NCBI GenBank assembly: GCA_009788055.1
Contig: WQSG01000005.1
Span: 1-64,000, forward strand
From: Defluviitaleaceae bacterium
Lineage (GTDB): Bacteria > Bacillota > Clostridia > Lachnospirales > WQUN01
Reading direction: 5' to 3'
DNA length: 64,000 nucleotides
Shown one piece after another: positions 1 to 64,000 of this stretch. The translations under genes and the position numbers were made by a program. Below the pieces are notes generated by a model. It did no database searches. It worked only from the letters and a program-made list of their open reading frames with translations, and was not told where the DNA came from. How positions within the stretch are numbered: the first letter of the stretch is position 1; each line of letters opens with the position of its first letter.

Positions 1-201
1 GCCGCAAACGCAATCGGCGTTATCCACAAGGTTGGCTGTCACTCACTGCGCAAAACTTTCGGCTATCATTCTTGGACAAGCGGAATTTCGCCCGTTGTCA
101 TCATGGAAATTTACAACCATAATTCCTACGCCGTCACAAAGCGTTACCTTGGCGTGTCCCAAGACGATAAAAACGCCGTCTACGAAAAACTGGACTTCTA
201 A
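1..201 (+). CDS. Tyrosine recombinase/integrase, C-terminal end (partial)
   Basis: The window opens inside this gene, so only the last 66 residues are visible. They carry the catalytic C-terminal box of the phage-integrase family: HSLRKTFGYH (the H-x-x-R motif), an HNS in place of the usual H-S/T-S, and RYLGVSQDD, in which the tyrosine is the expected nucleophile. The protein would cut and rejoin DNA at att sites. It ends normally at TAA. No att site can be identified beside it, and the N-terminal DNA-binding part lies outside the window, so I cannot say whether it belongs to a prophage, an ICE or a housekeeping system. Confidence 0.85.
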   Translation, partial: AANAIGVIHKVGCHSLRKTFGYHSWTSGISPVVIMEIYNHNSYAVTKRYLGVSQDDKNAVYEKLDF

Positions 202-301
202 AAATTTCTAAGAAAAATTCCACGTCAATTGTATCATTAAAATTCTCTATGTCAACAAATTTTTCCAACGGAGATTAGCTATATAAACTTCGCCGCAATC
301 C

Positions 302-327
302 AAAAATCGCGCGAATGCGCGATTTTT
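302..327. terminator. Terminator-like hairpin after the recombinase
   Basis: AAAAATCGCGC and GCGCGATTTTT form a perfect 11-bp stem around GAAT. A-runs and T-runs flank it on both strands, so it could act in either direction. It is also the first module of the dispersed repeat copy that runs to 394. Confidence 0.6.
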
Positions 328-394
328 AGTTAAAGTTTTTGTTCAAACTTTTTTCAAAAAGTTTGCTGGGTGCGGGGCAGAGCCCCTCGACCTT
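302..394. repeat. Dispersed modular repeat, copy 1
   Basis: Three hairpin modules in a row: the CGCG stem, the module CAAACTTTTTTCAAAAAGTTTG, and a GGGGC-AGA-GCCCC stem. The same modules recur at nine other places in the window. This copy sits just past the 3' end of the minus-strand permease gene. Confidence 0.75.
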
Positions 395-395
395 A

Positions 396-1874
396 TCATT
401 CTCCCCTGATAGCCGCCAACGCGCTTAACCGTGTTGCTCGCCACGCGGGATAGAAGCCGCTTACTATGCCAACGCCGCCCGCAACGGCAAGCGCGAGAGC
501 GCACAGCCACGGGGTAATTAGGGAGATTGCGGGGCGTTCGTCACCAACGCGCATCCAATCGGGAACGCCCATATTCAGGTTGTTTAGAAATTCAATATCA
601 AAATTGTTCATTGCATACGAGCCGAAAAGTGCCAGCGTGATGCCGAAAATTCCGCCAAGCAAGCCAATCGAAATCGCTTCCGCAAGGAAAAGCTTGCGCA
701 CGTCCGAAACCGTCGCCCCGATTACCTTCATTATACCTATTTCGCGGGTGCGTTCCGTGACGGAGGTTATCATTGTGTTGGCAATATTCATTGCGGCAAC
801 AAGCATACTGATTGCCGCAATCGCCGCAAGAAGCGTCTCCATGCCCGCTTGCAACTGGCGTTGTTGCTCTATCCAGTCGCCCTCGAAACTTACGTTAAAA
901 CCCATATCGCGGATTGTTTCCGCAATTCTGCTTGTGTCGTCCATGTTATGCACGCGCACCATAAGGGAATCGTATGCGTCCCGCACATCATCAGGTATGG
1001 CAGAAAAAACAGGCGTTCCACCCCACCAGTTGCCTTCTTCTTGCGCCCGCCGCTCTGCCGCGGTTTGCAACTGATTAAACATTTGCAATGTTTCAATGTC
1101 CATGATAATCGTGTCGTTGCCGCCGTCCCAGCCCCACATATCAACAACGTGTTCCAACACGCCAACCACTTCCAAATCGAAGGAACGCACGGGGGTCATG
1201 GCTTCTTCCAGCCCAATGCCAAACTCGTCATCCTCGCCCATGAATCTGCCGCGAAAAAGCGAGTTGATATCGTAATACATACGAATGGGGTCGTTCATGA
1301 CGTCCACATACACTGCGTCCCTGTCGCCGTCTCCCCAAACGCGGTACGCCCACCACTGGTCGCCGCCCATGTCGAAAAAATGACGCTCTGTGCGCGAACT
1401 GAACACCGCCGCAAATTCGTCGCCCTCCTGCAAAAGCCGCCCATATTCCACATTGTAACCCATGTGCGCCATTGCTTCAGGCCTTATGCCTGTCACGTTC
1501 CACGACTCCATTGCATACGGGCCGCTTCTCAAAACAAGCCGCCCTTGAATAATCGGCGTTGCCATGCTAACCGCCGGTATGCGCAAAATCCTGTCCACCA
1601 CCGCGTCCGTAATCTCCGGCCCCGCATCCACCTGATGATTACCCAACTCAGGCGTCCAGTGCCAGCCGCCCTGCTGCCACACACCTATCACCGTCATGTC
1701 CAAGTTTCTGTCCTCTATCATCTGCGCAAACTGCGCGTCCGTGGCAAGCCCAAGCGATATCATCAAAATGATAGAACCAGTGCCAATCATCACGCCAAGA
1801 AGCGTAAGCAACGTACGCAACTTACGCTTCACAAGATTTTTTATACACATTCCAAAAACATCTATAACGCTCAT
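396..1874 (-). CDS. MacB/FtsX-type ABC transporter permease
   Basis: A 492-residue membrane protein. A first transmembrane helix lies near residues 20-45, followed by a long extracytoplasmic domain (about 50-350) and three C-terminal helices with the FtsX-like permease pattern (RTREIGIMKVIGAT is the typical cytoplasmic loop). This is the MacB/LolC/FtsX architecture, whose members use ATP hydrolysis for mechanical work or export of lipids, peptides or drugs rather than classic import. It is the last gene of a three-gene operon with the ATPase (4364-5161) and a CARDB-like surface protein (2077-4437). The substrate cannot be told. Confidence 0.88.
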   Translation of the reverse strand: MSVIDVFGMCIKNLVKRKLRTLLTLLGVMIGTGSIILMISLGLATDAQFAQMIEDRNLDMTVIGVWQQGGWHWTPELGNHQVDAGPEITDAVVDRILRIPAVSMATPIIQGRLVLRSGPYAMESWNVTGIRPEAMAHMGYNVEYGRLLQEGDEFAAVFSSRTERHFFDMGGDQWWAYRVWGDGDRDAVYVDVMNDPIRMYYDINSLFRGRFMGEDDEFGIGLEEAMTPVRSFDLEVVGVLEHVVDMWGWDGGNDTIIMDIETLQMFNQLQTAAERRAQEEGNWWGGTPVFSAIPDDVRDAYDSLMVRVHNMDDTSRIAETIRDMGFNVSFEGDWIEQQRQLQAGMETLLAAIAAISMLVAAMNIANTMITSVTERTREIGIMKVIGATVSDVRKLFLAEAISIGLLGGIFGITLALFGSYAMNNFDIEFLNNLNMGVPDWMRVGDERPAISLITPWLCALALAVAGGVGIVSGFYPAWRATRLSALAAIRGE

Positions 1875-1892
1875 ATTATCATCCCTTTAAAC

Positions 1893-2076
1893 AAAACCTT
1901 GGGGCTTCGCCCCAAACCCCACGAACTTTTTTGAAAAAAAGTTCGACAAAAAACTTTGACACGGACTAACGATTAAATGCATTGCGAACGTGAACCCGCG
2001 CTTTGCGCGGGTTCGTGATAGGGGTCAAGGGGATTTATCCCCTTGCGGGGGAGTGGGGGCAGAGCCCCCACGGTTT
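1893..2076. repeat. Dispersed modular repeat, copy 2
   Basis: Lies between the permease and the CARDB-like gene. It contains in order GGGGCTTCGCCCC, the CGAACTTTTTT/AAAAAAGTTCG hairpin, a CCCGCGC-TTT-GCGCGGG stem, AAGGGG-ATTTAT-CCCCTT, and GGGGGC-AGA-GCCCCC. It fills nearly the whole intergenic gap of the operon, so it probably weakens or shapes read-through to the permease gene. Confidence 0.75.
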
Positions 2077-4437
2077 TTATTCTTCGTCATCAAAACCGAG
2101 TTTAGAATTTTTCTTACGAACTACATAGCCAATCGGAATGCCTATCGCGAGAGCAACAAGGGCGATTGCGCCTGCGACTGCCGCCCAGCGGGTTTGGCGT
2201 TCGGGTGCAATGCCGTGCATTGCCGCCATATCTGTGGTAAATTCGCCGTCAAATTCGGAGTTCCACCACTCGGGGGCAACCGCGACTTCGCGGGTGAAAA
2301 GGCGTGTTATTATTCCCGGTTCGTCTTGACCTGCGGCATCCATGGGGAAACGCCCGCCGCCGTCAAAATGGAAATCGCCGCCGTCACCCGGGAACGGACG
2401 CCCCATCATGTCGTCACCAAACCACATATCGGGGGAATCGCCGCCCATGAAATCGCCTTCCATGTCCCAGCCGCCCTCCACCATGATGGTAAACGGATAA
2501 CGCACTTCAACCATTGCGCCTGTCGGGTCTTCGCCGAAAACGATAAACGCGCCCGCTTGCATACCTGCTTCATTAGGGACAAATTGTCCGTGAAATTCTA
2601 CTGTGCGTTGCAGATTAAGCGGGCCAATGAACTCGCCTTCTTCGCCGCCCGCGTGTGCCGTATCAAAGGGGCCTTCCATGCGAACGCGAACACTTCCCAA
2701 GTTCACCCGCCCCGAATTTATTACGCCGAACGAAAACCGCACAGGCGAACCAACTTGCGCAAACGGCATTATCTCAACGTTTCTAAGTTCCAGCCGCGAA
2801 ACCTGCGCAACAGAAATACTTATCTGCTGGCTGGCTTCATGGGTTCTGAAATCTTGGTCTTGGTAGTCGAAAGAGATACGTTTTGTGTGCGCACCGGAAG
2901 TAGCTTCGCCGGATGTTGTAAAGCGCAACACCTTTGTAACTTCGCCAAGGGGCGCGAGGAAATCTACGAACAGTGTGTTACTTCCGCCAACGGGCGAAAA
3001 TCCTGCAAAATGCTGGTGTCCGCCCTGCCCCATGCCGGGCGCGTTTTGGGTCATAACTTCTTCCATCAGAATGCGGATATTATTAACGGAACGTGTGGCA
3101 CTTGTGTTGCGGAAAGTAATTGTCATTTCAAATTCGCGGCCTGCTTGCGGAACGGGCGGATACAAAATGTAGTCCGAGACCATAACGCGTGGAATTTGCA
3201 ACGTCTCGTCATCATCATCTTCTTCGTCAGGATTGTACACATTAAAAGATACAAATTGGTCAAAGCTGTCTGTTGCGTCGCCGCTTTCGTTTTCAAAACT
3301 TATGCGGAATCGGACTGCGTAACTGCGCGTAACCGCCGAATCCCGAGGGGAAAAACTAAAGCTTACCCTGTGACTTGCGCCTGTTGCAAGGCTTCGTAAT
3401 GTTTGCACATTCGCCGTCATTGGGACTATCGCGTTTTCGTTTTCGGGCGTTGCTTCCACGCGGATATTACGCGCTTCAAAGCCGCCCGTGTTGTACAAAT
3501 CGAAACTGATTGTACCGTTTTGCCCAACATTCACCCTGCCTGTCGGCGCGGTAACGCCGCGTACTTCAAGGGTTGTAAGCTCGTCATCTTCGTCATCTTC
3601 GGGAGAGTACACATTTACGATAAACGGGAAAACTTCCCGTGTTATTTCATTGCCCGTTTCCTCGCGGAACGAAACCTCAAAAAGAATGGTATGCGCCCCC
3701 GTTTCAATGTCGGAAGACGTTTGGAATGTGAAATTTAATACGCTTGAATGCCCCGCGTCCATGGTTTGAAACAACGCATTGTTTAGGTCGCTTGTGACAA
3801 AAATGTTGTCTGCGGCGCGCATATTTTCGGGGAAGCTTACGCGCACATCCCGTGCCGCCGCATCGCCTATGTTTTGAATATTCGCGCTTACAGTGAAGGT
3901 TTGTTCGGGTGCCAACGCGCCTGTATGCACGGTTTGAAAGCCGCTTAAACGTACATTTGCCTCGCGGTCTTCGCCTTCAATGCGCACATTAATTCTGTCC
4001 GAAGACGTGGCGTTGCGTCCGTCCACGTCATTGAAAAAGTGATTTAATTCTATGAAATGGTCGCCGGGGTCGGCGTTTTCGTCCACAATGATTCTCATTG
4101 TCACGTTGCGCTGTGCGTTTACGCCAAGCATTGCGATTCTGTTTGTATTTCGCAAAAATTCCACCTCGAACGGCGCGAAATTTGACGGCGCGGCAAGCGT
4201 AAACAAATCGTACAACGGTTGCGAACCCACATTGCGCAACACAACCGTTACGTCAATATCGTCCCCCGCTTCCACCACAACATTGTGCGGCGAAACAAGC
4301 CCCACAATCCCGATTCCTATCGGCGCAGGCGTTGGGGTTGGGTGCGGCAGAAAATTCCCGTTGTCATATGCCGCCGCCGTTATCGGCAGAAGAAGTATCA
4401 TCATCAGAAGTATTGTTACTATCCTCATTTTTTTCAT
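2077..4437 (-). CDS. Membrane-anchored surface protein with CARDB-like repeats
   Basis: 786 residues. A signal peptide (1-23) is followed by a TPTPAP linker and about five beta-sandwich repeats of the CARDB/COG1361 kind. Typical phrases are VTVVLRNVGSQPLYDL near 65 and FSFGVINSGRVNLGSVRVRM near 580. A Gly/Asp-rich linker (about 665-710) and one C-terminal membrane helix (about 752-773) with a basic cytoplasmic tail follow. COG1361-type proteins often travel with an ABC ATPase and FtsX permease, as here. I infer an extracellular partner domain for the transporter. The start overlaps the ATPase gene by 74 bp, so translation is likely coupled. Confidence 0.75.
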   Translation of the reverse strand: MKKMRIVTILLMMILLLPITAAAYDNGNFLPHPTPTPAPIGIGIVGLVSPHNVVVEAGDDIDVTVVLRNVGSQPLYDLFTLAAPSNFAPFEVEFLRNTNRIAMLGVNAQRNVTMRIIVDENADPGDHFIELNHFFNDVDGRNATSSDRINVRIEGEDREANVRLSGFQTVHTGALAPEQTFTVSANIQNIGDAAARDVRVSFPENMRAADNIFVTSDLNNALFQTMDAGHSSVLNFTFQTSSDIETGAHTILFEVSFREETGNEITREVFPFIVNVYSPEDDEDDELTTLEVRGVTAPTGRVNVGQNGTISFDLYNTGGFEARNIRVEATPENENAIVPMTANVQTLRSLATGASHRVSFSFSPRDSAVTRSYAVRFRISFENESGDATDSFDQFVSFNVYNPDEEDDDDETLQIPRVMVSDYILYPPVPQAGREFEMTITFRNTSATRSVNNIRILMEEVMTQNAPGMGQGGHQHFAGFSPVGGSNTLFVDFLAPLGEVTKVLRFTTSGEATSGAHTKRISFDYQDQDFRTHEASQQISISVAQVSRLELRNVEIMPFAQVGSPVRFSFGVINSGRVNLGSVRVRMEGPFDTAHAGGEEGEFIGPLNLQRTVEFHGQFVPNEAGMQAGAFIVFGEDPTGAMVEVRYPFTIMVEGGWDMEGDFMGGDSPDMWFGDDMMGRPFPGDGGDFHFDGGGRFPMDAAGQDEPGIITRLFTREVAVAPEWWNSEFDGEFTTDMAAMHGIAPERQTRWAAVAGAIALVALAIGIPIGYVVRKKNSKLGFDDEE

Positions 4438-5161
4438 TCCCTCGTGTCCTCTCAGTGTCTTTTATGCTTTCTATTAGTCCGTCACGCATTTGAATAATCT
4501 GGTCGGCGTATTCCGAAATTTCCGTATCGTGCGTGACTATTATAAGGGTTTGTTCGCGTTCCCGCGCCATGCCCGTAATCATGTCCATCATTTCGTATGT
4601 GGTTTTTGTGTCAAGATTGCCCGTTGGTTCGTCCGCGAAAATTACCTGCGGGTCGTTCACGAACGCCCGCGCCAGCGAAACCCGTTGCTGTTGCCCGCCG
4701 GAAAGTTCGTGCGGTTTGTGCCGCCAGCGGTTGCCAAGCCCAACGGCTTTAAGCATTTTGCGCGCCGCCTGCACCCGCTTCCTTTTCGGAATTTTGCGGA
4801 AGATAAGCGGCAACGTAACATTTTCCAGCGCAGACAGCGTAGGCAATAAGTTGTACGACTGAAAAACAAAACCGATATACCCCTGCCGATACAGTGTAAG
4901 TTGGGTTTCGCTAAGTTTTTCAAGCGGTTTGCCCTTGAATTTTATACTGCCCTTTGTAGGTTTTTCCAGCCCCGCCAAAAGATTCAACAGCGTAGACTTT
5001 CCCGAACCCGATGTACCAAGCAAGCAATAAATTTTCCCTTTTTCAAACTTGAGGGAAATATCCTCCAGCGCGACAACGCGCTCTGTTCCCATTTTATACA
5101 CCTTGCGAACATTTTGCAGTTCAAAAATAACCTGCGGCGCGTCTTTTGTTGTGTCCGACAT
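4364..5161 (-). CDS. ABC transporter ATP-binding protein (MacB/LolD type)
   Basis: 265 residues from an ATG preceded by AAAGGGAGGGG; a start 63 bp upstream is possible but has no ribosome-binding site. Walker A GTSGSGKST, signature LSGGQQQR, Walker B VIFADEPTGNLD and H-loop VTHD are all present, so it should be an active ATPase. The pattern fits the LolD/MacB/FtsE family that drives FtsX-like permeases. The C-terminal 35 residues are acidic and Asn/Ser-rich and read through the start of the next gene. It is the first gene of the operon, directly behind the 5284-5311 promoter. Confidence 0.93.
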   Translation of the reverse strand: MSDTTKDAPQVIFELQNVRKVYKMGTERVVALEDISLKFEKGKIYCLLGTSGSGKSTLLNLLAGLEKPTKGSIKFKGKPLEKLSETQLTLYRQGYIGFVFQSYNLLPTLSALENVTLPLIFRKIPKRKRVQAARKMLKAVGLGNRWRHKPHELSGGQQQRVSLARAFVNDPQVIFADEPTGNLDTKTTYEMMDMITGMAREREQTLIIVTHDTEISEYADQIIQMRDGLIESIKDTERTRGNEKNEDSNNTSDDDTSSADNGGGI

Positions 5162-5277
5162 TTTTCCCCTCCCTTTACGGTAAAATTTCGCCCACACATA
5201 CAACCTGTACAATACCACAAACATTACATAGTTTGTGCTGTTTTTTGAAAAAAATAAGTAATCGCGAAAGAAAACGC

Positions 5278-5311
5278 ACGTGTATTATATATCATAGTAC
5301 ACGTATGTCAA
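5278..5311 (-). promoter_or_regulatory. Sigma-A promoter with overlapping palindromic operator
   Basis: On the minus strand, TTGACA (5306-5311), a 16-bp spacer, then TATAAT (5284-5289). A palindrome with arms ACGTGTA and TACACGT (5278-5284 and 5298-5304, 13-bp centre) covers the spacer and the -10 box. It is placed to let a dimeric repressor block polymerase. It drives the ABC/CARDB operon. Confidence 0.75.
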
Positions 5312-5841
5312 GCTTCGTCGCAAATATGTATCCGAATTTCGTAGGTGTAGCCGTCACCCGTGCGCGTAATGCGCCCCATATGCACATACGCAAAAGACTG
5401 CGACAAATTTGCGCGGTGCGTTTCCGCGCTTGTTAAATCGCTTGTTTCACTCACAATTAAGATTTCCTGACGTTCGTAATTTATGCGGGTCATGGTGGAA
5501 TTTTGCGGCGTCGCAAGCCGAATTGCCTCAAGCGAAACGGCGGCAAAATCCGCAGGCAAAAAACCCGCAACAAACTCATATATGTATTCGCCCTCCAAGC
5601 GGGCAACGCGTAACCGTTCCGCCGCTTCCGACGGCGAGTCACACAGCGCGGCAAGCCTTGCATACAGCTCCGCATAACGCTCCTGCATTTGCCTTTCCCT
5701 GTCATTCAATAAAAAAATTCCCGCAATCAATAATAAAAAAACCACAATTTGCACAACCGCAAGTTTTTTTATCAAAGATTTACGGGCTTTCGCGTTCCGC
5801 GCCCAAACAGGCAAGAGGTCTATTTTATCTTGGGTTTTCAA
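5308..5841 (-). CDS. PilN-like single-pass membrane protein
   Basis: 177 residues from a TTG start behind CAGGAG. A short basic cytoplasmic head (KIDLLPVWARNAKARKSL) leads into one membrane helix (about 27-46), a heptad-like region, and a small C-terminal alpha/beta domain. This is the layout of PilN/GspL-type fimbrial assembly proteins, which link the cytoplasmic and outer parts of type IV pilus or secretion machines. No other pilus gene is in the window, so the assignment rests on architecture alone and an unrelated small membrane protein is possible. Confidence 0.45.
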   Translation of the reverse strand: MKTQDKIDLLPVWARNAKARKSLIKKLAVVQIVVFLLLIAGIFLLNDRERQMQERYAELYARLAALCDSPSEAAERLRVARLEGEYIYEFVAGFLPADFAAVSLEAIRLATPQNSTMTRINYERQEILIVSETSDLTSAETHRANLSQSFAYVHMGRITRTGDGYTYEIRIHICDEA

Positions 5842-5865
5842 AAATTCGCTCCTGTGTCAAGTTTT

Positions 5866-6052
5866 AAGTTCTCGGGGCAATGAAGTGAGCGGTTTACCGC
5901 GAACGGCACCGTCCCCGAACCCCACGAACTTTTTTGAAAAAAAGTTCGACAAAAAACTTTAACCGAAACCGCGCAAAGCGCGGTTTCAAGATAGGGGTCA
6001 AGGGGATGAAATCCCCTTGCGGGGGTATTGGGGGCAGAGCCCCCAAGGTCTT
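5866..6052. repeat. Dispersed modular repeat, copy 3
   Basis: Starts AAGTTCTCGGGG and ends CCAAGGTCTT. Inside are the GTGAGCGG...CGAACGGCAC module, the GAACTTTTTT hairpin, an ACCGCGC/GCGCGGT stem, an AAGGGGAT/ATCCCCTT stem and a GGGGGC-AGA-GCCCCC stem. It separates the PilN-like gene from the gene upstream of it, and its last base is the first base of that gene's stop codon. Confidence 0.8.
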
Positions 6053-6552
6053 TATCTTCCTCTAAGTTGCTGTCTGTTTTCGTATATTACGTCTGTGAGT
6101 TGGTTGAAGTAGTCCATGACTTTTTTGTGTTGGGCTTCCATGTTTGCCATGTATTCCTTTACTTGGTCTTCGGCGTCTTTGAGCATGGAGTCTGCGTAGT
6201 CCATGGCGTTTAGGCGAAGGTCACGGGCGTTTTTCTTGGCTTCTTCTACGGTTTCGCTGGCTTGGTCGGAAGCGCGGCGGAATATTTCGTGATTGCTTGT
6301 CCTAATTTTTGCTTCGGCTTCGGCGGCTTCAAGAATGCCCTGCGATTTGCGCTCTGCCTCTGCAACAATGCGGTCGTGGTCGCCCAAAATGCGTTGCGCA
6401 GAGCGTATGTCGTCCGGCAAATTTAAGCGGATTTCGTTTAAAATATCCAAAACCCGTTCTTTTTCCACAGATATTTTATTGGTAAAGGGCAGGCTTTTAC
6501 TGCCCTCCAGCACCTCTTCTATATCGTCCAAATAATCAAGTAGTGCATCCAT
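6052..6552 (-). CDS. Coiled-coil protein resembling V/F-type ATPase stalk subunits
   Basis: 166 residues, almost entirely helical. An N-terminal helical hairpin (1-50) precedes a long Ala/Glu/Lys-rich coiled coil (about 60-150) of the kind that makes databases label it ATPase or V-type ATPase subunit H-like. Similar proteins sit beside coaD in many Clostridia. It is not part of an ATP synthase operon here, so an energetic role is unlikely; a scaffold or division-site role is a guess. Its start overlaps the end of coaD by 17 bp, so it is in the rsmD-coaD transcription unit. Confidence 0.6.
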   Translation of the reverse strand: MDALLDYLDDIEEVLEGSKSLPFTNKISVEKERVLDILNEIRLNLPDDIRSAQRILGDHDRIVAEAERKSQGILEAAEAEAKIRTSNHEIFRRASDQASETVEEAKKNARDLRLNAMDYADSMLKDAEDQVKEYMANMEAQHKKVMDYFNQLTDVIYENRQQLRGR

Positions 6553-7051
6553 GCGATTTCATCCTCTCTTGCATTGCGGCGCGTGCCGCAGGCGGCAACT
6601 GTTCCGCCAAAAATGTAAACCCGAACCGGTCTTCGTTCATATGTGCCGCCGCTTCCTTAATTATAGAACTTGAAACGTGCGCAAATTGCGGCGCGGCGGG
6701 TAGAAAAATTGTTTCAATTTCCGTTTCCGAAAGGCGGCTGTTGTACGCCGCGTATGGTGCTTCGCGTTCAAAATCGCCCGAATTGCGCAAGCCCCGCAGA
6801 ATTGCGTCCGCGCCTTTTAGCTGTGCGTAATCCGCAAGCAAGCCGCAAAACGACTCAATTTCAAGATTTTTTACATCGCGCAATGCGTCTTTTAAAAACG
6901 CGGTACGCTCTGCCACAGAAAACAGCGGGTTTTTGTTTGGATTCTCCAGCACCGCAACTATAAGTCTATCGGCAAATTTTGCCGCACGGCGGGCAATGCT
7001 AACGTGCCCCATTGTAACAGGGTCAAAACTGCCCGGGAAAATGAGGGTCAT
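6536..7051 (-). CDS. coaD: Pantetheine-phosphate adenylyltransferase
   Basis: 171 residues, close to the usual 160. It transfers AMP from ATP to 4'-phosphopantetheine, the penultimate step of coenzyme A synthesis, in the cytoplasm. The nucleotidyltransferase signature GSFDPVTMGH at residues 7-16, the GLRNSGDFE region near 90 and the SSSIIKEAA motif near 128 are intact. It overlaps rsmD by ATGA (7048-7051). The rsmD-coaD pairing is classic in Firmicutes. Confidence 0.97.
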   Translation of the reverse strand: MTLIFPGSFDPVTMGHVSIARRAAKFADRLIVAVLENPNKNPLFSVAERTAFLKDALRDVKNLEIESFCGLLADYAQLKGADAILRGLRNSGDFEREAPYAAYNSRLSETEIETIFLPAAPQFAHVSSSIIKEAAAHMNEDRFGFTFLAEQLPPAARAAMQERMKSHGCTT

Positions 7052-7599
7052 TCTGCTTCCTCCGCTTGAAGAAATAGGAACACTGTGCGCCCGTAAACGC
7101 GGGTGGAGGTTAAAAAAAGACTTGCAGATTGCGGCGCAAACCCGCGATTTTGCTCTGTTTCCGCAATAACTATGCCGCCCTCCGCAAGAAGCGGCGGAAC
7201 TTTTTGAAGCGTCTGTTCCAAAAGCAAAGAGTCGTATGGCGGGTCAAGAAAGATTATGTCGAAGCGGCGGTTTGCGGTTTGAAGGCGTGATATTGCGTTC
7301 TCCGCCGAGGCTTCGATTATTTCCGCATTTTGCAATTTCGTTTTTGCCAAATTTTCCTTAACGGCTTTAAGCGCGGGCGCGGCGTTTTCCACAAAAACCG
7401 CTTCCTTCGCCCCGCGAGACAGTGCTTCAATCCCAATCGCGCCGCTTCCGCAAAAAATGTCCAAAAATCTTGCGCCCCGTACCCGCTCCGAAATAATGTT
7501 AAAAAGGCCTTCTTTTGCCCTGTCTGCGGTTGGGCGTGTGCTTGAACCCAACGGCGCAACAAGTGCCGTTCGCCTTGCCGCTCCCGCGATTACACGCAA
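7048..7599 (-). CDS. rsmD: 16S rRNA (guanine966-N2)-methyltransferase RsmD
   Basis: 183 residues from a TTG start (RVIAGAARR follows) behind AGAAAGGTG. An in-frame ATG lies farther upstream but would put the promoter inside the gene, so TTG is chosen. RsmD methylates G966 of 16S rRNA during 30S assembly. S-adenosylmethionine motif DIFCGSGAIGIEALSRGA lies near 53 and the catalytic DPPYDS near 124. It is the first gene of the rsmD-coaD-coiled-coil unit. Confidence 0.95.
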   Translation of the reverse strand: MRVIAGAARRTALVAPLGSSTRPTADRAKEGLFNIISERVRGARFLDIFCGSGAIGIEALSRGAKEAVFVENAAPALKAVKENLAKTKLQNAEIIEASAENAISRLQTANRRFDIIFLDPPYDSLLLEQTLQKVPPLLAEGGIVIAETEQNRGFAPQSASLFLTSTRVYGRTVFLFLQAEEAE

Positions 7600-7629
7600 A
7601 AAAATCGCACCTTTCTGATTTTCCCTACG

Positions 7630-7658
7630 ATTATAGACAAATTTTTTGTATAAGTAAA
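7630..7658 (-). promoter_or_regulatory. Sigma-A promoter of the rsmD-coaD unit
   Basis: Minus strand: TTTACT (7653-7658), 17-bp spacer, TATAAT (7630-7635). The inferred start of transcription is about 25 nt before the TTG start of rsmD, which supports that start choice. Confidence 0.7.
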
Positions 7659-7833
7659 CCATTTTCTTAGAAATGGTGATGAAATGTGTTTTCAGAAATC
7701 CGAACGCCTGATTGACAATCAAATGAAATCAAGGAATCGCAGGATTTTTGTGGATTCACACCCCGACAGTTTGCCGACTGACGGTTGCGAAAATGTGTTT
7801 GCGGTTCTCGTCAAGATAAACATGAGTTGCATA

Positions 7834-8400
7834 TCATTTTTGTTTAAATCTCTGTGGGTCGGATTTGAATGTTGCAATCCATTTTATCAAAGTTGTTTCC
7901 ATTAACACGATTTTGGCTTTTATATAACCGCCATTATTATTTACAAAGTAATATGCCGTTTTCCCACCCTGTGATTTCATTCCAAAATCAGCATGAGCAA
8001 TTGAATGTCGTATAGAAGAAAAAAGCGATCTCATAACACCCTTTTTATCGGTCATCTCAAAGACACAATACTCCTCACCAAAGGGAACAGAATCCATTAC
8101 TTGAACAAACATCTCCTCTAAGTCCTCTGTTTTGCATGGGTGATAATTGCACTTCAAACTTGGTGTCGCCTGTTCCATCATTTGGGCTTTCAGAGTGTGA
8201 AATAAAGCACCTTTCCACCCTTGTTCCTCAAATGTGATTCCTCTTTTGCTGATTCTTTCGACTTCGCCATTACTGCCAGTCTTTACCACGGGACACTCCA
8301 ACACATAGAATTGCACAATTTTCTGAAAGTTAGAGCCAAAATTAAGTTCTGTAGCCAAGTAATCATCATCTGTTAAATTTTTCAAACTTTCCGTCTCCAC
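7834..8400 (-). CDS. Hypothetical protein with HEPN-like motif
   Basis: 188 residues if translation begins at the GTG behind CTGGGGG (METESLKNL...); a TTG 57 bp upstream is an alternative. The C-terminal half has SIRHSIAHADFG, which contains R-x4-H, the catalytic signature of HEPN ribonucleases found in toxins and abortive-infection proteins. A following YYFVNNNGG segment suits that fold. The N-terminal part is unrecognised. It stands alone between two minus-strand units, with no evident antitoxin. A non-catalytic HEPN-like domain is equally possible. Confidence 0.5.
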   Translation of the reverse strand: METESLKNLTDDDYLATELNFGSNFQKIVQFYVLECPVVKTGSNGEVERISKRGITFEEQGWKGALFHTLKAQMMEQATPSLKCNYHPCKTEDLEEMFVQVMDSVPFGEEYCVFEMTDKKGVMRSLFSSIRHSIAHADFGMKSQGGKTAYYFVNNNGGYIKAKIVLMETTLIKWIATFKSDPQRFKQK

Positions 8401-8632
8401 AATTGCCAACCCCCAGAGCCATATTTTGCATAACCAAAAATGAGGTTCAAAAATCAAGTTCGTTGCTTGCTTCCCATTTTGTTGGCATAATAGTGAAAAC
8501 TAACCGAAACCATATTGAAAGAAAAGTGTAACTACTTGAAATTTCACTTTTTTAGCCAAACTTACAGTCATCTGTAAAATAGCGGGTTTTCGTCAAGCTG
8601 TCAAGACAAGAAACGACGTTTTCACGTTGAAC

Positions 8633-8680
8633 AAAAAAAGCACCCTAAAGGTCTTGTAAATGCCGTTAGTGTGCTTTTTT
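8633..8680 (-). terminator. Bidirectional terminator-like hairpin
   Basis: AAAAAAAGCACCCTAA pairs with TTAGTGTGCTTTTTT around a 17-nt loop, with one mismatch. On the minus strand the T-run follows the stem and would end transcription of the 8710-9129 gene. Confidence 0.6.
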
Positions 8681-8709
8681 ATGGATTGCTTGTTTTTGCG
8701 CTGACTTAA

Positions 8710-9129
8710 CTAAACCCGCCATTGCCTGCTGCTTTGCACGGATGGGTCGCTTAGTATTTCATTGGCGGGCGGGCTTATTGCATCCTCCAGCATTCTGTGA
8801 AGCACGTTCATGCGTATAGAGCCTTCTTCTTCCCGCCCCATAAGTTCGCGGATGACGTCGATAGTTTGGCTTTGTATGGCTTGTGACGCAGATGTTTGAA
8901 CATTGTTTCTCATTGACGAAACTTGTCCGCCGCCGAGCCGAGCCACTTCTGCCATATGCGCCCTGCCTAAACCGCCGCCGACATCAACACGGCTTGCTAC
9001 TTCCCTGCGAAGCTTGCGCTCTGCTATTTGTTGCTGATTAAGCCCGTTGCGGTTTTGGATATATTCTCCCGTACCGTCAATTCTTGTGTTAATGTATGCG
9101 GGAACGTATGTTGGGTTGTTTGCATTCAT
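8710..9129 (-). CDS. Small hypothetical protein, polar and helical
   Basis: 139 residues with a strong ribosome-binding site (AAGGAGGAATCAACATG). No signal peptide, membrane helix or known domain is visible. The N-terminus is Asn/Tyr-rich (YVPAYINTRIDGTGEYIQ), the middle is Gln/Ser-rich, and the C-terminal third can form amphipathic helices. It is monocistronic, ends at the 8633-8680 terminator and is transcribed away from selO. The function is unknown. Confidence 0.6.
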   Translation of the reverse strand: MNANNPTYVPAYINTRIDGTGEYIQNRNGLNQQQIAERKLRREVASRVDVGGGLGRAHMAEVARLGGGQVSSMRNNVQTSASQAIQSQTIDVIRELMGREEEGSIRMNVLHRMLEDAISPPANEILSDPSVQSSRQWRV

Positions 9130-9257
9130 GTTGATTCCTCCTTATTTTGCACTGCGCTATACATATTATATCGGCAGAAAATATGGCACATATTAGCATT
9201 ATTTTTTTTCGGAATAATAATTCCGCCGTTGTGCAGTATATCAACGAGGTGAAAAAA

Positions 9258-10658
9258 ATGGTAAACGACGGTTGGAATTTGGAGCATACGTATGCGGGGT
9301 TGCCAAAGATATTTTACCGCAAGCAAAACCCCGTCCGAGTGCCTGTGCCGCAAACGGTTATTTTTAATGAAGGGCTTGCGCGGGATTTGGGGCTTGATTA
9401 CGAAAAATTAAAGCAAGACGCGGAAATTTTTGCGGGCAACAAATTGCCGCCGAATTCATTGCCTATTGCGCAAGCGTATGCGGGATATCAGTTTGGGCAT
9501 TTTGCAATGCTGGGTGACGGACGCGCCATTTTGCTTGGCGAGCAAGTAACGCCGAACGGACGCAGATTTGATATCCAGCTTAAAGGTTCGGGGCGAACGC
9601 GGTTTTCCCGAGGCGGTGACGGTTACGCGGCTTTACAGCCAATGTTGCGGGAATATATCATCAGCGAGGCTATGTTTTCGCTGGGGATCCCCACAACGCG
9701 GTCGCTGGCGGTTGTTAGCACGGGAAGGGATGTTATTCGCGAAAAAACATTGCCCGGTGCGGTTTTAACGCGGGTTGCGGCAAGTCATATTCGGGTGGGT
9801 ACTTTCAATTATGTAGCGGCGTTCGGAACGGCGGACGACCTTCGCGCCCTTGCGGACTACACCATTTTGCGGCATTTTCCTGCACTGGAAAACGAGAGCG
9901 ACAAGTACGTTTTGTTATTGCGCGAAGTTGCGCAATTGCAAGCCGCGTTGATTGCGCAGTGGCAACTTGTCGGTTTCATCCATGGCGTGATGAATACCGA
10001 CAACATGGCTGTTTCAGGCGAAACAATAGACTTCGGCCCGTGCGCGTTTATGGACACCTACGACCCAAACACGGTTTTCAGTTCAATAGACACAGAGGGG
10101 CGTTATTCCTATAAAAATCAGCCCGCAATGGGCGCGTGGAACTTGGCGCGTTTTGCGGAATCGCTACTGCCGCTGATTCACGAAAACAAAGCCAACGCGG
10201 CAGAGCAAGCCCATGCGGAAATCTCAAATTATTGGGAGTACTACAACACAAATTGGCTAAACGGTATGCGCAAAAAGTTGGGCTTCACAAACGAAAGCCC
10301 GCAAGACGCAGAAATCGCAACCGAACTGCTAGACATCATGGAAAAAAACAAACTGGATTACACAAACACCTTCTACGCGCTGTCAACTTCGGCGGAAGAA
10401 AATTCGTCGCTTGAAATCCCCTCACTTTCCGAATGGGCAAAAAAATGGCGCGGCAAAAATCCAACACAACCCCGCAACCCCGCCGTCATCCCGCGCAACC
10501 ACCGCGTAGAAGAAGCCCTATCCGCCGCCGAACAAGGCGACCTTTCCGTAATGCACAATCTTCTTTCCGCTTTACAAAACCCCTACCAACCCCACGAAGA
10601 ATACTCCCAACCCCCACCACCCACACACTGCAACTACAAAACCTTCTGCGGCACGTAA
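9258..10658 (+). CDS. selO: SelO/YdiU-family protein AMPylase
   Basis: 466 residues from the ATG behind GAGGTG; an upstream in-frame ATG lacks a ribosome-binding site. SelO is a pseudokinase-fold enzyme that transfers AMP from ATP to Ser/Thr/Tyr of target proteins, linked to redox stress. Recognisable blocks are [20 protein letters not shown] near 118, GALTR-like [15 protein letters not shown] near 174, and [19 protein letters not shown] near 240 (catalytic-loop region, with DFGPCAFMD after it). The C-terminus ends FCGT. It uses cysteine, not selenocysteine, there. It is divergent from the 8710-9129 gene. Confidence 0.93.
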
Positions 10659-10775
10659 AAACCGCGCAAATGCGCGGTTCTAGTTTTGCGGTGCAGTTTA
10701 TCGCTAGTCCATGTCAAAGTTTGGGTCAAGCCTTTTTAAAGGCTTGCGGGGTTCGGGGCAGAGCCCCGAGGTTTT
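10657..10775. repeat. Dispersed modular repeat, copy 4
   Basis: Sits between the convergent selO and smc genes. It begins with an AACCGCGC/GCGCGGTT hairpin, then CAAGCCTTTTTAAAGGCTTG, then GGGGC-AGA-GCCCC and CGAGGTTTT. The first hairpin probably terminates selO, and the last bases overlap the smc stop codon. Confidence 0.8.
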
Positions 10776-13700
10776 AATACTTCGTATCCGACTCCTCCAC
10801 AATTTTAACACTTACCATTTTAGAAACGCCTTGTTCTTCCATGGTAACGCCGTAAAGGGTATCGGCGGCTTCCATTGTGCCCTTGCGGTGGGTGATGATA
10901 ATGAACTGAGTGCCCTTCGCGTACTGTTTCAGAAAGTTTGCGAAACGGGCAACGTTTGCATCATCCAGCGCGGATTCGATTTCGTCCAAGACGCAGAAGG
11001 GCGATGGCTTCATCCGCAGGATGGAAAACAGAAGCGTGATTGCAGTAAGTGCGCGTTCGCCGCCGGAAAGAAGCATCAGGTTTTGCAAAGATTTTCCGGG
11101 GGGCTGGGCGATAATTTCTATGCCGGATTCCAGCACGTTTTCCGTATCCAAAAGGCGAAGGCTGGCTTTTCCGCCCTCAAACATCTCTTTAAAAACTTCG
11201 CTGAAATGCTCGGCTATTACCGCAAATTTTTCCGCAAAACGATTTTCCATTTCGGCGGTAAGGTTTGCGATAAGTTCGTTAAGGGCGGCTTCCGCTTCCA
11301 AAATATCGTCGCGCTGGGTTGTGAGAAAACCGTGGCGCGTTTTTATTTGCTTGAACGCCTCAATTGCGCCAAGGTTTACATCTGTCATGCCCGCAAGTTC
11401 GGACTTTAACTGCGAACCCGTTTTGCGAAGCGTTGCCTCGGTAAGGTCTTCGCGTTTGAATTGCATTGCGGTTTGATATGTCAACCCGTACTCTTCCCAT
11501 ACCTCGTTGTGCAAGCGGTGGCTGGACGCGTCAAGGCTTTCTTTGCGCGCTTCAAGGCGGGCGATTTCGCGCTCCAACAGGTTTGTTGCATCGGTTTGAC
11601 TGCGCTCGTCTGCTTCGGCTTTTGCAATGGCGGCATCAAGCGCGTTTTTTTCCGCCTCGCTTGCGGTTAGTTCTTTGCGCGATTCTTCCAGCCGCGATTG
11701 GATTTTTTCAAGCTGTGCCGCAATTTCTTGGCGGTTTTCTTGGGATTGTTTGATTGCCGTTTCGTTTGCGGAAATTTCTGCAAGAAGCATTTTCTTTTCC
11801 TGTTCCAGCGTTGAAATTTCCTTTTGCAAGCGCGAAATGTTGGACTTTGAGTGGGTGATTACCTCCGTTTTGCGGGTGATTTCTACGCGCAGTTCCGTTA
11901 CCGCGTCGGCTTCTTCCGTGATGGTTTTGCGGTTCTGCTCGGTTTCGCGCTGATAATTTTCCAGCGCGGCGCGGGCGTTTTCTACCAGTTCTTCTTTTTG
12001 CAGAAGCTCCGTTTTTGCAACACGAACCGCGCCGTTTGCTTCAACTATCCGTGCCATTATTTTTTCATTTTCTTCATTATAATTTTGCGAATTTTCTTGC
12101 AAAGTTTTTAGCGTCTCGTTTGCGTTTTGTTGTTTTGCGCGAAGATTTTTTTCTTCAAGTTGCAGTGTGCTTACGGTTTCATTTGTCTGCGCCAAAACGT
12201 CACGGGTGGTTGCACGTTTTTCGTTTAATTTTGCCTCACGCCGGTTGAGAATTTCCATGTCGCGTTGCAGTTCCGTTACTTCAATTTTCAGTTGCTCCAA
12301 CTGCCTAGCACGGCCTATTATTCCCGCGCTTTGCCGCGCCACGCTTCCGCCCGTTATCGCGCCGCCCGGGCTTAAACGCTCGCCGCCCTTGGTAACAATT
12401 TTGTATGAATATCTGAATTTTTTATGAAGCGCAAGGGCGTTTTCCAGCGTGTCCATTATCACGATATCGCCTAATAGTTGCGAAATTACGGGGGCGTAAA
12501 CGTCCTCGCAGTCCACCAGTTCGGCGGCAATGCCGATGTAGCCCTGCTCATTTTGCAAGCGGTATGTGTCGATGTTTCTGCCCTTCACAGCGGTAAGCGG
12601 CAGAAATGTTGCGCGGCCTTCCTTTGCGCGTTTCAGAAATTCGATTGCGTGTTTGGCATCACCCTCGGTTTTTGTGATGATGTTTTGTGCCGCGCCGCCC
12701 AGCGCGATTTCAATTGCCGTTTCAAACTCGTCCTCCACGCCGATTAACTCACCAACCGCGCCGCAAATGCCCGCAAATGCCGCGTCTGTTTTTTGCCGCG
12801 AAAGCACCGCTTTTACACTGCGGTAATATCCTTCATGCCCCGCTTCAAGGTCGGAGAGGGCGCGGAAACGTCCGCGTTTTGCCGTTAAATCTTCCGACGT
12901 AATGCGCAGTTCGCGTTGCAATGTGTCCGCTTCTGCGCGTAGCTGATTGTATGCTTTTGCGTAGTCCTCCTGATTTTTCAGCGCGGCGGAAAGCTCTTTT
13001 CCGCACGAATTTAACGCCCCTTCGTTTTGCGAAAACGCGGCAGTTGCTTCTTCAAGTCTGTCCTCGTGGCGTTCGATTTCTGTGTCCAGCCGCTCCTTGT
13101 CGTCCTCCAAGCGGCGGTACATATTTTCCGCTTCAAGCACGGCGGCGCGGCTTTCTGTGGCGGCTGTCATTGCGTCCATCACGTTTTGATTTAGGGAATC
13201 CGTTTCCGCCGCGCCCTCGCGCATGGCGTTTTCGTGGCGGGCGGAAATTTCCAATTGCTCTAACAATGCGTGGTTTAGCTCCGATACTTCTGATTGCATT
13301 GCGGAAACATTTTCTTCTTCCGCAGAAATTTCTTCATGCTTGCCCGCAATGCTACTGTCGCGTTTTTCCGCTTCCGTTTTTAGCCTCGCACTGTCCGTTT
13401 CAAGCTGAATACAACGACTTTCCGCCAACTTGATATCCGTTTGCTTTTGCTCGATTATTTTTGTGGTGTCAAGTAAATCCTCCGTGGCGCGGCGATAATT
13501 CGCGTCCGCCGCCGCCGCACGGTTCTTCAATTCTTCCCCCGCAGACCGCGCTTCCGTTAAAAGCCGCTTGCCGTCGCCCGACTGCGACATGATACTTTCA
13601 AGCGATTTTTCTGTATGCTCCATGTCATCATTTATTTTTCGGATATCCGCCAAAAAAATATTTAGGTGAACGCTCTTATATTCATCGCGCAATTCCAGAT

Positions 13701-14343
13701 ACCGCCGCGCTTCTTCGGATTGCGATTCCAGCGGCTCCAGTTGCTCGTCCAATTCCGCGATAATATCATCCACACGGGCGCGGTTTTCCCGCTCGCGCTC
13801 CAGTTTATTTAACGCTTCCGTTCGGCGCGATTTGTATTTGCTGATACCCGCCGCTTCTTCAAAAACGTGCCGTCTGTCTTCCGAACGAAGGCTTAGAATT
13901 TCGTCAATGCGCCCTTGCCCGATAATCGAATACCCATCACGCCCAACGCCCGTATCCATAAAAAGCATTGCGATATCCTTCAAACGACACGCCTCGCCGT
14001 TAATCAGATACTCGCTCTCCCCCGAACGATACACCCGCCGCGTTACAGAAATCTCTTTTTGTTCCAGCGGAAGCCGCTTGTCCGTATTATCCAAACGCAT
14101 AGTAATTTCCGCATAACCAAGCGGTTTGCGGTGCGCCGTTCCTGCAAAAATAATGTCTTCCATTTTTCCGCCGCGAAGCTGCTTCGCGCTTTGTTCGCCA
14201 AGCACCCAACGCAACGCATCGGCTATGTTCGATTTTCCGCTTCCGTTCGGCCCAACAACCGCGTTCATCCCCGGCCCAAAGTCCAACGAAATTCTATCTG
14301 CAAAGGATTTAAAACCCGCAAGTTCCAGTTTCTTCAGATGCAT
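10774..14343 (-). CDS. smc: Chromosome segregation protein SMC
   Basis: 1189 residues, the full family length. Walker A GPNGSGKSN near 32, a long coiled coil (about 170-500), the hinge (about 510-640, with GELIGVEDEFETAIEIALGG), a return coiled coil (about 660-1000), and at the C-terminus the LLSGGERALTAITLLFSIL signature and FCVLDEIESALDDANV Walker B. As a dimer with ScpA and ScpB it loads at the origin and extrudes loops to organise and segregate the chromosome. scpA and scpB are not in the window. The start has CAAGGACG upstream. Confidence 0.98.
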   Translation of the reverse strand: MHLKKLELAGFKSFADRISLDFGPGMNAVVGPNGSGKSNIADALRWVLGEQSAKQLRGGKMEDIIFAGTAHRKPLGYAEITMRLDNTDKRLPLEQKEISVTRRVYRSGESEYLINGEACRLKDIAMLFMDTGVGRDGYSIIGQGRIDEILSLRSEDRRHVFEEAAGISKYKSRRTEALNKLERERENRARVDDIIAELDEQLEPLESQSEEARRYLELRDEYKSVHLNIFLADIRKINDDMEHTEKSLESIMSQSGDGKRLLTEARSAGEELKNRAAAADANYRRATEDLLDTTKIIEQKQTDIKLAESRCIQLETDSARLKTEAEKRDSSIAGKHEEISAEEENVSAMQSEVSELNHALLEQLEISARHENAMREGAAETDSLNQNVMDAMTAATESRAAVLEAENMYRRLEDDKERLDTEIERHEDRLEEATAAFSQNEGALNSCGKELSAALKNQEDYAKAYNQLRAEADTLQRELRITSEDLTAKRGRFRALSDLEAGHEGYYRSVKAVLSRQKTDAAFAGICGAVGELIGVEDEFETAIEIALGGAAQNIITKTEGDAKHAIEFLKRAKEGRATFLPLTAVKGRNIDTYRLQNEQGYIGIAAELVDCEDVYAPVISQLLGDIVIMDTLENALALHKKFRYSYKIVTKGGERLSPGGAITGGSVARQSAGIIGRARQLEQLKIEVTELQRDMEILNRREAKLNEKRATTRDVLAQTNETVSTLQLEEKNLRAKQQNANETLKTLQENSQNYNEENEKIMARIVEANGAVRVAKTELLQKEELVENARAALENYQRETEQNRKTITEEADAVTELRVEITRKTEVITHSKSNISRLQKEISTLEQEKKMLLAEISANETAIKQSQENRQEIAAQLEKIQSRLEESRKELTASEAEKNALDAAIAKAEADERSQTDATNLLEREIARLEARKESLDASSHRLHNEVWEEYGLTYQTAMQFKREDLTEATLRKTGSQLKSELAGMTDVNLGAIEAFKQIKTRHGFLTTQRDDILEAEAALNELIANLTAEMENRFAEKFAVIAEHFSEVFKEMFEGGKASLRLLDTENVLESGIEIIAQPPGKSLQNLMLLSGGERALTAITLLFSILRMKPSPFCVLDEIESALDDANVARFANFLKQYAKGTQFIIITHRKGTMEAADTLYGVTMEEQGVSKMVSVKIVEESDTKY

Positions 14344-14437
14344 TCTAAGTACGTCCTTGTGTTAATTTTTTACTTATTATGCGGGAAATTTGAAGAATAA
14401 TCAACATCAAAACCAAGCCTAATACAGAACCGACTTT

Positions 14438-14773
14438 TTACCCGTTTAGCCCAAAAAAAGTAGCAATTGATGCTATTTTTGCTAACATCCCCACAGCTTC
14501 CTTCACAAGACTACCAGCCCCGGCGCAAAACCCATTAAACCCATACTTGCAGGCTAACTTATCTTCCTCACTTTCTGCAACGACAGCATCTTTAAGATAA
14601 TTTACTAATTGATTGCTTTTATCTTCAGGAATTGATAGGCTTTGAATACGCGGAATAATGCGCTCTACATCAACAGCCAAGTCGTTATTAGGTGATACTC
14701 CATGGTTTATTATATTCGTGCTATTGGAGCCAAAACTCACATTTCCATAATTATCTTTCAAATTATACGTCAT
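14438..14773 (-). CDS. Small protein with N-terminal amyloid-like motif and hydrophobic C-terminus
   Basis: 111 residues from the ATG within ATGACGTATAA, which is also the end of the upstream gene, so translation is coupled with an 11-bp overlap. The N-terminus has DNYGNVSFGSNSTNIINHG, a near repeat of the C-terminal motif of the partner protein. The pattern (V/I-S-F-G-x-x-S-x-N) recalls RHIM-like functional-amyloid motifs. A helical middle (30-80) and a hydrophobic helix (VGMLAKIASIATFFGL, about 93-108) follow. A membrane-active effector is conceivable; no homologue is recognised. Confidence 0.6.
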   Translation of the reverse strand: MTYNLKDNYGNVSFGSNSTNIINHGVSPNNDLAVDVERIIPRIQSLSIPEDKSNQLVNYLKDAVVAESEEDKLACKYGFNGFCAGAGSLVKEAVGMLAKIASIATFFGLNG

Positions 14774-15383
14774 AAGAGGATATCTCCCTGTTAAGAGTAT
14801 TTTCACTTCTATCACCAAAGCTTATGTTTCCCTTATTGTCGTCAATATTGATAACGAGAGTTTCACTTTGTGGTGTGCGACCCAAAAAGCGGTCTGTAAT
14901 TTCGCCTTGAAATTTAAACAATCCGTTTACATCCAGAGAAGAAAAAACAGCCACAAACCCTGAGTTCATTGTAATATGAAGCCCGAACACATCAATGTCC
15001 GGTTTGATAGATTTAAAATAGCTGTATATCATATATCCACAAAAAAGTAGCAAAACCAAGCCCAGTATAGCAACAGTAACACCATCAAGCGCAATAATTA
15101 GGATTAACGACACGACTATACCCGCAATCGTCCATACCGGGAAATTCGGAGTCCCGTCAATCCGGGCAGTCCTTCCCACCCAAGTCCTTGAAATATTTGA
15201 AATCTGCAAAGTAGTTCTGTTTGAATGCTCTTCTTGCCCCATGGCATCATAGCAAATGGAATTGTTTTCAAGCGTTACACGGCCATACTTTAAAACATTA
15301 TTTTTCTCACCACTATCGTTGTCTGTCTTGCCGCTGGTAGCATTCTTAATCACAGCCATATTTTCCAAAAACTTCTCAAACAT
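14763..15383 (-). CDS. Two-helix membrane protein with C-terminal amyloid-like motif
   Basis: 206 residues. A polar N-terminal region (1-75) is followed by two adjacent membrane helices (about 82-102 and 105-127), then a small beta-rich domain (about 130-170). The layout resembles DUF6232-type small membrane proteins, though I am not sure of that. The last 30 residues contain DDNKGNISFGDRSENTLNR, matching the start of the downstream protein. The pair overlaps by 11 bp. No signal peptide is present. The function is unknown; signalling between the two proteins through the shared motif is my inference. Confidence 0.6.
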   Translation of the reverse strand: MFEKFLENMAVIKNATSGKTDNDSGEKNNVLKYGRVTLENNSICYDAMGQEEHSNRTTLQISNISRTWVGRTARIDGTPNFPVWTIAGIVVSLILIIALDGVTVAILGLVLLLFCGYMIYSYFKSIKPDIDVFGLHITMNSGFVAVFSSLDVNGLFKFQGEITDRFLGRTPQSETLVINIDDNKGNISFGDRSENTLNREISSYDV

Positions 15384-15679
15384 TGTAAACCTCCCAAGTA
15401 TTAAGATGGCTATACCGATTTATCTAAATCAGATTTTTGCCAAAAAAATGAATGACCACTGTGTTTCGCGGCTTTACTGATACGGTATCATATTCGGAGC
15501 AGGTTGTCTACATTAAATCATGAAAAATCGACATGAGATGACTGTAGCCGAAGGCAATATGAAAATTTATGACCGGTGGAGCACGAAGTCCAAGTTTACG
15601 AACATTAGTGACTATATTAAGCGTCCTAAATGTGTCCGCTGATTTACTTATGTATGGCAACGCTTTTGTTTGTTTGACT
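15384..15679. other. Gene-poor spacer
   Basis: About 300 bp between the membrane-protein pair and the rRNA methyltransferase. I see no convincing gene, RNA structure or terminator here; short reading frames lack ribosome-binding sites. Confidence 0.4.
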
Positions 15680-16429
15680 TCACGGGCATCGCGCCAGAAT
15701 ATACACAAGTTCGTTGCCGATATGTGCGGTTGCGGTTTGGGTGAAATTGTGCAACAACCCGCTTTCACAAGCGTTTGCGAAAAGCGCGGCATAGTTTTTT
15801 TCCATGCCCTTGTCGCGCCCGCCAAGGCTTTTTGTTGGGAATGAAACGACCAAAAACCGCGTGTTTAGTGCATTCGCAAGGGAGAAGCCCCTGTTTTTGC
15901 ACTGCGCTTCCAAAACGGGTACGAGCTTTAGCATGAATGCGACATCTACCGCTTCGGAGGGGGTTTCCACGGCAAGGTCTGCGCAGGCGGCGGCGGGCGG
16001 AAGCCCGATTTTCCCGAAGAAAATGTTTAGCAAATCCCGTGTGCGCAGGTCGATATCGTATGCGTGGTACGCCGCTAAATTGCGCGTTAATTCCCGTGGC
16101 ATTAGCGGGATGGAAAACGGGTTAAACCCGCAGCCAAGGTCTAAAATTTGCGTGACGCTTTCGCCCGCGTGTTTTAGCACGAACGCAAAAAAATCCTGCA
16201 AGTGGGGCAACCGCTCTTTTGTGGATGCGTGTAATTGCAAGATTTTTTCCGCAGGTTCTTCCAACAAACCTGCCGCTTTTTTATGCGCGTTGCCCTGCAA
16301 ATACGCGCCGTATAGCTGGTGCATTCGTGTTTTGGCGGCCTTTGTCGGGTCTTTTTTTTCGCTTTCTTCCGCGATAATCCGCGCTACCAGCGGCGGGTAA
16401 ATCATGTTGTATTTCGCGCTTAGTGTCAT
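15680..16429 (-). CDS. 16S rRNA (guanine1405-N7)-methyltransferase, ArmA/Rmt-like
   Basis: 249 residues, the same length as RmtB. The family's blocks occur in order: KTRMHQLYGAYL near 33, LHASTKERLP near 68, the SAM-binding LDLGCGFNPFSIPL near 96, FMLKLVPVLEAQ near 166, VVSFPTKSLGGRDKGMEKNY near 195, and IGNELVYIL at the end. Known members methylate N7 of G1405 in the decoding site of 16S rRNA and block 4,6-disubstituted deoxystreptamine aminoglycosides. The start overlaps the tgt stop by ATGA, so the two are co-translated. No mobile element borders it. Resistance in this host is inferred, not shown. Confidence 0.88.
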   Translation of the reverse strand: MTLSAKYNMIYPPLVARIIAEESEKKDPTKAAKTRMHQLYGAYLQGNAHKKAAGLLEEPAEKILQLHASTKERLPHLQDFFAFVLKHAGESVTQILDLGCGFNPFSIPLMPRELTRNLAAYHAYDIDLRTRDLLNIFFGKIGLPPAAACADLAVETPSEAVDVAFMLKLVPVLEAQCKNRGFSLANALNTRFLVVSFPTKSLGGRDKGMEKNYAALFANACESGLLHNFTQTATAHIGNELVYILARCP

Positions 16430-17667
16430 CGTAATTGCTCCATAAGCATATTAAAAAAACGCAAATTGTGAATTGTTGCAAGGCGGTGCGCAAGGCTGTC
16501 GCCAATGCTTGCCAAGTGCCGCAAGTATGCTCGAGAATAATTTTGGCAGGTGTGACAGTCGCAAATGCGCGAAATTGGGCGTGGGTCGCGGCGGTATTCA
16601 TCGTCTAAAATATAGTGATATTTGTAAAAACTTTTGCCCGTACCAAGTTCAATATCGCTCGCCGTTTCAAATTCTTCATTAAAAACATAAAGCCTGTTGT
16701 GCCTCGCTTCCCGCGTGGGAATCACGCAGTCGAACAGGTTATACCCCATCTTAGCACAGGCAACAATATTCTCCGGCCTGCCAATTCCCATTGCGTATTT
16801 CACGCCGCCCTGCGGCATAAGTTCTGCCGTGTACGCCAAGATTTCTTCCGTAAGACGCCCCTCTGCGTCCAGCGGCCAGCCGCCAAAACCAAAGCCCTCA
16901 TATCCCATTTCAATTAGCGCATCCGCACATTCCTTGCGCAAATTTTTTTCGTTACCGCCTTGGATTATTCCGAAGAGCAAGTTCTCGGGGACAGTGCCGT
17001 TCGCTTCGCTCACTTCATTATCCCCGAACCCCTGCAAGCCTTTGAAAAGGCTTGACCCAAACTTTTTATTAAAATCGCGCGAATGCGCGATTTTTGTTAA
17101 AGTTTTTGTCGAACTTTTTTCAAAAAGTTCGCAGGGGTGTGGGGACGGAGTCCCCACGGTCTTTTTCACAGAAGCCGTAAATATAGCCATACACTTTTTG
17201 CCCCAGCGGATTGTAGTGTCAACTGCCTTTGACTGAATATCGTAGGAATCAGACGGGTGGGTGCAGTAGTCGAGAGCCATTAGGATATCGGAGCCGTATG
17301 CCAGTTGGGATTGAATGCACTTTTCGGGCGAGAGAACGGTCTTTTTTCCGTCGCGGCGAAAGATAATTTCATTTGGGCGGATTTCTCCCATGGACGAATT
17401 TTCGCGCAACAAAGAAAACACCTGAAACCCGCCCGAATCCGTGACGATTGGGCGTTTCCAACCCGTGAATGCGTTTAGGCCGCCCATTGCCTTAATCGTG
17501 GACGCGCCCGGTTTTGTCATCAAATGGTAGGCGTTCATTACAATGCCCTGCACGCCGCAGTTTTCCAAGTCCATGCTGTCAACGGTGCGCACAACGCCGC
17601 GTGTTCCGTCGGGGAAAAACGCGGGTAGCCGCACCATTCCGTGGGGTAAAAAAATTTCCTTAGTCAC
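16426..17667 (-). CDS. tgt: Queuine tRNA-ribosyltransferase family protein carrying an in-frame repeat insertion
   Basis: 413 residues. Family marks are DSGGFQVFSLL (near 77), LLFGIIQGG (near 232), FDCVIPTREARHNRLYV with the nucleophilic Asp (near 317), and the zinc site CDCHTCQ...H (near 373). Tgt exchanges guanine 34 of certain tRNAs for a queuine precursor. The GG-L-V-G-E motif is changed to GGWPLDAEG, so this is a divergent branch. Between AIFTASV and LLFGIIQGG lie 62 residues encoded by a dispersed repeat; without them the protein would be 351 residues. It overlaps the metallo-hydrolase by 8 bp and the Rmt-like gene by 4 bp. Activity is uncertain. Confidence 0.85.
   Translation of the reverse strand: MTKEIFLPHGMVRLPAFFPDGTRGVVRTVDSMDLENCGVQGIVMNAYHLMTKPGASTIKAMGGLNAFTGWKRPIVTDSGGFQVFSLLRENSSMGEIRPNEIIFRRDGKKTVLSPEKCIQSQLAYGSDILMALDYCTHPSDSYDIQSKAVDTTIRWGKKCMAIFTASVKKTVGTPSPHPCELFEKSSTKTLTKIAHSRDFNKKFGSSLFKGLQGFGDNEVSEANGTVPENLLFGIIQGGNEKNLRKECADALIEMGYEGFGFGGWPLDAEGRLTEEILAYTAELMPQGGVKYAMGIGRPENIVACAKMGYNLFDCVIPTREARHNRLYVFNEEFETASDIELGTGKSFYKYHYILDDEYRRDPRPISRICDCHTCQNYSRAYLRHLASIGDSLAHRLATIHNLRFFNMLMEQLR
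16979..17164. repeat. Dispersed modular repeat, copy 5, inserted in frame inside tgt
   Basis: Read on the minus strand it starts AAGACCGTGGGG (17164 downward) and ends CCCCGAGAACTT (16979). Modules: GGGGAC-TCC-GTCCCC, the GAACTTTTT hairpin, AAATCGCGC/GCGCGATTT, AAGCCTTTTCAAAGGCTT, and the GTGAGCG...CGAACGGCAC module. The length is 186 bp, exactly 62 codons, with no stop in the tgt frame. Intergenic copies of the same modules show that it is an insertion and not part of the Tgt fold. Confidence 0.9.
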
Positions 17668-18637
17668 GTATAAGCCTCTGTTTGTCGCTTCGCACTTGAA
17701 AGCTGTTTGTCATTGTGAAGAAAGTTTCCGCGCCCACTTCGTCCAGCAAAGATATGATGTTGTCATCGGTTGGGCGTTCGGGATAAAATTCGTCTATCAT
17801 GGTGGGGCAGAACCCTGTGATTACGGCATATTGCGGGCTTACGGCTCTTATAAACCGTGGTGCGCGTCTGTCGAAACGCCCGTGCCGCTGAACTTTTAAG
17901 AAGTCGAAATCTGTATCCATAAATTCTTCGCAGTCCAGCAATAATTGTCTGCGGCCGGTGGTTGCGTCTGCCATAAACAGGAAATTATTGTTGCCGTGTT
18001 CCACGCGCACAACAATGGAGAAATCGTCCCCCGTGGGGATGAAATTTCCATCATTGTCGAATTGGTCTTCTTCTTCCAATTCAATATCATAGTCGTCGTT
18101 GATATCAATGCCGACGAAGGAGAAGTACGGCAAATCGGACGGGCACACAATAAAGTGGGCGTCATCCAAGCTGAAGCGGATTTCTTCCATTAATACGTGC
18201 GGCACAATACCCGCGTTTTGCACCGCTTCTTGGAAGCGGCGCGTGTGACGCGTATCCCTGCTGTAGTTTGGCACAATAACATTTTGTACTTCCAAAATAT
18301 TAATCACTTGGCTTGCGCCGCCAACATGGTCTGCGTCAAAATGCGTGATGATTAAATAATCCAGCGTCGTAATTCCGCGCCCCATAAGCGTGCCTGCAAT
18401 CGGGCCGCCGTGGCGGTTTTCGCCGGAGTCGATTAAAACGGCATGGTTTTCCGTCGTGATAAGAATAGCGTCCGCCCTGCCTATGCCAAAAACAAAAACT
18501 TCCATCATGCCCGCCATTTCGGATATCGGTTCCGGCTCGGGTTCAGGCACGTACCACGGCTGCATTTCTTCGCAATTGCAACCGCAGGCGGTAAGCAAAA
18601 ATAATAAAATCCCCGCTGCAAAAAATATTTTTTTCAT
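17660..18637 (-). CDS. Lipoprotein with ComEC-like metallo-beta-lactamase fold
   Basis: 325 residues. A signal peptide ends in lipobox LLTAC (lipidated Cys near 18), so it is likely anchored outside the membrane. The metallo-beta-lactamase motif THFDADHVGG near 98 is intact, and LIDSGENRHGG precedes it near 69. The domain is of the ComEC C-terminal type, in which soluble members are hydrolases acting on nucleic acid or small phosphodiesters. An acidic insert (about 180-200) is unusual. It overlaps tgt by 8 bp and begins the metallo-hydrolase-tgt-rmt run. Confidence 0.8.
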   Translation of the reverse strand: MKKIFFAAGILLFLLTACGCNCEEMQPWYVPEPEPEPISEMAGMMEVFVFGIGRADAILITTENHAVLIDSGENRHGGPIAGTLMGRGITTLDYLIITHFDADHVGGASQVINILEVQNVIVPNYSRDTRHTRRFQEAVQNAGIVPHVLMEEIRFSLDDAHFIVCPSDLPYFSFVGIDINDDYDIELEEEDQFDNDGNFIPTGDDFSIVVRVEHGNNNFLFMADATTGRRQLLLDCEEFMDTDFDFLKVQRHGRFDRRAPRFIRAVSPQYAVITGFCPTMIDEFYPERPTDDNIISLLDEVGAETFFTMTNSFQVRSDKQRLIRD

Positions 18638-18675
18638 TTAATACCCCTCCAGTATAGCGATTTCAGTTGAATCGT

Positions 18676-19536
18676 CTATAATTCTTTTAGCCGCAACATT
18701 GCGGAATAAATCTCTTTTTTTGACAACGCGCTGTTAATTTCGTGTAATTTTCGCGACGCGTCTCGCAAGGTGCAATCTGATTTTACCATAATATCAACCA
18801 ATTGTGACTCTAATGTTTGCGATTGGGCATCTTTTTCTTCGGAAGAATTTACTTCCAGCCCGCCCGCAAGATTAACCACGCAGGTGTATTCGCCTTTTTC
18901 GGAAGAAGGATTGCCGTCCAGCATGGTTGCAATTTCTGCCGCCGTTCCGCGATATATCATCTCGAATTTTTTTGAAATATCGTTGCATAAGCAAATTAAC
19001 GCGGTGGGGAAATTTTTTTCAATCAAGCCAACCGTTGCCGAAATTCGCTTTGGCGACTCATAAAAAACGATGGTTTCGTTTTCGCAAAACGCACTTGAAA
19101 GCACTTGCACCAACGCTTTCCCCCTCGGCAAAAAGCCCAAAAACGCAAACCGCGACGCTTCAAACCCACTAACCGACAGCGCGGCAACCACCGCACTAAC
19201 CCCGCAAACAGGCACAACCGTTATGCCCGCCGACGCCGCCGCTTCCACAAGCCTGTTCCCCGGGTCCGAAATGCACGGCGTCCCCGCATCCGAAACCAGC
19301 GCGACATTCTTCCCCTCCAGCAACGCACCAACAAAAAAGTTCCCCTTCTTCCCCTCATTAAATTTATGACAGGAAAACAGCGGAACTTTAATCCCAAAAT
19401 GCGCAAGCAAACCACGGCTGTGGCGCGTGTCCTCGGCGGCAACCATATCAACCTCGCCCAGCACCCTAACCGCCCGCGCCGTAATATCTTCCAAATTACC
19501 AATCGGCGTTGCCACGATATACAAAATGCCTTGCAC
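18676..19536 (-). CDS. rsmI: 16S rRNA (cytidine1402-2'-O)-methyltransferase
   Basis: 286 residues, normal length. It uses a GTG start; the ribosome-binding site is weak. The tetrapyrrole-methylase fold is marked by VATPIGNLEDITARAVR at 8-24, EDTRHSRGLL near 36, and VSDAGTPCISDPG near 80. RsmI methylates the 2'-O of C1402 in the decoding centre of 16S rRNA, three nucleotides from the G1405 target of the Rmt-like enzyme encoded 2.2 kb downstream on the same strand. Confidence 0.95.
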   Translation of the reverse strand: MQGILYIVATPIGNLEDITARAVRVLGEVDMVAAEDTRHSRGLLAHFGIKVPLFSCHKFNEGKKGNFFVGALLEGKNVALVSDAGTPCISDPGNRLVEAAASAGITVVPVCGVSAVVAALSVSGFEASRFAFLGFLPRGKALVQVLSSAFCENETIVFYESPKRISATVGLIEKNFPTALICLCNDISKKFEMIYRGTAAEIATMLDGNPSSEKGEYTCVVNLAGGLEVNSSEEKDAQSQTLESQLVDIMVKSDCTLRDASRKLHEINSALSKKEIYSAMLRLKEL

Positions 19537-19562
19537 TGCAACACAACTTTCGTAAAAAATTT

Positions 19563-20252
19563 TTACAGCACCACTTCCATATTGAAATCCGATTCAAATG
19601 ACGCGGTTGCGGCAATATCCATTGTACCCGTATTTCCGCCGATGTCAAAGGCTATGGAGGAAGCGGCGTTTTGAAATGCTGTTTTATTGAAAAGTGGGTT
19701 GTTTGGGTCGAAGCCGCCATTGTTGGCATGATACAGGAAATCGCGGCGCACGTAAATGCGGCGTTCTTGCATATCGCGGGCGCGACGGCGGCGTGCGTCT
19801 TTGGAATCGTCGCGGCGCGTGGTCTTCTCTTCTTGGATGGCACGTTCGCGGCGGCGAATTGCGGCAATTTGGCGGTCAACACGGTCTATTTTCAATTTTA
19901 TATCCATCGCCGTTGCACTGCGCGAACGCTCTTCCATATCGCTTCCATGAATTTCTGCAAGTTTTGCTTGAAGCCGCGCCCGTATCTGATGCGCACGCCC
20001 CAGCGAATCCGTATTGCTTAACCGCACAGACCCCTGCCGCCTTGGCCGCCGCTGTCTGCGCTGTTCTTGTTGCTGTTCTTGGATTCGGTTGTGTGCTTCC
20101 TTTAGCATATTGTTTTGATTCTCTTGCAAACGCCGCGCAATGTCTCTTGAATTTTCGCCGGGCGCAACAAAATTAAATGCCGCTGTGGCATTCTGCGCCC
20201 CGTTAGACCTGTCGCGTCTGTTTGTTAGCCCCGTTGGTGCTTGAATAATCAT
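19563..20252 (-). CDS. Arg/Gln-rich coiled-coil protein of unknown function
   Basis: 229 residues. The first 60 are low-complexity and Asn/Arg/Gln-rich. A highly charged helical segment (about 85-165, many RRR/EER runs) follows, then a Phe/Ala/Asn-rich C-terminus. There is no signal peptide and no membrane helix. The Arg-rich body could bind nucleic acid. It ends 27 bp before rsmI and may be co-transcribed with it. I do not recognise a family. Confidence 0.55.
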   Translation of the reverse strand: MIIQAPTGLTNRRDRSNGAQNATAAFNFVAPGENSRDIARRLQENQNNMLKEAHNRIQEQQQEQRRQRRPRRQGSVRLSNTDSLGRAHQIRARLQAKLAEIHGSDMEERSRSATAMDIKLKIDRVDRQIAAIRRRERAIQEEKTTRRDDSKDARRRRARDMQERRIYVRRDFLYHANNGGFDPNNPLFNKTAFQNAASSIAFDIGGNTGTMDIAATASFESDFNMEVVL

Positions 20253-20346
20253 TTAGCATCCCTGCTTTCAAGTTAATTCCCCTATATATTTATCGTACCT
20301 TTTCGGAAAATTTCTTAGCTTTTTTTAAATGAAATGCGAAAAAATG

Positions 20347-20382
20347 CAAAAAAAAAGAGCCGGAAAATTCCGACTCTTTTTT
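20347..20382 (-). terminator. Rho-independent terminator of the large secreted protein gene
   Basis: AAAAAGAGCCGGAA pairs with TTCCGACTCTTTTT around a 3-nt loop with one mismatch. On the minus strand a run of T follows the stem. It lies 12 bp past the stop codon of 20394-23480. Confidence 0.85.
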
Positions 20383-20393
20383 ATTAGAGGAGA

Positions 20394-23300
20394 TTATCCC
20401 AAGGTAACTGTTCTTCCGTCACCTTCGATGGGTACTCCGAAGATTGTTGCAAGGAAGCGTGCAGGAACATAGCTACGTCCGCCGATAACAACGGGTTGGA
20501 TGTTGCCTGCAAGTGCGCCTTGGCCTGCGCCTGTTGCAATGTCAACGGGGTTGCCGTTTACCATTGCTACGGGGCTGTCAAGTGTGAGCACTACTGTTTG
20601 GCTTTGGCCGCCTCTGTCCATACCTGTGAAGGAAGCTGTACGTGCTACTTCGTTCCACTCAACGCTTGCGCCGATGAAATCTGCGAAAACGCGGGGGTTA
20701 ATCATAGAGGATGCAATGCCGGGTGCAACTGTTGGGAACGCTACAGCTTGGATATAAACGCCGTCTACGTTAACCATAGATGCTGTTGTGAACATACGAC
20801 GTTGGAATGCACCGGGTGCGTGTACGCCGGGAAGTCCCGGAGGTGCGGGGTCGTCGATTACTGCCATGCCGCCTACTTCAAGAACAAGTGCATCGTAAGG
20901 CATATTGTAGAAACGTCCGCGAAGTGCGTAGTCTGAAAGCAAGTGTTCGTCATCGAAGTCTCTTCTGTTTGTGATACCTCTGCCTGCGGCATAGTCAAAG
21001 TAGTCTGTGTCGCCAAGGATAAGGTCACTGTTTGCAGAGATTTCAGGGCCGTATACAACTACGTGCCACTCGATACCGGGTACGGTTGGACCTGCAACAT
21101 ACACTTCATCGAAGGTAATTACTGCGGGTGTACCGTGTGATGTGCTGCGAACTTCGAAGCCGATGATATCGTCATCGCGCAGTTCTCTTAACTCAAAACC
21201 GCTGTCTTCGTTGATGCTGGGTTCGCCAAGCCACAATTGCATATCTGCCAATTGACCGAAGTTTACTTCGCGGCCGTTTTGAACTGCTTGAAGTGCAAAG
21301 CGAAGTTCGTAGCCGTGGTCAAGAAGACCGTATTCTGCTTCTGTGATTGTGAAACCTGCAACAGGTGTAAGAGCAAGAACGTCGAATGCATTACGTGTAA
21401 TGCGTACGGGTTCGGATTGTGTTACGGTGATGGGGTCGTATGCGGTTGCAATTGTTGCTGTACCTTCGTAGAAACCGTTGCGGTATACGCGAACATCAAC
21501 ATCGCTACCGTGTTTTGCTTCGAAGCCTGCTTCAACACTTATCATAAGTGCGATATCCATACGACGAAGACGTGATTGTGCTTCGGGGTTAGCGGGTCTG
21601 GTTGCGAAAGAAACTGAACCGTCATCGTTAAATTCGTGAAGTGCGGGGATGAAGAAATCAGGGCGGATAAAGTTACCCCAGCTGAATGTGTCTGCATTTT
21701 CGCCATCGCGGCCTGCGCGGATTCTGGCGTCTACAATGCGTACGCCTTCAACTGCGGGAACAAGCTCGTAACGGTCAAGTGTGCGGAACAGGTTGCCTTG
21801 GATTACTTCAGCGATACGGATGGTGTGGTTGCCTCCGTTTAACCAGCGGTCTGTATCTGCAAAAGCAAGTCCGCTTTGTTCGTTCATAAGAGCCAAGTCA
21901 CGTGTTTCAACAGACCAACCGCCTGAACGTACTTCTTGAACTGCTGCAGGACCGGAGATGTTAAGTTCGCCTTCAAAGTCAAGTGTTGCAACTACAAGGC
22001 CTGTTGTTCTCCAGTGAGAAGCTTCGTTTGTGCGCTCTGTCCACCAAGAACCTGCGGGGTGTCTCCATGTTTGTGCGGGAGAACCTGTTACATGACCCAA
22101 AGAACCGGAGCCATGGCTGTCAAGGCGTGGGTTTGGTGCGCCAAGGCTTTGTCCGCCTGACCATACCAAGTGACCGGGTGCGCCCAAAACGTCACCAACA
22201 TATACGTCGATTGCTACGTTGCCTGTTGTTGCCGCGTTGCGCAAGGGGATAAGGCTAAGACCGCGAAGTGTAACTTCTGCGGGTTGTGTTCTTGCGGTAA
22301 AGGTTGTGCCTCTGCCGGAAGTATTAACACGAAGGATAAGTTCGTTTCTGTTTGTGTTTTCGTTAACGAAGGGGTTTGTAGCAATTCCGCTTGCCGCAGG
22401 AAGGCTTACAATTTCTACTTCCCATTGGTCTGCGTGTTGACCTTCGTTGTTGCGTGCTGCAAATGAAGTGTTACCTTCTGCGCGAAGACCGCCAACAAGG
22501 TTGCCTTCTGCGTCCCATCTGTCACGTGTGTAACCAAGAAGGGGGTCTGCATCCCAGCGGAAGCCGCGGGGTGCAACCAAACGAACGTGGAAACCGTTGT
22601 TTGTTGTTCCGGGTTCGGGTGAAAGGATACGGCCTACGATTTCTTCACGGATTCTGATGCCGGAAAGAACAGCAACACCGCTCATGGGAACTACGCTTGC
22701 TGCGGTAATGTTTACGCCGTTACCCCAGCCTGTGAACATGGACACGCCGTCTACAAGTGTAACTGAGCGTGGTGTTCTTGTGCCTTCACCTTCACGAAGG
22801 TAGATAGACATTGCAGCATCGTCTTCGCTTGCGCGCATACCTGCAATTGTTACGTCAATCCAGCCTTCAAGGGTTGGAAGTTCACCGGGGATAGACCCTG
22901 CGATAGAACCCCATGCAGCACCGAACAGGTTAACTTGAACTGTTCTGTAAAAGTCTGCGTGTACCCATGCTGCGGGGAAGTTGTTTTCACGTGCTGTTGC
23001 ATTCCATGCCCAACCGTTAGAACCGGGACGGCTACGGCTAAGGAAGTCTTGGTTTGCACGGGTGTTTGCAATGCTGTTTAAGTGATTGAAAAATTCTGTG
23101 TTGCCTGCTGTTTCACCTTCAACGCGGAAGTTAGGGCCTGCGTGGAAGTGGAATTGTACAGCCGCGCTTGATGTGAAAGTACCACCAACAAGTCCGGATG
23201 CGAAACCTACTTCGGAAGCGTTTGCGCCACCTTCAAGTGTGAAGTCAAGTACTGCCATAGCACCTGTATCAAGTGACAAGTTAGACAGTGCGTTTGCGTC

Positions 23301-23480
23301 TATACGGAATGTAAATGCATAGTCGCTTGTGGGTTGGCTTGGTGCCGTGTTTGGTGCGATATTCCACACCGGTGCATTTCTTGGGTCACGCATAGAACCG
23401 GGGCGTGCGCCAAATAAGTTCATGGGCAGTAAGGACATTACCATAACTACTGCCAAGAGTAAGGCTACTTTCTTTTTCAT
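20394..23480 (-). CDS. Large secreted protein with C-terminal copper-amine-oxidase-like stalk domain
   Basis: 1028 residues. A clear signal peptide (1-25) is followed by a mostly beta, Asn/Gly-rich body with several cohesin- or Ig-like stretches, and a C-terminal domain (about 910-1028) of the copper amine oxidase N-terminal-like type. That domain shows INPRVFADFIGASVEWNE, VVIGGRSYVPARFLATIFG and GRTVTL. In Clostridia this domain usually marks cell-wall or S-layer-associated proteins and is not an oxidase. Codon use is noticeably more uniform than in the neighbours, which with the strong promoter and leader suggests high expression. I infer a major envelope protein. Confidence 0.75.
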   Translation of the reverse strand: MKKKVALLLAVVMVMSLLPMNLFGARPGSMRDPRNAPVWNIAPNTAPSQPTSDYAFTFRIDANALSNLSLDTGAMAVLDFTLEGGANASEVGFASGLVGGTFTSSAAVQFHFHAGPNFRVEGETAGNTEFFNHLNSIANTRANQDFLSRSRPGSNGWAWNATARENNFPAAWVHADFYRTVQVNLFGAAWGSIAGSIPGELPTLEGWIDVTIAGMRASEDDAAMSIYLREGEGTRTPRSVTLVDGVSMFTGWGNGVNITAASVVPMSGVAVLSGIRIREEIVGRILSPEPGTTNNGFHVRLVAPRGFRWDADPLLGYTRDRWDAEGNLVGGLRAEGNTSFAARNNEGQHADQWEVEIVSLPAASGIATNPFVNENTNRNELILRVNTSGRGTTFTARTQPAEVTLRGLSLIPLRNAATTGNVAIDVYVGDVLGAPGHLVWSGGQSLGAPNPRLDSHGSGSLGHVTGSPAQTWRHPAGSWWTERTNEASHWRTTGLVVATLDFEGELNISGPAAVQEVRSGGWSVETRDLALMNEQSGLAFADTDRWLNGGNHTIRIAEVIQGNLFRTLDRYELVPAVEGVRIVDARIRAGRDGENADTFSWGNFIRPDFFIPALHEFNDDGSVSFATRPANPEAQSRLRRMDIALMISVEAGFEAKHGSDVDVRVYRNGFYEGTATIATAYDPITVTQSEPVRITRNAFDVLALTPVAGFTITEAEYGLLDHGYELRFALQAVQNGREVNFGQLADMQLWLGEPSINEDSGFELRELRDDDIIGFEVRSTSHGTPAVITFDEVYVAGPTVPGIEWHVVVYGPEISANSDLILGDTDYFDYAAGRGITNRRDFDDEHLLSDYALRGRFYNMPYDALVLEVGGMAVIDDPAPPGLPGVHAPGAFQRRMFTTASMVNVDGVYIQAVAFPTVAPGIASSMINPRVFADFIGASVEWNEVARTASFTGMDRGGQSQTVVLTLDSPVAMVNGNPVDIATGAGQGALAGNIQPVVIGGRSYVPARFLATIFGVPIEGDGRTVTLG

Positions 23481-23710
23481 AATTTCTCCTTTCGGTTTTT
23501 GAAACTGCGTAAAATTGTTACGCTCATATTTTCGCTTCTTTCGCGCCGCTTCCCTCGCGCTTCTTGTGTGGCGCAGGGTGCAATGATTATGTCATTGCCG
23601 TTGGAAGCGATGCGCCTGTGGGCTGTTGCCCTGTTACTTTGCTTTTTTAGGGCGAAAGCCCATTGGGTGAAACGACGGTACTTTGGCTTCATTTTTGCCG
23701 TTTCCCGCAA
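23477..23710 (-). CDS. Possible leader ORF upstream of the secreted protein
   Basis: A 77-codon frame starts at TTG, 9 nt past an excellent GGAGG, and ends TTATGA, so its stop overlaps the ATG of the secreted protein gene. The product would be very basic (ALKKQSNRATAHRRIASNG...). The downstream gene also has its own AAAGGAG. The frame lies in a region with several potential RNA stems, so it may be an untranslated structured leader that happens to be open. Confidence 0.3.
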   Translation of the reverse strand: MRETAKMKPKYRRFTQWAFALKKQSNRATAHRRIASNGNDIIIAPCATQEARGKRRERSENMSVTILRSFKNRKEKL

Positions 23711-23785
23711 AAACCGATACCTCCTTTCAAATACTTTCGATTTGAACAAGTGACGGAGGTGGTAACATCTTCCTCGTCACGTTGT
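23481..23785 (-). promoter_or_regulatory. Structured 5' leader of the secreted protein mRNA
   Basis: About 300 nt from the inferred transcription start to the ATG. On the minus strand it can form GGGC-TTTC-GCCC, GGGC-AACA-GCCC, and a larger stem GGCGCA...TGCGCC enclosing CAATGA-CATAA-TCATTG. It does not match the riboswitch classes I can recall, including both c-di-GMP types. Control of translation or mRNA stability is inferred. Confidence 0.45.
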
Positions 23786-23792
23786 TGATGAG

Positions 23793-23821
23793 ACTATAGC
23801 ATTTCAGAAAAATTAGGTCAA
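23793..23821 (-). promoter_or_regulatory. Sigma-A promoter of the large secreted protein
   Basis: Minus strand TTGACC (23816-23821), 17-bp spacer, TATAGT (23793-23798). Both boxes differ from consensus by one base. Confidence 0.75.
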
Positions 23822-23953
23822 TGCAAAAATGCAATGTGTAAAGAAACTGTAACCAAATACATATCTCTTTGCACAACACCATCACACTTTTCTAAAATGC
23901 CGCAAGGGAGTGTACCACGCCACACATACCCAATTCAACCTATTTTGTTGAAT

Positions 23954-23970
23954 TGTAACAAAGCTGTAAC
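23954..23970. promoter_or_regulatory. Possible PhoP/OmpR-type direct repeat
   Basis: TGTAAC occurs at 23954-23959 and 23965-23970, an 11-bp period typical of OmpR/PhoP-family dimers. It is about 135 bp upstream of the 23793 promoter. Looser copies lie nearby. The rest of 23830-24085 holds nothing else I can identify. Confidence 0.3.
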
Positions 23971-24085
23971 ATTATGAAAATTTTTTGCCTTGTTTTCGCG
24001 TGTTCTTCCTTAAATCTCTGCCATCCTATTATTTGAACAGTTTGGTTTTTTATCCTTGTTGTTTTTTTATGTAACGAAATTGTAA

Positions 24086-24116
24086 TAAAAAAGCCATCCT
24101 TCGGGGGAAGAATGGC
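24086..24116 (-). terminator. Terminator of the retropepsin-like gene
   Basis: GCCATCCTTC and GAAGAATGGC (24093-24102 and 24107-24116) pair with one mismatch. On the minus strand the stem is followed by TTTTTT. Confidence 0.8.
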
Positions 24117-24123
24117 AGTGATG

Positions 24124-24534
24124 CTAATTTTTTAATTCCATATATTTTCCATCGGCTAAGTTGAAATTCACATTGCCGAATTGTTTAAGAACCGATGTGC
24201 CCAATAGGTCGTTGGTTTTGCGGGTTGCGTGGCACATTGCGCGAACATCGCATATATGCCCAAGCTGATTTTTTCCCGAGTACAAAGATACCGCACCCAA
24301 ATTTTTAAATTCGCTTTTTTTTCCGCTTGCAAGCCTACCTGTTTCACCGAGTAGTTTTGATAAGTCTGTGAATTCTGTGGATATATTCAGCCGCTTTAAT
24401 GTACTGTGGCTTAATATCACGGAATCGCACCCTGTATCTACCTTAAACATAACTTGCCGCATCTGCCCGTTCAAAAGCACCCACACGGGAACAAACCATT
24501 GATTGTTCGGGTCAACAGCCAATTTTAATTTCAT
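24124..24534 (-). CDS. Retropepsin-like aspartyl protease family protein
   Basis: 136 residues. FKVDTGCDSVILS near 31 carries the D-T-G active-site triad, followed by a flap-like region and LLGTSVLKQFGNVNFNLADG near 110, which is the second half of a single-chain retropepsin fold. Bacterial members act as dimers; few have known substrates. There is no signal peptide, so it would act in the cytoplasm. The gene next upstream (24551-24793) is 16 bp away, so the two are probably co-transcribed. Confidence 0.75.
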   Translation of the reverse strand: MKLKLAVDPNNQWFVPVWVLLNGQMRQVMFKVDTGCDSVILSHSTLKRLNISTEFTDLSKLLGETGRLASGKKSEFKNLGAVSLYSGKNQLGHICDVRAMCHATRKTNDLLGTSVLKQFGNVNFNLADGKYMELKN

Positions 24535-24550
24535 AATCCACCCCCTGCTT

Positions 24551-24793
24551 TCAGTCTATGAATATATCACCAACACACAATTGCTTTTCTGTGCCGCCAA
24601 CCAGCAAAGTATCTGTTCCGCCAAGTTCTATTTCTGCCGCCGCATTTCCTGCTTCTTCGTTATCCCCTATAAACCTGATAATGCCGCCTTCTGCCCCAAT
24701 GTATTCGCCATAGGTTAAATCCGTAAGCACCACCCAGCGGCATTCGCTTTGGTTTAAAATTTGCTCTGTTGTTACATAATCGCCTATTTTCAT
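24551..24793 (-). CDS. Small hypothetical protein, beta-rich
   Basis: 80 residues from the ATG of MKIGDYVTTEQI. ATGs 12 and 24 bp upstream, beside GGAAAGGATGG, are alternative starts. The sequence alternates hydrophobic and charged residues (WVVLTDLTYGEYIGAEGGII; TDTLLVGGTEKQLCVGDIF) as in small beta-barrels. No family is recognised. It lies 16 bp upstream of the retropepsin-like gene and may serve with it. Confidence 0.55.
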   Translation of the reverse strand: MKIGDYVTTEQILNQSECRWVVLTDLTYGEYIGAEGGIIRFIGDNEEAGNAAAEIELGGTDTLLVGGTEKQLCVGDIFID

Positions 24794-24877
24794 TGTGCAT
24801 ACCATCCTTTCCTTCATTGCATTCTGCGCGGTGGGCTAAGGGTGTGTCAAATATTTTTCAGACGAACGAAAAATTAC

Positions 24878-24907
24878 TTGACGTGACGTAGTAGTTTGCG
24901 CTATACT
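24878..24907 (+). promoter_or_regulatory. Promoter and likely operator of the padR unit
   Basis: TTGACG (24878-24883), 18-bp spacer, TATACT (24902-24907). GACGTAGTA occurs at 24885-24893 and 24921-24929, and TGACGT/ACGTCA form an inverted pair (24884-24889, 24915-24920). This is suited to autoregulation by the PadR protein. Confidence 0.65.
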
Positions 24908-24950
24908 CATTACAACGTCAGACGTAGTAAAAATTTGAGGAGGTAATTTC

Positions 24951-25295
24951 TTGGGCGACATCACGATAAGCAGTGATGTAATGCGCGGGTATATAGACTT
25001 AATTATCCTGCGGGTGCTTTGTGACGGAGACTCGTATGGATATGCGATTTCCAAAACAGTAACCGACCTGTCGGACGGCAGATATATAATGAAGGAAACC
25101 ACATTATACTCCGCGTTTTCACGGCTGGAAAAACTGGGGTACGTGCGCTCGTATCCCGGCTCTGTTTCCGGCGGGCGAGAGCGAACGTACTACGCATTAA
25201 CGCCGGAAGGTTCGCAACACTACCTATATAAGTGTGACGAATGGGGCGCGACGCAAGATTTGATTTCAAAATTCATAAAACGAGAGGACGATTAA
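24951..25295 (+). CDS. PadR-family transcriptional regulator
   Basis: 114 residues from a TTG start behind GAGGAGG. A winged helix (about 10-90) has the PadR pattern: GYIDLIILRVLCDGDSYGYAI, ETTLYSAFSRLEKLGYV, and GGRERTYYALTPEG for the wing. PadR proteins are dimeric repressors released by ligands. It lies 2 bp before a HAAS-domain membrane protein, a pairing found widely in Firmicutes, where the regulator controls the membrane protein. Confidence 0.93.
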   Translation: MGDITISSDVMRGYIDLIILRVLCDGDSYGYAISKTVTDLSDGRYIMKETTLYSAFSRLEKLGYVRSYPGSVSGGRERTYYALTPEGSQHYLYKCDEWGATQDLISKFIKREDD

Positions 25296-25297
25296 CA

Positions 25298-26197
25298 ATG
25301 GACGTGATTAAAAATTACATTGACAATGTTTTCGCGGCGTATCCGCAAACCGACGAGGTGCTGGCACTGAAAAAAAATATGCTTGCAGACATGGAAGAAA
25401 AATACACCGCCCTGCGTCAGAACGGCAAAACCGAACACGAAGCCGCCTACAGCGTAATTGCCGACTTCGGAAATATGGAAGAAATAACCGCAGAACTTGG
25501 GCTGGAGGGCAAAAGCACCGCCGAAACACTTTTCCTACCCATGGACGATGCCCGCAACTATCTTAAAAAATCCAAGCAAAGCGGCATAATAACAGGGCTT
25601 GGCGTTTGGTTAATCATCTTTGGGGTTTCTACCACGATAGTGCTTGACGAAAACGTAATCCCCATGTTTGTGGCAATCGCAATCGCCGTTACAATGTTTA
25701 TCGTGAACAGTGCCCGCATGAGCAAATACGAACCCTATGACGAAACCACCCTGCGCTTCGACAAAGACACTGCCGAACGTCTTTCGGAAAAACACGCCGC
25801 CTTCATGCCCCGATACACCGCCATGATTGCCGTCGGCGTTGCCCTTATCATCCTAGCCGTCGGCGCAGTTGCCTCCGTTGACCTTGCAATACCCGTCTTC
25901 CTAAACATCATCGGATTCTCCGTTTTCCTCTTCATCGTCGCCGCCACTTACAGCTCCGCGTTTGACGCCCTCCTTGGCAAGGGCGACTACACCAACAAAG
26001 TCGCAAACAAAAAAGCCGACGGCATTATTGGAACAGTTGCCGCCATCTACTGGCCTTTAGTGTCTGCCCTTGGCGTAGGGCTACTGTTTCTAGGCGTTGA
26101 CAACTTCTGGATAGTCTGGCCCGTTGCAGGTATCATCTTCGGCGGAATTTGCGGCGGCATTGCCGTCTGGGCCGAGGCAAAGAAAAAGGGTGAATAA
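25298..26197 (+). CDS. HAAS-domain (permease prefix) membrane protein
   Basis: 299 residues from the ATG 2 bp past the padR stop. Residues 1-75 form the cytoplasmic HAAS/permease-prefix domain (MEEKYTALRQNGKTEHEAA, VIADFGNMEEITAELG). Six hydrophobic segments follow, at about 100-118, 122-140, 180-200, 205-230, 250-268 and 272-290. Proteins of this kind are co-expressed with PadR regulators. They are thought to sense or modulate the membrane; the mechanism is unknown. Confidence 0.8.
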   Translation: MDVIKNYIDNVFAAYPQTDEVLALKKNMLADMEEKYTALRQNGKTEHEAAYSVIADFGNMEEITAELGLEGKSTAETLFLPMDDARNYLKKSKQSGIITGLGVWLIIFGVSTTIVLDENVIPMFVAIAIAVTMFIVNSARMSKYEPYDETTLRFDKDTAERLSEKHAAFMPRYTAMIAVGVALIILAVGAVASVDLAIPVFLNIIGFSVFLFIVAATYSSAFDALLGKGDYTNKVANKKADGIIGTVAAIYWPLVSALGVGLLFLGVDNFWIVWPVAGIIFGGICGGIAVWAEAKKKGE

Positions 26198-26205
26198 TAA
26201 ATGTG

Positions 26206-26250
26206 AAGACCTCGGGGCAATGAAGTGAGCGGTTTACCGCGAACGGCACC
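26206..26250. repeat. Dispersed modular repeat, copy 6 (partial)
   Basis: AAGACCTCGGGGC followed by the AATGAAGTGAGCGG...CGAACGGCACC module, then the match stops. It starts 9 bp after the stop of the HAAS gene. Confidence 0.7.
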
Positions 26251-26263
26251 TCCCTCAATGTTT

Positions 26264-26316
26264 AAAAAAAGCCCCCTTCGCCTTATTGCAAAAATTTGCA
26301 ACAACGCGAAGGGGGC
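26264..26316 (-). terminator. Terminator of the DtxR-type regulator gene
   Basis: GCCCCCTTCGC (26271-26281) and GCGAAGGGGGC (26306-26316) are perfectly complementary, and an inner TTGCAAAAATTTGCAA can also pair. On the minus strand seven T follow the stem. Confidence 0.8.
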
Positions 26317-26428
26317 GCACCGGAAAAGTGGTATTGCTTGCATGGCTTACAAAATTCTAAATGGTCAGTGGTCGCTAAAGGGGAGTTAGCAATCACTAAC
26401 CAAGTTATATCAGGCTAACTTATTTTTG

Positions 26429-26809
26429 TCAAGCGTTTTTGTTAAAATTTTTATCGTAGAACTCTTTAATGCACTCAAATGTTTTTTCGCTTATACTATG
26501 CTCTATTTTGCAAGCGTCTTCGCGGGCTTGTTCTTCGTCCACGCCTATCGCTATAAGCACGGAGGTAAGAAGCGTATGCCGCTTGTGAATGCGCTCGGCT
26601 ATTTCGCTGCCTTTTTCCGTGAGATGTATGTTTCTGTTTTCGTCGAAGGTAATGTATCCGTTTTCCAAAAACCGTTTCATTTGTATGCTTATGGTTGGCT
26701 TGGAAAAATTCATGTGATTTGCAATATCCACAGACCTCACCTTGCCCTGTTGCTCGGTAAGAACCAAAATAGTCTCCAGATAATCTTCCGCTGATGCCCG
26801 AATTTCCAT
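26429..26809 (-). CDS. DtxR/MntR-family metal-dependent regulator
   Basis: 126 residues. The winged helix has the family opening SAEDYLETILVLTEQ, a recognition helix NFSKPTISIQMKRF, and a wing ENRNIHLTEKGSEIA. The metal-binding dimerisation domain follows (HTLLTSVLIAIGVDEEQAREDACKIEH, with the usual His/Glu/Cys ligands). Such proteins repress iron or manganese uptake genes when metal is plentiful. It is divergent from the RND pump gene, and the intergenic region holds possible operators for either. mntP lies far off at 61509. Confidence 0.9.
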   Translation of the reverse strand: MEIRASAEDYLETILVLTEQQGKVRSVDIANHMNFSKPTISIQMKRFLENGYITFDENRNIHLTEKGSEIAERIHKRHTLLTSVLIAIGVDEEQAREDACKIEHSISEKTFECIKEFYDKNFNKNA

Positions 26810-26888
26810 AATGCACCTCCCGAATTACATATTACCATAATTATGCGGTTAGGCAAAAATAACATTTTTCTCACAAAACAATCTGAAT

Positions 26889-26925
26889 TTCATGTATAAT
26901 GGGTACTTGAAAAAAAATACATGAA
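26889..26925 (+). promoter_or_regulatory. -10 box with palindromic operator before the RND pump gene
   Basis: TATAAT at 26895-26900 has no good -35 match. TTCATGTAT (26889-26897) and ATACATGAA (26917-26925) form a perfect 9-bp inverted repeat with a 19-bp centre, overlapping the -10 box and start region. This suggests repression, or activation by a dedicated factor. Confidence 0.55.
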
Positions 26926-26940
26926 TGGGGTTTTTTTAAT

Positions 26941-29900
26941 ATGTCAGATTTTGCAATTCGCCGTCCGGTGACAACAATCATGCTAACGTTTATCGTGATA
27001 ATTCTTGGGCTGATAGCGTTTACAAATTTGCAACAAGAGCTTATTCCCGAAATGGATTTCGGAATGGCGGTTGTGTTTGCAACCTACGACGGCGCAGGGC
27101 CGGAGGAAATTGACACGCTAATCACGCGCCCGTTGCAGATGGCGTTAAGCACGGTAACAAATTTGCGTAATATTTCTACAACGTCTACGGCGGGAAGTTC
27201 GATTGTGTTTTTGGAATTTGAGGACGGCACGGACATGAACCACGCCGCTCTGAATATGCGGGAGAACATAGACCTGTTCCGAATGCTTTTGCCCGACGGG
27301 GTAGACCCGCACGTTCTGCAAATAGACCCGTCCATGATGCAGAGTTTCACCATTGGCGTAACGGGCGATTTCGATTTGGTGCGCCTGTTGGATATCGTTG
27401 ACGACCAAGTTGTGCAAAGGCTGGAACGTGTAGACGGCGTTGGTTCCGTAACTGTTAGCGGCGGCGTAGAGCGTGAAATAAGCGTAGAAATTGACCCCGG
27501 CAGGCTAACAAATTACGGGCTTACGGCACAGCAAATTGCGGGAATTTTGGCGATGGAAAACGTAAACCGCCCCGGCGGAACAATGGTGCAGGGCGGCGCG
27601 GAATTGCAACTGCGCACCGTTGGCGAGTTCCAATCCGTGGACGAAATACGCAATCTGCCCGTGCTAACGCCAACGGGCGCGGTAATTCGCTTGTCGGATG
27701 TAGCGCGGGTTGTGGACGGCTTTCGCGAAAAAACATCTTACGCGCTTATCAACGGACAGCAAGGCATTGTGCTGGATATCGCGCAACAGTCCACGGCAAA
27801 CACCGTTGAAGTGGGTCGCAGAATCCAGTCCGAAATCGCCACCCTCGCAATAGAATTTCCCGAGCTTTCGTTTATCATTATCACAGACACATCCACGTTT
27901 ATCACCGCCACGATTAATAACATCTGGGTAACGGTGCTTCAAGCAACATTGCTTTCCATGCTTGTGCTTCTTATCTTCCTTGGCAATGGGCGGTCGCCGC
28001 TTATTATCGCGGTAAGCATTCCCGTTTCCCTTGTGGCAAGCCTTGCGATTATGTTTTTCACGGGGCTTACCCTTAACATGATTACGCTTAATGCGTTGCT
28101 TATAAGCGTGGGGCTTCTTATTGATAACTCTATCGTGGTGCTGGAAAGTATTTCGCGGTATGTAAATGAAGGGCTAGACCCGAAAGAAGCCGCAAGCAAG
28201 GGCGCGAAAGAGGTTGGGCTTGCCGTTACCGTTGCCACGCTAACCACGCTTGCGGTTTTTGTGCCTGTGCTTTTTGTGGGCGGTCTTGCAGGTGAAATGT
28301 TTGGCTCGCTGGGGCTGGTTATCTCGTTTTCGCTGGCGTCTTCGCTTATTGTCGCGCTTACGTTTGTGCCTATGGCTTGCTCCAAATTTCTAAAGCCCGA
28401 AATGGCGGCAGAAATTGCTTCGCAACAAAAAAGGCGCGGATTGCGCGGCATTTGGGAAGTGTGGAATCGCGGATACAAGCGCGTGGAAGAATGGTACGGG
28501 CGTGTGATTTCGTGGGCGTTGACGCATCGCAAATTTGTGGTGCTGGGCTTTGTGCTGTTTGTGTTGGGAAGCGGCTCTGTAATTGGCGGCATGGGCATGG
28601 AATTTCTGGCGGCTATGGACCAAGGTATGGTTAGCATATCCGTTGCCGCGCCCGACGGCGCATTGCTGGAAGAAGTAAGCGGACTAACCTCCGTTGTGCT
28701 GGAGCGCATAGACGACATGGACGTAATCCAAGACATTTCCGTGTCCGTGGGCGGCGCGGGAATGATGGCGGCAATGTTTGGTTTTGGCGGCAGTAATACC
28801 GCGAATATTCAAATACAATTAATAGACGCAAACTACCGCGAACACATAGACATAGTAATGGAAGAAATACGCCAACGCATAGAGCCGTTACCCGGTGCAG
28901 AACTTACGGTTAGTGCCGTGGACGCAATGGGCGCAGACGGAATGGGTGGAAATTCGATTAGCTTCAGCCTATTCGGGGACGAGATGGATTTACTGCGCAG
29001 TGTTGGGGATGAAATTGTAGAACTAATTTCCACATTGCCGATGATTCGCAATGCGGAAAGTTCGTTGCAGGAAAGCCAACCGCAAGCAAGCGTTATCGTA
29101 GACCGCGCAAGAGCAAGCCATCACGGGCTAATGGCATCCACCGTGGCAAACACGGTGCAAATGGCGGTTGCGGGCATGACCGTAACATGGTACCGCGAAG
29201 CGGGAACGGAAGTTGACGTAGTGGTGCGCTACCAACCCGAACGCCTTGTTCACATTACAGACCTGCATAATCTGATGCTTGCCACGCCCTTTGGCACAAC
29301 AATTCCCCTTTCGGAAGTGGCGGAAATAGTTGTAGCCCAAGGGCCAACGGCAATAACGCGGCAAAACGGGCGGCAGATGATTACCATAAGCGCGGAATTT
29401 GTGGATACAGACCTAAACTCTGCCACGCAAGCCGTTGACGATTTGCTTTCCACAATGGTTCTGCCCGGCGGCATGAGCTACGAATTTGGCGGCGCGTTCG
29501 AGATGATGATGGAGTCTTTTGCGGCGTTGGGCATTGCAATGGTTCTTGGATTTGTTTTGCTGTACATGGTTATGGCATCGCAGTTTGAGTCTATCGCGTA
29601 CCCTTCTACTATTTTGTTTTCCATTCCCGTTGCGTGGACGGCGGGGCTTTTTGGCGTGTGGATTATGGGCGATTATATAAACATGGTTTCTTTTATCGGG
29701 CTGATTCTTCTAATGGGCATCGTGACAAACAACGGGATTGTTATGGTAGACTATATAAACACCAAGCGGCGCGAAGGCTTGCAGTCGTTTGACGCAATCG
29801 TGTTCGCCGCAAAAGTGCGCTTGCGCCCCATTTTAATGACCTCCATCACAACCGTTGTCGGGCTTATGCCAATGATGTTTGCCCATGGCGAGGGCGCGGA

Positions 29901-30057
29901 AGTTCAACAGCCCCTTGGTGTTATAATCGTGTTTGGGCTTTCATTTTCCACCATGATTACGCTGATTCTTATCCCCGTTATGTACTCGCTTCTGCACGGT
30001 TTTAGAAAATGGTTTTTTGAAAAATTCAGGAAAAATGAGATAATGCCGACAGCGTAG
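26941..30057 (+). CDS. RND-family efflux permease (AcrB/SwrC type)
   Basis: 1038 residues, full length. It opens with the RND signature SDFAIRRPVTTIML, has twelve expected membrane helices in two groups (1, 2-6; 7, 8-12) and two large extracytoplasmic loops. Helix-4 residues GLLIDNSIVVLE near 400 contain the Asp of the proton relay. The protein exports drugs or lipids using the proton gradient. Gram-positive members such as SwrC work without an outer-membrane channel. No adaptor gene is adjacent; the adaptor at 63451 is too distant to be its operon partner. Confidence 0.93.
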   Translation: MSDFAIRRPVTTIMLTFIVIILGLIAFTNLQQELIPEMDFGMAVVFATYDGAGPEEIDTLITRPLQMALSTVTNLRNISTTSTAGSSIVFLEFEDGTDMNHAALNMRENIDLFRMLLPDGVDPHVLQIDPSMMQSFTIGVTGDFDLVRLLDIVDDQVVQRLERVDGVGSVTVSGGVEREISVEIDPGRLTNYGLTAQQIAGILAMENVNRPGGTMVQGGAELQLRTVGEFQSVDEIRNLPVLTPTGAVIRLSDVARVVDGFREKTSYALINGQQGIVLDIAQQSTANTVEVGRRIQSEIATLAIEFPELSFIIITDTSTFITATINNIWVTVLQATLLSMLVLLIFLGNGRSPLIIAVSIPVSLVASLAIMFFTGLTLNMITLNALLISVGLLIDNSIVVLESISRYVNEGLDPKEAASKGAKEVGLAVTVATLTTLAVFVPVLFVGGLAGEMFGSLGLVISFSLASSLIVALTFVPMACSKFLKPEMAAEIASQQKRRGLRGIWEVWNRGYKRVEEWYGRVISWALTHRKFVVLGFVLFVLGSGSVIGGMGMEFLAAMDQGMVSISVAAPDGALLEEVSGLTSVVLERIDDMDVIQDISVSVGGAGMMAAMFGFGGSNTANIQIQLIDANYREHIDIVMEEIRQRIEPLPGAELTVSAVDAMGADGMGGNSISFSLFGDEMDLLRSVGDEIVELISTLPMIRNAESSLQESQPQASVIVDRARASHHGLMASTVANTVQMAVAGMTVTWYREAGTEVDVVVRYQPERLVHITDLHNLMLATPFGTTIPLSEVAEIVVAQGPTAITRQNGRQMITISAEFVDTDLNSATQAVDDLLSTMVLPGGMSYEFGGAFEMMMESFAALGIAMVLGFVLLYMVMASQFESIAYPSTILFSIPVAWTAGLFGVWIMGDYINMVSFIGLILLMGIVTNNGIVMVDYINTKRREGLQSFDAIVFAAKVRLRPILMTSITTVVGLMPMMFAHGEGAEVQQPLGVIIVFGLSFSTMITLILIPVMYSLLHGFRKWFFEKFRKNEIMPTA

Positions 30058-30091
30058 GAAGCTTCTTTGTTGTCGAAAGGAGAGTTTTGCA

Positions 30092-30361
30092 ATGACAATT
30101 ATGCCGTCAGCCGCACTTGCGGACGAGTATAGTTCTATTTCGGATTTGTGCAAAAAGAAAAACGAACCCATTTTCCTTACAAAAAACGGCGTGGGCGATT
30201 TGGTTGTAATGAGCATTGAAGCCTATCGTTTTCGTGACGAAATGCTGGATTTGCGTGAAAAATTACTTTTGGCGGAAGCTAACAGGATTCACGGCGCGAA
30301 AACATATTCCATCGCAGACGTAAGCGAAAAAATACGAGGTCTGATAGATGCAGACCTATAA
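30092..30361 (+). CDS. Phd/YefM-type antitoxin
   Basis: 89 residues with AAAGGAG upstream. The N-terminal DNA-binding part has the Phd/YefM pattern (ISDLCKKKNEPIFLTKNG, then DLVVMSIEAYRFRDEM) and the C-terminal helix should wrap the toxin. It overlaps the ParE-like toxin gene by 14 bp, the standard order of antitoxin then toxin. It is expected to repress its own operon. Confidence 0.92.
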   Translation: MTIMPSAALADEYSSISDLCKKKNEPIFLTKNGVGDLVVMSIEAYRFRDEMLDLREKLLLAEANRIHGAKTYSIADVSEKIRGLIDADL

Positions 30362-30662
30362 TGTTCAATTCCTTCAAGAAGCGTTGGACGATTTGGAAGA
30401 ACTGGTTTTGTATATCGCAAAGGACAGTAAATCTTCTGCGCTAAAAATGCATGATGAAGTTATGCGAAAAGCCGAAGACCTTTCAGTTTTCCCCAATCGT
30501 GGCCGCCCCGTACCCGATGAAAAAATGAAGGCCGCCGGATACCGTATGCTGTTAATTAAGCCATACATTGCATTCTATCGGGTGATTGGGAAAAATGTAT
30601 TTATTTACCGCGTAATTCACGGCGCAACCAACTACCCAATGTTGTTTGATAAATTAATTTAA
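30348..30662 (+). CDS. RelE/ParE-family toxin
   Basis: 104 residues. The ParE fold shows as two N-terminal helices (FLQEALDDLEELVLYIAKDS) and a beta-sheet with GRPVPDEKMKAAGYRMLLIKPYIAFYRVIGKNVFIYRVIHGATNY. The RVIHG... strand with conserved arginine is intact. ParE members poison DNA gyrase and RelE members cut mRNA; sequence alone does not decide which. It overlaps its antitoxin gene and sits between a drug-type pump and a metallo-hydrolase, apparently as an independent module. Confidence 0.9.
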   Translation: MQTYNVQFLQEALDDLEELVLYIAKDSKSSALKMHDEVMRKAEDLSVFPNRGRPVPDEKMKAAGYRMLLIKPYIAFYRVIGKNVFIYRVIHGATNYPMLFDKLI

Positions 30663-30678
30663 GAAGGGAGAAATAATC

Positions 30679-31302
30679 ATGGAACTAATCACAGTAAACG
30701 ACAACCCGTATGGGCAGAACGTGTATTTCTATTTTTGCAAGGAGACAGGGGAGGGGGGTGTGATTGACCCGGGCGACTGTTTTGAGGCAATCAAAAAGAC
30801 TATTGAGGACAACAAAATCAAGATATCCGCGATTTTGCTTACGCACGGGCATTTTGACCACACCTTTCGCACAAACGAGGTGCGGGAATTTACAAACGCG
30901 CCTGTGTACGCGCACTCTGCCGAAACGGAGCTTTTGCAAAATCCGGAATACAATCGTTCGGGGTATCGCGGGCTGGACGTGATTGTTAAGCCCGACAAGC
31001 ATTTTTCGGACGGAGATGTTTTCACTTTCCAAAACGGGGAGACACTAAAGGTAATTCACACGCCCGGGCATACGGCGGGCGGGGTTTGTTATTACGACGA
31101 AAAAGCGGGCGTCATTTTCACGGGCGATACGCTGTTTAGGGGGACAATCGGCCGCACGGATATGCCAACGGGCAACCACGCGGAACTGATTAAAAGCGTC
31201 AAGGAAAAGCTGTTCACCTTGCCCGAAAATGTAACGGTTTATCCCGGCCATGAAGAAAGTTCTTCCATTCGGCACGAAAAGCAGTATAATAGGGCTGTGT
31301 AA
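30679..31302 (+). CDS. MBL-fold hydrolase (glyoxalase II-like)
   Basis: 207 residues. All five metal motifs are present: THGHFDHT near 55, HTPGHTAGG near 130, FTGDTLFRGTIGRTD near 150 and YPGHEES near 190. The protein therefore probably binds two Zn or Fe ions and hydrolyses thioesters such as lactoyl-glutathione analogues or persulfides. It is cytoplasmic. The start has GAAGGGAG upstream. The next gene, a lipoprotein isomerase, is 24 bp downstream and could be co-transcribed. Confidence 0.9.
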   Translation: MELITVNDNPYGQNVYFYFCKETGEGGVIDPGDCFEAIKKTIEDNKIKISAILLTHGHFDHTFRTNEVREFTNAPVYAHSAETELLQNPEYNRSGYRGLDVIVKPDKHFSDGDVFTFQNGETLKVIHTPGHTAGGVCYYDEKAGVIFTGDTLFRGTIGRTDMPTGNHAELIKSVKEKLFTLPENVTVYPGHEESSSIRHEKQYNRAV

Positions 31303-31326
31303 AAAAATCAGAATAGGAGAAAACAC

Positions 31327-32442
31327 ATGAAAAATTATTTAAAAACGGCGGCGGCATTTCTTTTTGCCATCGCAATGATGTTTACGCTTGCCGCTTGCAC
31401 TAACGGAAACGGCGGCGCAACCGAACGCGGTGCAGACCCCGAAGCCGCACTTGGAGCCGCAAACGAAAACGGTGACGACACACAGGGGAACGAGAACGAA
31501 ACCCCCACCGACCCCCCCGTTGCACGCGCACCCGGCGAACCATGGACGGGCGAAATATGGGACGCGGGCATTACGGTTGCAACGGTAAACGGCATTGACA
31601 TCGGCATGAATGATGTTAGTTTCCGCGTGATGGAAGCGGAATGGACTATCCAAATGGAAATGTTTGATGATATCGACTTTGCAAATTGGGATACCACTGT
31701 CCGCGAAGAAGCGGCGCGGCTTGCGGCGGTTACATCGCTGTTTTTGCAATACGCGGCAGACAACGACATCTCCCTTGATGATGACGCTGTTCAAGAAATC
31801 CGCGACAACATTTACGAAATAAAAGAGATTCACGGCGAAGATGACTTCCTTGATATGCTTGAAGCAGACGGCATTCTCGGTTTTGAACACCTCGCCCGCG
31901 TTCTGTACGTGTTCACGCTGGTGGAAGAGGTTATGGATTTCATAATCGCTGACCCCGCAAGATTCGCGCAGTATGAAGAATATATGGAAGAACTCCTTGG
32001 CGCGAAACACATTCTAATTACCCTTGACGACTTTGACGGCGACGAAGATGCCGCAATGGAATTTGCGCAAGAAATTTGGGCGCGTGCCATCGCAGGCGAA
32101 GACTTCGGCGCACTTAAAGAAGCCTACAGCCAAGACCCCGGCAGACACGATATGCCCCAAGGTTACACATTTACCGCAGGGCAAATGGTTCCCGAATTTG
32201 AGCAAGGCACACGCGACCTTGAAATGGGCGAAATAAGCGAACCAATCCGCGCTTTCCACGGTATCCACATCATCAAGCGCGTAGAGCCAAACCCTGCCGA
32301 CCTTATGGGCGCGTCCCCGTGGGACCCAACTCCCACCGAAGAAGAGAGAATGGCTCACGCCGTTTACCGCGGCTTTGAAGCAAAAGCCGCCGCCGCAGAT
32401 ATCGTTTTCCTTCCCGAGCTGGCTAATGTGCCTGTGCATTAG
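31327..32442 (+). CDS. Parvulin-type peptidyl-prolyl isomerase lipoprotein (PrsA-like)
   Basis: 371 residues. The signal peptide ends in lipobox LAAC (Cys near 24), then an acidic/Asn-rich linker. A SurA-like N-terminal helical region (about 65-215) precedes the parvulin domain (about 220-320), which has GAKHILITLDDFDGD, the YSQDPGRHDMPQG segment and FHGIHIIKRVEP. PrsA-like proteins help secreted proteins fold outside the membrane. This one may serve the large secreted proteins encoded on either side. Confidence 0.9.
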   Translation: MKNYLKTAAAFLFAIAMMFTLAACTNGNGGATERGADPEAALGAANENGDDTQGNENETPTDPPVARAPGEPWTGEIWDAGITVATVNGIDIGMNDVSFRVMEAEWTIQMEMFDDIDFANWDTTVREEAARLAAVTSLFLQYAADNDISLDDDAVQEIRDNIYEIKEIHGEDDFLDMLEADGILGFEHLARVLYVFTLVEEVMDFIIADPARFAQYEEYMEELLGAKHILITLDDFDGDEDAAMEFAQEIWARAIAGEDFGALKEAYSQDPGRHDMPQGYTFTAGQMVPEFEQGTRDLEMGEISEPIRAFHGIHIIKRVEPNPADLMGASPWDPTPTEEERMAHAVYRGFEAKAAAADIVFLPELANVPVH

Positions 32443-32450
32443 GGAAGGAT

Positions 32451-32534
32451 CGTGGGGCTCTGCCCCACACCCCGCAAGCCTTTAAAAAGGCTTGACCCAA
32501 ACTTTGACGAAAACCCGCGCAAATGCGCGGGTTT
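32451..32534. repeat. Dispersed modular repeat, copy 7
   Basis: GTGGGGC-TCT-GCCCCAC, then AAGCCTTTTTAAAGGCTT, then AACCCGCGC-AAAT-GCGCGGGTT. It lies between the isomerase and the BspA-like gene; the last hairpin with its T-run may terminate the former. Confidence 0.8.
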
Positions 32535-32552
32535 TGTGGTGGGAGATGGATT

Positions 32553-35402
32553 ATGAAACGTGTGATTTGTTTTGTGGTTGCGTTTATTATGGTTGCGGCG
32601 GTTGCGCCTAGTGATTTGCGGGTGGGCGCGGGCGGTGCAGAGCCTAGGTTGTCGGGCTTTGTGGTGCATCATGGTGGGCAGAGTGTTGCCGTTACAGGTG
32701 CGGGGCAAACGGGGCAGTTGAGTGCCGTTGAGGGCGAGCCGTTCACATTTGAGGTACAAATTGAAAATGCGGACATAGTGCAAAGCGTTTATGTCGTAAG
32801 CGAGCATTACCGCGATTTGCGGCGGCTGGAAGCATTTTATGACGGTGCGGGGCAGTGGATTGCGAAAGGGTTTTTCTGCGATACAGACAGCTTCTTGTAC
32901 GGGGTTTTGTCGGTGGAGTTTACGGAGGATATTTCCAGCTTGTTTGACGGAATAGTGCTTGATTTCAGCGAAGAAATAGATTTTAACGAGGTACGCAGTT
33001 TTCTTGAACCTGAATGGCGCAACGCCTTCATAACGGAACACGAAAACATTACGACAATCGTGCTGGATAACGAGGAGCAAACGGAACTTGAAATTGAGGT
33101 AACAAACAGCGAGATACACGCCGACATAGATGACCTTATTGCAATGGGTTTCGCGCCGTTGGAGGATATAAACGGCGATGTAATTTTTGTGCGCATGACG
33201 GGCGAATTAGCAAACGAGGGCGATATTGTAGAATTTGAAATTGCCGCGCCAATGGCGGGGTTATTTTATTTGTGTGACGAGGATGTGCAACCGCAATTTG
33301 TTGTGGCAATCGCGCTTACCACCGTAAAAATAGCGGCGAAAACCGCGCCTAAGTGGTTTCCGAAAGTGGCGGCACCCGCGACATTTGCAAGCAACACTGC
33401 CACGGGCATATCGCTGGGCATGACCGTTTCGGGAAGCGCGAACCGCCACCGCGACGGCGTTGACCCACGGCTTAATACAATACAAACCGTTGCGGGTGTG
33501 GCACTTACCGTTGGCGGCGGGGAAAATGTTACATCAATAATCGCTACCGCTTTGGCGGGGGAATTTGTAAAACGGTTGCATTATATAAACCAAGAATCGA
33601 ATACGGATATCTTCAGGCATTTGCAAAGCATTGGCTTTGACGGGCGCAGTTTTGCGGGCGGCTCGTGGTTGCAGGGTCATGCGGGGGTTATGGTTTCCGT
33701 TGTTGCTCCTTCGGGTGAATTTACTTACAGAATATCGAGCAATCAAGCCACGGTAACGGGCTTTACGGGGCGGGCTACTACGCTGGTTATCCCGCAAATT
33801 CTAGGCGGTTTTCCCGTTACTTCAATAGATACAAATGCGTTTTATCGCAGAAATGACTTGGTTACGGTTGTTATTCCCGACACGGTTTTGCGTATCAGCA
33901 GTGGTGCGTTTAGACACAACACAAACTTGACCTCGGTTACGTTGCCGATGAATTTGCAGTATTTGGGTTGGGCGTCCTTTGGCGATACGGGGCTTACAAG
34001 CATTTTTATCCCGCGCAGGTTAAACTATGCATCAAGCTGGGTTACGCCCGGGGCGTTTGCTAATACCCCTCGTCTGCGATACGTCACGTTTGAAGAAGGT
34101 ATAACGCGCATAATCCCAAGTCTTTTTCAGGACGCAACGGGGATAAGGGAAATAATTATCCCCGACACCGTAACAGAGATTGGAAACAATGCTTTTTCAA
34201 ACGCAACGGGGCTTGTAAGCGTGGTTATTCCAAACAGTGTAACCACGTTTGGCACAAATATTTTCAGCGGCGCAACAAGCCTTGAGCGAGTGGTTTTGCC
34301 CGACAACTTGCAAACCATTCCGTGGGGTATGTTTCAAAATTGTACATCTTTGCAGGAAATTACGCTTCCGCAAACTTTGCGCGTGATAGAGGGCGCGGCA
34401 TTCCGAAACGCCCATTCGCTGGAAGAAATTATTTTCCCAAACGGGCTTCAAACAATTGGTGCGGAAGCGTTTTACAATGCGCATTCGTTGCGCGAAGTTG
34501 TAATTCCCGCCTCCGTAACGGAGGTAGACGTGGGCGCGTTTCAAAATGCGACCTCGCTTGAGTCGGCGCGGGTGTATGCAACGGGCTGGGTTGGAATGCG
34601 GGCGTTTTATAACAACACCGCAATGCACACGCTTTATTTTGCGGATACGGTAAATCACATTGGCTCGGGCGTTGCGCGGGGAAATATAAACCTAGAAAAC
34701 CTTAGCTTGGGGCAAAATATTGCATGGATTTCAAGTGATGCCTTTGCGCAAAATCACGCGCTGGTTGATGTTACAATTCCGCGCTTTACAACGCATATAC
34801 AGTGGGAAGCCTTTGCGGGAAGTTTCAGGCTTCGTAACGTGTTTATTCCGCCGCGAGTGGAACATATTTCAGCGGACGCTTTTTCTTTTCCGGCTTGGAC
34901 AACAATTCACGGCTTGCCCGGCTCAGCGGCAGAAACTTTTGCCCGTGCGCGGGATATGGAGTTTGTTCCTGTAATCGCGCCAATCACGTCCATTGCGTTC
35001 CGCAACGAGGAAGTTTTTGTTCCGCAAAACAGAAGATTTCATATTCCCCTTGATATTCAGCCCGTCTTTGATACGGACACCCTCACTTTTTCGTCCTCCG
35101 ATACAAGCGTGGTGACGGTAAACCACCGCACGGGCGAAATTGGCACGGGCGGGCGGATTGGCACGGCGGTTATCACCGTAACAAACGGCTATCTTTCGGC
35201 AAGTGTTACCGTAAATGTTGTAACCGAAGCAATTTTGCGCAACCACTTGGCAGACCTTATCGAAGCCGCAAAAGCACTACGCGCCGCAACCGCAATATCC
35301 CCCGACGGCAGGGGCATTCCCCCTGATAACTATTGGGCAACACAAGCCGCCCACAACGATTTTTCACAGGCGATACTTGCGGCAATAGCCGCGTTGGAAT
35401 AA
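32553..35402 (+). CDS. Secreted BspA-like leucine-rich repeat protein with BIG2-type domain
   Basis: 949 residues from the ATG behind GGGAGATGG. A signal peptide (1-27) precedes a unique N-terminal region (28-390). About a dozen LRR_5/BspA-type repeats of 23 residues follow (roughly 400-795), for example LVTVVIPDTVLRISSGAF and LVSVVIPNSVTTFGTNIF. Then come a bacterial Ig-like domain of the BIG2 type (about 800-885, LTFSSSDTSVVTVNHRTGEI) and a short helical tail. BspA-like proteins are surface adhesins that bind host or particle proteins. No LPXTG motif is seen, so the attachment mode is unknown. Confidence 0.88.
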   Translation: MKRVICFVVAFIMVAAVAPSDLRVGAGGAEPRLSGFVVHHGGQSVAVTGAGQTGQLSAVEGEPFTFEVQIENADIVQSVYVVSEHYRDLRRLEAFYDGAGQWIAKGFFCDTDSFLYGVLSVEFTEDISSLFDGIVLDFSEEIDFNEVRSFLEPEWRNAFITEHENITTIVLDNEEQTELEIEVTNSEIHADIDDLIAMGFAPLEDINGDVIFVRMTGELANEGDIVEFEIAAPMAGLFYLCDEDVQPQFVVAIALTTVKIAAKTAPKWFPKVAAPATFASNTATGISLGMTVSGSANRHRDGVDPRLNTIQTVAGVALTVGGGENVTSIIATALAGEFVKRLHYINQESNTDIFRHLQSIGFDGRSFAGGSWLQGHAGVMVSVVAPSGEFTYRISSNQATVTGFTGRATTLVIPQILGGFPVTSIDTNAFYRRNDLVTVVIPDTVLRISSGAFRHNTNLTSVTLPMNLQYLGWASFGDTGLTSIFIPRRLNYASSWVTPGAFANTPRLRYVTFEEGITRIIPSLFQDATGIREIIIPDTVTEIGNNAFSNATGLVSVVIPNSVTTFGTNIFSGATSLERVVLPDNLQTIPWGMFQNCTSLQEITLPQTLRVIEGAAFRNAHSLEEIIFPNGLQTIGAEAFYNAHSLREVVIPASVTEVDVGAFQNATSLESARVYATGWVGMRAFYNNTAMHTLYFADTVNHIGSGVARGNINLENLSLGQNIAWISSDAFAQNHALVDVTIPRFTTHIQWEAFAGSFRLRNVFIPPRVEHISADAFSFPAWTTIHGLPGSAAETFARARDMEFVPVIAPITSIAFRNEEVFVPQNRRFHIPLDIQPVFDTDTLTFSSSDTSVVTVNHRTGEIGTGGRIGTAVITVTNGYLSASVTVNVVTEAILRNHLADLIEAAKALRAATAISPDGRGIPPDNYWATQAAHNDFSQAILAAIAALE

Positions 35403-35415
35403 TTCCGCAAAAAAA

Positions 35416-35447
35416 GAACCGCCCCTGTCAACGGCAGGGGACGGTTC
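35416..35447. repeat. GAACCG...CGGTTC hairpin, first copy
   Basis: GAACCGCCCCTG pairs with CAGGGGACGGTTC. It sits 14 bp past the BspA-like gene and can act as a terminator. A close copy is at 35910-35940; both are small relatives of the GACAAGGGGACGG repeat at 39103. Confidence 0.75.
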
Positions 35448-35460
35448 TGCAAAAACGGTT

Positions 35461-35649
35461 CTATTTTACAAATTCCTCTTCAACAAGTGCGACAACATAT
35501 GCTATATCCTCTTTGCTCATTCCTGCCTTTGCTTTTCGGATTAGCCTGCCCAGACCCTTAACTGCGTGTCCGCTGTTTTCTCTTTCAAGCGTAAGCAAAT
35601 CAAATAATAATTCCTTTTTTGCAATCGTTATTTCAGTTAAATTAGCCAT
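35461..35649 (-). CDS. Small hypothetical protein
   Basis: 62 residues from the ATG behind AGGTGGTG (MANLTEITIAKKELL...); a longer frame begins 39 bp upstream. It is helical, amphipathic and charged, with AGMSKEDIAYVVALVEEEF at the end. It lies wholly between the two shared repeat blocks 35416-35447 and 35709-35749, as if carried by a small mobile unit. No family is recognised. Confidence 0.5.
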   Translation of the reverse strand: MANLTEITIAKKELLFDLLTLERENSGHAVKGLGRLIRKAKAGMSKEDIAYVVALVEEEFVK

Positions 35650-35708
35650 CTCAACACCACCTAACATGGGCGGCTTCGTTACCTTCAATAGCCGCTTTTT
35701 TATTTGCT

Positions 35709-35749
35709 CATTATAAAATTACTAACCCCAAGTGTCAAACGCAGATTGC
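35709..35749. repeat. 41-bp block repeated at 36016-36055
   Basis: CATTATAAAATTACTAACCC... ending GCAGATTGC. It matches 36016-36055 at all but a few positions. With the GAACCG hairpin it brackets the 62-residue gene; the second unit has no such gene. A TTGCTACG/CGTAGCAA hairpin follows directly. Confidence 0.75.
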
Positions 35750-35857
35750 TACGCTTGCCGTAGCAACGAAATTTAAACTGTGGTACAATCCTTTTGCGGC
35801 TTTCGTAGGGGGTCGGTTCATGCAATTACCTTGCCAAGAAGGGAGGTGAACGCATGG

Positions 35858-35959
35858 ATGAAAGTTGCAAAGGCATTTGCCAAACGGCTTGTGTCTCGTA
35901 AAAAAGAAAGAACCGCCCCTATTAACGGTAGGGACGGTTCTGCAAAAACCAAGAAATAA
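35858..35959 (+). CDS. Possible 33-residue basic peptide
   Basis: ATG lies 10 nt past AAGGGAGGTG. The product begins MKVAKAFAKRLVSRKKE, and its second half is encoded by the GAACCG hairpin repeat. A -10-like TACAAT lies at 35784-35789. A 15-codon frame from an ATG 4 nt earlier has better spacing (MDESCKGICQTACVS), so which one is translated, if any, is unclear. Confidence 0.25.
   Translation: MKVAKAFAKRLVSRKKERTAPINGRDGSAKTKK
35910..35940. repeat. GAACCG...CGGTTC hairpin, second copy
   Basis: GAACCGCCCCTATTAACGG then TAGGGACGGTTC, a near copy of 35416-35447. It is followed after about 75 bp by the second copy of the 41-bp block. Confidence 0.7.
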
Positions 35960-36015
35960 TAAGGTTTAGCATGGACGACTCCACAACCATCGAGAGCCGT
36001 CTTTTATTATATGCC

Positions 36016-36055
36016 CATTATAAAATTATTAACCCCATGTGTCAACGCAGATTGC
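36016..36055. repeat. Second copy of the 41-bp block
   Basis: CATTATAAAATTATTAACCC... ending GCAGATTGC, about 40 bp. It ends 17 bp before the -35 box of the beta-lactamase-fold gene promoter. Confidence 0.75.
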
Positions 36056-36072
36056 AAAGAAAATTCTTCCCC

Positions 36073-36101
36073 TTGAAGAACCGCCGCATGGGTTGTATAA
36101 T
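36073..36101 (+). promoter_or_regulatory. Sigma-A promoter of the beta-lactamase-fold/GH9 operon
   Basis: TTGAAG (36073-36078), 17-bp spacer, TATAAT (36096-36101). It precedes the ATG at 36138. Confidence 0.75.
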
Positions 36102-36137
36102 ACCTTGTGTACATAAAAAAATTAGGGGGCGAGCCGT

Positions 36138-37424
36138 ATGATAGCAATTCTGCGCCAAAACTTGCGCGTTCTTGCGGTCTTTTTTGCGGTCTTTTTTGCG
36201 GTTTTTATTTTGTGCGTTCCTGTGCGGGCGGAGGGGCTGTACCATATTCCGCACGAGTTTGAGTTGTATGAGTCGGCGTGTTTTGGCGCGGGCGTGGTGG
36301 GGCGGTTTGGTGCGCAGGATATTGAGATATTGGCGTGGGGCGAGGGCTACTGGGTGCGCACGGAAATTGAAGGGCAAGCGGGCTGGGTTAATTTGCGGTA
36401 TTCGCCCGCTATGTGTGCGCTGGATGCGTTTTTTGCGCCGTTGGGGTGGAATGTTTCGGTTTTTTATAAAAATTTGGAAACGGGATTTACGTATATTCAC
36501 AATCCTGAGAGGGTATTTTTTGCGGCATCGCTGTCCAAGTCTACCCACGCGCTGTACACGTTTAAGCTGGCAGAGCGCGGTTATATTGATATGTACGAGG
36601 TTCATGTGTATTCGCCGCGAGACGAGTGGGGCGGAACGGGGGTTTTGCGTTTCTGGCCGTTTGGGGTGGAGCTTACCACGCGGGATTTGCTGGGGCTTTC
36701 CATGCGCGAGTCGGACAATGCGGCGTTTCGTATGCTTGTACGAATGACGGATGATGCGGCGTTTTCGTACCGCGATTTCGTGCGGGAAATTGGGGCAGAC
36801 ACGCGCCTTATCCGCGATATTTTGGCGCAGAACACAAGTGCGCGTGACAAAGGGCTTTTTATGACGGAAATTTTTAATTATATCGAAAACCCGAGCCGTT
36901 TCGGACACTATCTGAAATACGATATGCTAAACACCGCGCAAACTTCGCACCCGCATTTTACGCGGTGGGAAGGCTCTAACGGGTGGGGCGACAACGGCGT
37001 TGGCACGGATGTAAACGTGCGTATGTTGCGTTCCGATTATCCCCTTGCGCGCAAGTATGGCTGGGCGGGCGGCGCGTTTCATGACGCGGGCATAATTTAC
37101 GCACCGTCGCCGTATATTTTGGTGATTTTGTCGAACATGGAGCGTGGCGCACATGAGATGTTCGAGCGGGTTTCGTGGTTTGTTCAGGATTTTAACAATA
37201 ACACTTTTGTCGCGCCCGTAATGCTTAACGCGCCGCAAAAAGGGCCGCAGGTTTGCGATGCCATTAGGGTTGTTGGACGGCGCGGCGGGTTTCGGTTGAC
37301 AATTCCCGTTTTTGCGGAAGAAACAGACAGGGCTACGGCACTTTTTCAGCCTGTAAAATTGAACGCGGCAGACAGGAAAATTCTTTTCAAAAATACACTC
37401 ATAAGAGGATGTGCAGACAAATGA
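36138..37424 (+). CDS. Secreted class A beta-lactamase-fold serine hydrolase with SH3-like domain
   Basis: 428 residues. A signal peptide or anchor (1-31) is followed by a short SH3-like domain (about 35-95) and a beta-lactamase/transpeptidase-like domain (about 100-370). The S-x-x-K motif is AASLSKSTH near 137, the S-D-N motif is RESDNAAF near 195, and the third motif is K-Y-G (RKYGWAGGAFHDAG) in place of K-T-G. Such proteins may be beta-lactamases, carboxypeptidases or wall-sensing homologues; I cannot choose. The stop overlaps the GH9 start by ATGA. Confidence 0.82.
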   Translation: MIAILRQNLRVLAVFFAVFFAVFILCVPVRAEGLYHIPHEFELYESACFGAGVVGRFGAQDIEILAWGEGYWVRTEIEGQAGWVNLRYSPAMCALDAFFAPLGWNVSVFYKNLETGFTYIHNPERVFFAASLSKSTHALYTFKLAERGYIDMYEVHVYSPRDEWGGTGVLRFWPFGVELTTRDLLGLSMRESDNAAFRMLVRMTDDAAFSYRDFVREIGADTRLIRDILAQNTSARDKGLFMTEIFNYIENPSRFGHYLKYDMLNTAQTSHPHFTRWEGSNGWGDNGVGTDVNVRMLRSDYPLARKYGWAGGAFHDAGIIYAPSPYILVILSNMERGAHEMFERVSWFVQDFNNNTFVAPVMLNAPQKGPQVCDAIRVVGRRGGFRLTIPVFAEETDRATALFQPVKLNAADRKILFKNTLIRGCADK

Positions 37425-38947
37425 AAAAAATTCATGTAAACCAGTTAGGGTATTTTGCGGACGACGTAAAAAAAGCCGTTTGCGAAACGGACGCGGGGGC
37501 TTTTGAAATTATCCGCACCTCGGACGGGGCGGCGGTTTTCAGCGGAAAAACGGGCGCGGCTGTTCATGACGCGGCTTCCGCGCAGGATGTGCGGGTTGCG
37601 GATTTTTCCGAGTTTTCGCAGCAAGGCGAATTTTTTGTTTCGGCGGGCGGGCAAGAGTCCTACCCGTTTACAATAGGCGCAGACGCTTATGCGGGATTAA
37701 ATGCCGCATTGCTGGACGCTTTCAACTACCAAAAATGCGGCGTTGCAATTGACAAGGGCATTTGGTCGCACCCGCCCTGCCACACCTCCCCCGCCGTTAT
37801 TTACGGCACTAAGGAGACGCGGGATGTATCCGGCGGCTGGCACGACGCGGGCGATTATGGGCGGTACATTGTGCCCGCGGCAATGGCGGTTGCGGATTTG
37901 CTTCTGGCATATGATTTGTGTGCAAACCCGTTACAGGAAATCTTAGACGTTACGTGGTTTGAAATCGAATGGATGCTTAAAATGCAGTGCGAAAAAACGG
38001 GCGGCGTTTACCACAAGGTAAGCTGTGCGAGCTTTAACGCGCTGGACGAAGCCCCGCAAAATGAAAGGGGCGAGCTTATCCTCTGCCCGATTTCCCTAAC
38101 TGCAACGGCAGATTTTGCCGCCACCATGGCACTTGCGTCCCGTTTTTATCCCGACAAAAAAGCCGCACTTCTGGCGGCGGCAGAACACGCGTGGACGTGG
38201 TGCGAACAAAATCTTGACGCGCCAAACTTCGTAAACCCCGAGGGCGTAACCACAGGCCAATACGGCGACATCACCGCCAAAGATGAAATCTTTTGGGCGG
38301 CGTGTGAATTATTTTCTGCCACGGGCGCGGAAAAATATCATGATGTAATAAAGCAAAGTGAAATATATGTAGGCTTGGGCTGGGCGAATATGGGAACATA
38401 CGGCATAACCGCCTATTTAAGCCTAAAATCTTCCGCCGACGCAGAACTTTCCGAAAAAATGAAAACCCGCTTGCGCGCCGTTTGCGAAGAAATAATGCAA
38501 AAACACGCAAGCGAGCCATTCGGAACTTCCCTTGGCGTAACCTACCGCTGGGGCAGTAGCCTTGACGTTGCCAACAACGCAATGAGCCTACTGCTCTACA
38601 GCAAATTGGTCGAAGAAAACGCCGCATACACAAACGCCGCAAAAGAGCATATCCATTATCTGTTGGGGCGCAATCCCCTTTCGCAAAGCTATGTAACGGG
38701 CTTCGGCTCTCTTCCCGCAAAAGACCCGCACCATCGCCCATCTGTTGCCGTTGGCGAAACCTTCCCCGGCATGGTTGTGGGCGGCCCAAACCCAACCACC
38801 CCCCGCGATGTCGTACTCCAAACCCATTGCGAAGGCAATCCCCCGTCCAAATTCTACGTAGACCACAAGGAAAGCTTCGCCTCCAACGAAATCGCCATCT
38901 ACTGGAACAGCTCGGTTTACTTTCTGGTTGCTGTGCTGGGGATGTAG
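37421..38947 (+). CDS. Glycoside hydrolase family 9 protein, cytoplasmic
   Basis: 508 residues from the ATG overlapping the previous stop. An N-terminal Ig-like domain (1-90, KKIHVNQLGYFADDVKKAV) precedes the (alpha/alpha)6 catalytic domain. SGGWHDAGDYGRYIVP near 140 holds the catalytic base aspartates, HHRPS lies near 440, and the acid Glu is in SNEIAIYWNSS near 490. There is no signal peptide, so it should act on imported oligosaccharides such as cellodextrins or glucosamine oligomers. The inverting mechanism is a family property. Confidence 0.93.
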   Translation: MKKIHVNQLGYFADDVKKAVCETDAGAFEIIRTSDGAAVFSGKTGAAVHDAASAQDVRVADFSEFSQQGEFFVSAGGQESYPFTIGADAYAGLNAALLDAFNYQKCGVAIDKGIWSHPPCHTSPAVIYGTKETRDVSGGWHDAGDYGRYIVPAAMAVADLLLAYDLCANPLQEILDVTWFEIEWMLKMQCEKTGGVYHKVSCASFNALDEAPQNERGELILCPISLTATADFAATMALASRFYPDKKAALLAAAEHAWTWCEQNLDAPNFVNPEGVTTGQYGDITAKDEIFWAACELFSATGAEKYHDVIKQSEIYVGLGWANMGTYGITAYLSLKSSADAELSEKMKTRLRAVCEEIMQKHASEPFGTSLGVTYRWGSSLDVANNAMSLLLYSKLVEENAAYTNAAKEHIHYLLGRNPLSQSYVTGFGSLPAKDPHHRPSVAVGETFPGMVVGGPNPTTPRDVVLQTHCEGNPPSKFYVDHKESFASNEIAIYWNSSVYFLVAVLGM

Positions 38948-38962
38948 GGTCGGGGCTGGGCC

Positions 38963-39046
38963 GGCGAGTGGGGGCGATTGCTTTCGCTCGCTATGATACG
39001 CCTGCGGCGTACAACCGCTCGCCAAAAGCAATCGCCCCCACTCGCC
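38963..39046. repeat. Giant hairpin with conserved loop, left copy
   Basis: 22-bp arms (38963-38984 and 39025-39046) are perfectly complementary. The 40-nt loop (CGCTCGCTATGATACGCC... onward, itself able to fold as TACGCC-TGC-GGCGTA) recurs in reverse orientation in the 40828-40899 hairpin, whose arms are of different sequence. It sits 16 bp past the GH9 gene. Confidence 0.85.
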
Positions 39047-39102
39047 GCCCGCGTAGCGATAGGGTAGGAAAGATTAGATTAGTGGGCGGTAGGCGAAAAA
39101 AA

Positions 39103-39196
39103 GACAAGGGGACGGTTCATCCGTCTTACACGAAAGGGCTTGATTCCCATGGATAAATCCATATATTGTGAAGGACAGATGAACCATCCCCTTGTC
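39103..39196. repeat. 94-bp inverted repeat element, full copy 1
   Basis: Arms GACAAGGGGACGGTTCATCC and its near complement GGACAGATGAACCATCCCC; the middle reads AAAGGGCTTGATTCCCATGG. A second 94-bp copy at 40252-40345 differs at about one base. Single arms are at 39652 and 40797. Confidence 0.9.
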
Positions 39197-39230
39197 CACC
39201 TTTGGATGTGATTGGCAGGTGTAATCACAA

Positions 39231-39602
39231 ATGAATAAATTTAGCTTGAGGCAAATTAATAACTTAAGTGTTGGAAATAATTTAGCCATGGAAATTCCTT
39301 CAACGTCTGATGATGCGAGAGCCTTTATTGTTTTAGGTGCATATCGCTATGATGAAAACGGACGTGCAACTGCAGTTTCAAACTTTTTAAGCATTGACGA
39401 TAATACTCGTTTCTTTTTGAGAACAGGTGAAATAGAGATAGAGTATATTGAAAATGATTGGTGCATTGCTGATGAAGATATAATAAATTCTGTGTACATC
39501 AATAACATAAAGAGCATAAAAGAGTTGGAATATGAGTTATCAAAGCTTTTGGATGATTTCTCCGGCTTGGATGTGGCATGGAAATGCGACTGCCCAATAT
39601 GA
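39231..39602 (+). CDS. Orphan hypothetical protein 1 of the repeat-delimited array
   Basis: 123 residues, acidic, no signal peptide or membrane helix. Beta strands dominate the first two thirds (RAFIVLGAYRYDENGRATAV, TRFFLRTGEIEIEYIENDW) with a helical end. A small immunity-type protein would look like this, but no family is recognised. The ribosome-binding site is weak (GCAGGTG). It lies between the full repeat at 39103-39196 and the single arm at 39652. Confidence 0.6.
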   Translation: MNKFSLRQINNLSVGNNLAMEIPSTSDDARAFIVLGAYRYDENGRATAVSNFLSIDDNTRFFLRTGEIEIEYIENDWCIADEDIINSVYINNIKSIKELEYELSKLLDDFSGLDVAWKCDCPI

Positions 39603-39651
39603 CAATACCTATCCGCTTCAAAAACCTAATATTTTCTAAAACCACTCAAAA

Positions 39652-39674
39652 GACAAGGGGACGGTTCATCTGTC
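39652..39674. repeat. Single arm of the 94-bp element
   Basis: GACAAGGGGACGGTTCATCTGTC. It follows the first orphan gene and precedes the second. Confidence 0.85.
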
Positions 39675-39708
39675 GTGACATTTCCTTGATGGTGAGGGGG
39701 TATATATC

Positions 39709-40227
39709 ATGCAACAGCATAACAACAAAGACATAGAGTCATATGTTTTGCGAAGCTATAATGATAGAAACGAACATTCTGCAGAAAGTTTCTTTTTACA
39801 TTCGGGACACAGATGGTGTCTCTTATCGACATTAACGTGGGTAGCACCCAATGTCTTTGTTATTTTCGACAGTGATTTTATCAGGGTATTACCGATGAAT
39901 GTGGCAGTTGTGATTATAATGCCTGTTGTTGTTGCTTTTACATTCATACAATCGAAAGGCAAATTTAACCGTTACATGGATGGTACTGAAAAGCAGTGTA
40001 ATACCTCAGCAAACAAGGCTTCTACATTTGGTATGTTGGGGGCTATAGGTGGTGTTGGAGTTGCGAGGATTGTTTTGCCAAACGTTATGAGTCATACTCA
40101 AGGGATTATAATTAGTCTTGTTTTTTGTTTGCTCGTCCTAGGGTTTATCTCTTGTGCGTGTGTGCAGTACTACAAAGTCCATTTAATACGAAAATTTTGT
40201 CCCAACCTCAGATGCAAAAAAGAATGA
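39709..40227 (+). CDS. Orphan membrane protein 2 of the repeat-delimited array
   Basis: 172 residues with GAGGGGG before the ATG. Four membrane helices are likely (about 38-55, 63-80, 105-125, 132-152), with a His/Asn/Glu-rich cytoplasmic head and a basic Cys-containing tail (RKFCPNLRCKKE). The function is unknown. It is bracketed by the single arm at 39652 and the full repeat at 40252. Confidence 0.6.
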   Translation: MQQHNNKDIESYVLRSYNDRNEHSAESFFLHSGHRWCLLSTLTWVAPNVFVIFDSDFIRVLPMNVAVVIIMPVVVAFTFIQSKGKFNRYMDGTEKQCNTSANKASTFGMLGAIGGVGVARIVLPNVMSHTQGIIISLVFCLLVLGFISCACVQYYKVHLIRKFCPNLRCKKE

Positions 40228-40251
40228 AAGGGAATAACTGTGACAGGAAAA

Positions 40252-40345
40252 GACAAGGGGACGGTTCATCCGTCTTACACGAAAGGGCTTGATTCCCATG
40301 GATAAATCCATATATTGTGAAGGACAGATGAACCGTCCCCTTGTC
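40252..40345. repeat. 94-bp inverted repeat element, full copy 2
   Basis: Virtually identical to 39103-39196, in the same orientation. Confidence 0.9.
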
Positions 40346-40388
40346 CACCAGAACGTAGTCATCCCGTGATATATGCAAGGAGGGTAAA

Positions 40389-40829
40389 ATGACGATAACA
40401 GCCGTTATAAAGAAGGTTGCCGACAAAAAACTGGCGGCAGTAGGATTCAAAAGAGTTAAACGCCCCGAATATGGTTCTGGTATGTGGTTTTACGAACGTC
40501 AAGCAAATGGAGTTAAGTATGAAATGTACTTTCAAAAATCAAACTTATGCAAAGGGATAAGATTAATTTTTGTTGGCAAGTGTCCTGCTCACTCCGTGGA
40601 AAGATTATTCGATATAAATAGTCTTCCGCCATTTTTATCAAATTATTTCAAAATTCACCAGCCGGGCATTTTTGTTGAATATGCCGATGAAAAGGAATTG
40701 GAAGTCATCATAACGGAATTGACGGACATTGCGATTGAAAGGGTAATCCCACATTTTGATACTCTCAAGGAGCAGTTTATGCCGACTATCCAAAAAGACA
40801 AGGGGACGGTTCATCCGTCTTGTCCATGA
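40389..40829 (+). CDS. Orphan hypothetical protein 3 of the repeat-delimited array (DUF4304-like)
   Basis: 146 residues with a strong AAGGAGGG. The opening (VIKKVADKKLAAVGFKRVKRPEYGSGMW) and the pattern that follows recall DUF4304-type small proteins found near toxins, with moderate confidence. The last 11 residues (KDKGTVHPSCP) are encoded by the repeat arm at 40797-40825, so the original C-terminus was probably shorter or has been replaced. Confidence 0.6.
   Translation: MTITAVIKKVADKKLAAVGFKRVKRPEYGSGMWFYERQANGVKYEMYFQKSNLCKGIRLIFVGKCPAHSVERLFDINSLPPFLSNYFKIHQPGIFVEYADEKELEVIITELTDIAIERVIPHFDTLKEQFMPTIQKDKGTVHPSCP
40797..40825. repeat. Single arm of the 94-bp element, inside the end of orphan gene 3
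   Basis: GACAAGGGGACGGTTCATCC then GTCTTGTCC. It supplies the last codons of the gene. Confidence 0.85.
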
Positions 40830-40899
40830 GGGGAGGTTGACTTCAGTGAGCGGTTGTACGCCGCAGGCGTATCATAGCGAGCGAAGTCAACCGTCCCTC
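40828..40899. repeat. Giant hairpin with conserved loop, right copy
   Basis: 17-bp arms (40828-40844 and 40883-40899, two mismatches). The loop is the reverse complement of the 38985-39022 loop (GTGAGCGGTTGTACGCCGC... onward), but the arm sequence is unrelated. Together the two hairpins bracket the three orphan genes. Confidence 0.85.
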
Positions 40900-40922
40900 T
40901 CGCCCGAGAATCTGTGGCAGTT

Positions 40923-42209
40923 CTATACATAAAGCTCCTGTGTTTGGGGGCAGTAGCGAATCATGCTTTCTATGAAGATGGCGTAACCTTTTGTGGGGTC
41001 TTGGACAAAAACGTGGGTTATCGCGCCTATGATGCGGTCGTTTTGGATTATGGGGCTGCCGCTCATGCCCTGTACGATGCCGCCTGTTTGGCGCAGGAGT
41101 TCGGGGTCGGTTATGCGGATTACAATGCCCTTTGTTTCGTCTGCGGCGTTTTGGTTTATGTGTTCTATTTCGATTTCGTAGTGGCGAACGCAAGTGCCTG
41201 ACACGTTGGTTAAAACGGTTGCAGGGCCTTCTTCAATTTGGGTTCGGCGGGCTATGGGGAAGCGTGGGAGTTCGGCGAAGTCTTCGCGCACGGACGGCTC
41301 CAGTGTTCCGAAAATGCCGCTTTCGCAATTGGTCGCGATGCTTCCCATGGAGATGTTTGTGTTTACCGTGCCTTCAAGTTCGCCGGGGTTACCGCGTGCG
41401 CCGCGATTTACGGATGTCACCGTGGAGGGCATGATGTTGCCGCTTCTTACGGAAAGAAGCATTTTTGTATCCACGTCCAAAATGCCGTGACCCAACGCGC
41501 CAAATTCGCCCGTTTCGGGGTTGTAAAATGTAAGCGTTCCTATGCCCTTGGTGGAGTCGCGCACCCACGCGCCGATTCTGCGAACGTCGTCGGTTGCGGC
41601 GGTTTCGGGCGTGATGGGTATTTCCATTTCGGTTTCGTCGCGGCGAACGAGGAAGATAATTTCGCCCGTGCTTTCCGCTACATATTCGCTTAGTTCTTCC
41701 TTGTTGTTAATGTCTGTGCCGTTTGCTTTCAGAATTAAATCGCCGCCGCGCAAAAGATTGTCGGCAGGACGGTGGGTTTCGCCGCCTTCTCCCGCAAACG
41801 ACCCCGTGCCAAGCACCATAACGCCGTCCGTGTTTATGCGAACGCCAATCGCGTGGCCAAGCGGAATAATCTCCACCTCCGGCACAACATCCAGCGTAAT
41901 GCGCCGAAACGGCACACCAAACGCACCAATAGTCATCTCTGCCGTGCCTTGGCTGCTGGTCTGAATTGTAAGCGGACGCCCCAAACGCACCGCTCCAATT
42001 TCCGAAAGCGGTGTGTCGTTTATTTTTGTAACCGCCGCCGTCTCGTGAAAGGTTGCCGAAAGCGGCAGGCCAATACTTAACCTGTGCGTGGTAAATTCCG
42101 TCAGGCGTATTTCTCCCGGAAAACGCAAAAGATATGTGAAACTACCCAGCCCATAGCCTGTTATCACACACAAAAGTAATATTGCAACAATTTTTAATTT
42201 GCGGTTCAT
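40923..42209 (-). CDS. spoIVB: Stage IV sporulation protein B (SpoIVB peptidase)
   Basis: 428 residues. An N-terminal membrane anchor (6-28) is followed by a PDZ domain (about 110-200, HAIGVRINTDGVMVLG and LLRGGDLILKANG) and an S55 serine peptidase domain. The catalytic His is in FGALGHGI near 242 and the catalytic Ser in VQGMSGSPIIQNDRIIGAI near 383. SpoIVB is secreted from the forespore and triggers sigma-K activation by cleaving SpoIVFA, so the organism should sporulate. The usual neighbours recN and spo0A are not here. Confidence 0.95.
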   Translation of the reverse strand: MNRKLKIVAILLLCVITGYGLGSFTYLLRFPGEIRLTEFTTHRLSIGLPLSATFHETAAVTKINDTPLSEIGAVRLGRPLTIQTSSQGTAEMTIGAFGVPFRRITLDVVPEVEIIPLGHAIGVRINTDGVMVLGTGSFAGEGGETHRPADNLLRGGDLILKANGTDINNKEELSEYVAESTGEIIFLVRRDETEMEIPITPETAATDDVRRIGAWVRDSTKGIGTLTFYNPETGEFGALGHGILDVDTKMLLSVRSGNIMPSTVTSVNRGARGNPGELEGTVNTNISMGSIATNCESGIFGTLEPSVREDFAELPRFPIARRTQIEEGPATVLTNVSGTCVRHYEIEIEHINQNAADETKGIVIRITDPELLRQTGGIVQGMSGSPIIQNDRIIGAITHVFVQDPTKGYAIFIESMIRYCPQTQELYV

Positions 42210-42285
42210 CTTATCGCCCCCGTTTTATTTATTGATATCTTTGCCGTTTTTGGTTTCGCTTATACGCAAAAAATTCATGTTTATC

Positions 42286-42314
42286 TTGACACAAAAGAAT
42301 GCCTGTATTACAAT
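42286..42314 (+). promoter_or_regulatory. Consensus sigma-A promoter of tRNA-Leu
   Basis: TTGACA (42286-42291), 17-bp spacer, TACAAT (42309-42314), 14 bp before the tRNA. Confidence 0.85.
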
Positions 42315-42328
42315 ATTTTTCGTTGCAC

Positions 42329-42411
42329 GCAGCTGTGGCGGAATTGGCATACGCGCTAGACTAAGGATCTAGTGGTCCTAGACCTTGCAGGTTCAAGTCC
42401 TGTCAGCTGCA
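42329..42411 (+). tRNA. tRNA-Leu (anticodon AAG)
   Basis: 83 nt. Acceptor GCAGCTG pairs with CAGCTGC. The anticodon arm is CTAGA-CTAAGGA-TCTAG, giving AAG. A long variable arm typical of leucine is present, and the T-loop is GGTTCAAGTCC. CCA is not encoded. The 3' part overlaps the serine recombinase gene on the other strand. Confidence 0.95.
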
Positions 42412-44176
42412 CTAGAATGCTCTTACTTAAACCGGCACTATTAAAAAATGTGCCGGTTTTTGCGTTACGGCGGTTTTTCGCAAAATCCGCCAATGAAAGA
42501 TGGGCAGCCGATTGGGGCTGCCCATTTTCATTATCACGAATCTGCCGCTCGACTTCCCCCTTTAGCGTGAACAGATTTGGGTCGAGCAGCGTATCAAAGG
42601 GGGCGGCATATTCTACATCCAGACCTGTGTCTTCATGAACCAGTATCCGCTCGAATAAGGCTTGGTTAAAGCACCGTCGCTCAAAATCTTTCGCCAGCTT
42701 GTAGGCTTTGCCGCAATCATCCAAAAGCGCAAATACATCATTGAGATTGCCGGAAACTTCGTCATACTCGGCTTGGTAGGCGTTCACTTGGCCGTTGACA
42801 CTTGCAAGTGTTCTGCCTATGCGGTCTTGCTCTTCCTTTAATAAGTCCAGCGATATGGCATCGGCTTGGAAGGCTTGAAGCACCTTGCGGCGTTCGCGTT
42901 CCAGTTTTTCCTGCTGTTTCTTTAGGCGTTCCAGTTCGATTTTGGATTCTTCCGATAAATTTGCGATTTTGTCCATAGCCCAGTCTTGCAGTAGCTTACG
43001 AAATGCCGACGTGAAAGAAATCCGCTGATAGAAGGCTTCTATCTGCCTTTCAATTTCGTCTATGAGCAAAGAACGCTGGTCGCAGTCGTTTCGTTTATTG
43101 TGCTTGGCGGAGCAGACAAAATATGGATACCGCATCCCTGCCCTCGACTTAGCATTGTGAATTATCAGCCTAGCCCCACACTTTCCACAGTACACTGTGC
43201 TTTTCAGATAATGCTCATGAATGCGAGTACGTTCACCGTTTAGGCGGATTTTCAGCATTTCCTGCACCCTATCCCAAGTCGCTTCATCCACAATCGGCGT
43301 GTGCCGACCTTCGTGTTCCACACCGTTGTATCGGACGATGCCTTTATAGTAGGGATTTGTGAGAATGGTGTGCAACATTCGCTTGCCTATGGGTTTTTCC
43401 GGAAGCCTGCGGGTGGCAGGTGTAACCAGCCCCAAATCGGATACATGGTCGGCTAGTGCTGTTAACGCCCAATCGCCCGTGGCATATTCGTTGAATGCCA
43501 GCGTGATAAGGGCGGCTCGCTCTTCGTCAACATCTACGCGGCTGTTTCGCCTGCCGTTTTCGTCTACATCACGGATGTTTTTGTAGCCAATTGGAGCCTT
43601 GTTAGGTGTGCCGCCGCCCTTGGCCTTCTGGTTCAAGCCTTTTTTTACTTCGGTGGATAGGTTGCGTGAATAAAATTCTGCTATCGAACTCATTATGCCG
43701 TGCAACAGCATACCGGATGGCGAATCGTCAATGCTTTCCGAGGCAGACACTAACTGCACATTTGCCTCGCCTAAAGCACGGGTTATATCAATGTCATCAC
43801 CGCGGTTGCGGGCGAGGCGGTCAACTTTGTGAACGATTACATAATCCACCCTGTCTTTGTTTTCCTTGATAAATTCAAGCATTCGCTTGAGTTCGGGTCT
43901 GGCGGCAGAGCGAGCAGAAGCACCTCGGTCTACAAATTCTTTGCCAATCATCGCACCCATAGACATGGCTTTGCGTTTGTTTGCCTCGCGCTGAGCCGGA
44001 ATCGAAAAACCTTCATCGTCCCCGCCACCTCGCTCCGCCTGCCCTGCTGTGGATACCCGCAGATACGACACGGCGAATTTCGGTGTCATGCTGTCCGTCA
44101 AGGCTTGTAAAAGATTATTTGGCGTAGCCGACCTAATTGGTGCAGGGGCGGCTACGGCTGCATTTTGTGCATACAC
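42356..44176 (-). CDS. Large serine recombinase
   Basis: 606 residues. An N-terminal resolvase domain has VSYLRVSTAGQAE with the nucleophilic Ser near 43, and DYVIVHKVDRLARNR. A recombinase domain (about 195-300, TPNKAPIGYKNI), a zinc ribbon (STVYCGKCGARL ... CSAKHNKRNDCDQRS) and a coiled coil (about 395-470) follow. Such enzymes integrate and excise elements between attP and attB. The last 18 or so residues (QLTGLEPARSRTTRSLV) are antisense to tRNA-Leu, so the gene reads into the likely attachment site. Confidence 0.93.
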   Translation of the reverse strand: MYAQNAAVAAPAPIRSATPNNLLQALTDSMTPKFAVSYLRVSTAGQAERGGGDDEGFSIPAQREANKRKAMSMGAMIGKEFVDRGASARSAARPELKRMLEFIKENKDRVDYVIVHKVDRLARNRGDDIDITRALGEANVQLVSASESIDDSPSGMLLHGIMSSIAEFYSRNLSTEVKKGLNQKAKGGGTPNKAPIGYKNIRDVDENGRRNSRVDVDEERAALITLAFNEYATGDWALTALADHVSDLGLVTPATRRLPEKPIGKRMLHTILTNPYYKGIVRYNGVEHEGRHTPIVDEATWDRVQEMLKIRLNGERTRIHEHYLKSTVYCGKCGARLIIHNAKSRAGMRYPYFVCSAKHNKRNDCDQRSLLIDEIERQIEAFYQRISFTSAFRKLLQDWAMDKIANLSEESKIELERLKKQQEKLERERRKVLQAFQADAISLDLLKEEQDRIGRTLASVNGQVNAYQAEYDEVSGNLNDVFALLDDCGKAYKLAKDFERRCFNQALFERILVHEDTGLDVEYAAPFDTLLDPNLFTLKGEVERQIRDNENGQPQSAAHLSLADFAKNRRNAKTGTFFNSAGLSKSILVQLTGLEPARSRTTRSLV

Positions 44177-44487
44177 ATGGATTACCTCCCAACTTTCTCA
44201 GATTTATTAAAGATAACAATGCTACTTCACCAGCGTTAAGCATAGCGCGCGTGGGCCACGGAATCAAGGCTCAATTGCGCGACAATGCCCCAAGCCCTTT
44301 AATATCCCTCGCTTAAAAACTTGGCACAGATAGGTTGTGTCCGGTTAAGCCCCGCATAACTTCCCGTTCCCTTGGCTCTGCTCTTTCAATGTTTGTTTTT
44401 GGTGTTTGTGTTTCGCTTCACATCTCAATCGCTGATAAAATCAGCGTTTGATGGGTGGCCTAAGCCAAAATCTGCTAAACCGGCACA
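44177..44487. other. Intergenic region of the integrated element
   Basis: 311 bp. It holds the block CTTGGCACAGATA (44320-44332), repeated at 45275 and inverted at 46187, and a TTTGTTTTTGGTGTTTGTGTTT stretch that recurs near 45349. An inverted pair (CGCTGATAAAATCAGCG) is near 44430. No gene is seen. Confidence 0.5.
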
Positions 44488-45000
44488 TTACGCTTCTAGC
44501 TTCCTGATTTTTGCAATAGCCTTCTCGAATCCGGCAGACAATGCTTTATCTTCCGAAATTTCCTTCCGCGTAATGCCTATGGCATTCAGTGTATCGGTTA
44601 AATCGTTTGTATAGCAGTATTCGTAGTTCGCAAGCTCATACAGAAACATCTCATAGATGTAACCATGGCCTGTAGTGTCGGCGGCGATTGCCTCTTTTCG
44701 CTCCCTTTCGTGCCTAGCAAACATCTCCTTGAGTTTGGGCGCGTTTGATTTTAGGCAGAATGCACCGATGTCATCTAATCTACAAATTTTATCGGTGTCG
44801 TCCAGGGTCAATCCGAGCTTTGCCAACTCCTTTTCGAACTGCTCATCGCCAAAGGCAAAAAAGAACGGAAACTGGTTTACTTCTTTTTGGTGTTTAGCCT
44901 CCAAAGCCAAATAGCTGTTCGTAGCGTTTTCGCCCATAGCAGATGAATCTTCCTCACGCACGCCGTTAAGCGGCGGCTTTTGTCCTGATTGTTGTTGCAT
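44488..45000 (-). CDS. DUF7659-like mobile-element protein
   Basis: 170 residues. The body KHQKEVNQFPFFFAFGDEQF, GLTLDDTDKICRLDDIGAFC, GYIYEMFLYELANYEYCYT and LTDTLNAIGITRKEI matches a small-protein family common on integrative elements of gut Firmicutes (DUF7659 from memory). The function is unknown. It is preceded by TGGTGAAAGGATTAAAT, a leader block shared with 45747-46106. It is the first cargo gene behind the recombinase. Confidence 0.75.
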   Translation of the reverse strand: MQQQSGQKPPLNGVREEDSSAMGENATNSYLALEAKHQKEVNQFPFFFAFGDEQFEKELAKLGLTLDDTDKICRLDDIGAFCLKSNAPKLKEMFARHERERKEAIAADTTGHGYIYEMFLYELANYEYCYTNDLTDTLNAIGITRKEISEDKALSAGFEKAIAKIRKLEA

Positions 45001-45076
45001 AATTTAATCCTTTCACCATTAACATTTATAAGCGAGCAGTGCCGTAGTTGCGGTGATCGTAGCCGGTGTTTGCCGT

Positions 45077-45229
45077 TCAGCCTATCTGGACCAAATCTTT
45101 AAGCACGGCTTGGTGATGGTTCAAGCAAAACAACTCATACAGTTGAGCATTAAGCTTCCATACAGCGGCAGCGTGTTTAATGGCATCCCTCATTTTATCT
45201 TCAGTAACATTGAGTGCATTGATTTGCAT
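45077..45229 (-). CDS. Small protein of 50 residues
   Basis: The ATG lies behind AAGGAGAATCAGGTT, a good ribosome-binding site, and the product is helical: MQINALNVTEDKMRDAIKHA then AAVWKLNAQLYELF. The open frame, coding strand and spacing agree with the neighbouring island genes. No family is recognised. Confidence 0.6.
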   Translation of the reverse strand: MQINALNVTEDKMRDAIKHAAAVWKLNAQLYELFCLNHHQAVLKDLVQIG

Positions 45230-45393
45230 AACCTGATTCTCCTTGTTTTTTATTTTTGTTGACTCGGCTAAAGACTTGGCGCAGATAAACTAGGCGCCGA
45301 CAAACTTGCGTTAAACTACTGCTTCTTGGCTTTGCATTTTCACTGTTTGTTTTTGGTGTTTGTGTTTGTTGCGAACCGCAAATTCCGTCAAAA

Positions 45394-45753
45394 TCAGTGA
45401 TTGGTCAGTTTTTGTTGATCGTCATGTGCAGAAGACCTTTCGCACACGCTTACATCAGAAAATTCCGCTGGCTTTAATTTGCCTTTGAAACCGGCAGATG
45501 AACCCATTGCTCCCCATATGTCATCTTCGATGTTCGTCATGATAGTCTCATCTTCTTTTGCGTGATAGTAGACATACACAATTTCATCACCATCAGCGGG
45601 TTTGTCATCAAGTCGCCACTTCGCCATAAAGCACTCAGCGTAGGTATTACGACTATATAGAGCATCTCCCTCATTGAAAGACGCACTGACCATACGCCGT
45701 AGCGTTGTCGTACCGAGAAGGGTCGCCTTGCTTTTTCTCTGTTTTTTTACCAT
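45394..45753 (-). CDS. Hypothetical mobile-element protein
   Basis: 119 residues, charged, without signal peptide or membrane helix. The middle has beta-like strands (EIVYVYYHAKEDETIMTNIED). It overlaps the upstream gene by 7 bp and has GCGAGGACAT before its ATG, so it is co-translated with it. Not recognised further. Confidence 0.6.
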   Translation of the reverse strand: MVKKQRKSKATLLGTTTLRRMVSASFNEGDALYSRNTYAECFMAKWRLDDKPADGDEIVYVYYHAKEDETIMTNIEDDIWGAMGSSAGFKGKLKPAEFSDVSVCERSSAHDDQQKLTNH

Positions 45754-46106
45754 ATGTCCTCGCCGGTTTTCACGGTAATCTTACATCTGACAACAACATA
45801 GCGTTTTGTGAATACTTCGCTAACTTCATCGGGTACATCGATACCGTCATACTCAGGATTGGCGGTCTTCCAATCATCTTGGAATTCTTCCCACATCTCC
45901 GTTCCCAGAATTTCTCGCGCATCATACACACACCACGCAACATTGCAGATAGAGTCATCCTCTAAATCCACGATTGCAAACCAGCCACCCATATTTATTG
46001 AGGGACCGCGATACTTTTCATCTGAAATTTTGTCGCCCACTTCAAGCGTCTTATTATTTCCACCCTTTCCGTCTAGAGACGACTTTTTCGTTGATTGTTT
46101 TTCCAT
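45747..46106 (-). CDS. Hypothetical mobile-element protein
   Basis: 119 residues. Low-complexity head (1-30), then GGWFAIVDLEDDSICNVAWC, YDAREILGTEMWEEFQ and a final strand region KRYVVVRCKITVKTGEDIW. It shares its 22-bp leader (AATGTTAATGGTGAAAGGAT) with the 44488-45000 gene, so the two genes may be co-regulated or the leader may be a duplicated expression signal. Confidence 0.6.
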   Translation of the reverse strand: MEKQSTKKSSLDGKGGNNKTLEVGDKISDEKYRGPSINMGGWFAIVDLEDDSICNVAWCVYDAREILGTEMWEEFQDDWKTANPEYDGIDVPDEVSEVFTKRYVVVRCKITVKTGEDIW

Positions 46107-46274
46107 AGTAATCCTTTCACCATTAACATTTAATAAATCAGCATCGCCATAATGCAGTGCTTCACAGGTCTTTGCCTACGCCAGCTTATCTGTGCCAAGT
46201 CTTTAGTGTTTAAGTGTTCAAGCACTTAGTGCAGCTAAATACAGTCAAATTGGGATATTTTGCAGAAGCAATCG

Positions 46275-46583
46275 CTACCTTGCCGCGTCTTTGTTTGTTT
46301 TCGCAGTGTTAATGCGGTGCAAGAGGTCACTTGCTTGTTTTGCCAAATTAGGCTCATTACAGCTTTCGCAGCTTCTAATGGCTTCTTGAAGCATCACGGA
46401 TGTCTCTTTGCTCTCATAGTAAATATCCTTTGCGATATGTATGATGTTTTCAGCTACCTCATCATCGCTTCGGACACCGTCATAAACTTCCGCATATTCA
46501 TCGTAAATGCTCCAAAAATGGTCGATGTCTGCTGCCAACAGCCGAACATCCAACGGTATGACTTCTAATTGTTTCTCTTCCAT
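46275..46583 (-). CDS. Hypothetical mobile-element protein, helical
   Basis: 102 residues with AAAGGAG before the ATG. It is almost all helix and acidic (VRLLAADIDHFWSIYDEYAE, then SDDEVAENIIHIAKDIYYE). It may be an all-helical structural or regulatory protein. The function is unknown. It lies in line with the other minus-strand genes of the island. Confidence 0.6.
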   Translation of the reverse strand: MEEKQLEVIPLDVRLLAADIDHFWSIYDEYAEVYDGVRSDDEVAENIIHIAKDIYYESKETSVMLQEAIRSCESCNEPNLAKQASDLLHRINTAKTNKDAAR

Positions 46584-46775
46584 ACGAATCTCCTTTGTAC
46601 TGTGTTAATAAAATAAGGTGCTGTAAAGTGCGAAACTGCTCTTTGCCACATCCCAATATTCTCATTTAGCTGTACTAAATGCTTGATGTTTCTGTGTATA
46701 TTATTTTGGATACCAGCTTGCGTAAAACAAGCTGGTGTGAAATGGCTAAATTGTGCCATCTCTAAAGTGCATTTG

Positions 46776-47282
46776 TTATTTTTCGGAAGGTTCTTGTGAA
46801 TTTTCCGATTGTGTGGGTGATTGCCCGGCTTTCCAGCTACTGTTGCCGGATAAATTCCGCAACAGAATCTTCCTCGCCAACTTATACTCGGGCCCGACAA
46901 AACCTAATCGGATCAGAAATACACGCATTGTGAACTTGTCGTTATCTGTATCACGCTCCTTGGCTGTGATGCGTTGGGATTCCTTCGCCATTTTGCATAG
47001 GGCTGTAACAAAGCGTAGATAGGTATCTACTTCGCCGTCTTCACCTGTAAGGATGAACCACGGAAAATGTATCTTCTCCTCACCGATAAGAAGAGGTAGA
47101 TGGCTTATGCCAAGTGCCTTTTTTATCAGTACAGCTTTGCTGGCGATAATCTTCCGGATATTGTCTATCGCCACTTCGGTAAACTGCTCCCTCGGCATTT
47201 CGATTATCAACCTGTCATCGTCAGACGACCGGCGAGCAATTGCTTCACTGATCGTGACAAACAGGGCATCTTTCCGAATCAC
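46776..47282 (-). CDS. Conserved ICE-associated protein (virulence-related family)
   Basis: 168 residues. MIRKDALFVTISEAIARRSS, DDDRLIIEMPREQFTEVAID, a beta region PLLIGEEKIHFPWFILTGED and RVFLIRLGFVGPEYKLARKI match a protein seen on many conjugative elements of gut Clostridia and sometimes labelled virulence-related. The biochemical role is unknown. It overlaps the upstream zinc-finger gene by 38 bp. It is good evidence that this region came from an ICE. Confidence 0.7.
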   Translation of the reverse strand: MIRKDALFVTISEAIARRSSDDDRLIIEMPREQFTEVAIDNIRKIIASKAVLIKKALGISHLPLLIGEEKIHFPWFILTGEDGEVDTYLRFVTALCKMAKESQRITAKERDTDNDKFTMRVFLIRLGFVGPEYKLARKILLRNLSGNSSWKAGQSPTQSENSQEPSEK

Positions 47283-47493
47283 AACCTAAATGGTGATATT
47301 GACCCGCACCAACACCACAATCGTGGCAAAGGTCACCTCCGCGAAAAGTTGAAGGGTAATCCAAAGAATCACCAGCCTTAATTCGCTCATGCCTCCTGTT
47401 ATTAATAACAAGGTGCGATACTGTACAGCGATTTTTCGGCATCATCGGTTGGATGCAGATTGCGCAGATTGCGCGCGTTTCGTTTTTTGCCAT
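47245..47493 (-). CDS. Small zinc-finger-like ICE protein
   Basis: 82 residues. Cys/His pairs are spread along it: CAICIQ, then VSHLVINNRRHERIKAGDS, then CHDCGVGAGQYHHLGCDSER and CPVCHDQ. This C-x-x-C...H-H...C-x-x-C pattern is common in small ICE proteins and probably binds zinc. It lies first in a two-gene overlapping pair with 46776-47282. The role is unknown. Confidence 0.7.
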   Translation of the reverse strand: MAKNETRAICAICIQPMMPKNRCTVSHLVINNRRHERIKAGDSLDYPSTFRGGDLCHDCGVGAGQYHHLGCDSERCPVCHDQ

Positions 47494-47830
47494 GTACTTC
47501 CTTTCCTTAATTGTGGTTTGTTTATTGAAACCATAAGATGCTGTAAGCCATAATTCGCAAAAAACCTTTATCTCACTTGTATGCTTGGCTGCATCAAGCT
47601 CTCGAAGTTAAATTGTCAAGGTGCTGCCGCCATCAGGGGTCCGGCATCGGGGGATGCTCAATATTGCCGCTGGCGAGTTAGGCGGTAACTACCCCGCTCG
47701 CCGTGTCAGCGGGAAGCGTCTACGGCACGGCATCCCCCGCTCTGCCAATAAATAGCGTTCTGAAATCCTTTGTCTCAAATACGCTGACTGTTACGCTGCA
47801 TTTTTCTGTTCGACCAACTCCTCTGCACAA
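47494..47830. other. Non-coding remnant at the distal side of the island genes
   Basis: 337 bp. Contains an inverted pair around 47650-47745: GCATCGGGGGATGC and GCATCCCCCGCTCTGCC, with further G/C-rich stems between them. Short frames on both strands are broken. I see no intact gene; this may be a decayed ICE gene or a structured RNA. Confidence 0.35.
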
Positions 47831-48289
47831 GTGCAAGGCAGTAACCACACCAACCGCATAGTCGGTGATAGTGTTCTTAACCATTCTCTCAGTAGAAATT
47901 TTGCACTAAATCCTATGTCGGGCGGTTCATTTCCGGGAGTCGCCAGCCACAATACCCCTCGGGGTGCAAACATCGGCTTTGACAGAGCTATGAGCGAAGA
48001 ATTCTGGACTACTACTACATCAACTTGGACGGCTTGGGATACCGATATTTGGCATATCGAAGACGGTTCGTTGCCCACTTTGATAATGAACAGTGTGCCC
48101 ACCACTAGTTCCGGCGCACTGACACTCGTCGCAGGAACAGCGACCGGTGAACCCGGTGATGAGGTGGAAATAACGGTGTCGCTTATCGGAAACCAAGGTT
48201 TTGCCGGGCTTAGCCTAGCGTTGGGTTATGACATCACAATATTGACTCCGCTCTCAGTCGAAAGAAATAATGCACGCGGTATTCGGTAG
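47831..48289 (+). pseudogene. Fragment of a secreted GLUG/cohesin-like surface protein
   Basis: The readable 152 residues have no signal peptide and start from a GTG without a ribosome-binding site, and the frame stays open for some way upstream. The first part (NRIVGDSVLNHSLSRNFALN, then TWTAWDTDIWHIEDGSLPTL) resembles GLUG-type surface repeats. The last 50 residues (VAGTATGEPGDEVEITVSLI, then GFAGLSLALGYD) match the first strands of a cohesin-like domain, which is then cut off. The full gene would have been a large wall protein. Both ends are missing. Confidence 0.65.
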
Positions 48290-48309
48290 CCATATAATAG
48301 CCCCCGACG

Positions 48310-48338
48310 CGCGCACAGGGGCGTCGTGTGCGCGTTTT
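48310..48338 (+). terminator. Rho-independent terminator-like hairpin
   Basis: CGCGCACA and TGTGCGCG (48310-48317 and 48327-48334) pair perfectly, followed by TTTT. It lies 21 bp past the surface-protein fragment. Confidence 0.65.
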
Positions 48339-48552
48339 AATAGCAGTATGGGCTATGGATGCTCCTGCTGGGTATTGGCGTAATATTCGTCATATTCTTG
48401 ATTTGTTGTGTTATGCTTGCTCCTTTCTTTGTTTTGTGTTGTTACACATACAGTCTTAGCAGGCTCAATGGGCAGAGTCAATGGGTAACTTTTTTGAGAA
48501 TCGTTGCGGTGCGACACTAAGCCCTTGGGGTGAAAATGCTTAATTCGACACC

Positions 48553-48924
48553 TTGGTCATCTTAGGGCAAACGCAAAAAGCTATAGATGGTGCAACCCTA
48601 ATTGACGCCCAAATGATAGGTGGCATATCTTTCGTGGCGTATCTACAGATTAATAGTGGCAGTTCTATAACACCAGGAGAGATTAAGCTGCTATTTGTAC
48701 AGCGTAACGATGCTGGCGAAATCGTTGATCAGTTTGACATAGGCTATATTCCTGTTTTCTGCAAATATAGTAAAACTATTATGGAACCGGCTGGTTTCCA
48801 CGACATTTCTAGCAAGGCGAAAGGTGAAACAATCCAAGCAGTTTTTAGGGTTAAACCCAGCAGTAATGGTTTGCTTTACGTGAGTGAAGAAACGAAAGTA
48901 CAATTTTATATAGTAAAGAAATAA
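48553..48924 (+). pseudogene. Probable gene fragment, unrecognised
   Basis: A 123-codon frame from a TTG with no ribosome-binding site; a stop lies just upstream in frame. The product is beta-rich (MIGGISFVAYLQINSGSSIT, GLLYVSEETKVQFYIV) like the end of an extracellular domain. It is taken as a remnant because its neighbours are also fragments, but a real small gene cannot be excluded. The 260 bp before it hold only the 48310-48338 hairpin. Confidence 0.35.
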
Positions 48925-49147
48925 ACAGAGTGTGGATGTTGGCAAGTGTATCAAAAAACTCCATATCCCAAAACAGCCCTCTGACCCCAGTTTAGAGGTG
49001 TCTAATCGCTAAAAATGAGCCTTGACTCTTGCCTATGAGCCTGCTTTATTAGTGGCGGGCGCAAGTCCAACGTAGAGGCATCGAGATTTCAACGTTGACA
49101 ATATGTGCATGACGGGTGCATAATAGACCCATAGAAAGGAGTTGGTT

Positions 49148-49468
49148 ATGATTTCAACTGCGAGAATATCGGTGAATGTAGATGAAAAGGTGAAGCAAGA
49201 CGCACAACAAGTGTTTGGCGAAATCGGTATGGATATGACCACGGCAATAGACTTATTCCTAAGAACGGCAATCCGAGAGGGGCAAATCCCTTTCAGTCTT
49301 CAGACGGAACGAGCCTACCGTGAAGCTGCTCACAATGCTTACATCAAGGCTGAATTAGAGAAAGCTAAGCTAGAAGCCGCCGATCCAAATACCTTATGGG
49401 TATCACAGGATGAGATGAAGGCACGGCTAAGACAGCAACGCAAGGATAGAGACCTTGTACACGCTTGA
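49148..49468 (+). CDS. RelB/DinJ-type antitoxin
   Basis: 106 residues from the ATG behind AAAGGAG. The ribbon-helix-helix N-terminus (TARISVNVDEKVKQDAQQVF, then MTTAIDLFLRTAIREGQIPF) is the RelB/DinJ pattern and binds the operon's operator. The C-terminal helix (KAELEKAKLEAADPN onward) should bind the toxin. It overlaps the toxin gene by 14 bp and appears intact although its toxin partner has a stop codon. Confidence 0.92.
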   Translation: MISTARISVNVDEKVKQDAQQVFGEIGMDMTTAIDLFLRTAIREGQIPFSLQTERAYREAAHNAYIKAELEKAKLEAADPNTLWVSQDEMKARLRQQRKDRDLVHA

Positions 49469-49748
49469 TTATTTGCCGGCAGCCATAATTGGCATCCTAG
49501 AGGCTGAAACTTATCTCAACGAACACAGCCCGAGAGCTGCGGAGAAGTTTGCGGAGGCTGTCGAAAGACAAACGGACCTCCTGCTAGAACATCCGTTTAT
49601 GTGTTCAGTTTCCATCCATGATGAAACCTTGCGCTTAATGGTGCTGCCATACCAATACCATCTATTCTACCGTGTAGACGAATAAACAAAAACAATCCAA
49701 GTATATCGAGTACTCCGAGGAATGCGAGATATACCGAATCTGCTGTAG
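49455..49748 (+). pseudogene. RelE/ParE toxin with premature stop
   Basis: It starts at TTG (MYTLDYLPAAIIGILEAETY). The frame stops at TAA after RVDE (49683-49685), but the same frame continues past it as TKTIQVYRVLRGMRDIPNLL and ends at TAG (49746-49748), which is the conserved end of this toxin family. One codon therefore separates an intact toxin from a truncated one lacking the last strand and the conserved Arg/Tyr residues. Inactivation is likely, but an assembly error or recoding is possible. Confidence 0.85.
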
Positions 49749-49778
49749 CAACACCTCAGCCTCTACGAGAAAGAGAAC

Positions 49779-49800
49779 AGCCCCTTCGGGGGCTTTCTTG
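49779..49800 (+). terminator. Terminator of the toxin-antitoxin pair
   Basis: AGCCCC-TTCG-GGGGCT followed by TTCTT, 31 bp after the original toxin stop. Confidence 0.7.
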
Positions 49801-49991
49801 ATTTTGCAAGCATTTTACATCTCCAAAAAATGTAGTCTGACCTCTGTAGCCCAATGACCTCCCGCCTGACTACCCGTGCTGACCGACAGAAGCCACAATT
49901 CCGCACATAGTCGGAAGGTAAGCGAATATTCGGATATGACTCCTTACCATGTTTTTCCCTTAGTAAGCTAACCTCGAGCGGGAGGTGAGCT

Positions 49992-50135
49992 TCAGCGTTT
50001 TATCTTATTGACGACCCTCCATATGGTCGTGTAGTAGCAGCCGTATAGCTTAGCTATTTCTACTTGAGTTAAGCCCTCATTATGCGTGGCGATTAAAGCG
50101 ATTTTTTGACACCGACGACCCTGACGTGTTCGCCA
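49992..50135 (-). pseudogene. Remnant of a resolvase-type helix-turn-helix protein
   Basis: The only intact part is the C-terminal helix-turn-helix: TRQGRRCQKIALIATHNEG, then LTQVEIAKLYGCYYTTIWRV and VNKIKR before TGA. That is the C-terminal DNA-binding unit of Tn3-type resolvases and invertases. A TAG stop interrupts the frame just upstream, and no catalytic domain is found. Confidence 0.6.
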
Positions 50136-50227
50136 CGACTACCGACTACCGGTGTAACGAATGCAAAATTTAATGCCCTCAATACACAGCCGTTAGACAA
50201 CGGGGTATTTGAAGGGTAAAAGCAAAA

Positions 50228-50263
50228 AAACAGGCTTTCCGATTCCTCGGAAGGCCTGTTTTT
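50228..50263. terminator. Bidirectional terminator between the island and tRNA-Pro
   Basis: AAACAGGCTTTCCGA and TCGGAAGGCCTGTTT pair with one G-T wobble; A and T runs flank both sides. It probably ends the tRNA-Pro transcript on the minus strand. Confidence 0.75.
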
Positions 50264-50279
50264 ACTGACATTTCTACTC

Positions 50280-50353
50280 TCTGGGTGAAAGGATTTGAAC
50301 CTTCGACCTCTAGACCCCCAGTCTAGCGCGCTACCAAGCTACGCCACACCCAG
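50280..50353 (-). tRNA. tRNA-Pro (anticodon GGG)
   Basis: 74 nt. Acceptor CTGGGTG pairs with CACCCAG. The anticodon arm CTAGA-CTGGGGG-TCTAG gives GGG, and the T-arm is AGGTTCAAATCCTTT. CCA is not encoded. Confidence 0.93.
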
Positions 50354-50380
50354 AAACATTGCCCGCAGGCAACGAAAGGT

Positions 50381-50409
50381 AGTATATATTGGGGTTGCGG
50401 GTTTGTCAA
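50381..50409 (-). promoter_or_regulatory. Sigma-A promoter of tRNA-Pro
   Basis: Minus strand TTGACA (50404-50409), 17-bp spacer, TATACT (50381-50386). Confidence 0.8.
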
Positions 50410-50433
50410 GAATCTGCGGGGCAGAAATGGAAT

Positions 50434-50670
50434 TTACATAGCAGATTTTAAAGCGGCGGCGAGTTGGTCGGGGCAGGAGGTGCCGCGCACGCCGCACTGG
50501 ATGCCGGAAAGGCTGGCAATTAGGTCTTCGGCTTTGCGGCCTTTGGCTAGTTCGGCAATGCCCTTTAGGTTGCCGTTGCAGCCGTTTGAAAATTTTACTT
50601 CGTTTACAATGCCGTCGGAAACTTCTACTTGAATTTCGTCACAGCATACGCCTTTGGTTTTGTAGGTCAT
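50434..50670 (-). CDS. TSCPD-domain protein (TIGR03905 type)
   Basis: 78 residues. KGVCCDEIQVEVSDGIVNEV, SNGCNGNLKGIAELAKGRKA and CGVRGTSCPDQLAAAL match the small TSCPD family, related to the C-terminal domain of B12-dependent ribonucleotide reductases and carrying conserved cysteines that may bind metal. The role is unknown. It overlaps the pepF stop by ATGA and is co-translated with it. Confidence 0.9.
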   Translation of the reverse strand: MTYKTKGVCCDEIQVEVSDGIVNEVKFSNGCNGNLKGIAELAKGRKAEDLIASLSGIQCGVRGTSCPDQLAAALKSAM

Positions 50671-52445
50671 TTTGTCAGCTCCTTAAATTCTTGTATTGCG
50701 GATTTGATTACGTCAATCGCGCCTTTCCAGAAATCGGCGTTTTCGATGTCAATGCCAAGTTGGTTGCAGCTTTCGGTTATTGACATTTTGCCCGAAACGC
50801 GGAGGAAATTATCATATTTTTTTCCGAAAGAGGCGGGGTCTTGGTCGTAGATTTTGTAAAGACCGTTTGCAAGCAAGTGTCCGAAGGCATACGGGAAATT
50901 GTAAAAACTGGACGTTCCGCTGTAATAATGCGGCTTTATTGCCCACATATATGGGTGAAGTTTTTGCGGGTCAAGACCGTCGCCATAGGCTTTGCGCTGT
51001 GCGGCAAGCATTAGTTCGCACAGTTCTTGGGCGGAAAGCGGGTGGTCTAACCGCGCCGCGAAAACGCTTTTTTCAAACAGATAGCGCGAATAAATATCCA
51101 AAATAACCTGCGTTGCGTCTTGCAATCCGATTTCGATTAGCTGTAATTTTTCGCTTTGCGGCAGGGTTTTAAGCGCGGCGTTTGTGACAATCATTTCGCA
51201 GAAAGTGGACGCTGTTTCTGCAAGGGGCATTGGGTATCCCGTGTTCAGAATGCCCTCTTGCATCACCTGCATACTGTGGTATCCGTGGCCCAGTTCGTGC
51301 GCCAGCGTGATGATGTCGGACAAATTTCCGCCGAAGTTTAGCAAAACGCGGAACTGTTTTATTGCGTAAATGTCGCCGCAAAACGCGCCGCCCACTTTGC
51401 CCTCACGCGGCTGTACGTCTACCCAGTTTTTGTCGAATGCAAGTCGCGCAACTTTTTCCATCTCGGAAGAAAATTTGCCGAAGTTTTCCGCAACAAAGGT
51501 TTTTGCTTCTTCATACGAAAATGTTTTTTCGGCAGACGCCCCGACAGGCGCGAACAAATCGTAAAAAGCAAGCCCGCTTTCGCTTTTGGAAACGTATTTC
51601 GCTTTTGCCTTCAAATAATCGCGGAAGCACTGGATGTCTGTGTCGATTGCTTCAAACATTGCGTCCAGCGTTTTGCGCGTCATGTTGCTGTCAAAGAGGG
51701 TCTTGTCCAGTGGGTGGTCGAATTTTCGCAAGCGGCTTAGAAGATTTACCTCGCCCTTGATGCCGTTCATTGCGGCGGCGCAGGATTCTTCAATTTTGGG
51801 ATATGCGGCAAGTTCCGCTTCGTATGCCGCCTTGCGTACCGCAGAATCCGCATCGTATGCAAGGTTGCGGCACTCGTTTATGCCGATAATCTTTTTCTCG
51901 CCCGTTTTCGGGCAAGTAAATTCGCAGGTTAGCATGGAAATCAATTTGTCTTGCAACATCGACCACGCGCCCGAACCCGTGTTGTACATTTGCGCCGCCA
52001 AAGTTTCTTCGTCCTCGCTCATCATGTGGGAATATTCTTCCGCCATGTGCTGTAGCTGAAATGCATAATCCTCCGCGTCATGCTCCTTCGCCAGCGCGTT
52101 TATGTTACCGCCGTCTTTCGCAACCTTCGCAAGATATTTCGCAAGTCTCACTTTCATGCGGCTGGTTTCCGCATTCAGTGCTTCCAGCAGATATATAAAC
52201 TTAGACGCCGCCGCGTTTGCCGTATCCGTTGCATACACAAAATTCGCATACGAACTTAATCTGTCGTTCTTGGTGACATATTCCTCCAGCTTCCGCACAA
52301 GCGTTACAACATCCGGAAACCCTATCAGCTCGCCCGAAAGCGTGTTCATCGCTTCCGCCATTTTGGGCAGTTCCAAAAAGTCTGCCATAAATTCTTCCGA
52401 ATCAAATCCTGCATAAATTTCGTTTAAGCACCATTTTTCTGCCAT
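50667..52445 (-). CDS. pepF: Oligoendopeptidase F
   Basis: 592 residues from the ATG behind AAGGAG. An in-frame start 69 bp upstream would run through a hairpin and is rejected. An M3 metallopeptidase: the zinc motif is TLAHELGHGYHS near 378, with the third ligand Glu in PLAETASTFCEMIV near 405. It cuts oligopeptides in the cytoplasm. The family length is about 600. The TSCPD gene follows with a 4-bp overlap. Confidence 0.96.
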   Translation of the reverse strand: MAEKWCLNEIYAGFDSEEFMADFLELPKMAEAMNTLSGELIGFPDVVTLVRKLEEYVTKNDRLSSYANFVYATDTANAAASKFIYLLEALNAETSRMKVRLAKYLAKVAKDGGNINALAKEHDAEDYAFQLQHMAEEYSHMMSEDEETLAAQMYNTGSGAWSMLQDKLISMLTCEFTCPKTGEKKIIGINECRNLAYDADSAVRKAAYEAELAAYPKIEESCAAAMNGIKGEVNLLSRLRKFDHPLDKTLFDSNMTRKTLDAMFEAIDTDIQCFRDYLKAKAKYVSKSESGLAFYDLFAPVGASAEKTFSYEEAKTFVAENFGKFSSEMEKVARLAFDKNWVDVQPREGKVGGAFCGDIYAIKQFRVLLNFGGNLSDIITLAHELGHGYHSMQVMQEGILNTGYPMPLAETASTFCEMIVTNAALKTLPQSEKLQLIEIGLQDATQVILDIYSRYLFEKSVFAARLDHPLSAQELCELMLAAQRKAYGDGLDPQKLHPYMWAIKPHYYSGTSSFYNFPYAFGHLLANGLYKIYDQDPASFGKKYDNFLRVSGKMSITESCNQLGIDIENADFWKGAIDVIKSAIQEFKELTK

Positions 52446-52463
52446 TGTTATTCTCCTTATGCT

Positions 52464-52490
52464 AAAAAACCGCGCATTTGCGCGGTTTTT
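52464..52490. terminator. Hairpin upstream of pepF
   Basis: AAAAACCGCGCA-TTT-GCGCGGTTTTT. It can terminate the HPr-like gene on the minus strand. Similar CGCG stems occur in the dispersed repeat. Confidence 0.7.
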
Positions 52491-52538
52491 GTGTGGCGAT
52501 GCACTGTAGTTCACCGCGGTTTTATTATCCGTAAAAAT

Positions 52539-52769
52539 TTAAACGATATACGCCTTTAAGAGCGGAACAATCCGCGATGCGGTTGCTTCATCGTGAATGG
52601 TGAGTTGCAGCGGCTTGGACAAATCAAGGCTGAAAATGCCCATGATGGATTTTGCGTCAACAACGTAGCGGTCAGAGCCGAGGTCGATATCGCCCTCCAG
52701 CGGCGCGACTGTATTGACAAAGCCTTTAACTTTATCCACAGTGTCTAAAACAACATTTACAGTTTGCAT
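52539..52769 (-). CDS. HPr-like protein lacking the phosphorylatable histidine
   Basis: 76 residues from the ATG behind GAGGGAGGC. The HPr fold is recognisable from YVVDAKSIMGIFSLDLSKPL, which includes the regulatory Ser (Ser46 equivalent). The active-site G-L-H-A-R-P stretch is replaced by DTVDKVKGFVNTV, so it cannot accept phosphate from enzyme I at His15. This recalls Crh, a regulatory HPr paralogue, and a role in carbon control is my inference. It is monocistronic with its own promoter. Confidence 0.82.
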   Translation of the reverse strand: MQTVNVVLDTVDKVKGFVNTVAPLEGDIDLGSDRYVVDAKSIMGIFSLDLSKPLQLTIHDEATASRIVPLLKAYIV

Positions 52770-52800
52770 AAGTGCCTCCCTCTTGTTTTCTGTTGTACGT

Positions 52801-52829
52801 ATTGTAAATGCTGGAGCGTACACTGTCAA
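52801..52829 (-). promoter_or_regulatory. Sigma-A promoter of the HPr-like gene
   Basis: Minus strand TTGACA (52824-52829), 17-bp spacer, TACAAT (52801-52806). Confidence 0.8.
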
Positions 52830-52873
52830 ATATGCGTTGCTATCAGCCGCGCAACACACCCTAGCCCCTTAAA

Positions 52874-53143
52874 TTATATCGTTATAGATTCTCTTTCATT
52901 CTGCAACGATTTAAGAAAATCGGTTACAAATACTCGCTCGTCAGGGGGGAGCGCGGCTAACTTGGCTTCCCTGTCCGGGATTTCTAAGGGGTTTATCAAC
53001 GTTATCTCTCCCCGCAATACCTTCTCCCTAAGAGGATGCCCTCTGCGCTTCATAGTGCTCAAGTCATATTCGGCTTTAATTTTATCCCATGTGAATAGTT
53101 GACCTTCAAGTTCATATACAATATCGCGTTTTGATGATTCCAT
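52874..53143 (-). CDS. Small hypothetical protein
   Basis: 89 residues, mixed charge, no signal or membrane segment. It begins KRDIVYELEGQLFTWDKIKA and contains a basic loop (MKRRGHPLREKVLRGEIT). The ribosome-binding site is only moderate (GCAGGAAC). It ends 45 bp before the HPr promoter and starts 13 bp after the NUDIX gene, so it is probably the second gene of that unit. Confidence 0.55.
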   Translation of the reverse strand: MESSKRDIVYELEGQLFTWDKIKAEYDLSTMKRRGHPLREKVLRGEITLINPLEIPDREAKLAALPPDERVFVTDFLKSLQNERESITI

Positions 53144-53156
53144 AATGTTCCTGCTT

Positions 53157-53603
53157 TCACAGATAGTAATTACTGTTGCTCGTCGTTTTTTTTAAGACTA
53201 TTGGTAAAATCTCGTTTGTTATATCCGGATAGGTTAAGTTATCCGGGATTGAGTCAACGAAAGAGATTCGTTCCATTTCACTGTCGCATGGTATTTCACC
53301 CAATGTATGAACTTGTGCAATATAAACTTGACTATTCGCCTGTATATAGGCTCCGTTGATGATTCCTTCTGCCGAATAATCACAAAGCGGTTCGATGTCA
53401 AACTCTATTGCTCCTGATTCTTCATATAATTCCCTTTTTGCGGCTTCCAATGGTGTTTCACCGGTTTCAATATGCCCGCCTTGTGTTTCCCATGTTGTTC
53501 TTTCTTTGTGTTTGCTAAATAACCATTTGCCTTTATGAAAGGCAACAATATCAACCCATATATAATTGCCAAGTGTGTTAAACGGATATGATTTACATTC
53601 CAT
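53157..53603 (-). CDS. NUDIX hydrolase
   Basis: 148 residues from the ATG of MECKSYPFN, which has TATGGGGGT upstream; an in-frame ATG 12 bp earlier is possible. The Nudix box GGHIETGETPLEAAKRELYE then ESGA fits G-x5-E-x7-R-E-U-x-E-E-x-G-U completely. It hydrolyses a nucleoside diphosphate linked to another group with Mg2+; the substrate is not predictable. The promoter is at 53648-53675. Confidence 0.93.
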   Translation of the reverse strand: MECKSYPFNTLGNYIWVDIVAFHKGKWLFSKHKERTTWETQGGHIETGETPLEAAKRELYEESGAIEFDIEPLCDYSAEGIINGAYIQANSQVYIAQVHTLGEIPCDSEMERISFVDSIPDNLTYPDITNEILPIVLKKTTSNSNYYL

Positions 53604-53647
53604 GATTACCCCCATATATGTGCATCTAATTGCTTTCTGTTACTGTG

Positions 53648-53675
53648 ATTATAGCATGGGGGCAACCATGCTCAA
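53648..53675 (-). promoter_or_regulatory. Promoter of the NUDIX unit
   Basis: Minus strand TTGAGC (53670-53675), 16-bp spacer, TATAAT (53648-53653). Confidence 0.7.
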
Positions 53676-53820
53676 AATAATTATTTTAGCAAGCCCCTTT
53701 ACAAAGATATAACCATTCTGAAAAAACATTAGACCTGCCAAATACCCCCACCGATTTTTTTGCTCGCAAATTATCATACTACGCTGAAAGTTTGAAAACA
53801 GCAGTTGAAATTTTTTTCGA

Positions 53821-53849
53821 TTGGCAAAATGTAATACAAATGTTATAAT
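53821..53849 (+). promoter_or_regulatory. Promoter of the asp23-nusB-xseA operon
   Basis: TTGGCA (53821-53826), 17-bp spacer, TATAAT (53844-53849), about 27 bp before the expected ribosome-binding site. Confidence 0.8.
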
Positions 53850-53882
53850 CCACATGGAAATTTATTGAAGGGAGCGCGTTTG

Positions 53883-54233
53883 ATGACTGAAATAAAAAAA
53901 GAGAGCGGCGGTTTTGTTCGCATTGCAGACGAAGTTCTGATGAAAATTGCGGGAACGGCGGCACTGGAAGCTGATGGTGTTTCGCGCTTAACGTGGCGCA
54001 CAGGGGGCAAAACCACACGCAAGAACCCTGCGAAATGCACAAGCGTGGCTGTAAAAAACAGGACGGTGACAGTCGGGATTTTGATTGCGGTATGTTTCGG
54101 CGCGAAAATTCATGAGGTAACAATAGATGTGCAAAAGCGCGTGAAATCTGCAATAGAGACGATGACGGGACTTACCGTTGCAGACGTAAACGTAACCGTT
54201 GGCGCAATTGTAGAGCCGCAGAGCAAAGCATGA
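53883..54233 (+). CDS. Asp23/Gls24-family envelope stress protein
   Basis: 116 residues from the ATG behind AAGGGAG. The Asp23 fold is marked by GFVRIADEVLMKIAGTAALE near 11, a middle variable part, then VDVQK-like TIDVQKRVKSAIETMTGLTV near 80 and ADVNVTVGAIV at the end. In Firmicutes these proteins associate with the membrane and stabilise the envelope, and this gene is commonly first in the nusB cluster. It overlaps nusB by ATGA. Confidence 0.93.
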   Translation: MTEIKKESGGFVRIADEVLMKIAGTAALEADGVSRLTWRTGGKTTRKNPAKCTSVAVKNRTVTVGILIAVCFGAKIHEVTIDVQKRVKSAIETMTGLTVADVNVTVGAIVEPQSKA

Positions 54234-54706
54234 AAAAAACAAGCCGCAGAACGGCGCGCCAACACGTATTTCATTTGATTTTCGGGTTGCCGTTTATCGG
54301 CGCGCTTGACGTGCCTACGCTTGCAAAAGCAAAGGCGGCGTACTTCGATTTTCTGGAATACAGCGAACTTGAAGAATACGGTTTTGAAAATCTAAAACGC
54401 CCCACGAAGCGCGATGCAGAATATATCGACCGCGCTTTTTGGGGTGTCTTTGAACGCCGCGCAGAACTTGACGGCGTAATAGAAAACTTCCTGCGTGACT
54501 GGACAATAGGCCGCTTAAACAAAGCCGACCTTGCCCTAATGCGTCTTGCCATTTACGAAATGCTTTGCGAAAAAGATGTTCCGCCCGCCGTTGCCGTAAA
54601 CGAATCTGTAGAGCTTGCCAAGCTATACGGCGCGGACGAATCGCCCGCGTTCATAAACGGTGTGCTGGGCAATGTCGCACGGGCATGGGAGAAGAAGGAA
54701 GCATGA
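54230..54706 (+). CDS. nusB: Transcription antitermination factor NusB
   Basis: 158 residues. RRTARQHVFHLIFGLPF at the start, YIDRAFWGVFERRAELDGVI near 63, GRLNKADLALMRLAIYEML near 95 and AVNESVELAKLYGADESPAF near 122 are the family blocks; the last is diagnostic. NusB binds boxA RNA with NusE (S10) and assists rRNA antitermination. A 4-bp overlap with both neighbours shows translational coupling. Confidence 0.95.
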   Translation: MKKTSRRTARQHVFHLIFGLPFIGALDVPTLAKAKAAYFDFLEYSELEEYGFENLKRPTKRDAEYIDRAFWGVFERRAELDGVIENFLRDWTIGRLNKADLALMRLAIYEMLCEKDVPPAVAVNESVELAKLYGADESPAFINGVLGNVARAWEKKEA

Positions 54707-55881
54707 CGGCTCGTACTGTTTTCACCGTTGCGCAGGTTAATAAGTATGTTAAAAAAACTTTGGAGGCAGACGCGCTTTTGGCGGGTCTGTTTGTTGAAGG
54801 CGAGCTTAGTAATTTTAATGCGCATTCGTCGGGGCATTTGTATTTTACGCTGAAAGACGCGGGCGCGGCGATAAGCGGCGTAATGTTCAAGGGCAGTGCC
54901 ATGGATTTGGCTTTTGTTCCCCGCAGCGGGATGAAGGTAGTTGTTTTTGGGCGGTTGTCGCTGTATGAAAAAACGGGGCAATATCAGCTATACGTGGAGT
55001 ATATGGAACCCGCAGGCGTGGGCGGTTTGCAACTTGCGTTTGCGCAGTTGAAAGAAAAACTGGAAGCAGAGGGGCTTTTTTCGCAGGAACGAAAGCGGGC
55101 ATTGCCGCCTTTTGTAAACACGGTCGCGATTATCACAAGCCCCACGGGCGCGGCTGTGCGCGATATTATTAGAATTATTCGGGAGCGTAACAGGGCGGTT
55201 AAAATTATTCTTGCGCCCGCTATCGTTCAGGGCGAAAACGCGGCGGCAGACCTTGTTCGCGCTATCCGCGAAGTAAACGAATTCGGCGGCGCAGACGTTA
55301 TTATTCTTGGTAGGGGCGGCGGCTCTGTGGAGGATTTGTGGGCGTTTAACGAGGAAATTCTTGCGCGGGCGGTTGCGGATTCTGCAATCCCGATAATTTC
55401 TGCCGTAGGCCACGAAACCGACTTCACCATTTCCGATTTCGTTGCAGACCTTCGTGCTCCAACCCCAACCGCCGCGGCGCAAACCGCCGTTTACGACCAG
55501 CACCAACTCTGCGAATACCTATCCGAAATGCAAGCGGAACTTTCGCAAGCCCTTTCGGACAAAATCCTCCAACGCCGCGTTGGACTGAAAACGCTTCTCG
55601 CATCCCTCTCCCGCGCCGCAAACACACGCCTTCTCCACGAACGCCAAACCCTTTCCCACATGGAAACTCTCCTTGAAAAAACATCACCCTTCACCATTTT
55701 CAAACGCGGCTACGCCCTAACCCAACACGAAAACACCCCCATCACAAGCGTAAAAACCCTTCACACAGGGCAAAATATAAAAATAACCTACGCAGATGGT
55801 CAGGCTTTTGCGACGATTGAAAAGATTAAGACCGTGGGGGTTTCACCCCCACCGCCCCCACAAGGGGACGAGTCCCCTTGA
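54703..55881 (+). CDS. xseA: Exodeoxyribonuclease VII large subunit
   Basis: 392 residues from the ATG overlapping the nusB stop; a longer frame from 54565 inside nusB is rejected. The OB-fold (1-95, VEGELSNFNAHSSGHLYFTL), the catalytic domain with ITSPTGAAVRDIIRI, ILGRGGGSVEDLWAFNEEI and SAVGHETDFTISDFVADLRA, then a coiled coil. With XseB it degrades single-stranded DNA. The last 18 residues (about KTVGVSPPPPPQGDESP) are encoded by a dispersed repeat that starts 54 bp before the stop, so the native tail has been replaced or extended. Confidence 0.96.
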   Translation: MTARTVFTVAQVNKYVKKTLEADALLAGLFVEGELSNFNAHSSGHLYFTLKDAGAAISGVMFKGSAMDLAFVPRSGMKVVVFGRLSLYEKTGQYQLYVEYMEPAGVGGLQLAFAQLKEKLEAEGLFSQERKRALPPFVNTVAIITSPTGAAVRDIIRIIRERNRAVKIILAPAIVQGENAAADLVRAIREVNEFGGADVIILGRGGGSVEDLWAFNEEILARAVADSAIPIISAVGHETDFTISDFVADLRAPTPTAAAQTAVYDQHQLCEYLSEMQAELSQALSDKILQRRVGLKTLLASLSRAANTRLLHERQTLSHMETLLEKTSPFTIFKRGYALTQHENTPITSVKTLHTGQNIKITYADGQAFATIEKIKTVGVSPPPPPQGDESP

Positions 55882-56008
55882 CCCCTAATTTAAAATCGCG
55901 CATTCGCGCGATTTTAGGAATGCAATTTGCTTATCGCCAGTCCATGTCAAAGTTTGGGTCAAGCCTTTTTAAAGGCTTGCGGGGTTCGGGGCAGAGCCCC
56001 GAGGTCTT
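55828..56008. repeat. Dispersed modular repeat, copy 8
   Basis: Starts AAGACCGTGGGGG inside the end of xseA and ends CCCCGAGGTCTT, giving clean inverted ends. Modules include a GGGGGT/ACCCCC stem, AAGGGGAC-GA-GTCCCCTT, AAATCGCGC/GCGCGATTT, AAGCCTTTTTAAAGGCTT and GGGGC-AGA-GCCCC. It separates xseA from xseB. Confidence 0.85.
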
Positions 56009-56025
56009 AAAAAGAGGAGAAACGT

Positions 56026-56250
56026 ATGTCATTTGAAAAAAAATTAGAACGTATAGAAAAAGTGCTGGAGCAAATTGAGGATAGCGAAACGGGTCTTGAG
56101 GACGCCATTGCGTTGTACAAGGACGGCATAACGTTGGTGAAGGAATGCGGCGAAGTTTTGCAACGGTGCGAGGAAGAGGTGCTGGTTTTGCAAAAAGCAG
56201 CAGATGGGTTTGCGCTTGAACCGTTTGGAAATATGGAGGACGAACTGTAA
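56026..56250 (+). CDS. xseB: Exodeoxyribonuclease VII small subunit
   Basis: 74 residues with AGAGGAG before the ATG. Two helices (FEKKLERIEKVLEQIEDSET and ALYKDGITLVKECGEVLQRC) are diagnostic. It binds the XseA coiled coil. It is separated from xseA by the repeat and overlaps the next gene by 1 bp (TAATG). Confidence 0.95.
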   Translation: MSFEKKLERIEKVLEQIEDSETGLEDAIALYKDGITLVKECGEVLQRCEEEVLVLQKAADGFALEPFGNMEDEL

Positions 56251-56723
56251 TGGTGGAAGGTACGCCGTTTTACGATATTGTTACTAATCGCCACTTGGTT
56301 ACGGGAGTGGTGGGGCTGGTTCTTGCGCAGATATTGAAAGTCTTTTTCGATTACTGGCGCACAAAATCTTGGTCGCGGGCAATGCTTACCAGCACGGGCG
56401 GAATGCCGTCGTCGCACAGTGCGCTGGTTGTCGCGCTGATGCTTAGCATTGGGTTTTACGAGGGCTTTAGTACGCCGCTGTTTGCCGTTGCGGCAACCCT
56501 TGCGCTGGTTGTTATGCATGACGCATTCGGAATACGCCGCGCCGCAGGAAAACAAGCAGAAGCCATAAATTTCCTCTTTTCCCGCCTAGAAAAACAGGGC
56601 ATAAAACTTGACACAAAGCTAAAGGAACTACTCGGTCACAGCCCACTGGAGGTGATGGCAGGCGCACTCCTTGGCATAATCGTGGCAGTTTCCGCTTACT
56701 GGATTTTTCCTGTTCACAATTAA
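56250..56723 (+). CDS. Divergent PAP2-family membrane protein (YuiD-like)
   Basis: 157 residues, four membrane helices. GLVLAQILKVFFDYWRTKSW, STGGMPSSHSALVVALMLSI and VMHDAFGIRRAAGKQAEAIN are the blocks of the DUF212/divergent PAP2 family. Known PAP2 enzymes remove phosphate from lipids, and the S-S-H and R motifs needed are visible. In this position Clostridia usually have ispA, so a link to isoprenoid diphosphates is conceivable. Confidence 0.9.
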   Translation: MVEGTPFYDIVTNRHLVTGVVGLVLAQILKVFFDYWRTKSWSRAMLTSTGGMPSSHSALVVALMLSIGFYEGFSTPLFAVAATLALVVMHDAFGIRRAAGKQAEAINFLFSRLEKQGIKLDTKLKELLGHSPLEVMAGALLGIIVAVSAYWIFPVHN

Positions 56724-56901
56724 AGACCGCGGGACTTCGTCCCGCACCCTACCCGCTTTTTTGAAAAAAAGCGGGGCAAAAAACTTTAACCTGAAAACCG
56801 CATATGCGGTTTTCAAAGAAGGGGTCAAGGGGAAATGAAGTGAGCGTAGCGAACGGCACTGTCCCCTTGTGGGGGTTCGGGGGCAACGCCCCCGAGGTCT
56901 T
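56723..56901. repeat. Dispersed modular repeat, copy 9
   Basis: Starts AAGACCGCGGGAC at the stop of the PAP2 gene and ends CCCCCGAGGTCTT. Contains GCGGGAC/GTCCCGC, CCGCTTTTTTGAAAAAAAGCGG, AAACCGCATATGCGGTTT, and the AATGAAGTGAGCG...CGAACGGCACTG module flanked by complementary AGGGG/CCCCT. It reads in frame into dxs but is not part of it. Confidence 0.85.
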
Positions 56902-56926
56902 AAAAAAGCACAGAGGAGCAACGCAA

Positions 56927-58822
56927 ATGAAAAAAGACAACCTAAAGCGTTTAAGTATCTCTGCGTTGCGGTCGGTGGCGGGGGATATTCGGGAATTTCT
57001 GATAAAAAGCATTTCTGATACGGGCGGGCATTTGGCGTCTAATTTGGGCGTTGTGGAGTTGACGCTGGCTTTGCATACGGTTTTTTCAACGCCGTATGAT
57101 AAGATTATTTGGGACGTGGGGCATCAGGCGTATGTACATAAAATTTTGACGGGGCGAAAAGGGCGTTTTGGGGATTTAAGAAAAATGGATGGGCTAAGCG
57201 GTTTTCCGAAACCGTGCGAAAGCGAGCATGACGCTTTCGGAACGGGGCATTCGTCCACGGCGATATCGGCGGCACTGGGGCTGGCAATTGCGCGGGATGT
57301 GGAAGAACGCGACGAACTAATGGGCATAACCCCGCCGCAAGAACCGCACCGAAAAAAGGCGATTATCGCGGTGGTTGGAGATGGTTCGCTTACGGGCGGG
57401 CTGGCGTATGAAGGGCTTAACAACGCGGGCAGGGCGGATACGGATTTGCTGGTGGTTCTTAACGATAACCAAATGTCTATCAGCAAAAATGTGGGCGCGG
57501 TTGCGCGGCATTTGAACTCGTTGCGCACGGCAAAGGCATATCTTGGCGCGAAAGAGGATGTCCACTTTATTCTGGACAAACTGCCTGTTGTAGGCGCGCC
57601 TATTACGCGGGGGATTGAGTCTGCGAAAGATATTCTAAAATACGCTGTTTTGCCGGGTGTGCTTTTTGAAGAAATGGGCTTCAAGTACATCGGGCCGGTG
57701 GACGGGCATGATATTTCCGCGCTTGTTACGGCTTTGCGAAGGGTGCGCAAATTGCGCGGGCCGGTACTTTTACACGTTGTCACAACGAAGGGCAAGGGCT
57801 ACGATATCGCGGAAGAACAGCCGCGAAGTTACCACGGCGTTGGGAAATTCGATGTAGAAACAGGTTTGCCCGAAGCGGAACAGGGCGAGCCTACATTTAC
57901 GGATATTTTCTCCAAACACCTGTGCGAAAAAGCGAAGAGTGATTCGCGAATTGTGGCAATCACGGCGGCAATGCGTGACGGCGTTGGGCTTTCGCGGTTT
58001 AAGGAGCGATTTCCGAAACGATTTTTTGATGTGGGAATTGCGGAAGCACACGCGGTTACATTTGCGGCGGGGCTTGCAATGGGCGGGATGAAACCCGTTG
58101 TGGCGGTGTATTCGTCGTTTTTGCAACGGGCATATGACAATATTATTCATGACGTTGCAATTCAGAATCTGCCTGTGATTTTCGCGGTAGACCACGGCGG
58201 CGCGGTTGCGGGTGACGGCGAAACCCATCAAGGCATTTACGACATTTCATTTCTTTCGCACATACCCAATTTAACCGTGCTTGCGCCCTCTTGCGGAAGC
58301 GAGCTTAAAGAAATGTTGGACTTCGCGCTGGAGCAAAACGGCCCTGTAGCAATCCGCTATCCAAAATCGCCTTGCAAGCTCGATAACAGCCCGCTAGAAA
58401 AAAATTCTAAGAAAATTTCCTTCATACAGTTGCAAGAAGGGAAAAAAGTCGCTATTGTATCAGTGGGCGTTATGTTGGACACGGCACAAGATGTTTGTGA
58501 AAAACTTTCGCAGGACGGTTTTTCGCCCGCGTTATTCAGCGCGAGGGTGGTAAAACCCGTGTGTGAAGGGCTTTTAGCCGCGCTTTCGCAATACGAATAC
58601 GTGTTCAGTTTGGAAGATGGGGCGCGTATCGGCGGCTTTGGCGAAAGAATCGGCGCGGCACACGCATTTGCATTCCCCGATGTGTTTCCCGAAACGGGAA
58701 CAAGAAAACAGTTATTTGCGCGTTACGAAATGGACGCGGAAAATATATACAAAAAAATACACGAGGTGTTAAAGAATGGACAACGAAAGAGTAAGCAGAA
58801 AGCAACAGAACAAGCAAATTGA
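56927..58822 (+). CDS. dxs: 1-deoxy-D-xylulose-5-phosphate synthase
   Basis: 631 residues from the ATG behind AGAGGAG; an upstream frame extension lies wholly in repeat sequence. Thiamine diphosphate is bound by VVGDGSLTGGLAYEGLNNAG near 145, the catalytic His/Glu are in GHQAYVHKILTGR near 65 and FDVGIAEAHAVTFAAGLAMG near 365. It condenses pyruvate and glyceraldehyde 3-phosphate, the first step of the MEP isoprenoid pathway. An acidic insert (EERDELMGITPPQEP near 127) is longer than usual. The next gene begins 47 bp before the stop. Confidence 0.97.
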   Translation: MKKDNLKRLSISALRSVAGDIREFLIKSISDTGGHLASNLGVVELTLALHTVFSTPYDKIIWDVGHQAYVHKILTGRKGRFGDLRKMDGLSGFPKPCESEHDAFGTGHSSTAISAALGLAIARDVEERDELMGITPPQEPHRKKAIIAVVGDGSLTGGLAYEGLNNAGRADTDLLVVLNDNQMSISKNVGAVARHLNSLRTAKAYLGAKEDVHFILDKLPVVGAPITRGIESAKDILKYAVLPGVLFEEMGFKYIGPVDGHDISALVTALRRVRKLRGPVLLHVVTTKGKGYDIAEEQPRSYHGVGKFDVETGLPEAEQGEPTFTDIFSKHLCEKAKSDSRIVAITAAMRDGVGLSRFKERFPKRFFDVGIAEAHAVTFAAGLAMGGMKPVVAVYSSFLQRAYDNIIHDVAIQNLPVIFAVDHGGAVAGDGETHQGIYDISFLSHIPNLTVLAPSCGSELKEMLDFALEQNGPVAIRYPKSPCKLDNSPLEKNSKKISFIQLQEGKKVAIVSVGVMLDTAQDVCEKLSQDGFSPALFSARVVKPVCEGLLAALSQYEYVFSLEDGARIGGFGERIGAAHAFAFPDVFPETGTRKQLFARYEMDAENIYKKIHEVLKNGQRKSKQKATEQAN

Positions 58823-59804
58823 ACGCAAAAAAAAGGCAGAACGCCGCACGGGTAATTTAGTTTTGTTTTTCTTGTTTGCGGCAGTAATTTTTGGCGTTGG
58901 TTATCTTATTTGGGACGGCATAGACCGCCGCACCGTTATGACATTCAACGGCGAAAGCATACCAACGGGCGAATTTAGAGTGTTTCATATGATGCTTGGC
59001 GCACCGCCGCAAGATGAAGAAATGCGCGAACTTGCATTCGACGGCCTTGCCAGAACCCTTGCCGTTTTGGACAGGGCAGAGCAACACGGAATCGAAGTTT
59101 CGGAAGAAGAACGCGAATTTTTTATGGAAGACGCCGCAGGTATGCGCGAGTGGTTTAATATGCAAGTTCCCAACTCTATGGGGCCTGTGAGTGTGGCACG
59201 CATTGCAGATTTCCTTTCCGTTGGCGGTGTGTTTAGCGTTGATTGGTTAGACCCCGGACCGCTGTTTTCGCTTCTTATGGAAGAATACAAGGGCGATTTT
59301 GTTCCGTCCCAAAGTGAAATTGACGAGTGGCTTGACGAACTTATGGAGGATATTCTAAATGCTTCCATGGATATGTCTGTCAAATATATTGTCAACGACA
59401 GCTGGGACGATATGTGGGAAGCATGGGAAGCGCACAATGCGGGCGACGCCACGTTTGACGACCTTATTACGCTTTTCCATCAGCCGCAACCCGAAGATGA
59501 AGACCTCGACAGCCCCGCATCCTTGGGCGAATTTGCGATGGCATTTAACGCATGGGAATTTTGGCAAGACATTATGCAACTGGAAGAAGGCGAAGTTTCT
59601 ACCGTGTTTATGCTGGAAGAAGGCTTTGTGATGGTGCAAATGTATTCCCGAGAAATCAACGAAGAAACGCTTGAAGAAATCATGCAAAACGTGACCGAGG
59701 GCTTTATAACCGAAAGCCGCGAAAACGCTTTCTTTGAACTTGTTGACCAATGGGTAGCGGAAGCGGATATCAGCCGCAACGAGCGCACTCTGCGTCGCAT
59801 ATAA
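58776..59804 (+). CDS. Membrane-anchored SurA/PpiC-like chaperone
   Basis: 342 residues, overlapping dxs by 47 bp. A basic head (1-25), one membrane helix (27-48), a SurA-N-like helical domain (55-190), then a parvulin-like region (about 195-300) with the core motifs weakened. It is very acidic outside the membrane. It is probably a foldase or chaperone for exported proteins; isomerase activity is doubtful. The alternative is a general membrane-bound scaffold. Confidence 0.65.
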   Translation: MDNERVSRKQQNKQIERKKKAERRTGNLVLFFLFAAVIFGVGYLIWDGIDRRTVMTFNGESIPTGEFRVFHMMLGAPPQDEEMRELAFDGLARTLAVLDRAEQHGIEVSEEEREFFMEDAAGMREWFNMQVPNSMGPVSVARIADFLSVGGVFSVDWLDPGPLFSLLMEEYKGDFVPSQSEIDEWLDELMEDILNASMDMSVKYIVNDSWDDMWEAWEAHNAGDATFDDLITLFHQPQPEDEDLDSPASLGEFAMAFNAWEFWQDIMQLEEGEVSTVFMLEEGFVMVQMYSREINEETLEEIMQNVTEGFITESRENAFFELVDQWVAEADISRNERTLRRI

Positions 59805-59805
59805 A

Positions 59806-60624
59806 ATGACAAGCCGTGTAGTAAAAATTGTAGTAAACGACGAAAAAGACCCGCACTTTGAATATGCAAACAAGGTGCGGGATTTCTTGCGCAAAAACGG
59901 ATACGAACCCGAGGTTCTGAAAAATTCAGAAATAGCCGACGTTGGCGAAAATTTTGGCGAAGCATTGTTCTGTGCCGTACTTGGCGGCGACGGAACAGTG
60001 CTTCGTGTTGCGCATTACGCCGCCATTCACGATGTACCAATGGTCGGCATAAACCTTGGCAATCTGGGATTCCTTACCGATGTAGACAAGGAACACGGGC
60101 TTGCCGCGTTGGAAAAAATTATCGCAGGCAACTATTCAAGCGAAAAAAGAATAATGCTGGAAGCCGAATTTGGCACAAGCAAAATTGTTTTGCTACCCGA
60201 ACGCCTTGCCCTAAACGAAGTCCATATTGGAATAATGGGCAATCTTCTGGACTACTCTGTGTATGTAAACGAACAACGCATTGCATCCATCCGCGCAGAC
60301 GGCATTATCATTTCCACACCAACGGGCTCTACCGCATATAATTTGTCCGCAGGCGGTCCGATACTTATGCCGGGCGGGCAAATGGTTGCCGTTACGCCCG
60401 TTTGTCCGCACAGTCTTTCTGCCCGTCCGTGGGTAATCGGTACTTCCGATACCGTTCGCGTTGTCGCAAAACAATCCAGCCAAGTGTTCATAGACGGCGA
60501 CCTGCGCGGAAAAATCCCCCCCGGTGAATCCGTCCTAATCAAGAACTCACCCCACCACGCAACAATCATGCGCACAACTCACGTGAATGTTTACGCCACG
60601 CTACGGAAAAAGAAATTGCTATAG
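59806..60624 (+). CDS. nadK: NAD kinase
   Basis: 272 residues, 1 bp after the previous stop. The NAD kinase blocks are all there: VLGGDGTVLRVAHYAA near 61, GINLGNLGFLTDVD near 83, and ISTPTGSTAYNLSAGGPI near 167. It phosphorylates NAD to NADP with ATP or polyphosphate. Placement after dxs is the usual Clostridial order, though tlyA, normally between them, is absent and a chaperone-like gene stands in its place. Confidence 0.97.
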   Translation: MTSRVVKIVVNDEKDPHFEYANKVRDFLRKNGYEPEVLKNSEIADVGENFGEALFCAVLGGDGTVLRVAHYAAIHDVPMVGINLGNLGFLTDVDKEHGLAALEKIIAGNYSSEKRIMLEAEFGTSKIVLLPERLALNEVHIGIMGNLLDYSVYVNEQRIASIRADGIIISTPTGSTAYNLSAGGPILMPGGQMVAVTPVCPHSLSARPWVIGTSDTVRVVAKQSSQVFIDGDLRGKIPPGESVLIKNSPHHATIMRTTHVNVYATLRKKKLL

Positions 60625-60638
60625 AAAGGGCGAGGGCT

Positions 60639-61505
60639 TTGGCTACAAACGGAAAAGTATTTATGCCTGCAAAAAGTGATATCATATTTAAATTGCTTTT
60701 TGGAGATGAAATTAACAAAGATTTACTTGTCGGTTTTTTAACGGCAGTGCTGAAACTTCCTGCGGGCGAATTCTCGCATATTCAAATTGCAGACCCGCAG
60801 TCCAAGCGTAAGTACAAAAAGGATAAGCTGGCAATACTTGATTTGAAAGTTACGACAAGCACAGGGAAAATTATCAACATTGAAATACAGGTTGATATTA
60901 CGTCTTCAGTACGGGAAAGAATTGTATTTTACAATGCACGAATGATGGCAGAACAGTTAAGCAGCGGAGACGACTATGATTCTGTCAAAAAGACCATAAG
61001 TATAGTTGTTGCGGGCGGCGAGTTGTTGCCCGAGCATAAAAAATATCACGACAAATTTGTGCTTTACAGCGCGGAAACAAACACAACGTTCACGGATATC
61101 GTGGAAATACACACACTGGAATTATCAAAGCTTCCCACCGACCCTGATGGTACGGATTTATGGGGCTGGTTGGAATTTATCAATGCCGACAGCGAGGAGG
61201 AGCTGAATATGCTTGCACAAAAAAGCCCCAAAATGAAAGTCCCCGTTGGAAGATTGTTGGAACTAAACATGGACGCCAATACCCGCGAGCTGTTTGAAGC
61301 CCGCGAAAAACAACGCAGAGATAATTTGCACGCAACGCGGGAAGCTATGCGCACGGGAATGCAACAAGGAATGCAACAAGGAATGCAACAAGGACGGATG
61401 GAAGAACGAATCAGCATTGCAAAAAGCTTGCTGGAGCTGAATATGCCTATTGAAAACATTTCCGTGGTTACAGGGCTTACCGTCCAAGAAATAGAAAGTT
61501 TTTAA
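60639..61505 (+). CDS. Rpn-family recombination-promoting nuclease/putative transposase
   Basis: 288 residues from a TTG start; an ATG 24 bp later (MPAKSDIIFKLLFGDE) is possible. The PD-(D/E)xK nuclease core shows as LLVGFLTAVLKLP, then AILDLKVTTSTGKIINIEIQ (D...E-x-Q), then RERIVFYNARMMAEQL. Rpn proteins (PDDEXK-like, DUF4351/PF12784-type) cut DNA and promote recA-independent recombination. A 12-bp tandem repeat (GMQQ, about three copies, 61353-61391) precedes the short C-terminal helix. It is in the same direction as its neighbours. Confidence 0.88.
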   Translation: MATNGKVFMPAKSDIIFKLLFGDEINKDLLVGFLTAVLKLPAGEFSHIQIADPQSKRKYKKDKLAILDLKVTTSTGKIINIEIQVDITSSVRERIVFYNARMMAEQLSSGDDYDSVKKTISIVVAGGELLPEHKKYHDKFVLYSAETNTTFTDIVEIHTLELSKLPTDPDGTDLWGWLEFINADSEEELNMLAQKSPKMKVPVGRLLELNMDANTRELFEAREKQRRDNLHATREAMRTGMQQGMQQGMQQGRMEERISIAKSLLELNMPIENISVVTGLTVQEIESF

Positions 61506-61508
61506 CGC

Positions 61509-62114
61509 ATGGGAAATTTAGAACTGTTAATTCTTGCGCTGGGGCTGGCAATGGATGCTTTTGCCGTGGCTGTTGGGCTTGGGCTTACAATGCCCAAGGC
61601 GGGGTATGCAAAGGCAGCTGTGGTGGGGTTGTACTTTGGTTTCTTCCAAGGGATAATGCCGGTAATCGGCTTTTTTGCCGCCACATTTTTTGCGGAATAT
61701 GTAACGGAATTTAGCCACTGGATTTCGTTTGCGTTGCTTGCATTTCTTGGCTGGAAGATGATTTGGGGAAGCTTTGAGAAATCTAAATGCGAAACCTGTA
61801 ACGAAAACGCTACCTGTAACAGAGACGTCTGCGAAGAACCCGAAGCCGCCCTTACGCCACGCACCATGCTTCCGCTCGCGCTTGCCACAAGCGTGGACGC
61901 AATGGCGGTTGGCGTTTCGTTAGCATTTTTGCAAGTGAATATCACTTGGGCGGCGTTGGTTATCGGTGCGGTTACGTTTGCAATATCTGCGGCGGGTGTG
62001 CGCATAGGCAATATTTTCGGCGCGAAATTCAAAAACAAAGCCGCCTTTGCCGGCGGCGTTATTCTGGTCTTAATCGGGCTTAACATTCTGCGCGGCGGGC
62101 TTATGGGGGGTTGA
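61509..62114 (+). CDS. mntP: Manganese efflux pump MntP
   Basis: 201 residues, six helices in two inverted halves: LGLAMDAFAVAVGLGL near 13 and ALATSVDAMAVGVSLAFL near 125 are the repeated D-A-x-A-V motifs that bind Mn2+. The cytoplasmic loop has four cysteines (CETCNENATCNRDVC, about 95-109), which is unusual. It starts 3 bp after the Rpn gene and overlaps the next frame. No yybP-ykoY riboswitch is visible. The DtxR-type regulator at 26429 is a candidate controller. Confidence 0.93.
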   Translation: MGNLELLILALGLAMDAFAVAVGLGLTMPKAGYAKAAVVGLYFGFFQGIMPVIGFFAATFFAEYVTEFSHWISFALLAFLGWKMIWGSFEKSKCETCNENATCNRDVCEEPEAALTPRTMLPLALATSVDAMAVGVSLAFLQVNITWAALVIGAVTFAISAAGVRIGNIFGAKFKNKAAFAGGVILVLIGLNILRGGLMGG

Positions 62115-62116
62115 GT

Positions 62117-63163
62117 ATGGCACTGAAAAACGAAGCGGGATACCAGCTGTACCTTGATGTTTTGGATATTTTGGAAAAAAATAATTACAGTTTGAAAACG
62201 GAAAAAGACGGCATAAGTACGAAAATTTCTGCCGTTTTCAAAAACAATGCCGCCTGCGGAAAGGTGTTTGTTGTTTCCGCGCCGCCCCAAAAGCGCGACA
62301 CGTCGATGTACGCGATGTCTGCGCACGCCAAGCTGGTTCTGCAAAAGGACGCGGTTCGCGGCGGAAATTATGAAAACCTTACGGAAGGCGCGGCGGCAGA
62401 CAACGACGGCTGTTTGTGGTACTTTGGCCATGATGAAACCGCATGGGTATCGCTGGTTGATACGAAACTCCCCGAATGGCGCGAGAAATCTCCGCTCTAC
62501 CTTGAAACCGTAGCGGCGACGGAAAAACTGAAAAAGAAAAAGCCCGAAACGGCAGACGAATTTGCACAGCTTCAAGGCGAATTTGAAGCTCTTGCCGTAA
62601 AATTTACAAGCATTTCTTCCTACAGAAACGCGCCCGAACTCGCGGGCGAATGCCGAACATATGTAACAGGCCTAAAAGAAAAACTATACCAAAAAACCAC
62701 AAAATCCTTAGACAAATTGAAAAAAACCTCGCCCTCCGAAAACTCAGGCGAACTCGTAAAAACCATCGCCGCCTACGAAAACCTCCTTGACACCTTCACC
62801 GCAATAAGAGACTTCGACGACGTAATAGACAAGATTTCCTTCTGCAACAGCGAAATCGCAAAGCTTTCCGCCTACCACGAGGCAGCCGCATACAAGGAAG
62901 CCGCCACAGAACTCTCCGACCTTGAAGAACGCCCCGAGACAGAAAAATTCTTCGACCAACTCCACCGCGCCCGCAAGTACAACAAAATCTCAAAAAAATT
63001 CAAATCCATAATCCCCTACGACAACTCCAAAGAACTCTCAAAAAGGTGCAAAAAACAACACGTCCACTTCCGCCGCAAAGTCCTAAAAAAATCCGCCCCC
63101 TTCATATTAATTCTCTTTGCGCTTGCCGTTATCGCGGTGGTTGTTTTAATTTTAACAATGTGA
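62117..63163 (+). CDS. Hypothetical tail-anchored membrane protein
   Basis: 348 residues from the ATG behind GGGGG. A mixed alpha/beta N-terminal domain (1-140, with RDTSMYAMSAHAKLVLQKDA and WYFGHDETAWVSLVDTKLPE) precedes a long Lys/Glu-rich helical region (140-310) and one C-terminal membrane helix (about 322-347, FILILFALAVIAVVVLIL). It is probably anchored with its bulk in the cytoplasm. It begins 2 bp after mntP and is probably its operon partner. No family is recognised. Confidence 0.65.
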   Translation: MALKNEAGYQLYLDVLDILEKNNYSLKTEKDGISTKISAVFKNNAACGKVFVVSAPPQKRDTSMYAMSAHAKLVLQKDAVRGGNYENLTEGAAADNDGCLWYFGHDETAWVSLVDTKLPEWREKSPLYLETVAATEKLKKKKPETADEFAQLQGEFEALAVKFTSISSYRNAPELAGECRTYVTGLKEKLYQKTTKSLDKLKKTSPSENSGELVKTIAAYENLLDTFTAIRDFDDVIDKISFCNSEIAKLSAYHEAAAYKEAATELSDLEERPETEKFFDQLHRARKYNKISKKFKSIIPYDNSKELSKRCKKQHVHFRRKVLKKSAPFILILFALAVIAVVVLILTM

Positions 63164-63348
63164 AGACCTCGGGGCTCCGCCCCGAACCCCGCAAGCCTTT
63201 GAAAAGGCTTGACCCAAACTTTGACGAAAACCCGCGCATTTCGCGCGGGTTTTTGAATTTCGTGGCAGTTTATCGCCAGTCAAAATTTAAAGTTTTTGTT
63301 CAAACTTTTTTCAAAAAGTTTGTGGGTGTGGGCAAAGCCCACGGTTTT
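63163..63348. repeat. Dispersed modular repeat, copy 10
   Basis: Begins AAGACCTCGGGGC at the preceding stop codon. Contains GGGGC-TCC-GCCCC, AAGCCTTTGAAAAGGCTT, AACCCGCGC/GCGCGGGTT, the CAAACTTTTTTCAAAAAGTTTG hairpin, and GTGGGC-AAA-GCCCAC before GGTTTT. It is 186 bp, the same length as the copy inside tgt. Confidence 0.85.
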
Positions 63349-63380
63349 GACTTTAAAAAATAGATTTCCGTGGAAAAAAC

Positions 63381-63419
63381 TTACACGGGCTTTACATTTT
63401 CTAAGATTTATTCTATTAT
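63381..63419 (+). promoter_or_regulatory. Promoter and possible response-regulator site of the adaptor lipoprotein
   Basis: TTTACA (63391-63396), 17-bp spacer, TATTAT (63414-63419). TTACA at 63381 and 63392 are 11 bp apart, as in OmpR/PhoP-type sites. Confidence 0.5.
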
Positions 63420-63450
63420 TTTCGTACTTTAAAGTGAGAGAGGTATCGGA

Positions 63451-64000
63451 ATGAAATTTCCATTTAAATATATTTTGCTTGTGCTTTTGCCGTTTGTTTT
63501 AACGGCGTGTTCTTCGGAAAGTGAGGCGGCTTTTGCAGAGGTGCAAGCGCGAGTGGTTTCGGTTAATACCGCGAATGTGCAATTGTCGGATATAAGTAGC
63601 GAGCTTTCGTTTGCGGGGCGCGTTAGGGCGGAAGACCATATTGCGGTTATCGGGCGATTACCCGGCGGAATGGTGGATGCGGTTTTTGCAGACGTTGGCG
63701 ATTTTGTAAACGCGGGCGATATTCTTTTTGTGATGGACGCGGTGGATATTCAAACCAATGTAAACGCGCTTACCGCGCAACTTGCCGCCGCCGAAGCAGG
63801 CGTAAACGCGGCGCGCACGGGTGTTGCGCAAGCCGATGGCGCGATGATTCAGCAACAAATTTTGGCGGCAACAAGCGGCGTTGCACAGGCAGAAATGGCG
63901 TTGGCGCAAACGCAAGCAAGCATAGAGCAAGCTGTTTTGGGTTTAACTCATGCGGAAACAACGTACAATACGGCACGAACCGCATATGAAAATACCCGCG
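63451..64000 (+). CDS. RND efflux periplasmic adaptor lipoprotein (HlyD family), N-terminal part
   Basis: The gene continues past the window; 183 codons are visible. The lipobox LTAC gives a lipidated Cys near 20. The next part (VQLSDISSELSFAGRVRAED, then GDFVNAGDILFVMDAVDIQT) is the lipoyl/biotinyl-like half of an adaptor. An Ala/Gln-rich coiled-coil hairpin begins (about 100 onward). It presumably pairs with an RND pump encoded just downstream, not with the pump at 26941-30057, which is 33 kb away. Confidence 0.88.
   Translation, partial: MKFPFKYILLVLLPFVLTACSSESEAAFAEVQARVVSVNTANVQLSDISSELSFAGRVRAEDHIAVIGRLPGGMVDAVFADVGDFVNAGDILFVMDAVDIQTNVNALTAQLAAAEAGVNAARTGVAQADGAMIQQQILAATSGVAQAEMALAQTQASIEQAVLGLTHAETTYNTARTAYENTR

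Follow-up and report, generated by a model that had tools for sequence, protein, structure and literature searches.

The window, a stretch of 64,000 nucleotides from a Defluviitaleaceae contig, carries a gene (rmt) for an Rmt/ArmA-type methyltransferase, translationally coupled to a tgt gene from a separate, rmt-linked clade of tRNA-guanine transglycosylases that we name Tgt2. We consider it likely that a resident m7G1405 methyltransferase and Tgt2 together form a module for modifying the ribosomal decoding centre, and that the wider pool of such modules supplied the acquired Rmt genes. In this model, the SAM-dependent Rmt would most likely methylate G1405 at its N7 position, in h44 of the cell's own 16S rRNA, on the assembled 30S subunit. 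It would be co-produced with Tgt2, usually behind rsmI, whose product methylates a site, C1402, only three nucleotides from G1405. RsmI and RsmH both methylate C1402, and m7G1405 blocks aminoglycosides of the 4,6-disubstituted 2-deoxystreptamine (4,6-DOS) type. The module would tune the decoding centre, with intrinsic resistance to 4,6-DOS aminoglycosides as a consequence, and its counterparts in other Bacillota-type lineages are the likely capture source of clinical rmtB, rmtD, rmtE and rmtG.

The features of the locus are collected in Table 1. The tgt2–rmt junction reads ...ACGATGACA..., the TGA stop of tgt2 overlapping the ATG of rmt, and with the ATGA overlap and the GGAG site the coupling to tgt described in the initial annotation is exact. 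The start of tgt2 is itself overlapped, by 8 nt, by the metallo-beta-lactamase-fold (MBL) lipoprotein gene, which was not found beside tgt2-rmt in the relatives' loci examined. The rmt gene is single-copy in its genome. No transposase or integrase was noticed near it among the genes examined, in keeping with the absence of visible mobile context reported initially, and a search of phage records for similar genes returned none except two ArmA-like ones. Downstream of rmt, at 14438-15383, lie two small overlapping ORFs, one with a weak DUF6232 match just below the cut-off.

Table 1 Features of the rmt locus in the window
Position	Strand	Feature	Basis
10774-14343		SMC-like gene near rmt	
15680..16429	(-)	rmt, Rmt/ArmA-type 16S rRNA (G1405-N7) methyltransferase (predicted), 249 aa, ATG start	PF07091, residues, AF2 model
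16426..16429	(-)	ATGA, 4-nt overlap of tgt2 stop and rmt start (translational coupling)	sequence
16438..16441	(-)	GGAG, Shine-Dalgarno-like site for rmt, within tgt2, 8 nt before the start	sequence
16426..17667	(-)	tgt2, rmt-linked paralogue of tRNA-guanine transglycosylase, 413 aa, GTG start	PF01702 309.5 bits; clade; GGWP signature and V45D; Z 45
17021..17166	(-)	palindromic interspersed repeat, in frame within tgt2, about residues 165-222	copies in window
17660..18637	(-)	metallo-beta-lactamase-fold lipoprotein gene, between rsmI and tgt2	PF00753 62.6 bits
18676..19536	(-)	rsmI, 16S rRNA (C1402-2'-O)-methyltransferase, the genome's only rsmI	TIGR00096 216 bits, over cut-off

The window Rmt aligns with Pfam PF07091 (FmrO) end to end, over profile positions 2-255 of 255, at 119.5 bits (gathering score 27). 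In an NCBIfam search it was matched by all eight reported Rmt models, best by the generic one at 219.3 bits; because this falls short of the 250-bit cut-off of the curated Rmt equivalog NF000466, we class the protein within the family, with a probable Rmt-like function, and not as an Rmt equivalog. Its only significant PDB matches are RmtB, RmtF, Sgm, ArmA and RmtC. Identity to the verified enzymes is 28-37%, with RmtB at the top (37%), so that the protein is not highly identical to any named acquired allele (RmtB-RmtG, ArmA). The A1408 methyltransferases NpmA and KamB gave no chain among the PDB matches to E 10 and no Pfam or NCBIfam match. Alignment with ArmA, RmtB, C, D, E, F, G and Sgm defines 20 invariant columns, 19 of which are retained, the sole departure being L to M at position 36; residue roles were judged from this conservation. 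The AF2 model (pLDDT 96.3) includes the N-terminal domain of the family fold and superposes on RmtF (Z 29.4, 2.1 Å, 237 residues), RmtB (Z 29.2, 1.6 Å, 225 residues) and Sgm (Z 28.9), the first unrelated methyltransferase following at Z 14.7. The original call of a full-length RmtB/ArmA-family gene therefore stands, with Z about 29. The protein shares whole-length homology, fold and 19 of the 20 invariant residues with the acquired enzymes RmtB, E, F, D, G, ArmA and RmtC but differs from them in its low identity, its sub-threshold NCBI score and its placement in a clade of its own with termite-gut Defluviitaleaceae genes. No 16S rRNA gene is assembled in the window genome, so the target site was checked in five other genomes with rmt, tgt2 and an assembled 16S gene; the h44 sequence GCCCGUCA, with G1405, is kept in all five.

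A housekeeping methyltransferase of the same fold could act on another nucleotide of 16S rRNA or tRNA and give no aminoglycoside resistance, a variant that the initial annotation had also allowed. We regard it as quite unlikely, although the score under the curated Rmt cut-off and the tight linkage to a tRNA-type enzyme would suit it, and divergent forms do occur in the family: homologues in DPANN archaea lack G208, M209 and Y213. This G208-M209-Y213 block is among the invariant residues that the window Rmt retains. Other tgt-linked bacterial homologues keep 94% of the invariant-column cells; the DPANN homologues keep 76%. A homologue of a bacterial 16S methyltransferase that is specific to Nanoarchaeota has been noted before (PMC3655853), and many Woese- and Nanoarchaeota (L091-L119) carry such FmrO homologues. 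These have the SAM-binding block, H67, S69, E72, R73 and K168 in common with the window Rmt but, besides lacking the G-M-Y block, have no tgt neighbour and form a separate clade. Phylogeny also disfavours another target. In an Rmt tree of 92 rows, from which NpmA and KamB were left out because no similarity to them was found, the RmtE2 group, the window clade and ArmA (on a long branch) share one Bacillota group (97/85). Furthermore, plasmid-borne tgt2 genes are linked to rmtB2, D1, E2 and G, which are annotated and known for G1405. We infer that G1405 is the target of the window Rmt and that its methylation would confer aminoglycoside resistance.

Besides the rmt-linked Tgt, the window genome encodes a housekeeping Tgt (contig 22); the two are 30% identical across their full length. 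In a tree, 47 rmt-linked Tgts and one divergent Dojkabacteria sequence are split from 34 housekeeping Tgts by a branch with 100% support. Judged by sequence, the tgt adjoining rmt does not encode the housekeeping enzyme of queuosine synthesis but Tgt2, a separate paralogue that accompanies rmt; the initial annotation had missed this. The fold (Z 45 for the window model against Z. mobilis TGT) and catalytic apparatus are those of the housekeeping enzymes of Z. mobilis and E. coli. In Z. mobilis numbering, the nucleophile Asp280, the acid/base Asp102 and the guanine-binding Asp156, Gln203 and Gly230 are retained in essentially all 47 sequences, as are all zinc ligands; Arg286/289 are also kept. 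Tgt2 is unlike housekeeping Tgt, with which it shares most of its genomes, in its base pocket: V45D (46/46), L231W (46/47), A232P (47/47), V233L (39/47) and mostly G234D, with a variable residue at the Glu235 position. The preQ1/guanine switch of housekeeping Tgt (Leu231-Ala232 with Glu235, Val233) is not kept. In the Z. mobilis enzyme a flip of the Leu231/Ala232 peptide, with Glu235 as partner, reads guanine or preQ1, and Val233 and Cys158 bear on queuine (PMC3660597). The 231/232 amide NH of ordinary Tgt faces the bound guanine; in Tgt2, Pro232 would leave no amide NH for guanine N7, and a Trp and an Asp lie near the pocket. With its catalytic residues intact and its pocket changed, Tgt2 looks like an active transglycosylase with a different base preference and perhaps a different RNA. 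The module thereby draws attention to a clade of transglycosylases whose base pocket has been rebuilt.

The closest relatives of the window rmt in the named collection are Defluviitaleaceae metagenome-assembled genomes (MAGs) from termite gut, and most reports of the family come from the P1 compartment of the gut in higher termites (PMC7024585). Within the family, rmt orthologues occur in 20 of 38 genomes (MAG data) at 38-67% identity, mostly directly behind tgt and in many genomes in the order rsmI-tgt2-rmt. About half of the family does without the pair, which is thus dispensable. All 19 rmt-positive family genomes examined have Tgt2, and all 17 rmt-negative genomes with any Tgt have the housekeeping type alone (Fisher p 1e-10, relatedness ignored). 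The two genes are non-adjacent in five rmt-positive genomes, and the co-occurrence holds where they lie apart (G018, G019, G031). Another family of the same order also has tgt2-rmt (L038), its Rmt being 30-32% identical. Among 391 Clostridia genomes, Tgt2-range scores (391-565 bits) appear only in three with full-length rmt, and other Tgts among the matches listed reach at most 337 bits. An Rmt profile search across Clostridia scored 97 genomes, nearly all at 17-29 bits; clear homologues are present in four, and the 17-29-bit matches, probably generic methyltransferases, were rejected. One relative (G024) has two rmt homologues, of which the second, a divergent one, does not lie near tgt2 (L039:6784-7548). 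We also considered whether the rsmI of the module is a second, dedicated copy and rejected this, as rsmI is single-copy in nearly every genome checked.

Outside the family, Tgt2 lies beside rmt at 27 bacterial loci, some clipped by contig ends, in Chloroflexota, Hydrogenedentes, Eisenbacteria, Fermentibacteria, Nitrospirota, WWE3, Dojkabacteria, Treponema, Lachnospiraceae and Oscillospiraceae. Both gene orders are found (L064, L079, L081, L084, L090), and rsmI adjoins the pair at 10 of the 27. Rmt homologues are present in 57 of 301 Chloroflexota genomes; 30 of these loci were read, and 26 have Tgt2 no more than 1.5 kb away. Chloroflexus islandicus is one carrier of the pair, and the Chloroflexus Tgt2 has no in-frame repeat like that of the window gene. 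Two or more Tgts are present in 15 of 17 rmt-bearing genomes from other phyla and families, or in 15 of the 16 with any Tgt. Two Anaerolineae loci (L065 and L069) have two rmt homologues each, and the 0.6-Mb genome of a WWE3 bacterium encodes Tgt2 and Rmt without a housekeeping Tgt (L083:3575-4621). No Tgt2 was found near rmt at 26 archaeal loci or at either Saccharomonospora locus, and Saccharomonospora has no Tgt in its genome; the methyltransferase can thus work without Tgt2.

Could the link to tgt be a shared neighbourhood left by gene order, with Tgt2 and Rmt functionally untied? Gene order near rsmI is partly conserved regardless, and the two genes are separate in some genomes. Yet their co-occurrence survives that separation, the pair recurs in both orders and in unrelated phyla, and the dedicated paralogue Tgt2 carries a distinctive signature, which together make a mere neighbourhood effect improbable. 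We infer instead that Tgt2 acts in the same process as Rmt.

The patchy distribution in the family could also reflect recent horizontal acquisition of a resistance gene protecting against aminoglycoside-producing actinomycetes in termite guts. Transfer does occur: a termite-gut Treponema has the module (L075), with an rsmI-tgt2-rmt arrangement closest to termite-gut Lachnospiraceae genes and RmtE2, which suggests movement between gut phyla. In addition, a genome of the same genus that lacks rmt (G001) keeps the upstream gene and rsmI, followed by a 1041-aa ORF where tgt2-rmt would be. However, orthologues 49-67% identical recur in the same position across many genera, the window Rmt falls inside a Defluviitaleaceae clade (100/100) mirrored by a similar Tgt2 tree, and the genes noticed nearby include no mobile ones. 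Any transfer would have to be ancient and to involve the entire pair, and a recent arrival seems highly improbable. The window rmt is a resident gene, gained or lost as a pair with tgt2, and not a recent insertion; its family orthologues with conserved synteny fit the initial view that the homologue is native to, or has long been settled in, a Clostridium-like host.

Searching with the window Tgt recovered Tgt2-type genes on plasmids of Providencia, Klebsiella, Enterobacter and E. coli at 46-61% identity, ordinary Tgts being 28-34% identical. An acquired rmt adjoins tgt2 at all six plasmid loci opened. The rmtB2 plasmid has the order tgt2, a metallophosphoesterase gene, rmtB2; the rmtD1 plasmid has tgt2-rmtD1; the rmtE2 plasmids have a truncated tgt2 followed by rmtE2; and the rmtG plasmids have rsmH-tgt2-rmtG and tgt2-rmtG. 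RmtB2, D1, E2 and G thus share the Tgt2 partner of the window Rmt, although theirs lies on plasmids and the window rmt is chromosomal. In the rmtG cassette of pKP13f (L210:3063-6126), a full-length rsmH (380 bits) lies upstream and an N-terminal rsmI fragment downstream, indicating that a larger rRNA-modification cluster was captured. No tgt was seen beside the plasmid genes for ArmA, RmtC, RmtF and RmtB1, for which most of the flanks read are short (600 bases for ArmA, RmtC and RmtF). A putative tRNA ribosyltransferase upstream of rmtG on pKP13f was reported previously (PMC3904158); the pair there is the same as in the window, but the neighbour was not recognised as a separate clade or part of a conserved module. 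A global RmtE survey makes no mention of the tgt2 gene (PMC10132066). We found no paper in the open-access library searched that names the Tgt2 clade or the module, which is weak evidence of novelty.

The trees of Rmt and Tgt2 agree where they can be compared, and their pairwise identities correlate over 41 loci (Spearman 0.49, the pairs being non-independent). The nearest relatives found for RmtE2 are tgt2-linked genes from Lachnospiraceae, Treponema and Oscillospiraceae of termite guts, which are 40-48% identical to it and share its clade (100/99); the Tgt2 partner of RmtE2 is likewise placed with these three organisms (97). One clade, whose position is unsettled, unites RmtB, D, F and G. 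Among the plasmid Tgt2s, the partners of RmtB2, D1 and G cluster with one another (99), and the Bacillota Tgt2 clade encloses all four (99). These placements suggest that the acquired genes probably derive from Bacillota-type bacteria or something borrowing from them, a direction of transfer read from the trees. We rejected the window gene as a direct ancestor of an acquired gene, given identities of at most 37% and its position in a sister clade. The idea of an ancestral reservoir, raised in the initial annotation, accordingly holds for a wider chromosomal reservoir, with which rmtB2, D1, E2 and G share the tgt partner, but not for the window gene itself. Another chromosomal origin, as the self-resistance gene of an aminoglycoside producer, seems barely credible. 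Sgm and related producer enzymes, including the Saccharomonospora homologues, do belong to the same family and resemble the window Rmt in fold and invariant residues, but the window neighbours are rsmI, tgt2, the MBL lipoprotein gene and an SMC-like gene, with no antibiotic biosynthesis genes at the locus. Sgm groups with Saccharomonospora, near Chloroflexota genes and outside the window clade, and the Saccharomonospora genes have no tgt2 beside them.

The likely module of Rmt and Tgt2 bears on the origin of acquired 16S rRNA methyltransferases, as the tgt2 passenger is a second, independent marker of the donor, and its presence beside rmtB2, rmtD1, rmtE2 and rmtG points toward Bacillota-type donors. 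It further suggests that methylation at G1405 started out as routine ribosome maintenance, or still serves as such, and not only as drug defence. That genes for C1402 and G1405 enzymes cluster is readily understood as co-regulation of modifications at neighbouring sites. Resistance methyltransferases disturb nearby housekeeping methylation: one account cites ArmA as blocking RsmI at C1402, and Sgm and RmtC as blocking RsmF at C1407 (PMC12406665). For Tgt2, the reading that we rank first, at slightly less than an even chance, is the cautious one, in which Tgt2 would exchange the wobble base of tRNA to suit an m7G1405 ribosome. A bolder reading, ranked second and in our judgement unlikely, is a base exchange in decoding-centre rRNA; the remaining probability goes to something else. 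In the bolder case Tgt2 would exchange or remove a base at or near G1405, and it is similarly doubtful that Rmt and Tgt2 constitute an unrecognised rRNA base-editing system. A base lacking a free N7 would match the altered pocket, and the characterised partners in the module (RsmI, RsmH and Rmt) all act within four nucleotides of one another. Both 7-deazaguanines and 7-methylguanine would fit the Tgt2 pocket.

The palindromic repeat carried in frame by tgt2 contains an inverted repeat (17041-17124) and encodes a segment predicted to be disordered. Further copies lie in the window near 303, 5909, 10716, 32463, 55949 and 63180, and many partial matches occur genome-wide. The element resembles the in-gene palindromic elements known from Rickettsia. 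In-frame inserts are also present in the rmt genes of close relatives (L026:2316-3215, L028:111-1040, L033:998-1828), with the insert motif SASAxSLE-G occurring twice within one relative's rmt gene.

Follow-up and report, generated by a model that had tools for sequence, protein, structure and literature searches.

A palindromic repeat is very probably translated as part of its host proteins and tolerated in Defluviitaleaceae, where, as we read the sequence comparisons, it behaves like the rickettsial palindromic elements (RPE) and has repeatedly invaded the same protein loops. In the window, i.e. the whole stretch of 64,000 nt analysed, a tgt-like gene is located on the minus strand at positions 16426–17667. 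It starts with GTG, encodes 413 amino acids and carries the element in frame. The element itself occupies positions 16979–17164 on the minus strand (186 nt), and its 62 codons, translated as (K)KTVGTPSPHPCELFEKSSTKTLTKIAHSRDFNKKFGSSLFKGLQGFGDNEVSEANGTVPENL, stand between ...AIFTASVKK and LLFGIIQGG. An in-frame insertion of 186 bp or 62 codons in tgt had been reported in the preliminary description of this DNA. Both coordinates and frame were correct, and the ORF is open throughout.

The ends of the tgt element, AAGTTCTCGGGG and CCCCACGGTCTT, form an imperfect inverted pair. Its strand folds with −90 kcal/mol as compared to −54.9 ± 4.9 kcal/mol for shuffled sequences (z −7.2), and the other strand has a z of −8.0. 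Two of the six reading frames are open, one of them being the frame of the gene. In the predicted fold a CCCCTGC/GCAGGGG stem closes the junction of hairpin A, a central GC hairpin and hairpin B, and terminal hairpins flank this structure. More specifically, the variant terminal module TCGGGGACAGTGCCGTTCGCTTCGCTCACTTCATTATCCCCGA (16979–17027) is followed by the outer stem arm ACCCCTGC (17028–17035), which pairs with GCAGGGGT at 17131–17138. Hairpin A, CAAGCCTTT/AAAGGCTTG (17035–17054), is an inverted repeat and codes for SLFKGLQG on the minus strand. The central GC hairpin AAAATCGCGCGAATGCGCGATTTT (17071–17094) is part of the minimum free energy structure and shows compensatory changes from C–G to U–A. 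Hairpin B, CGAACTTTTT/AAAAAGTTCG (17110–17131), is likewise an inverted repeat, shows covariation and codes for ELFEKSSTK on the minus strand. The terminal hairpin GTGGGGAC/GTCCCCAC of one half (17139–17157) is an inverted repeat that covaries among copies.

The element is dispersed over the query genome, a draft of 2.80 Mb in 87 contigs. Searching this genome with the DNA of the tgt element gave 63 matches at E ≤ 0.001, and after merging DNA and peptide matches at least 97 distinct places with related sequence were found. The tgt element shares a stretch of 65/65 identical nucleotides with another copy. Copies keep a common plan but exchange modules: the inner hairpin can be of the type GAACTTTTTGAAAAAAGTTC, AAGCCTTTGAAAAGGCTT, AAGGGGAnnnTCCCCTT or CCCGCTTTTTTCAAAAAGCGGG, and there are several terminal hairpins. 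Full elements are 150–200 nt long, and half elements of about 65 nt are found alone. Compensatory double changes were seen at 20 of 54 consensus pairs in an alignment of nine full copies, i.e. this is a short dispersed palindrome with conserved pairing, as in the functional definition of an RPE-like element.

Several copies lie in the window. Intergenic copies are located at 303–390 (a half element), at 1890–2084 and 5859–6024 (both with variant modules), at 32425–32560, where the stop of the upstream ORF falls just inside the start of the copy, and at 63136–63398. A half element at 10690–10800 adjoins the end of an SMC-like ORF, the copy at 26190–26330 has the terminal module AATGAAGTGAGCG... 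in common, and another copy (55810–56014) is placed between xseA-like and xseB-like ORFs. The copy at 56741–56900 contains the variant terminal module of the tgt element (56820–56866, inverted, 87% identity over 47 nt). Rfam models detected two tRNAs in the window and nothing else. The window also contains a 102-nt direct repeat (39099–39200 and 40248–40349, 99% identical, 1149 nt apart), which no search tied to the palindromes. Element modules occur in 21 of 146 genomes and extend to other families of the same order. In one of these families, a one-contig genome (G140, C1) has modules matching query positions 40–92 with 84–92% identity.

At least eight conserved proteins of the query genome, identified by Pfam, contain the element in frame, free of stop codons and in a common peptide frame. 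These are Tgt, MnmE, Mfd, RecG, a Ca2+-type P-ATPase, an IspH–prenyl synthase fusion, an HgdC-like activator (a BadF/BadG-type 2-hydroxyacyl-CoA dehydratase activator with an open frame of 1496 codons) and an MFS transporter. Full elements are present in Tgt, the activator, the P-ATPase and Mfd, half elements in the other four. A ninth host is probably the c subunit of a V-type ATP synthase, which has another module in frame. In all eight hosts the element is read on one strand and in one frame, and the peptide SGTxSPNPxELFEKSSTKTLT or a close variant of it is encoded; the RecG insert, for example, reads SGTLSPNPNELFEK. Thus, copies are found both between genes and in frame within unrelated conserved ORFs, which include eight genes of the query genome and RNase R of the relative G020, where the element is placed between the RNB and S1 domains. 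The preliminary description had proposed to look for the element in other genes, and besides Tgt seven conserved proteins of the query genome carry it, all in frame. None of 68 copies splits a gene out of frame when ORFs entering from both sides are considered. Ten ORF pairs that were candidates for disrupted genes turned out to be intergenic, antisense or gene ends, where the ORF terminates by itself at the edge of the element or a little way into it. Two further copies, which precede the genes of aspartate-semialdehyde dehydrogenase (C19) and an S8 protease (C66), are crossed by open frames that we regarded as intergenic read-through and left out. Some genes end inside an element and gain short C-terminal tails: RecG (C7, ...GALPPHPHELF), the activator (C60) and a gene at C34:27106. 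When aligned with PDB structures, the inserts of MnmE, RecG, the prenyl synthase and the P-ATPase fall at gaps or poorly aligned linkers, and in Mfd the match breaks off at the insert.

For each loop, the two flanks were searched independently of one another in relatives, up to 12 per gene and 18 for Tgt, with 20 relatives in total. It is important to note that the eight loops were chosen by the inserts in the query genome, so that their occupancy elsewhere should not be taken as a rate for whole genomes. Every genome used is a draft assembly and the named relatives are mostly MAGs; the closest records that bear a name are MAGs filed under Defluviitaleaceae, 'isolate Emb289P1bin119' among them. 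Defluviitaleaceae are named in a survey of MAGs from the guts of higher termites (PMC7024585), and we infer a termite-gut origin of the window. Both flanks are in one frame in all 91 orthologues (eight loops, 20 relatives), and the printed joins contain no stop codons. In 35 of the 91 the loop is at least 30 nt longer than the shortest one, and the excess is a multiple of 3 every time. Orthologue inserts have lower folding z values than coding controls taken from their flanks (mean −2.7 versus −0.6, Wilcoxon p = 0.009), and many lie between −5 and −11.

Palindromic inserts with visible element modules are found at the loops of Tgt, IspA, the HgdC-like activator, P-ATPase, MnmE and Mfd in G020, of Tgt in G022 and of MnmE in G025, and G023 has half elements in the activator and P-ATPase. 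Other palindromes occupy the MnmE loop of G019, G018 and G016. The Tgt insert of G012 and the activator insert of G016 belong to other repeat families, of which more copies are present in the respective genome. The MFS loops of relatives, and some of their IspA loops, are ordinary variable linkers only. Two further kinds of sequence were observed at these places. The RecG loop of G020 (region C58:8198-8398) has an in-frame insert of 137 residues made of diverged GCGAAACAAA/CGAAACTCGGC-type repeats, which are of a non-palindrome class, and in G030 the motif CACGTCACGA(A/G)GCCG (peptide RHEAG/TRHEA) is present at the same loops of Tgt, IspA and P-ATPase.

The preliminary description had asked for an empty site in relatives, and insert-free Tgt orthologues do exist, e.g. 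...DTFANAKSKSR-LFGIIQGG. It had also held that an unrelated native insertion of the same length in close relatives would speak against its reading. Formally, such insertions were found: G020 and G012 have in-frame Tgt inserts of 168 nt. As these are themselves palindromic dispersed repeats, the idea of insertion is strengthened by them and not refuted.

How the loops came to be filled can be judged from the tree of concatenated flanks, in which, among the genomes compared, the query genome and G019 are paired with a support of 0.998. In this nearest genome, four of the five loops compared (HgdC-like activator, P-ATPase, IspA and MFS) are without a palindromic insert. The loops of G024 are nearly empty throughout, and its sister G023 has half elements. 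Moreover, the order of modules differs between the query genome and G020 at Tgt, IspA, MnmE, Mfd and RecG. A single inherited insertion is therefore disfavoured as a general account; repeated insertion into permissive loops is the simplest one on the sequences compared, and most insertions would be of independent origin. For the HgdC-like activator an inherited insertion followed by loss is possible. At its loop in G024 (TTTDSPRS) the code reads ...TCACCGAGGTCT with the short CACCGAGGTCT, which resembles the element end CCCCGAGGTCTT and is possibly a remnant of an old insertion. Loop occupancy rises with the genome-wide load of elements (Spearman 0.62, p = 0.02; 0.52, p = 0.08 when the query genome is left out). 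Inspection of the eight sites by eye against the diverged empty sites of relatives revealed no convincing target-site duplication. The Y1/RAYT transposase (PF01797) is absent from the query genome and G020, and G023 has one. The element is therefore presumed to be mobile from the distribution of its copies.

What does the insert do to Tgt? The protein encoded in the window is a tRNA-guanine transglycosylase paralogue of a subfamily that is also present in Chloroflexota. It has the subfamily signature 'FGFGGWPLD' where ordinary Tgt has 'YAIGGLAVG'. The nearest relatives of the subfamily outside the family are mostly Chloroflexota, which suggests that the paralogue is of horizontal origin. The genome has a second Tgt (C22:25070-26068, PF01702 492 bits), which is full-length, ordinary bacterial and without an insert. 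In the window Tgt PF01702 matches in two stretches, one on each side of the insert, and TIGR00430 scores 308 bits versus a cut-off of 306.75. The view that Tgt normally lacks such a segment, taken in the preliminary description, agrees with the Tgt models of Pfam and NCBIfam and with the solved Tgt structures, all of which align on either side of the insert and skip it. At this place 65 residues of the window Tgt stand against four residues (185–188) in the Thermotoga enzyme.

In an alignment of 38 Tgt sequences D77, D313, C369, C374 and H400 are invariant and C371 is nearly invariant. The catalytic aspartates and zinc ligands of a functional Tgt (EC 2.4.2.29) are present in the window protein, whose residues we take, from established knowledge, to match D102/D280 and the zinc site of the Z. 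mobilis enzyme. With the insert left out, comparison of Tgt with relatives gives a dN/dS of about 0.07. Pairs of insert-free relatives fall in this range too, with dS near saturation. The structure predicted by AlphaFold from 38 family sequences has a mean pLDDT of 87; pLDDT is below 50 at residues 179–222 and mostly above 90 in the remainder. Foldseek matched the model to Z. mobilis Tgt with a TM of 0.84 by target. The barrel is kept in the model. Mapping the insert on it, as had been suggested, places it in a disordered loop leading from helix 142–172 to strand 230–235 (LLFGII, followed by QGG). In TIM barrels the active site and the loops from helix to strand are at opposite ends of the barrel, and for this reason the insert would be away from the active site and from the strand ends that hold the substrate.

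On the sequence and the model, Tgt is most likely still active and tolerates the insert as a disordered loop. The preliminary description had left a choice between a tolerated RPE-like element and an enzyme that is now inactive. The former has gained strongly, with eight or nine host proteins and the same loops used in relatives, and the latter is disfavoured. Inactivation would mean a fresh pseudogene that is open by luck and tolerated thanks to the second Tgt. This full-length enzyme on C22 could relax selection on the window Tgt, the identity of 65/65 nt to another copy may point to a recent insertion, and the TIGR00430 score barely exceeds its cut-off. However, the frame and the catalytic and zinc residues are preserved, dN/dS is that of insert-free pairs, the modelled fold is intact, relatives with an insert at the Tgt loop keep it likewise in frame, and seven more conserved proteins, MnmE, Mfd and RecG included, have in-frame copies. 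We consider inactivation unlikely.

Three other explanations were considered. Extra residues of similar length are present in frame at the same places in relatives, and the MFS and some IspA loops of relatives are ordinary variable linkers, as would be expected if the inserts were native functional loops that look like repeats by chance. Yet the DNA of the inserts is that of a dispersed repeat family whose pairing is conserved and which includes intergenic copies, near-identical peptides are found in unrelated proteins, and G019 and G024 have empty sites, which makes native loops very improbable. We give just as little credit to removal of the element before or during translation, by RNA excision or ribosomal bypassing, so that it would be absent from the protein. 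Its RNA structure is very stable, and the mitochondria of some yeasts do contain mobile bypassing elements. Removal would leave length and stop codons free, whereas the intragenic copies and orthologue inserts are all multiples of 3 and stop-free, and half elements with a quite different structure obey the same rule. Least credible of all is an assembly artefact in which repeat reads were misjoined into tgt and the other genes. The assembly is indeed a draft of 87 contigs with many near-identical repeats, and the Mfd gene of G023 is broken across contigs C37 and C117 near the insert site. Misjoins would not keep the frame in eight genes, though, and independently assembled genomes have elements at the same loops.

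The proposed tolerated and translated palindrome can be pictured as follows. Dispersed modular palindromes with two terminal hairpins, two interchangeable inner hairpins, a central GC-rich hairpin and a CCCC/GGGG closing stem would insert also into protein genes. Insertion would survive only if length and frame keep the gene open and the loop has room for a hydrophilic peptide without structure. Translation within the host protein would then presumably yield a peptide that typically reads SGTxSPNPxELFEKSSTKTLT. The 62 residues in Tgt would form a disordered loop on the barrel face away from the active site and activity is most likely kept. In related species the same protein loops would be invaded again and again, both by this family of palindromic repeats and by others. 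More tentatively, and with considerable reservation, these may be independently evolved protein-coding selfish palindromes of Bacillota, their frame shaped to give a harmless disordered peptide, with several unrelated families convergently invading the same loops. Were this true, repeats would keep supplying housekeeping enzymes with new loop insertions.

We found no description of such elements in Clostridia or termite MAGs in open-licence papers. As far as this literature shows, protein-coding palindromes have so far been described in Rickettsia and Wolbachia, both Rickettsiales. For other prokaryotes, a review of 2024 regards this process as no more than 'conceivable' (PMC10969869). Our results would extend protein-coding palindromes to a distant phylum and a genome of ordinary size, with MnmE, Mfd, RecG, RNase R, P-type ATPase and Tgt among the hosts. 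As close relatives in this phylum offer empty, filled and differently filled versions of one loop, it becomes testable how selfish DNA adds protein segments, which loops tolerate them and whether selection acts on the frame of the element.

Among known systems, REP/RAYT share with the element dispersed palindromic hairpins; the element is longer and modular, and its genome is without a Y1/RAYT transposase. The element is similar to MITEs and BOX, ERIC and Correia-type repeats in being short, non-autonomous and mostly intergenic, with internal modules. Terminal inverted AAGACC...GGTCTT, which would be a further likeness, are present in many copies and imperfect in the tgt copy. In-frame fusions are known for such repeats. 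It differs from them in that the intragenic copies inspected are all in frame in conserved proteins. No target duplication was evident against the diverged empty sites, and the search for PF01797 revealed no parent transposon in the query genome. By description, not by sequence, there is a likeness to WPE (Ogata 2005, as outlined in PMC4224334), which are in-frame palindromes in recombination genes, comparable to RecG and Mfd here. According to that paper, they reside in addA, addB and priA, whose products are thought to be still functional, but WPE-like inserts sometimes create stops (in addA of some strains) and the host belongs to Rickettsiales (PMC4224334), unlike in our case. The element would work most like RPE, by likeness of function and not from sequence comparison with RPE families. 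RPE, as portrayed in PMC10969869 after Ogata et al. (2000, 2002), are dispersed palindromes of about 100–200 nt, both intergenic and intragenic, that encode an in-frame conserved peptide in unrelated protein genes without evident inactivation; the same review gives 44 copies in R. conorii, nearly half of them in ORFs. Unlike RPE, the element resides in Bacillota instead of Alphaproteobacteria and in a genome of 2.8 Mb, is built of two modular halves with swappable hairpins and occurs also as half elements, and the same loops are filled in several species.
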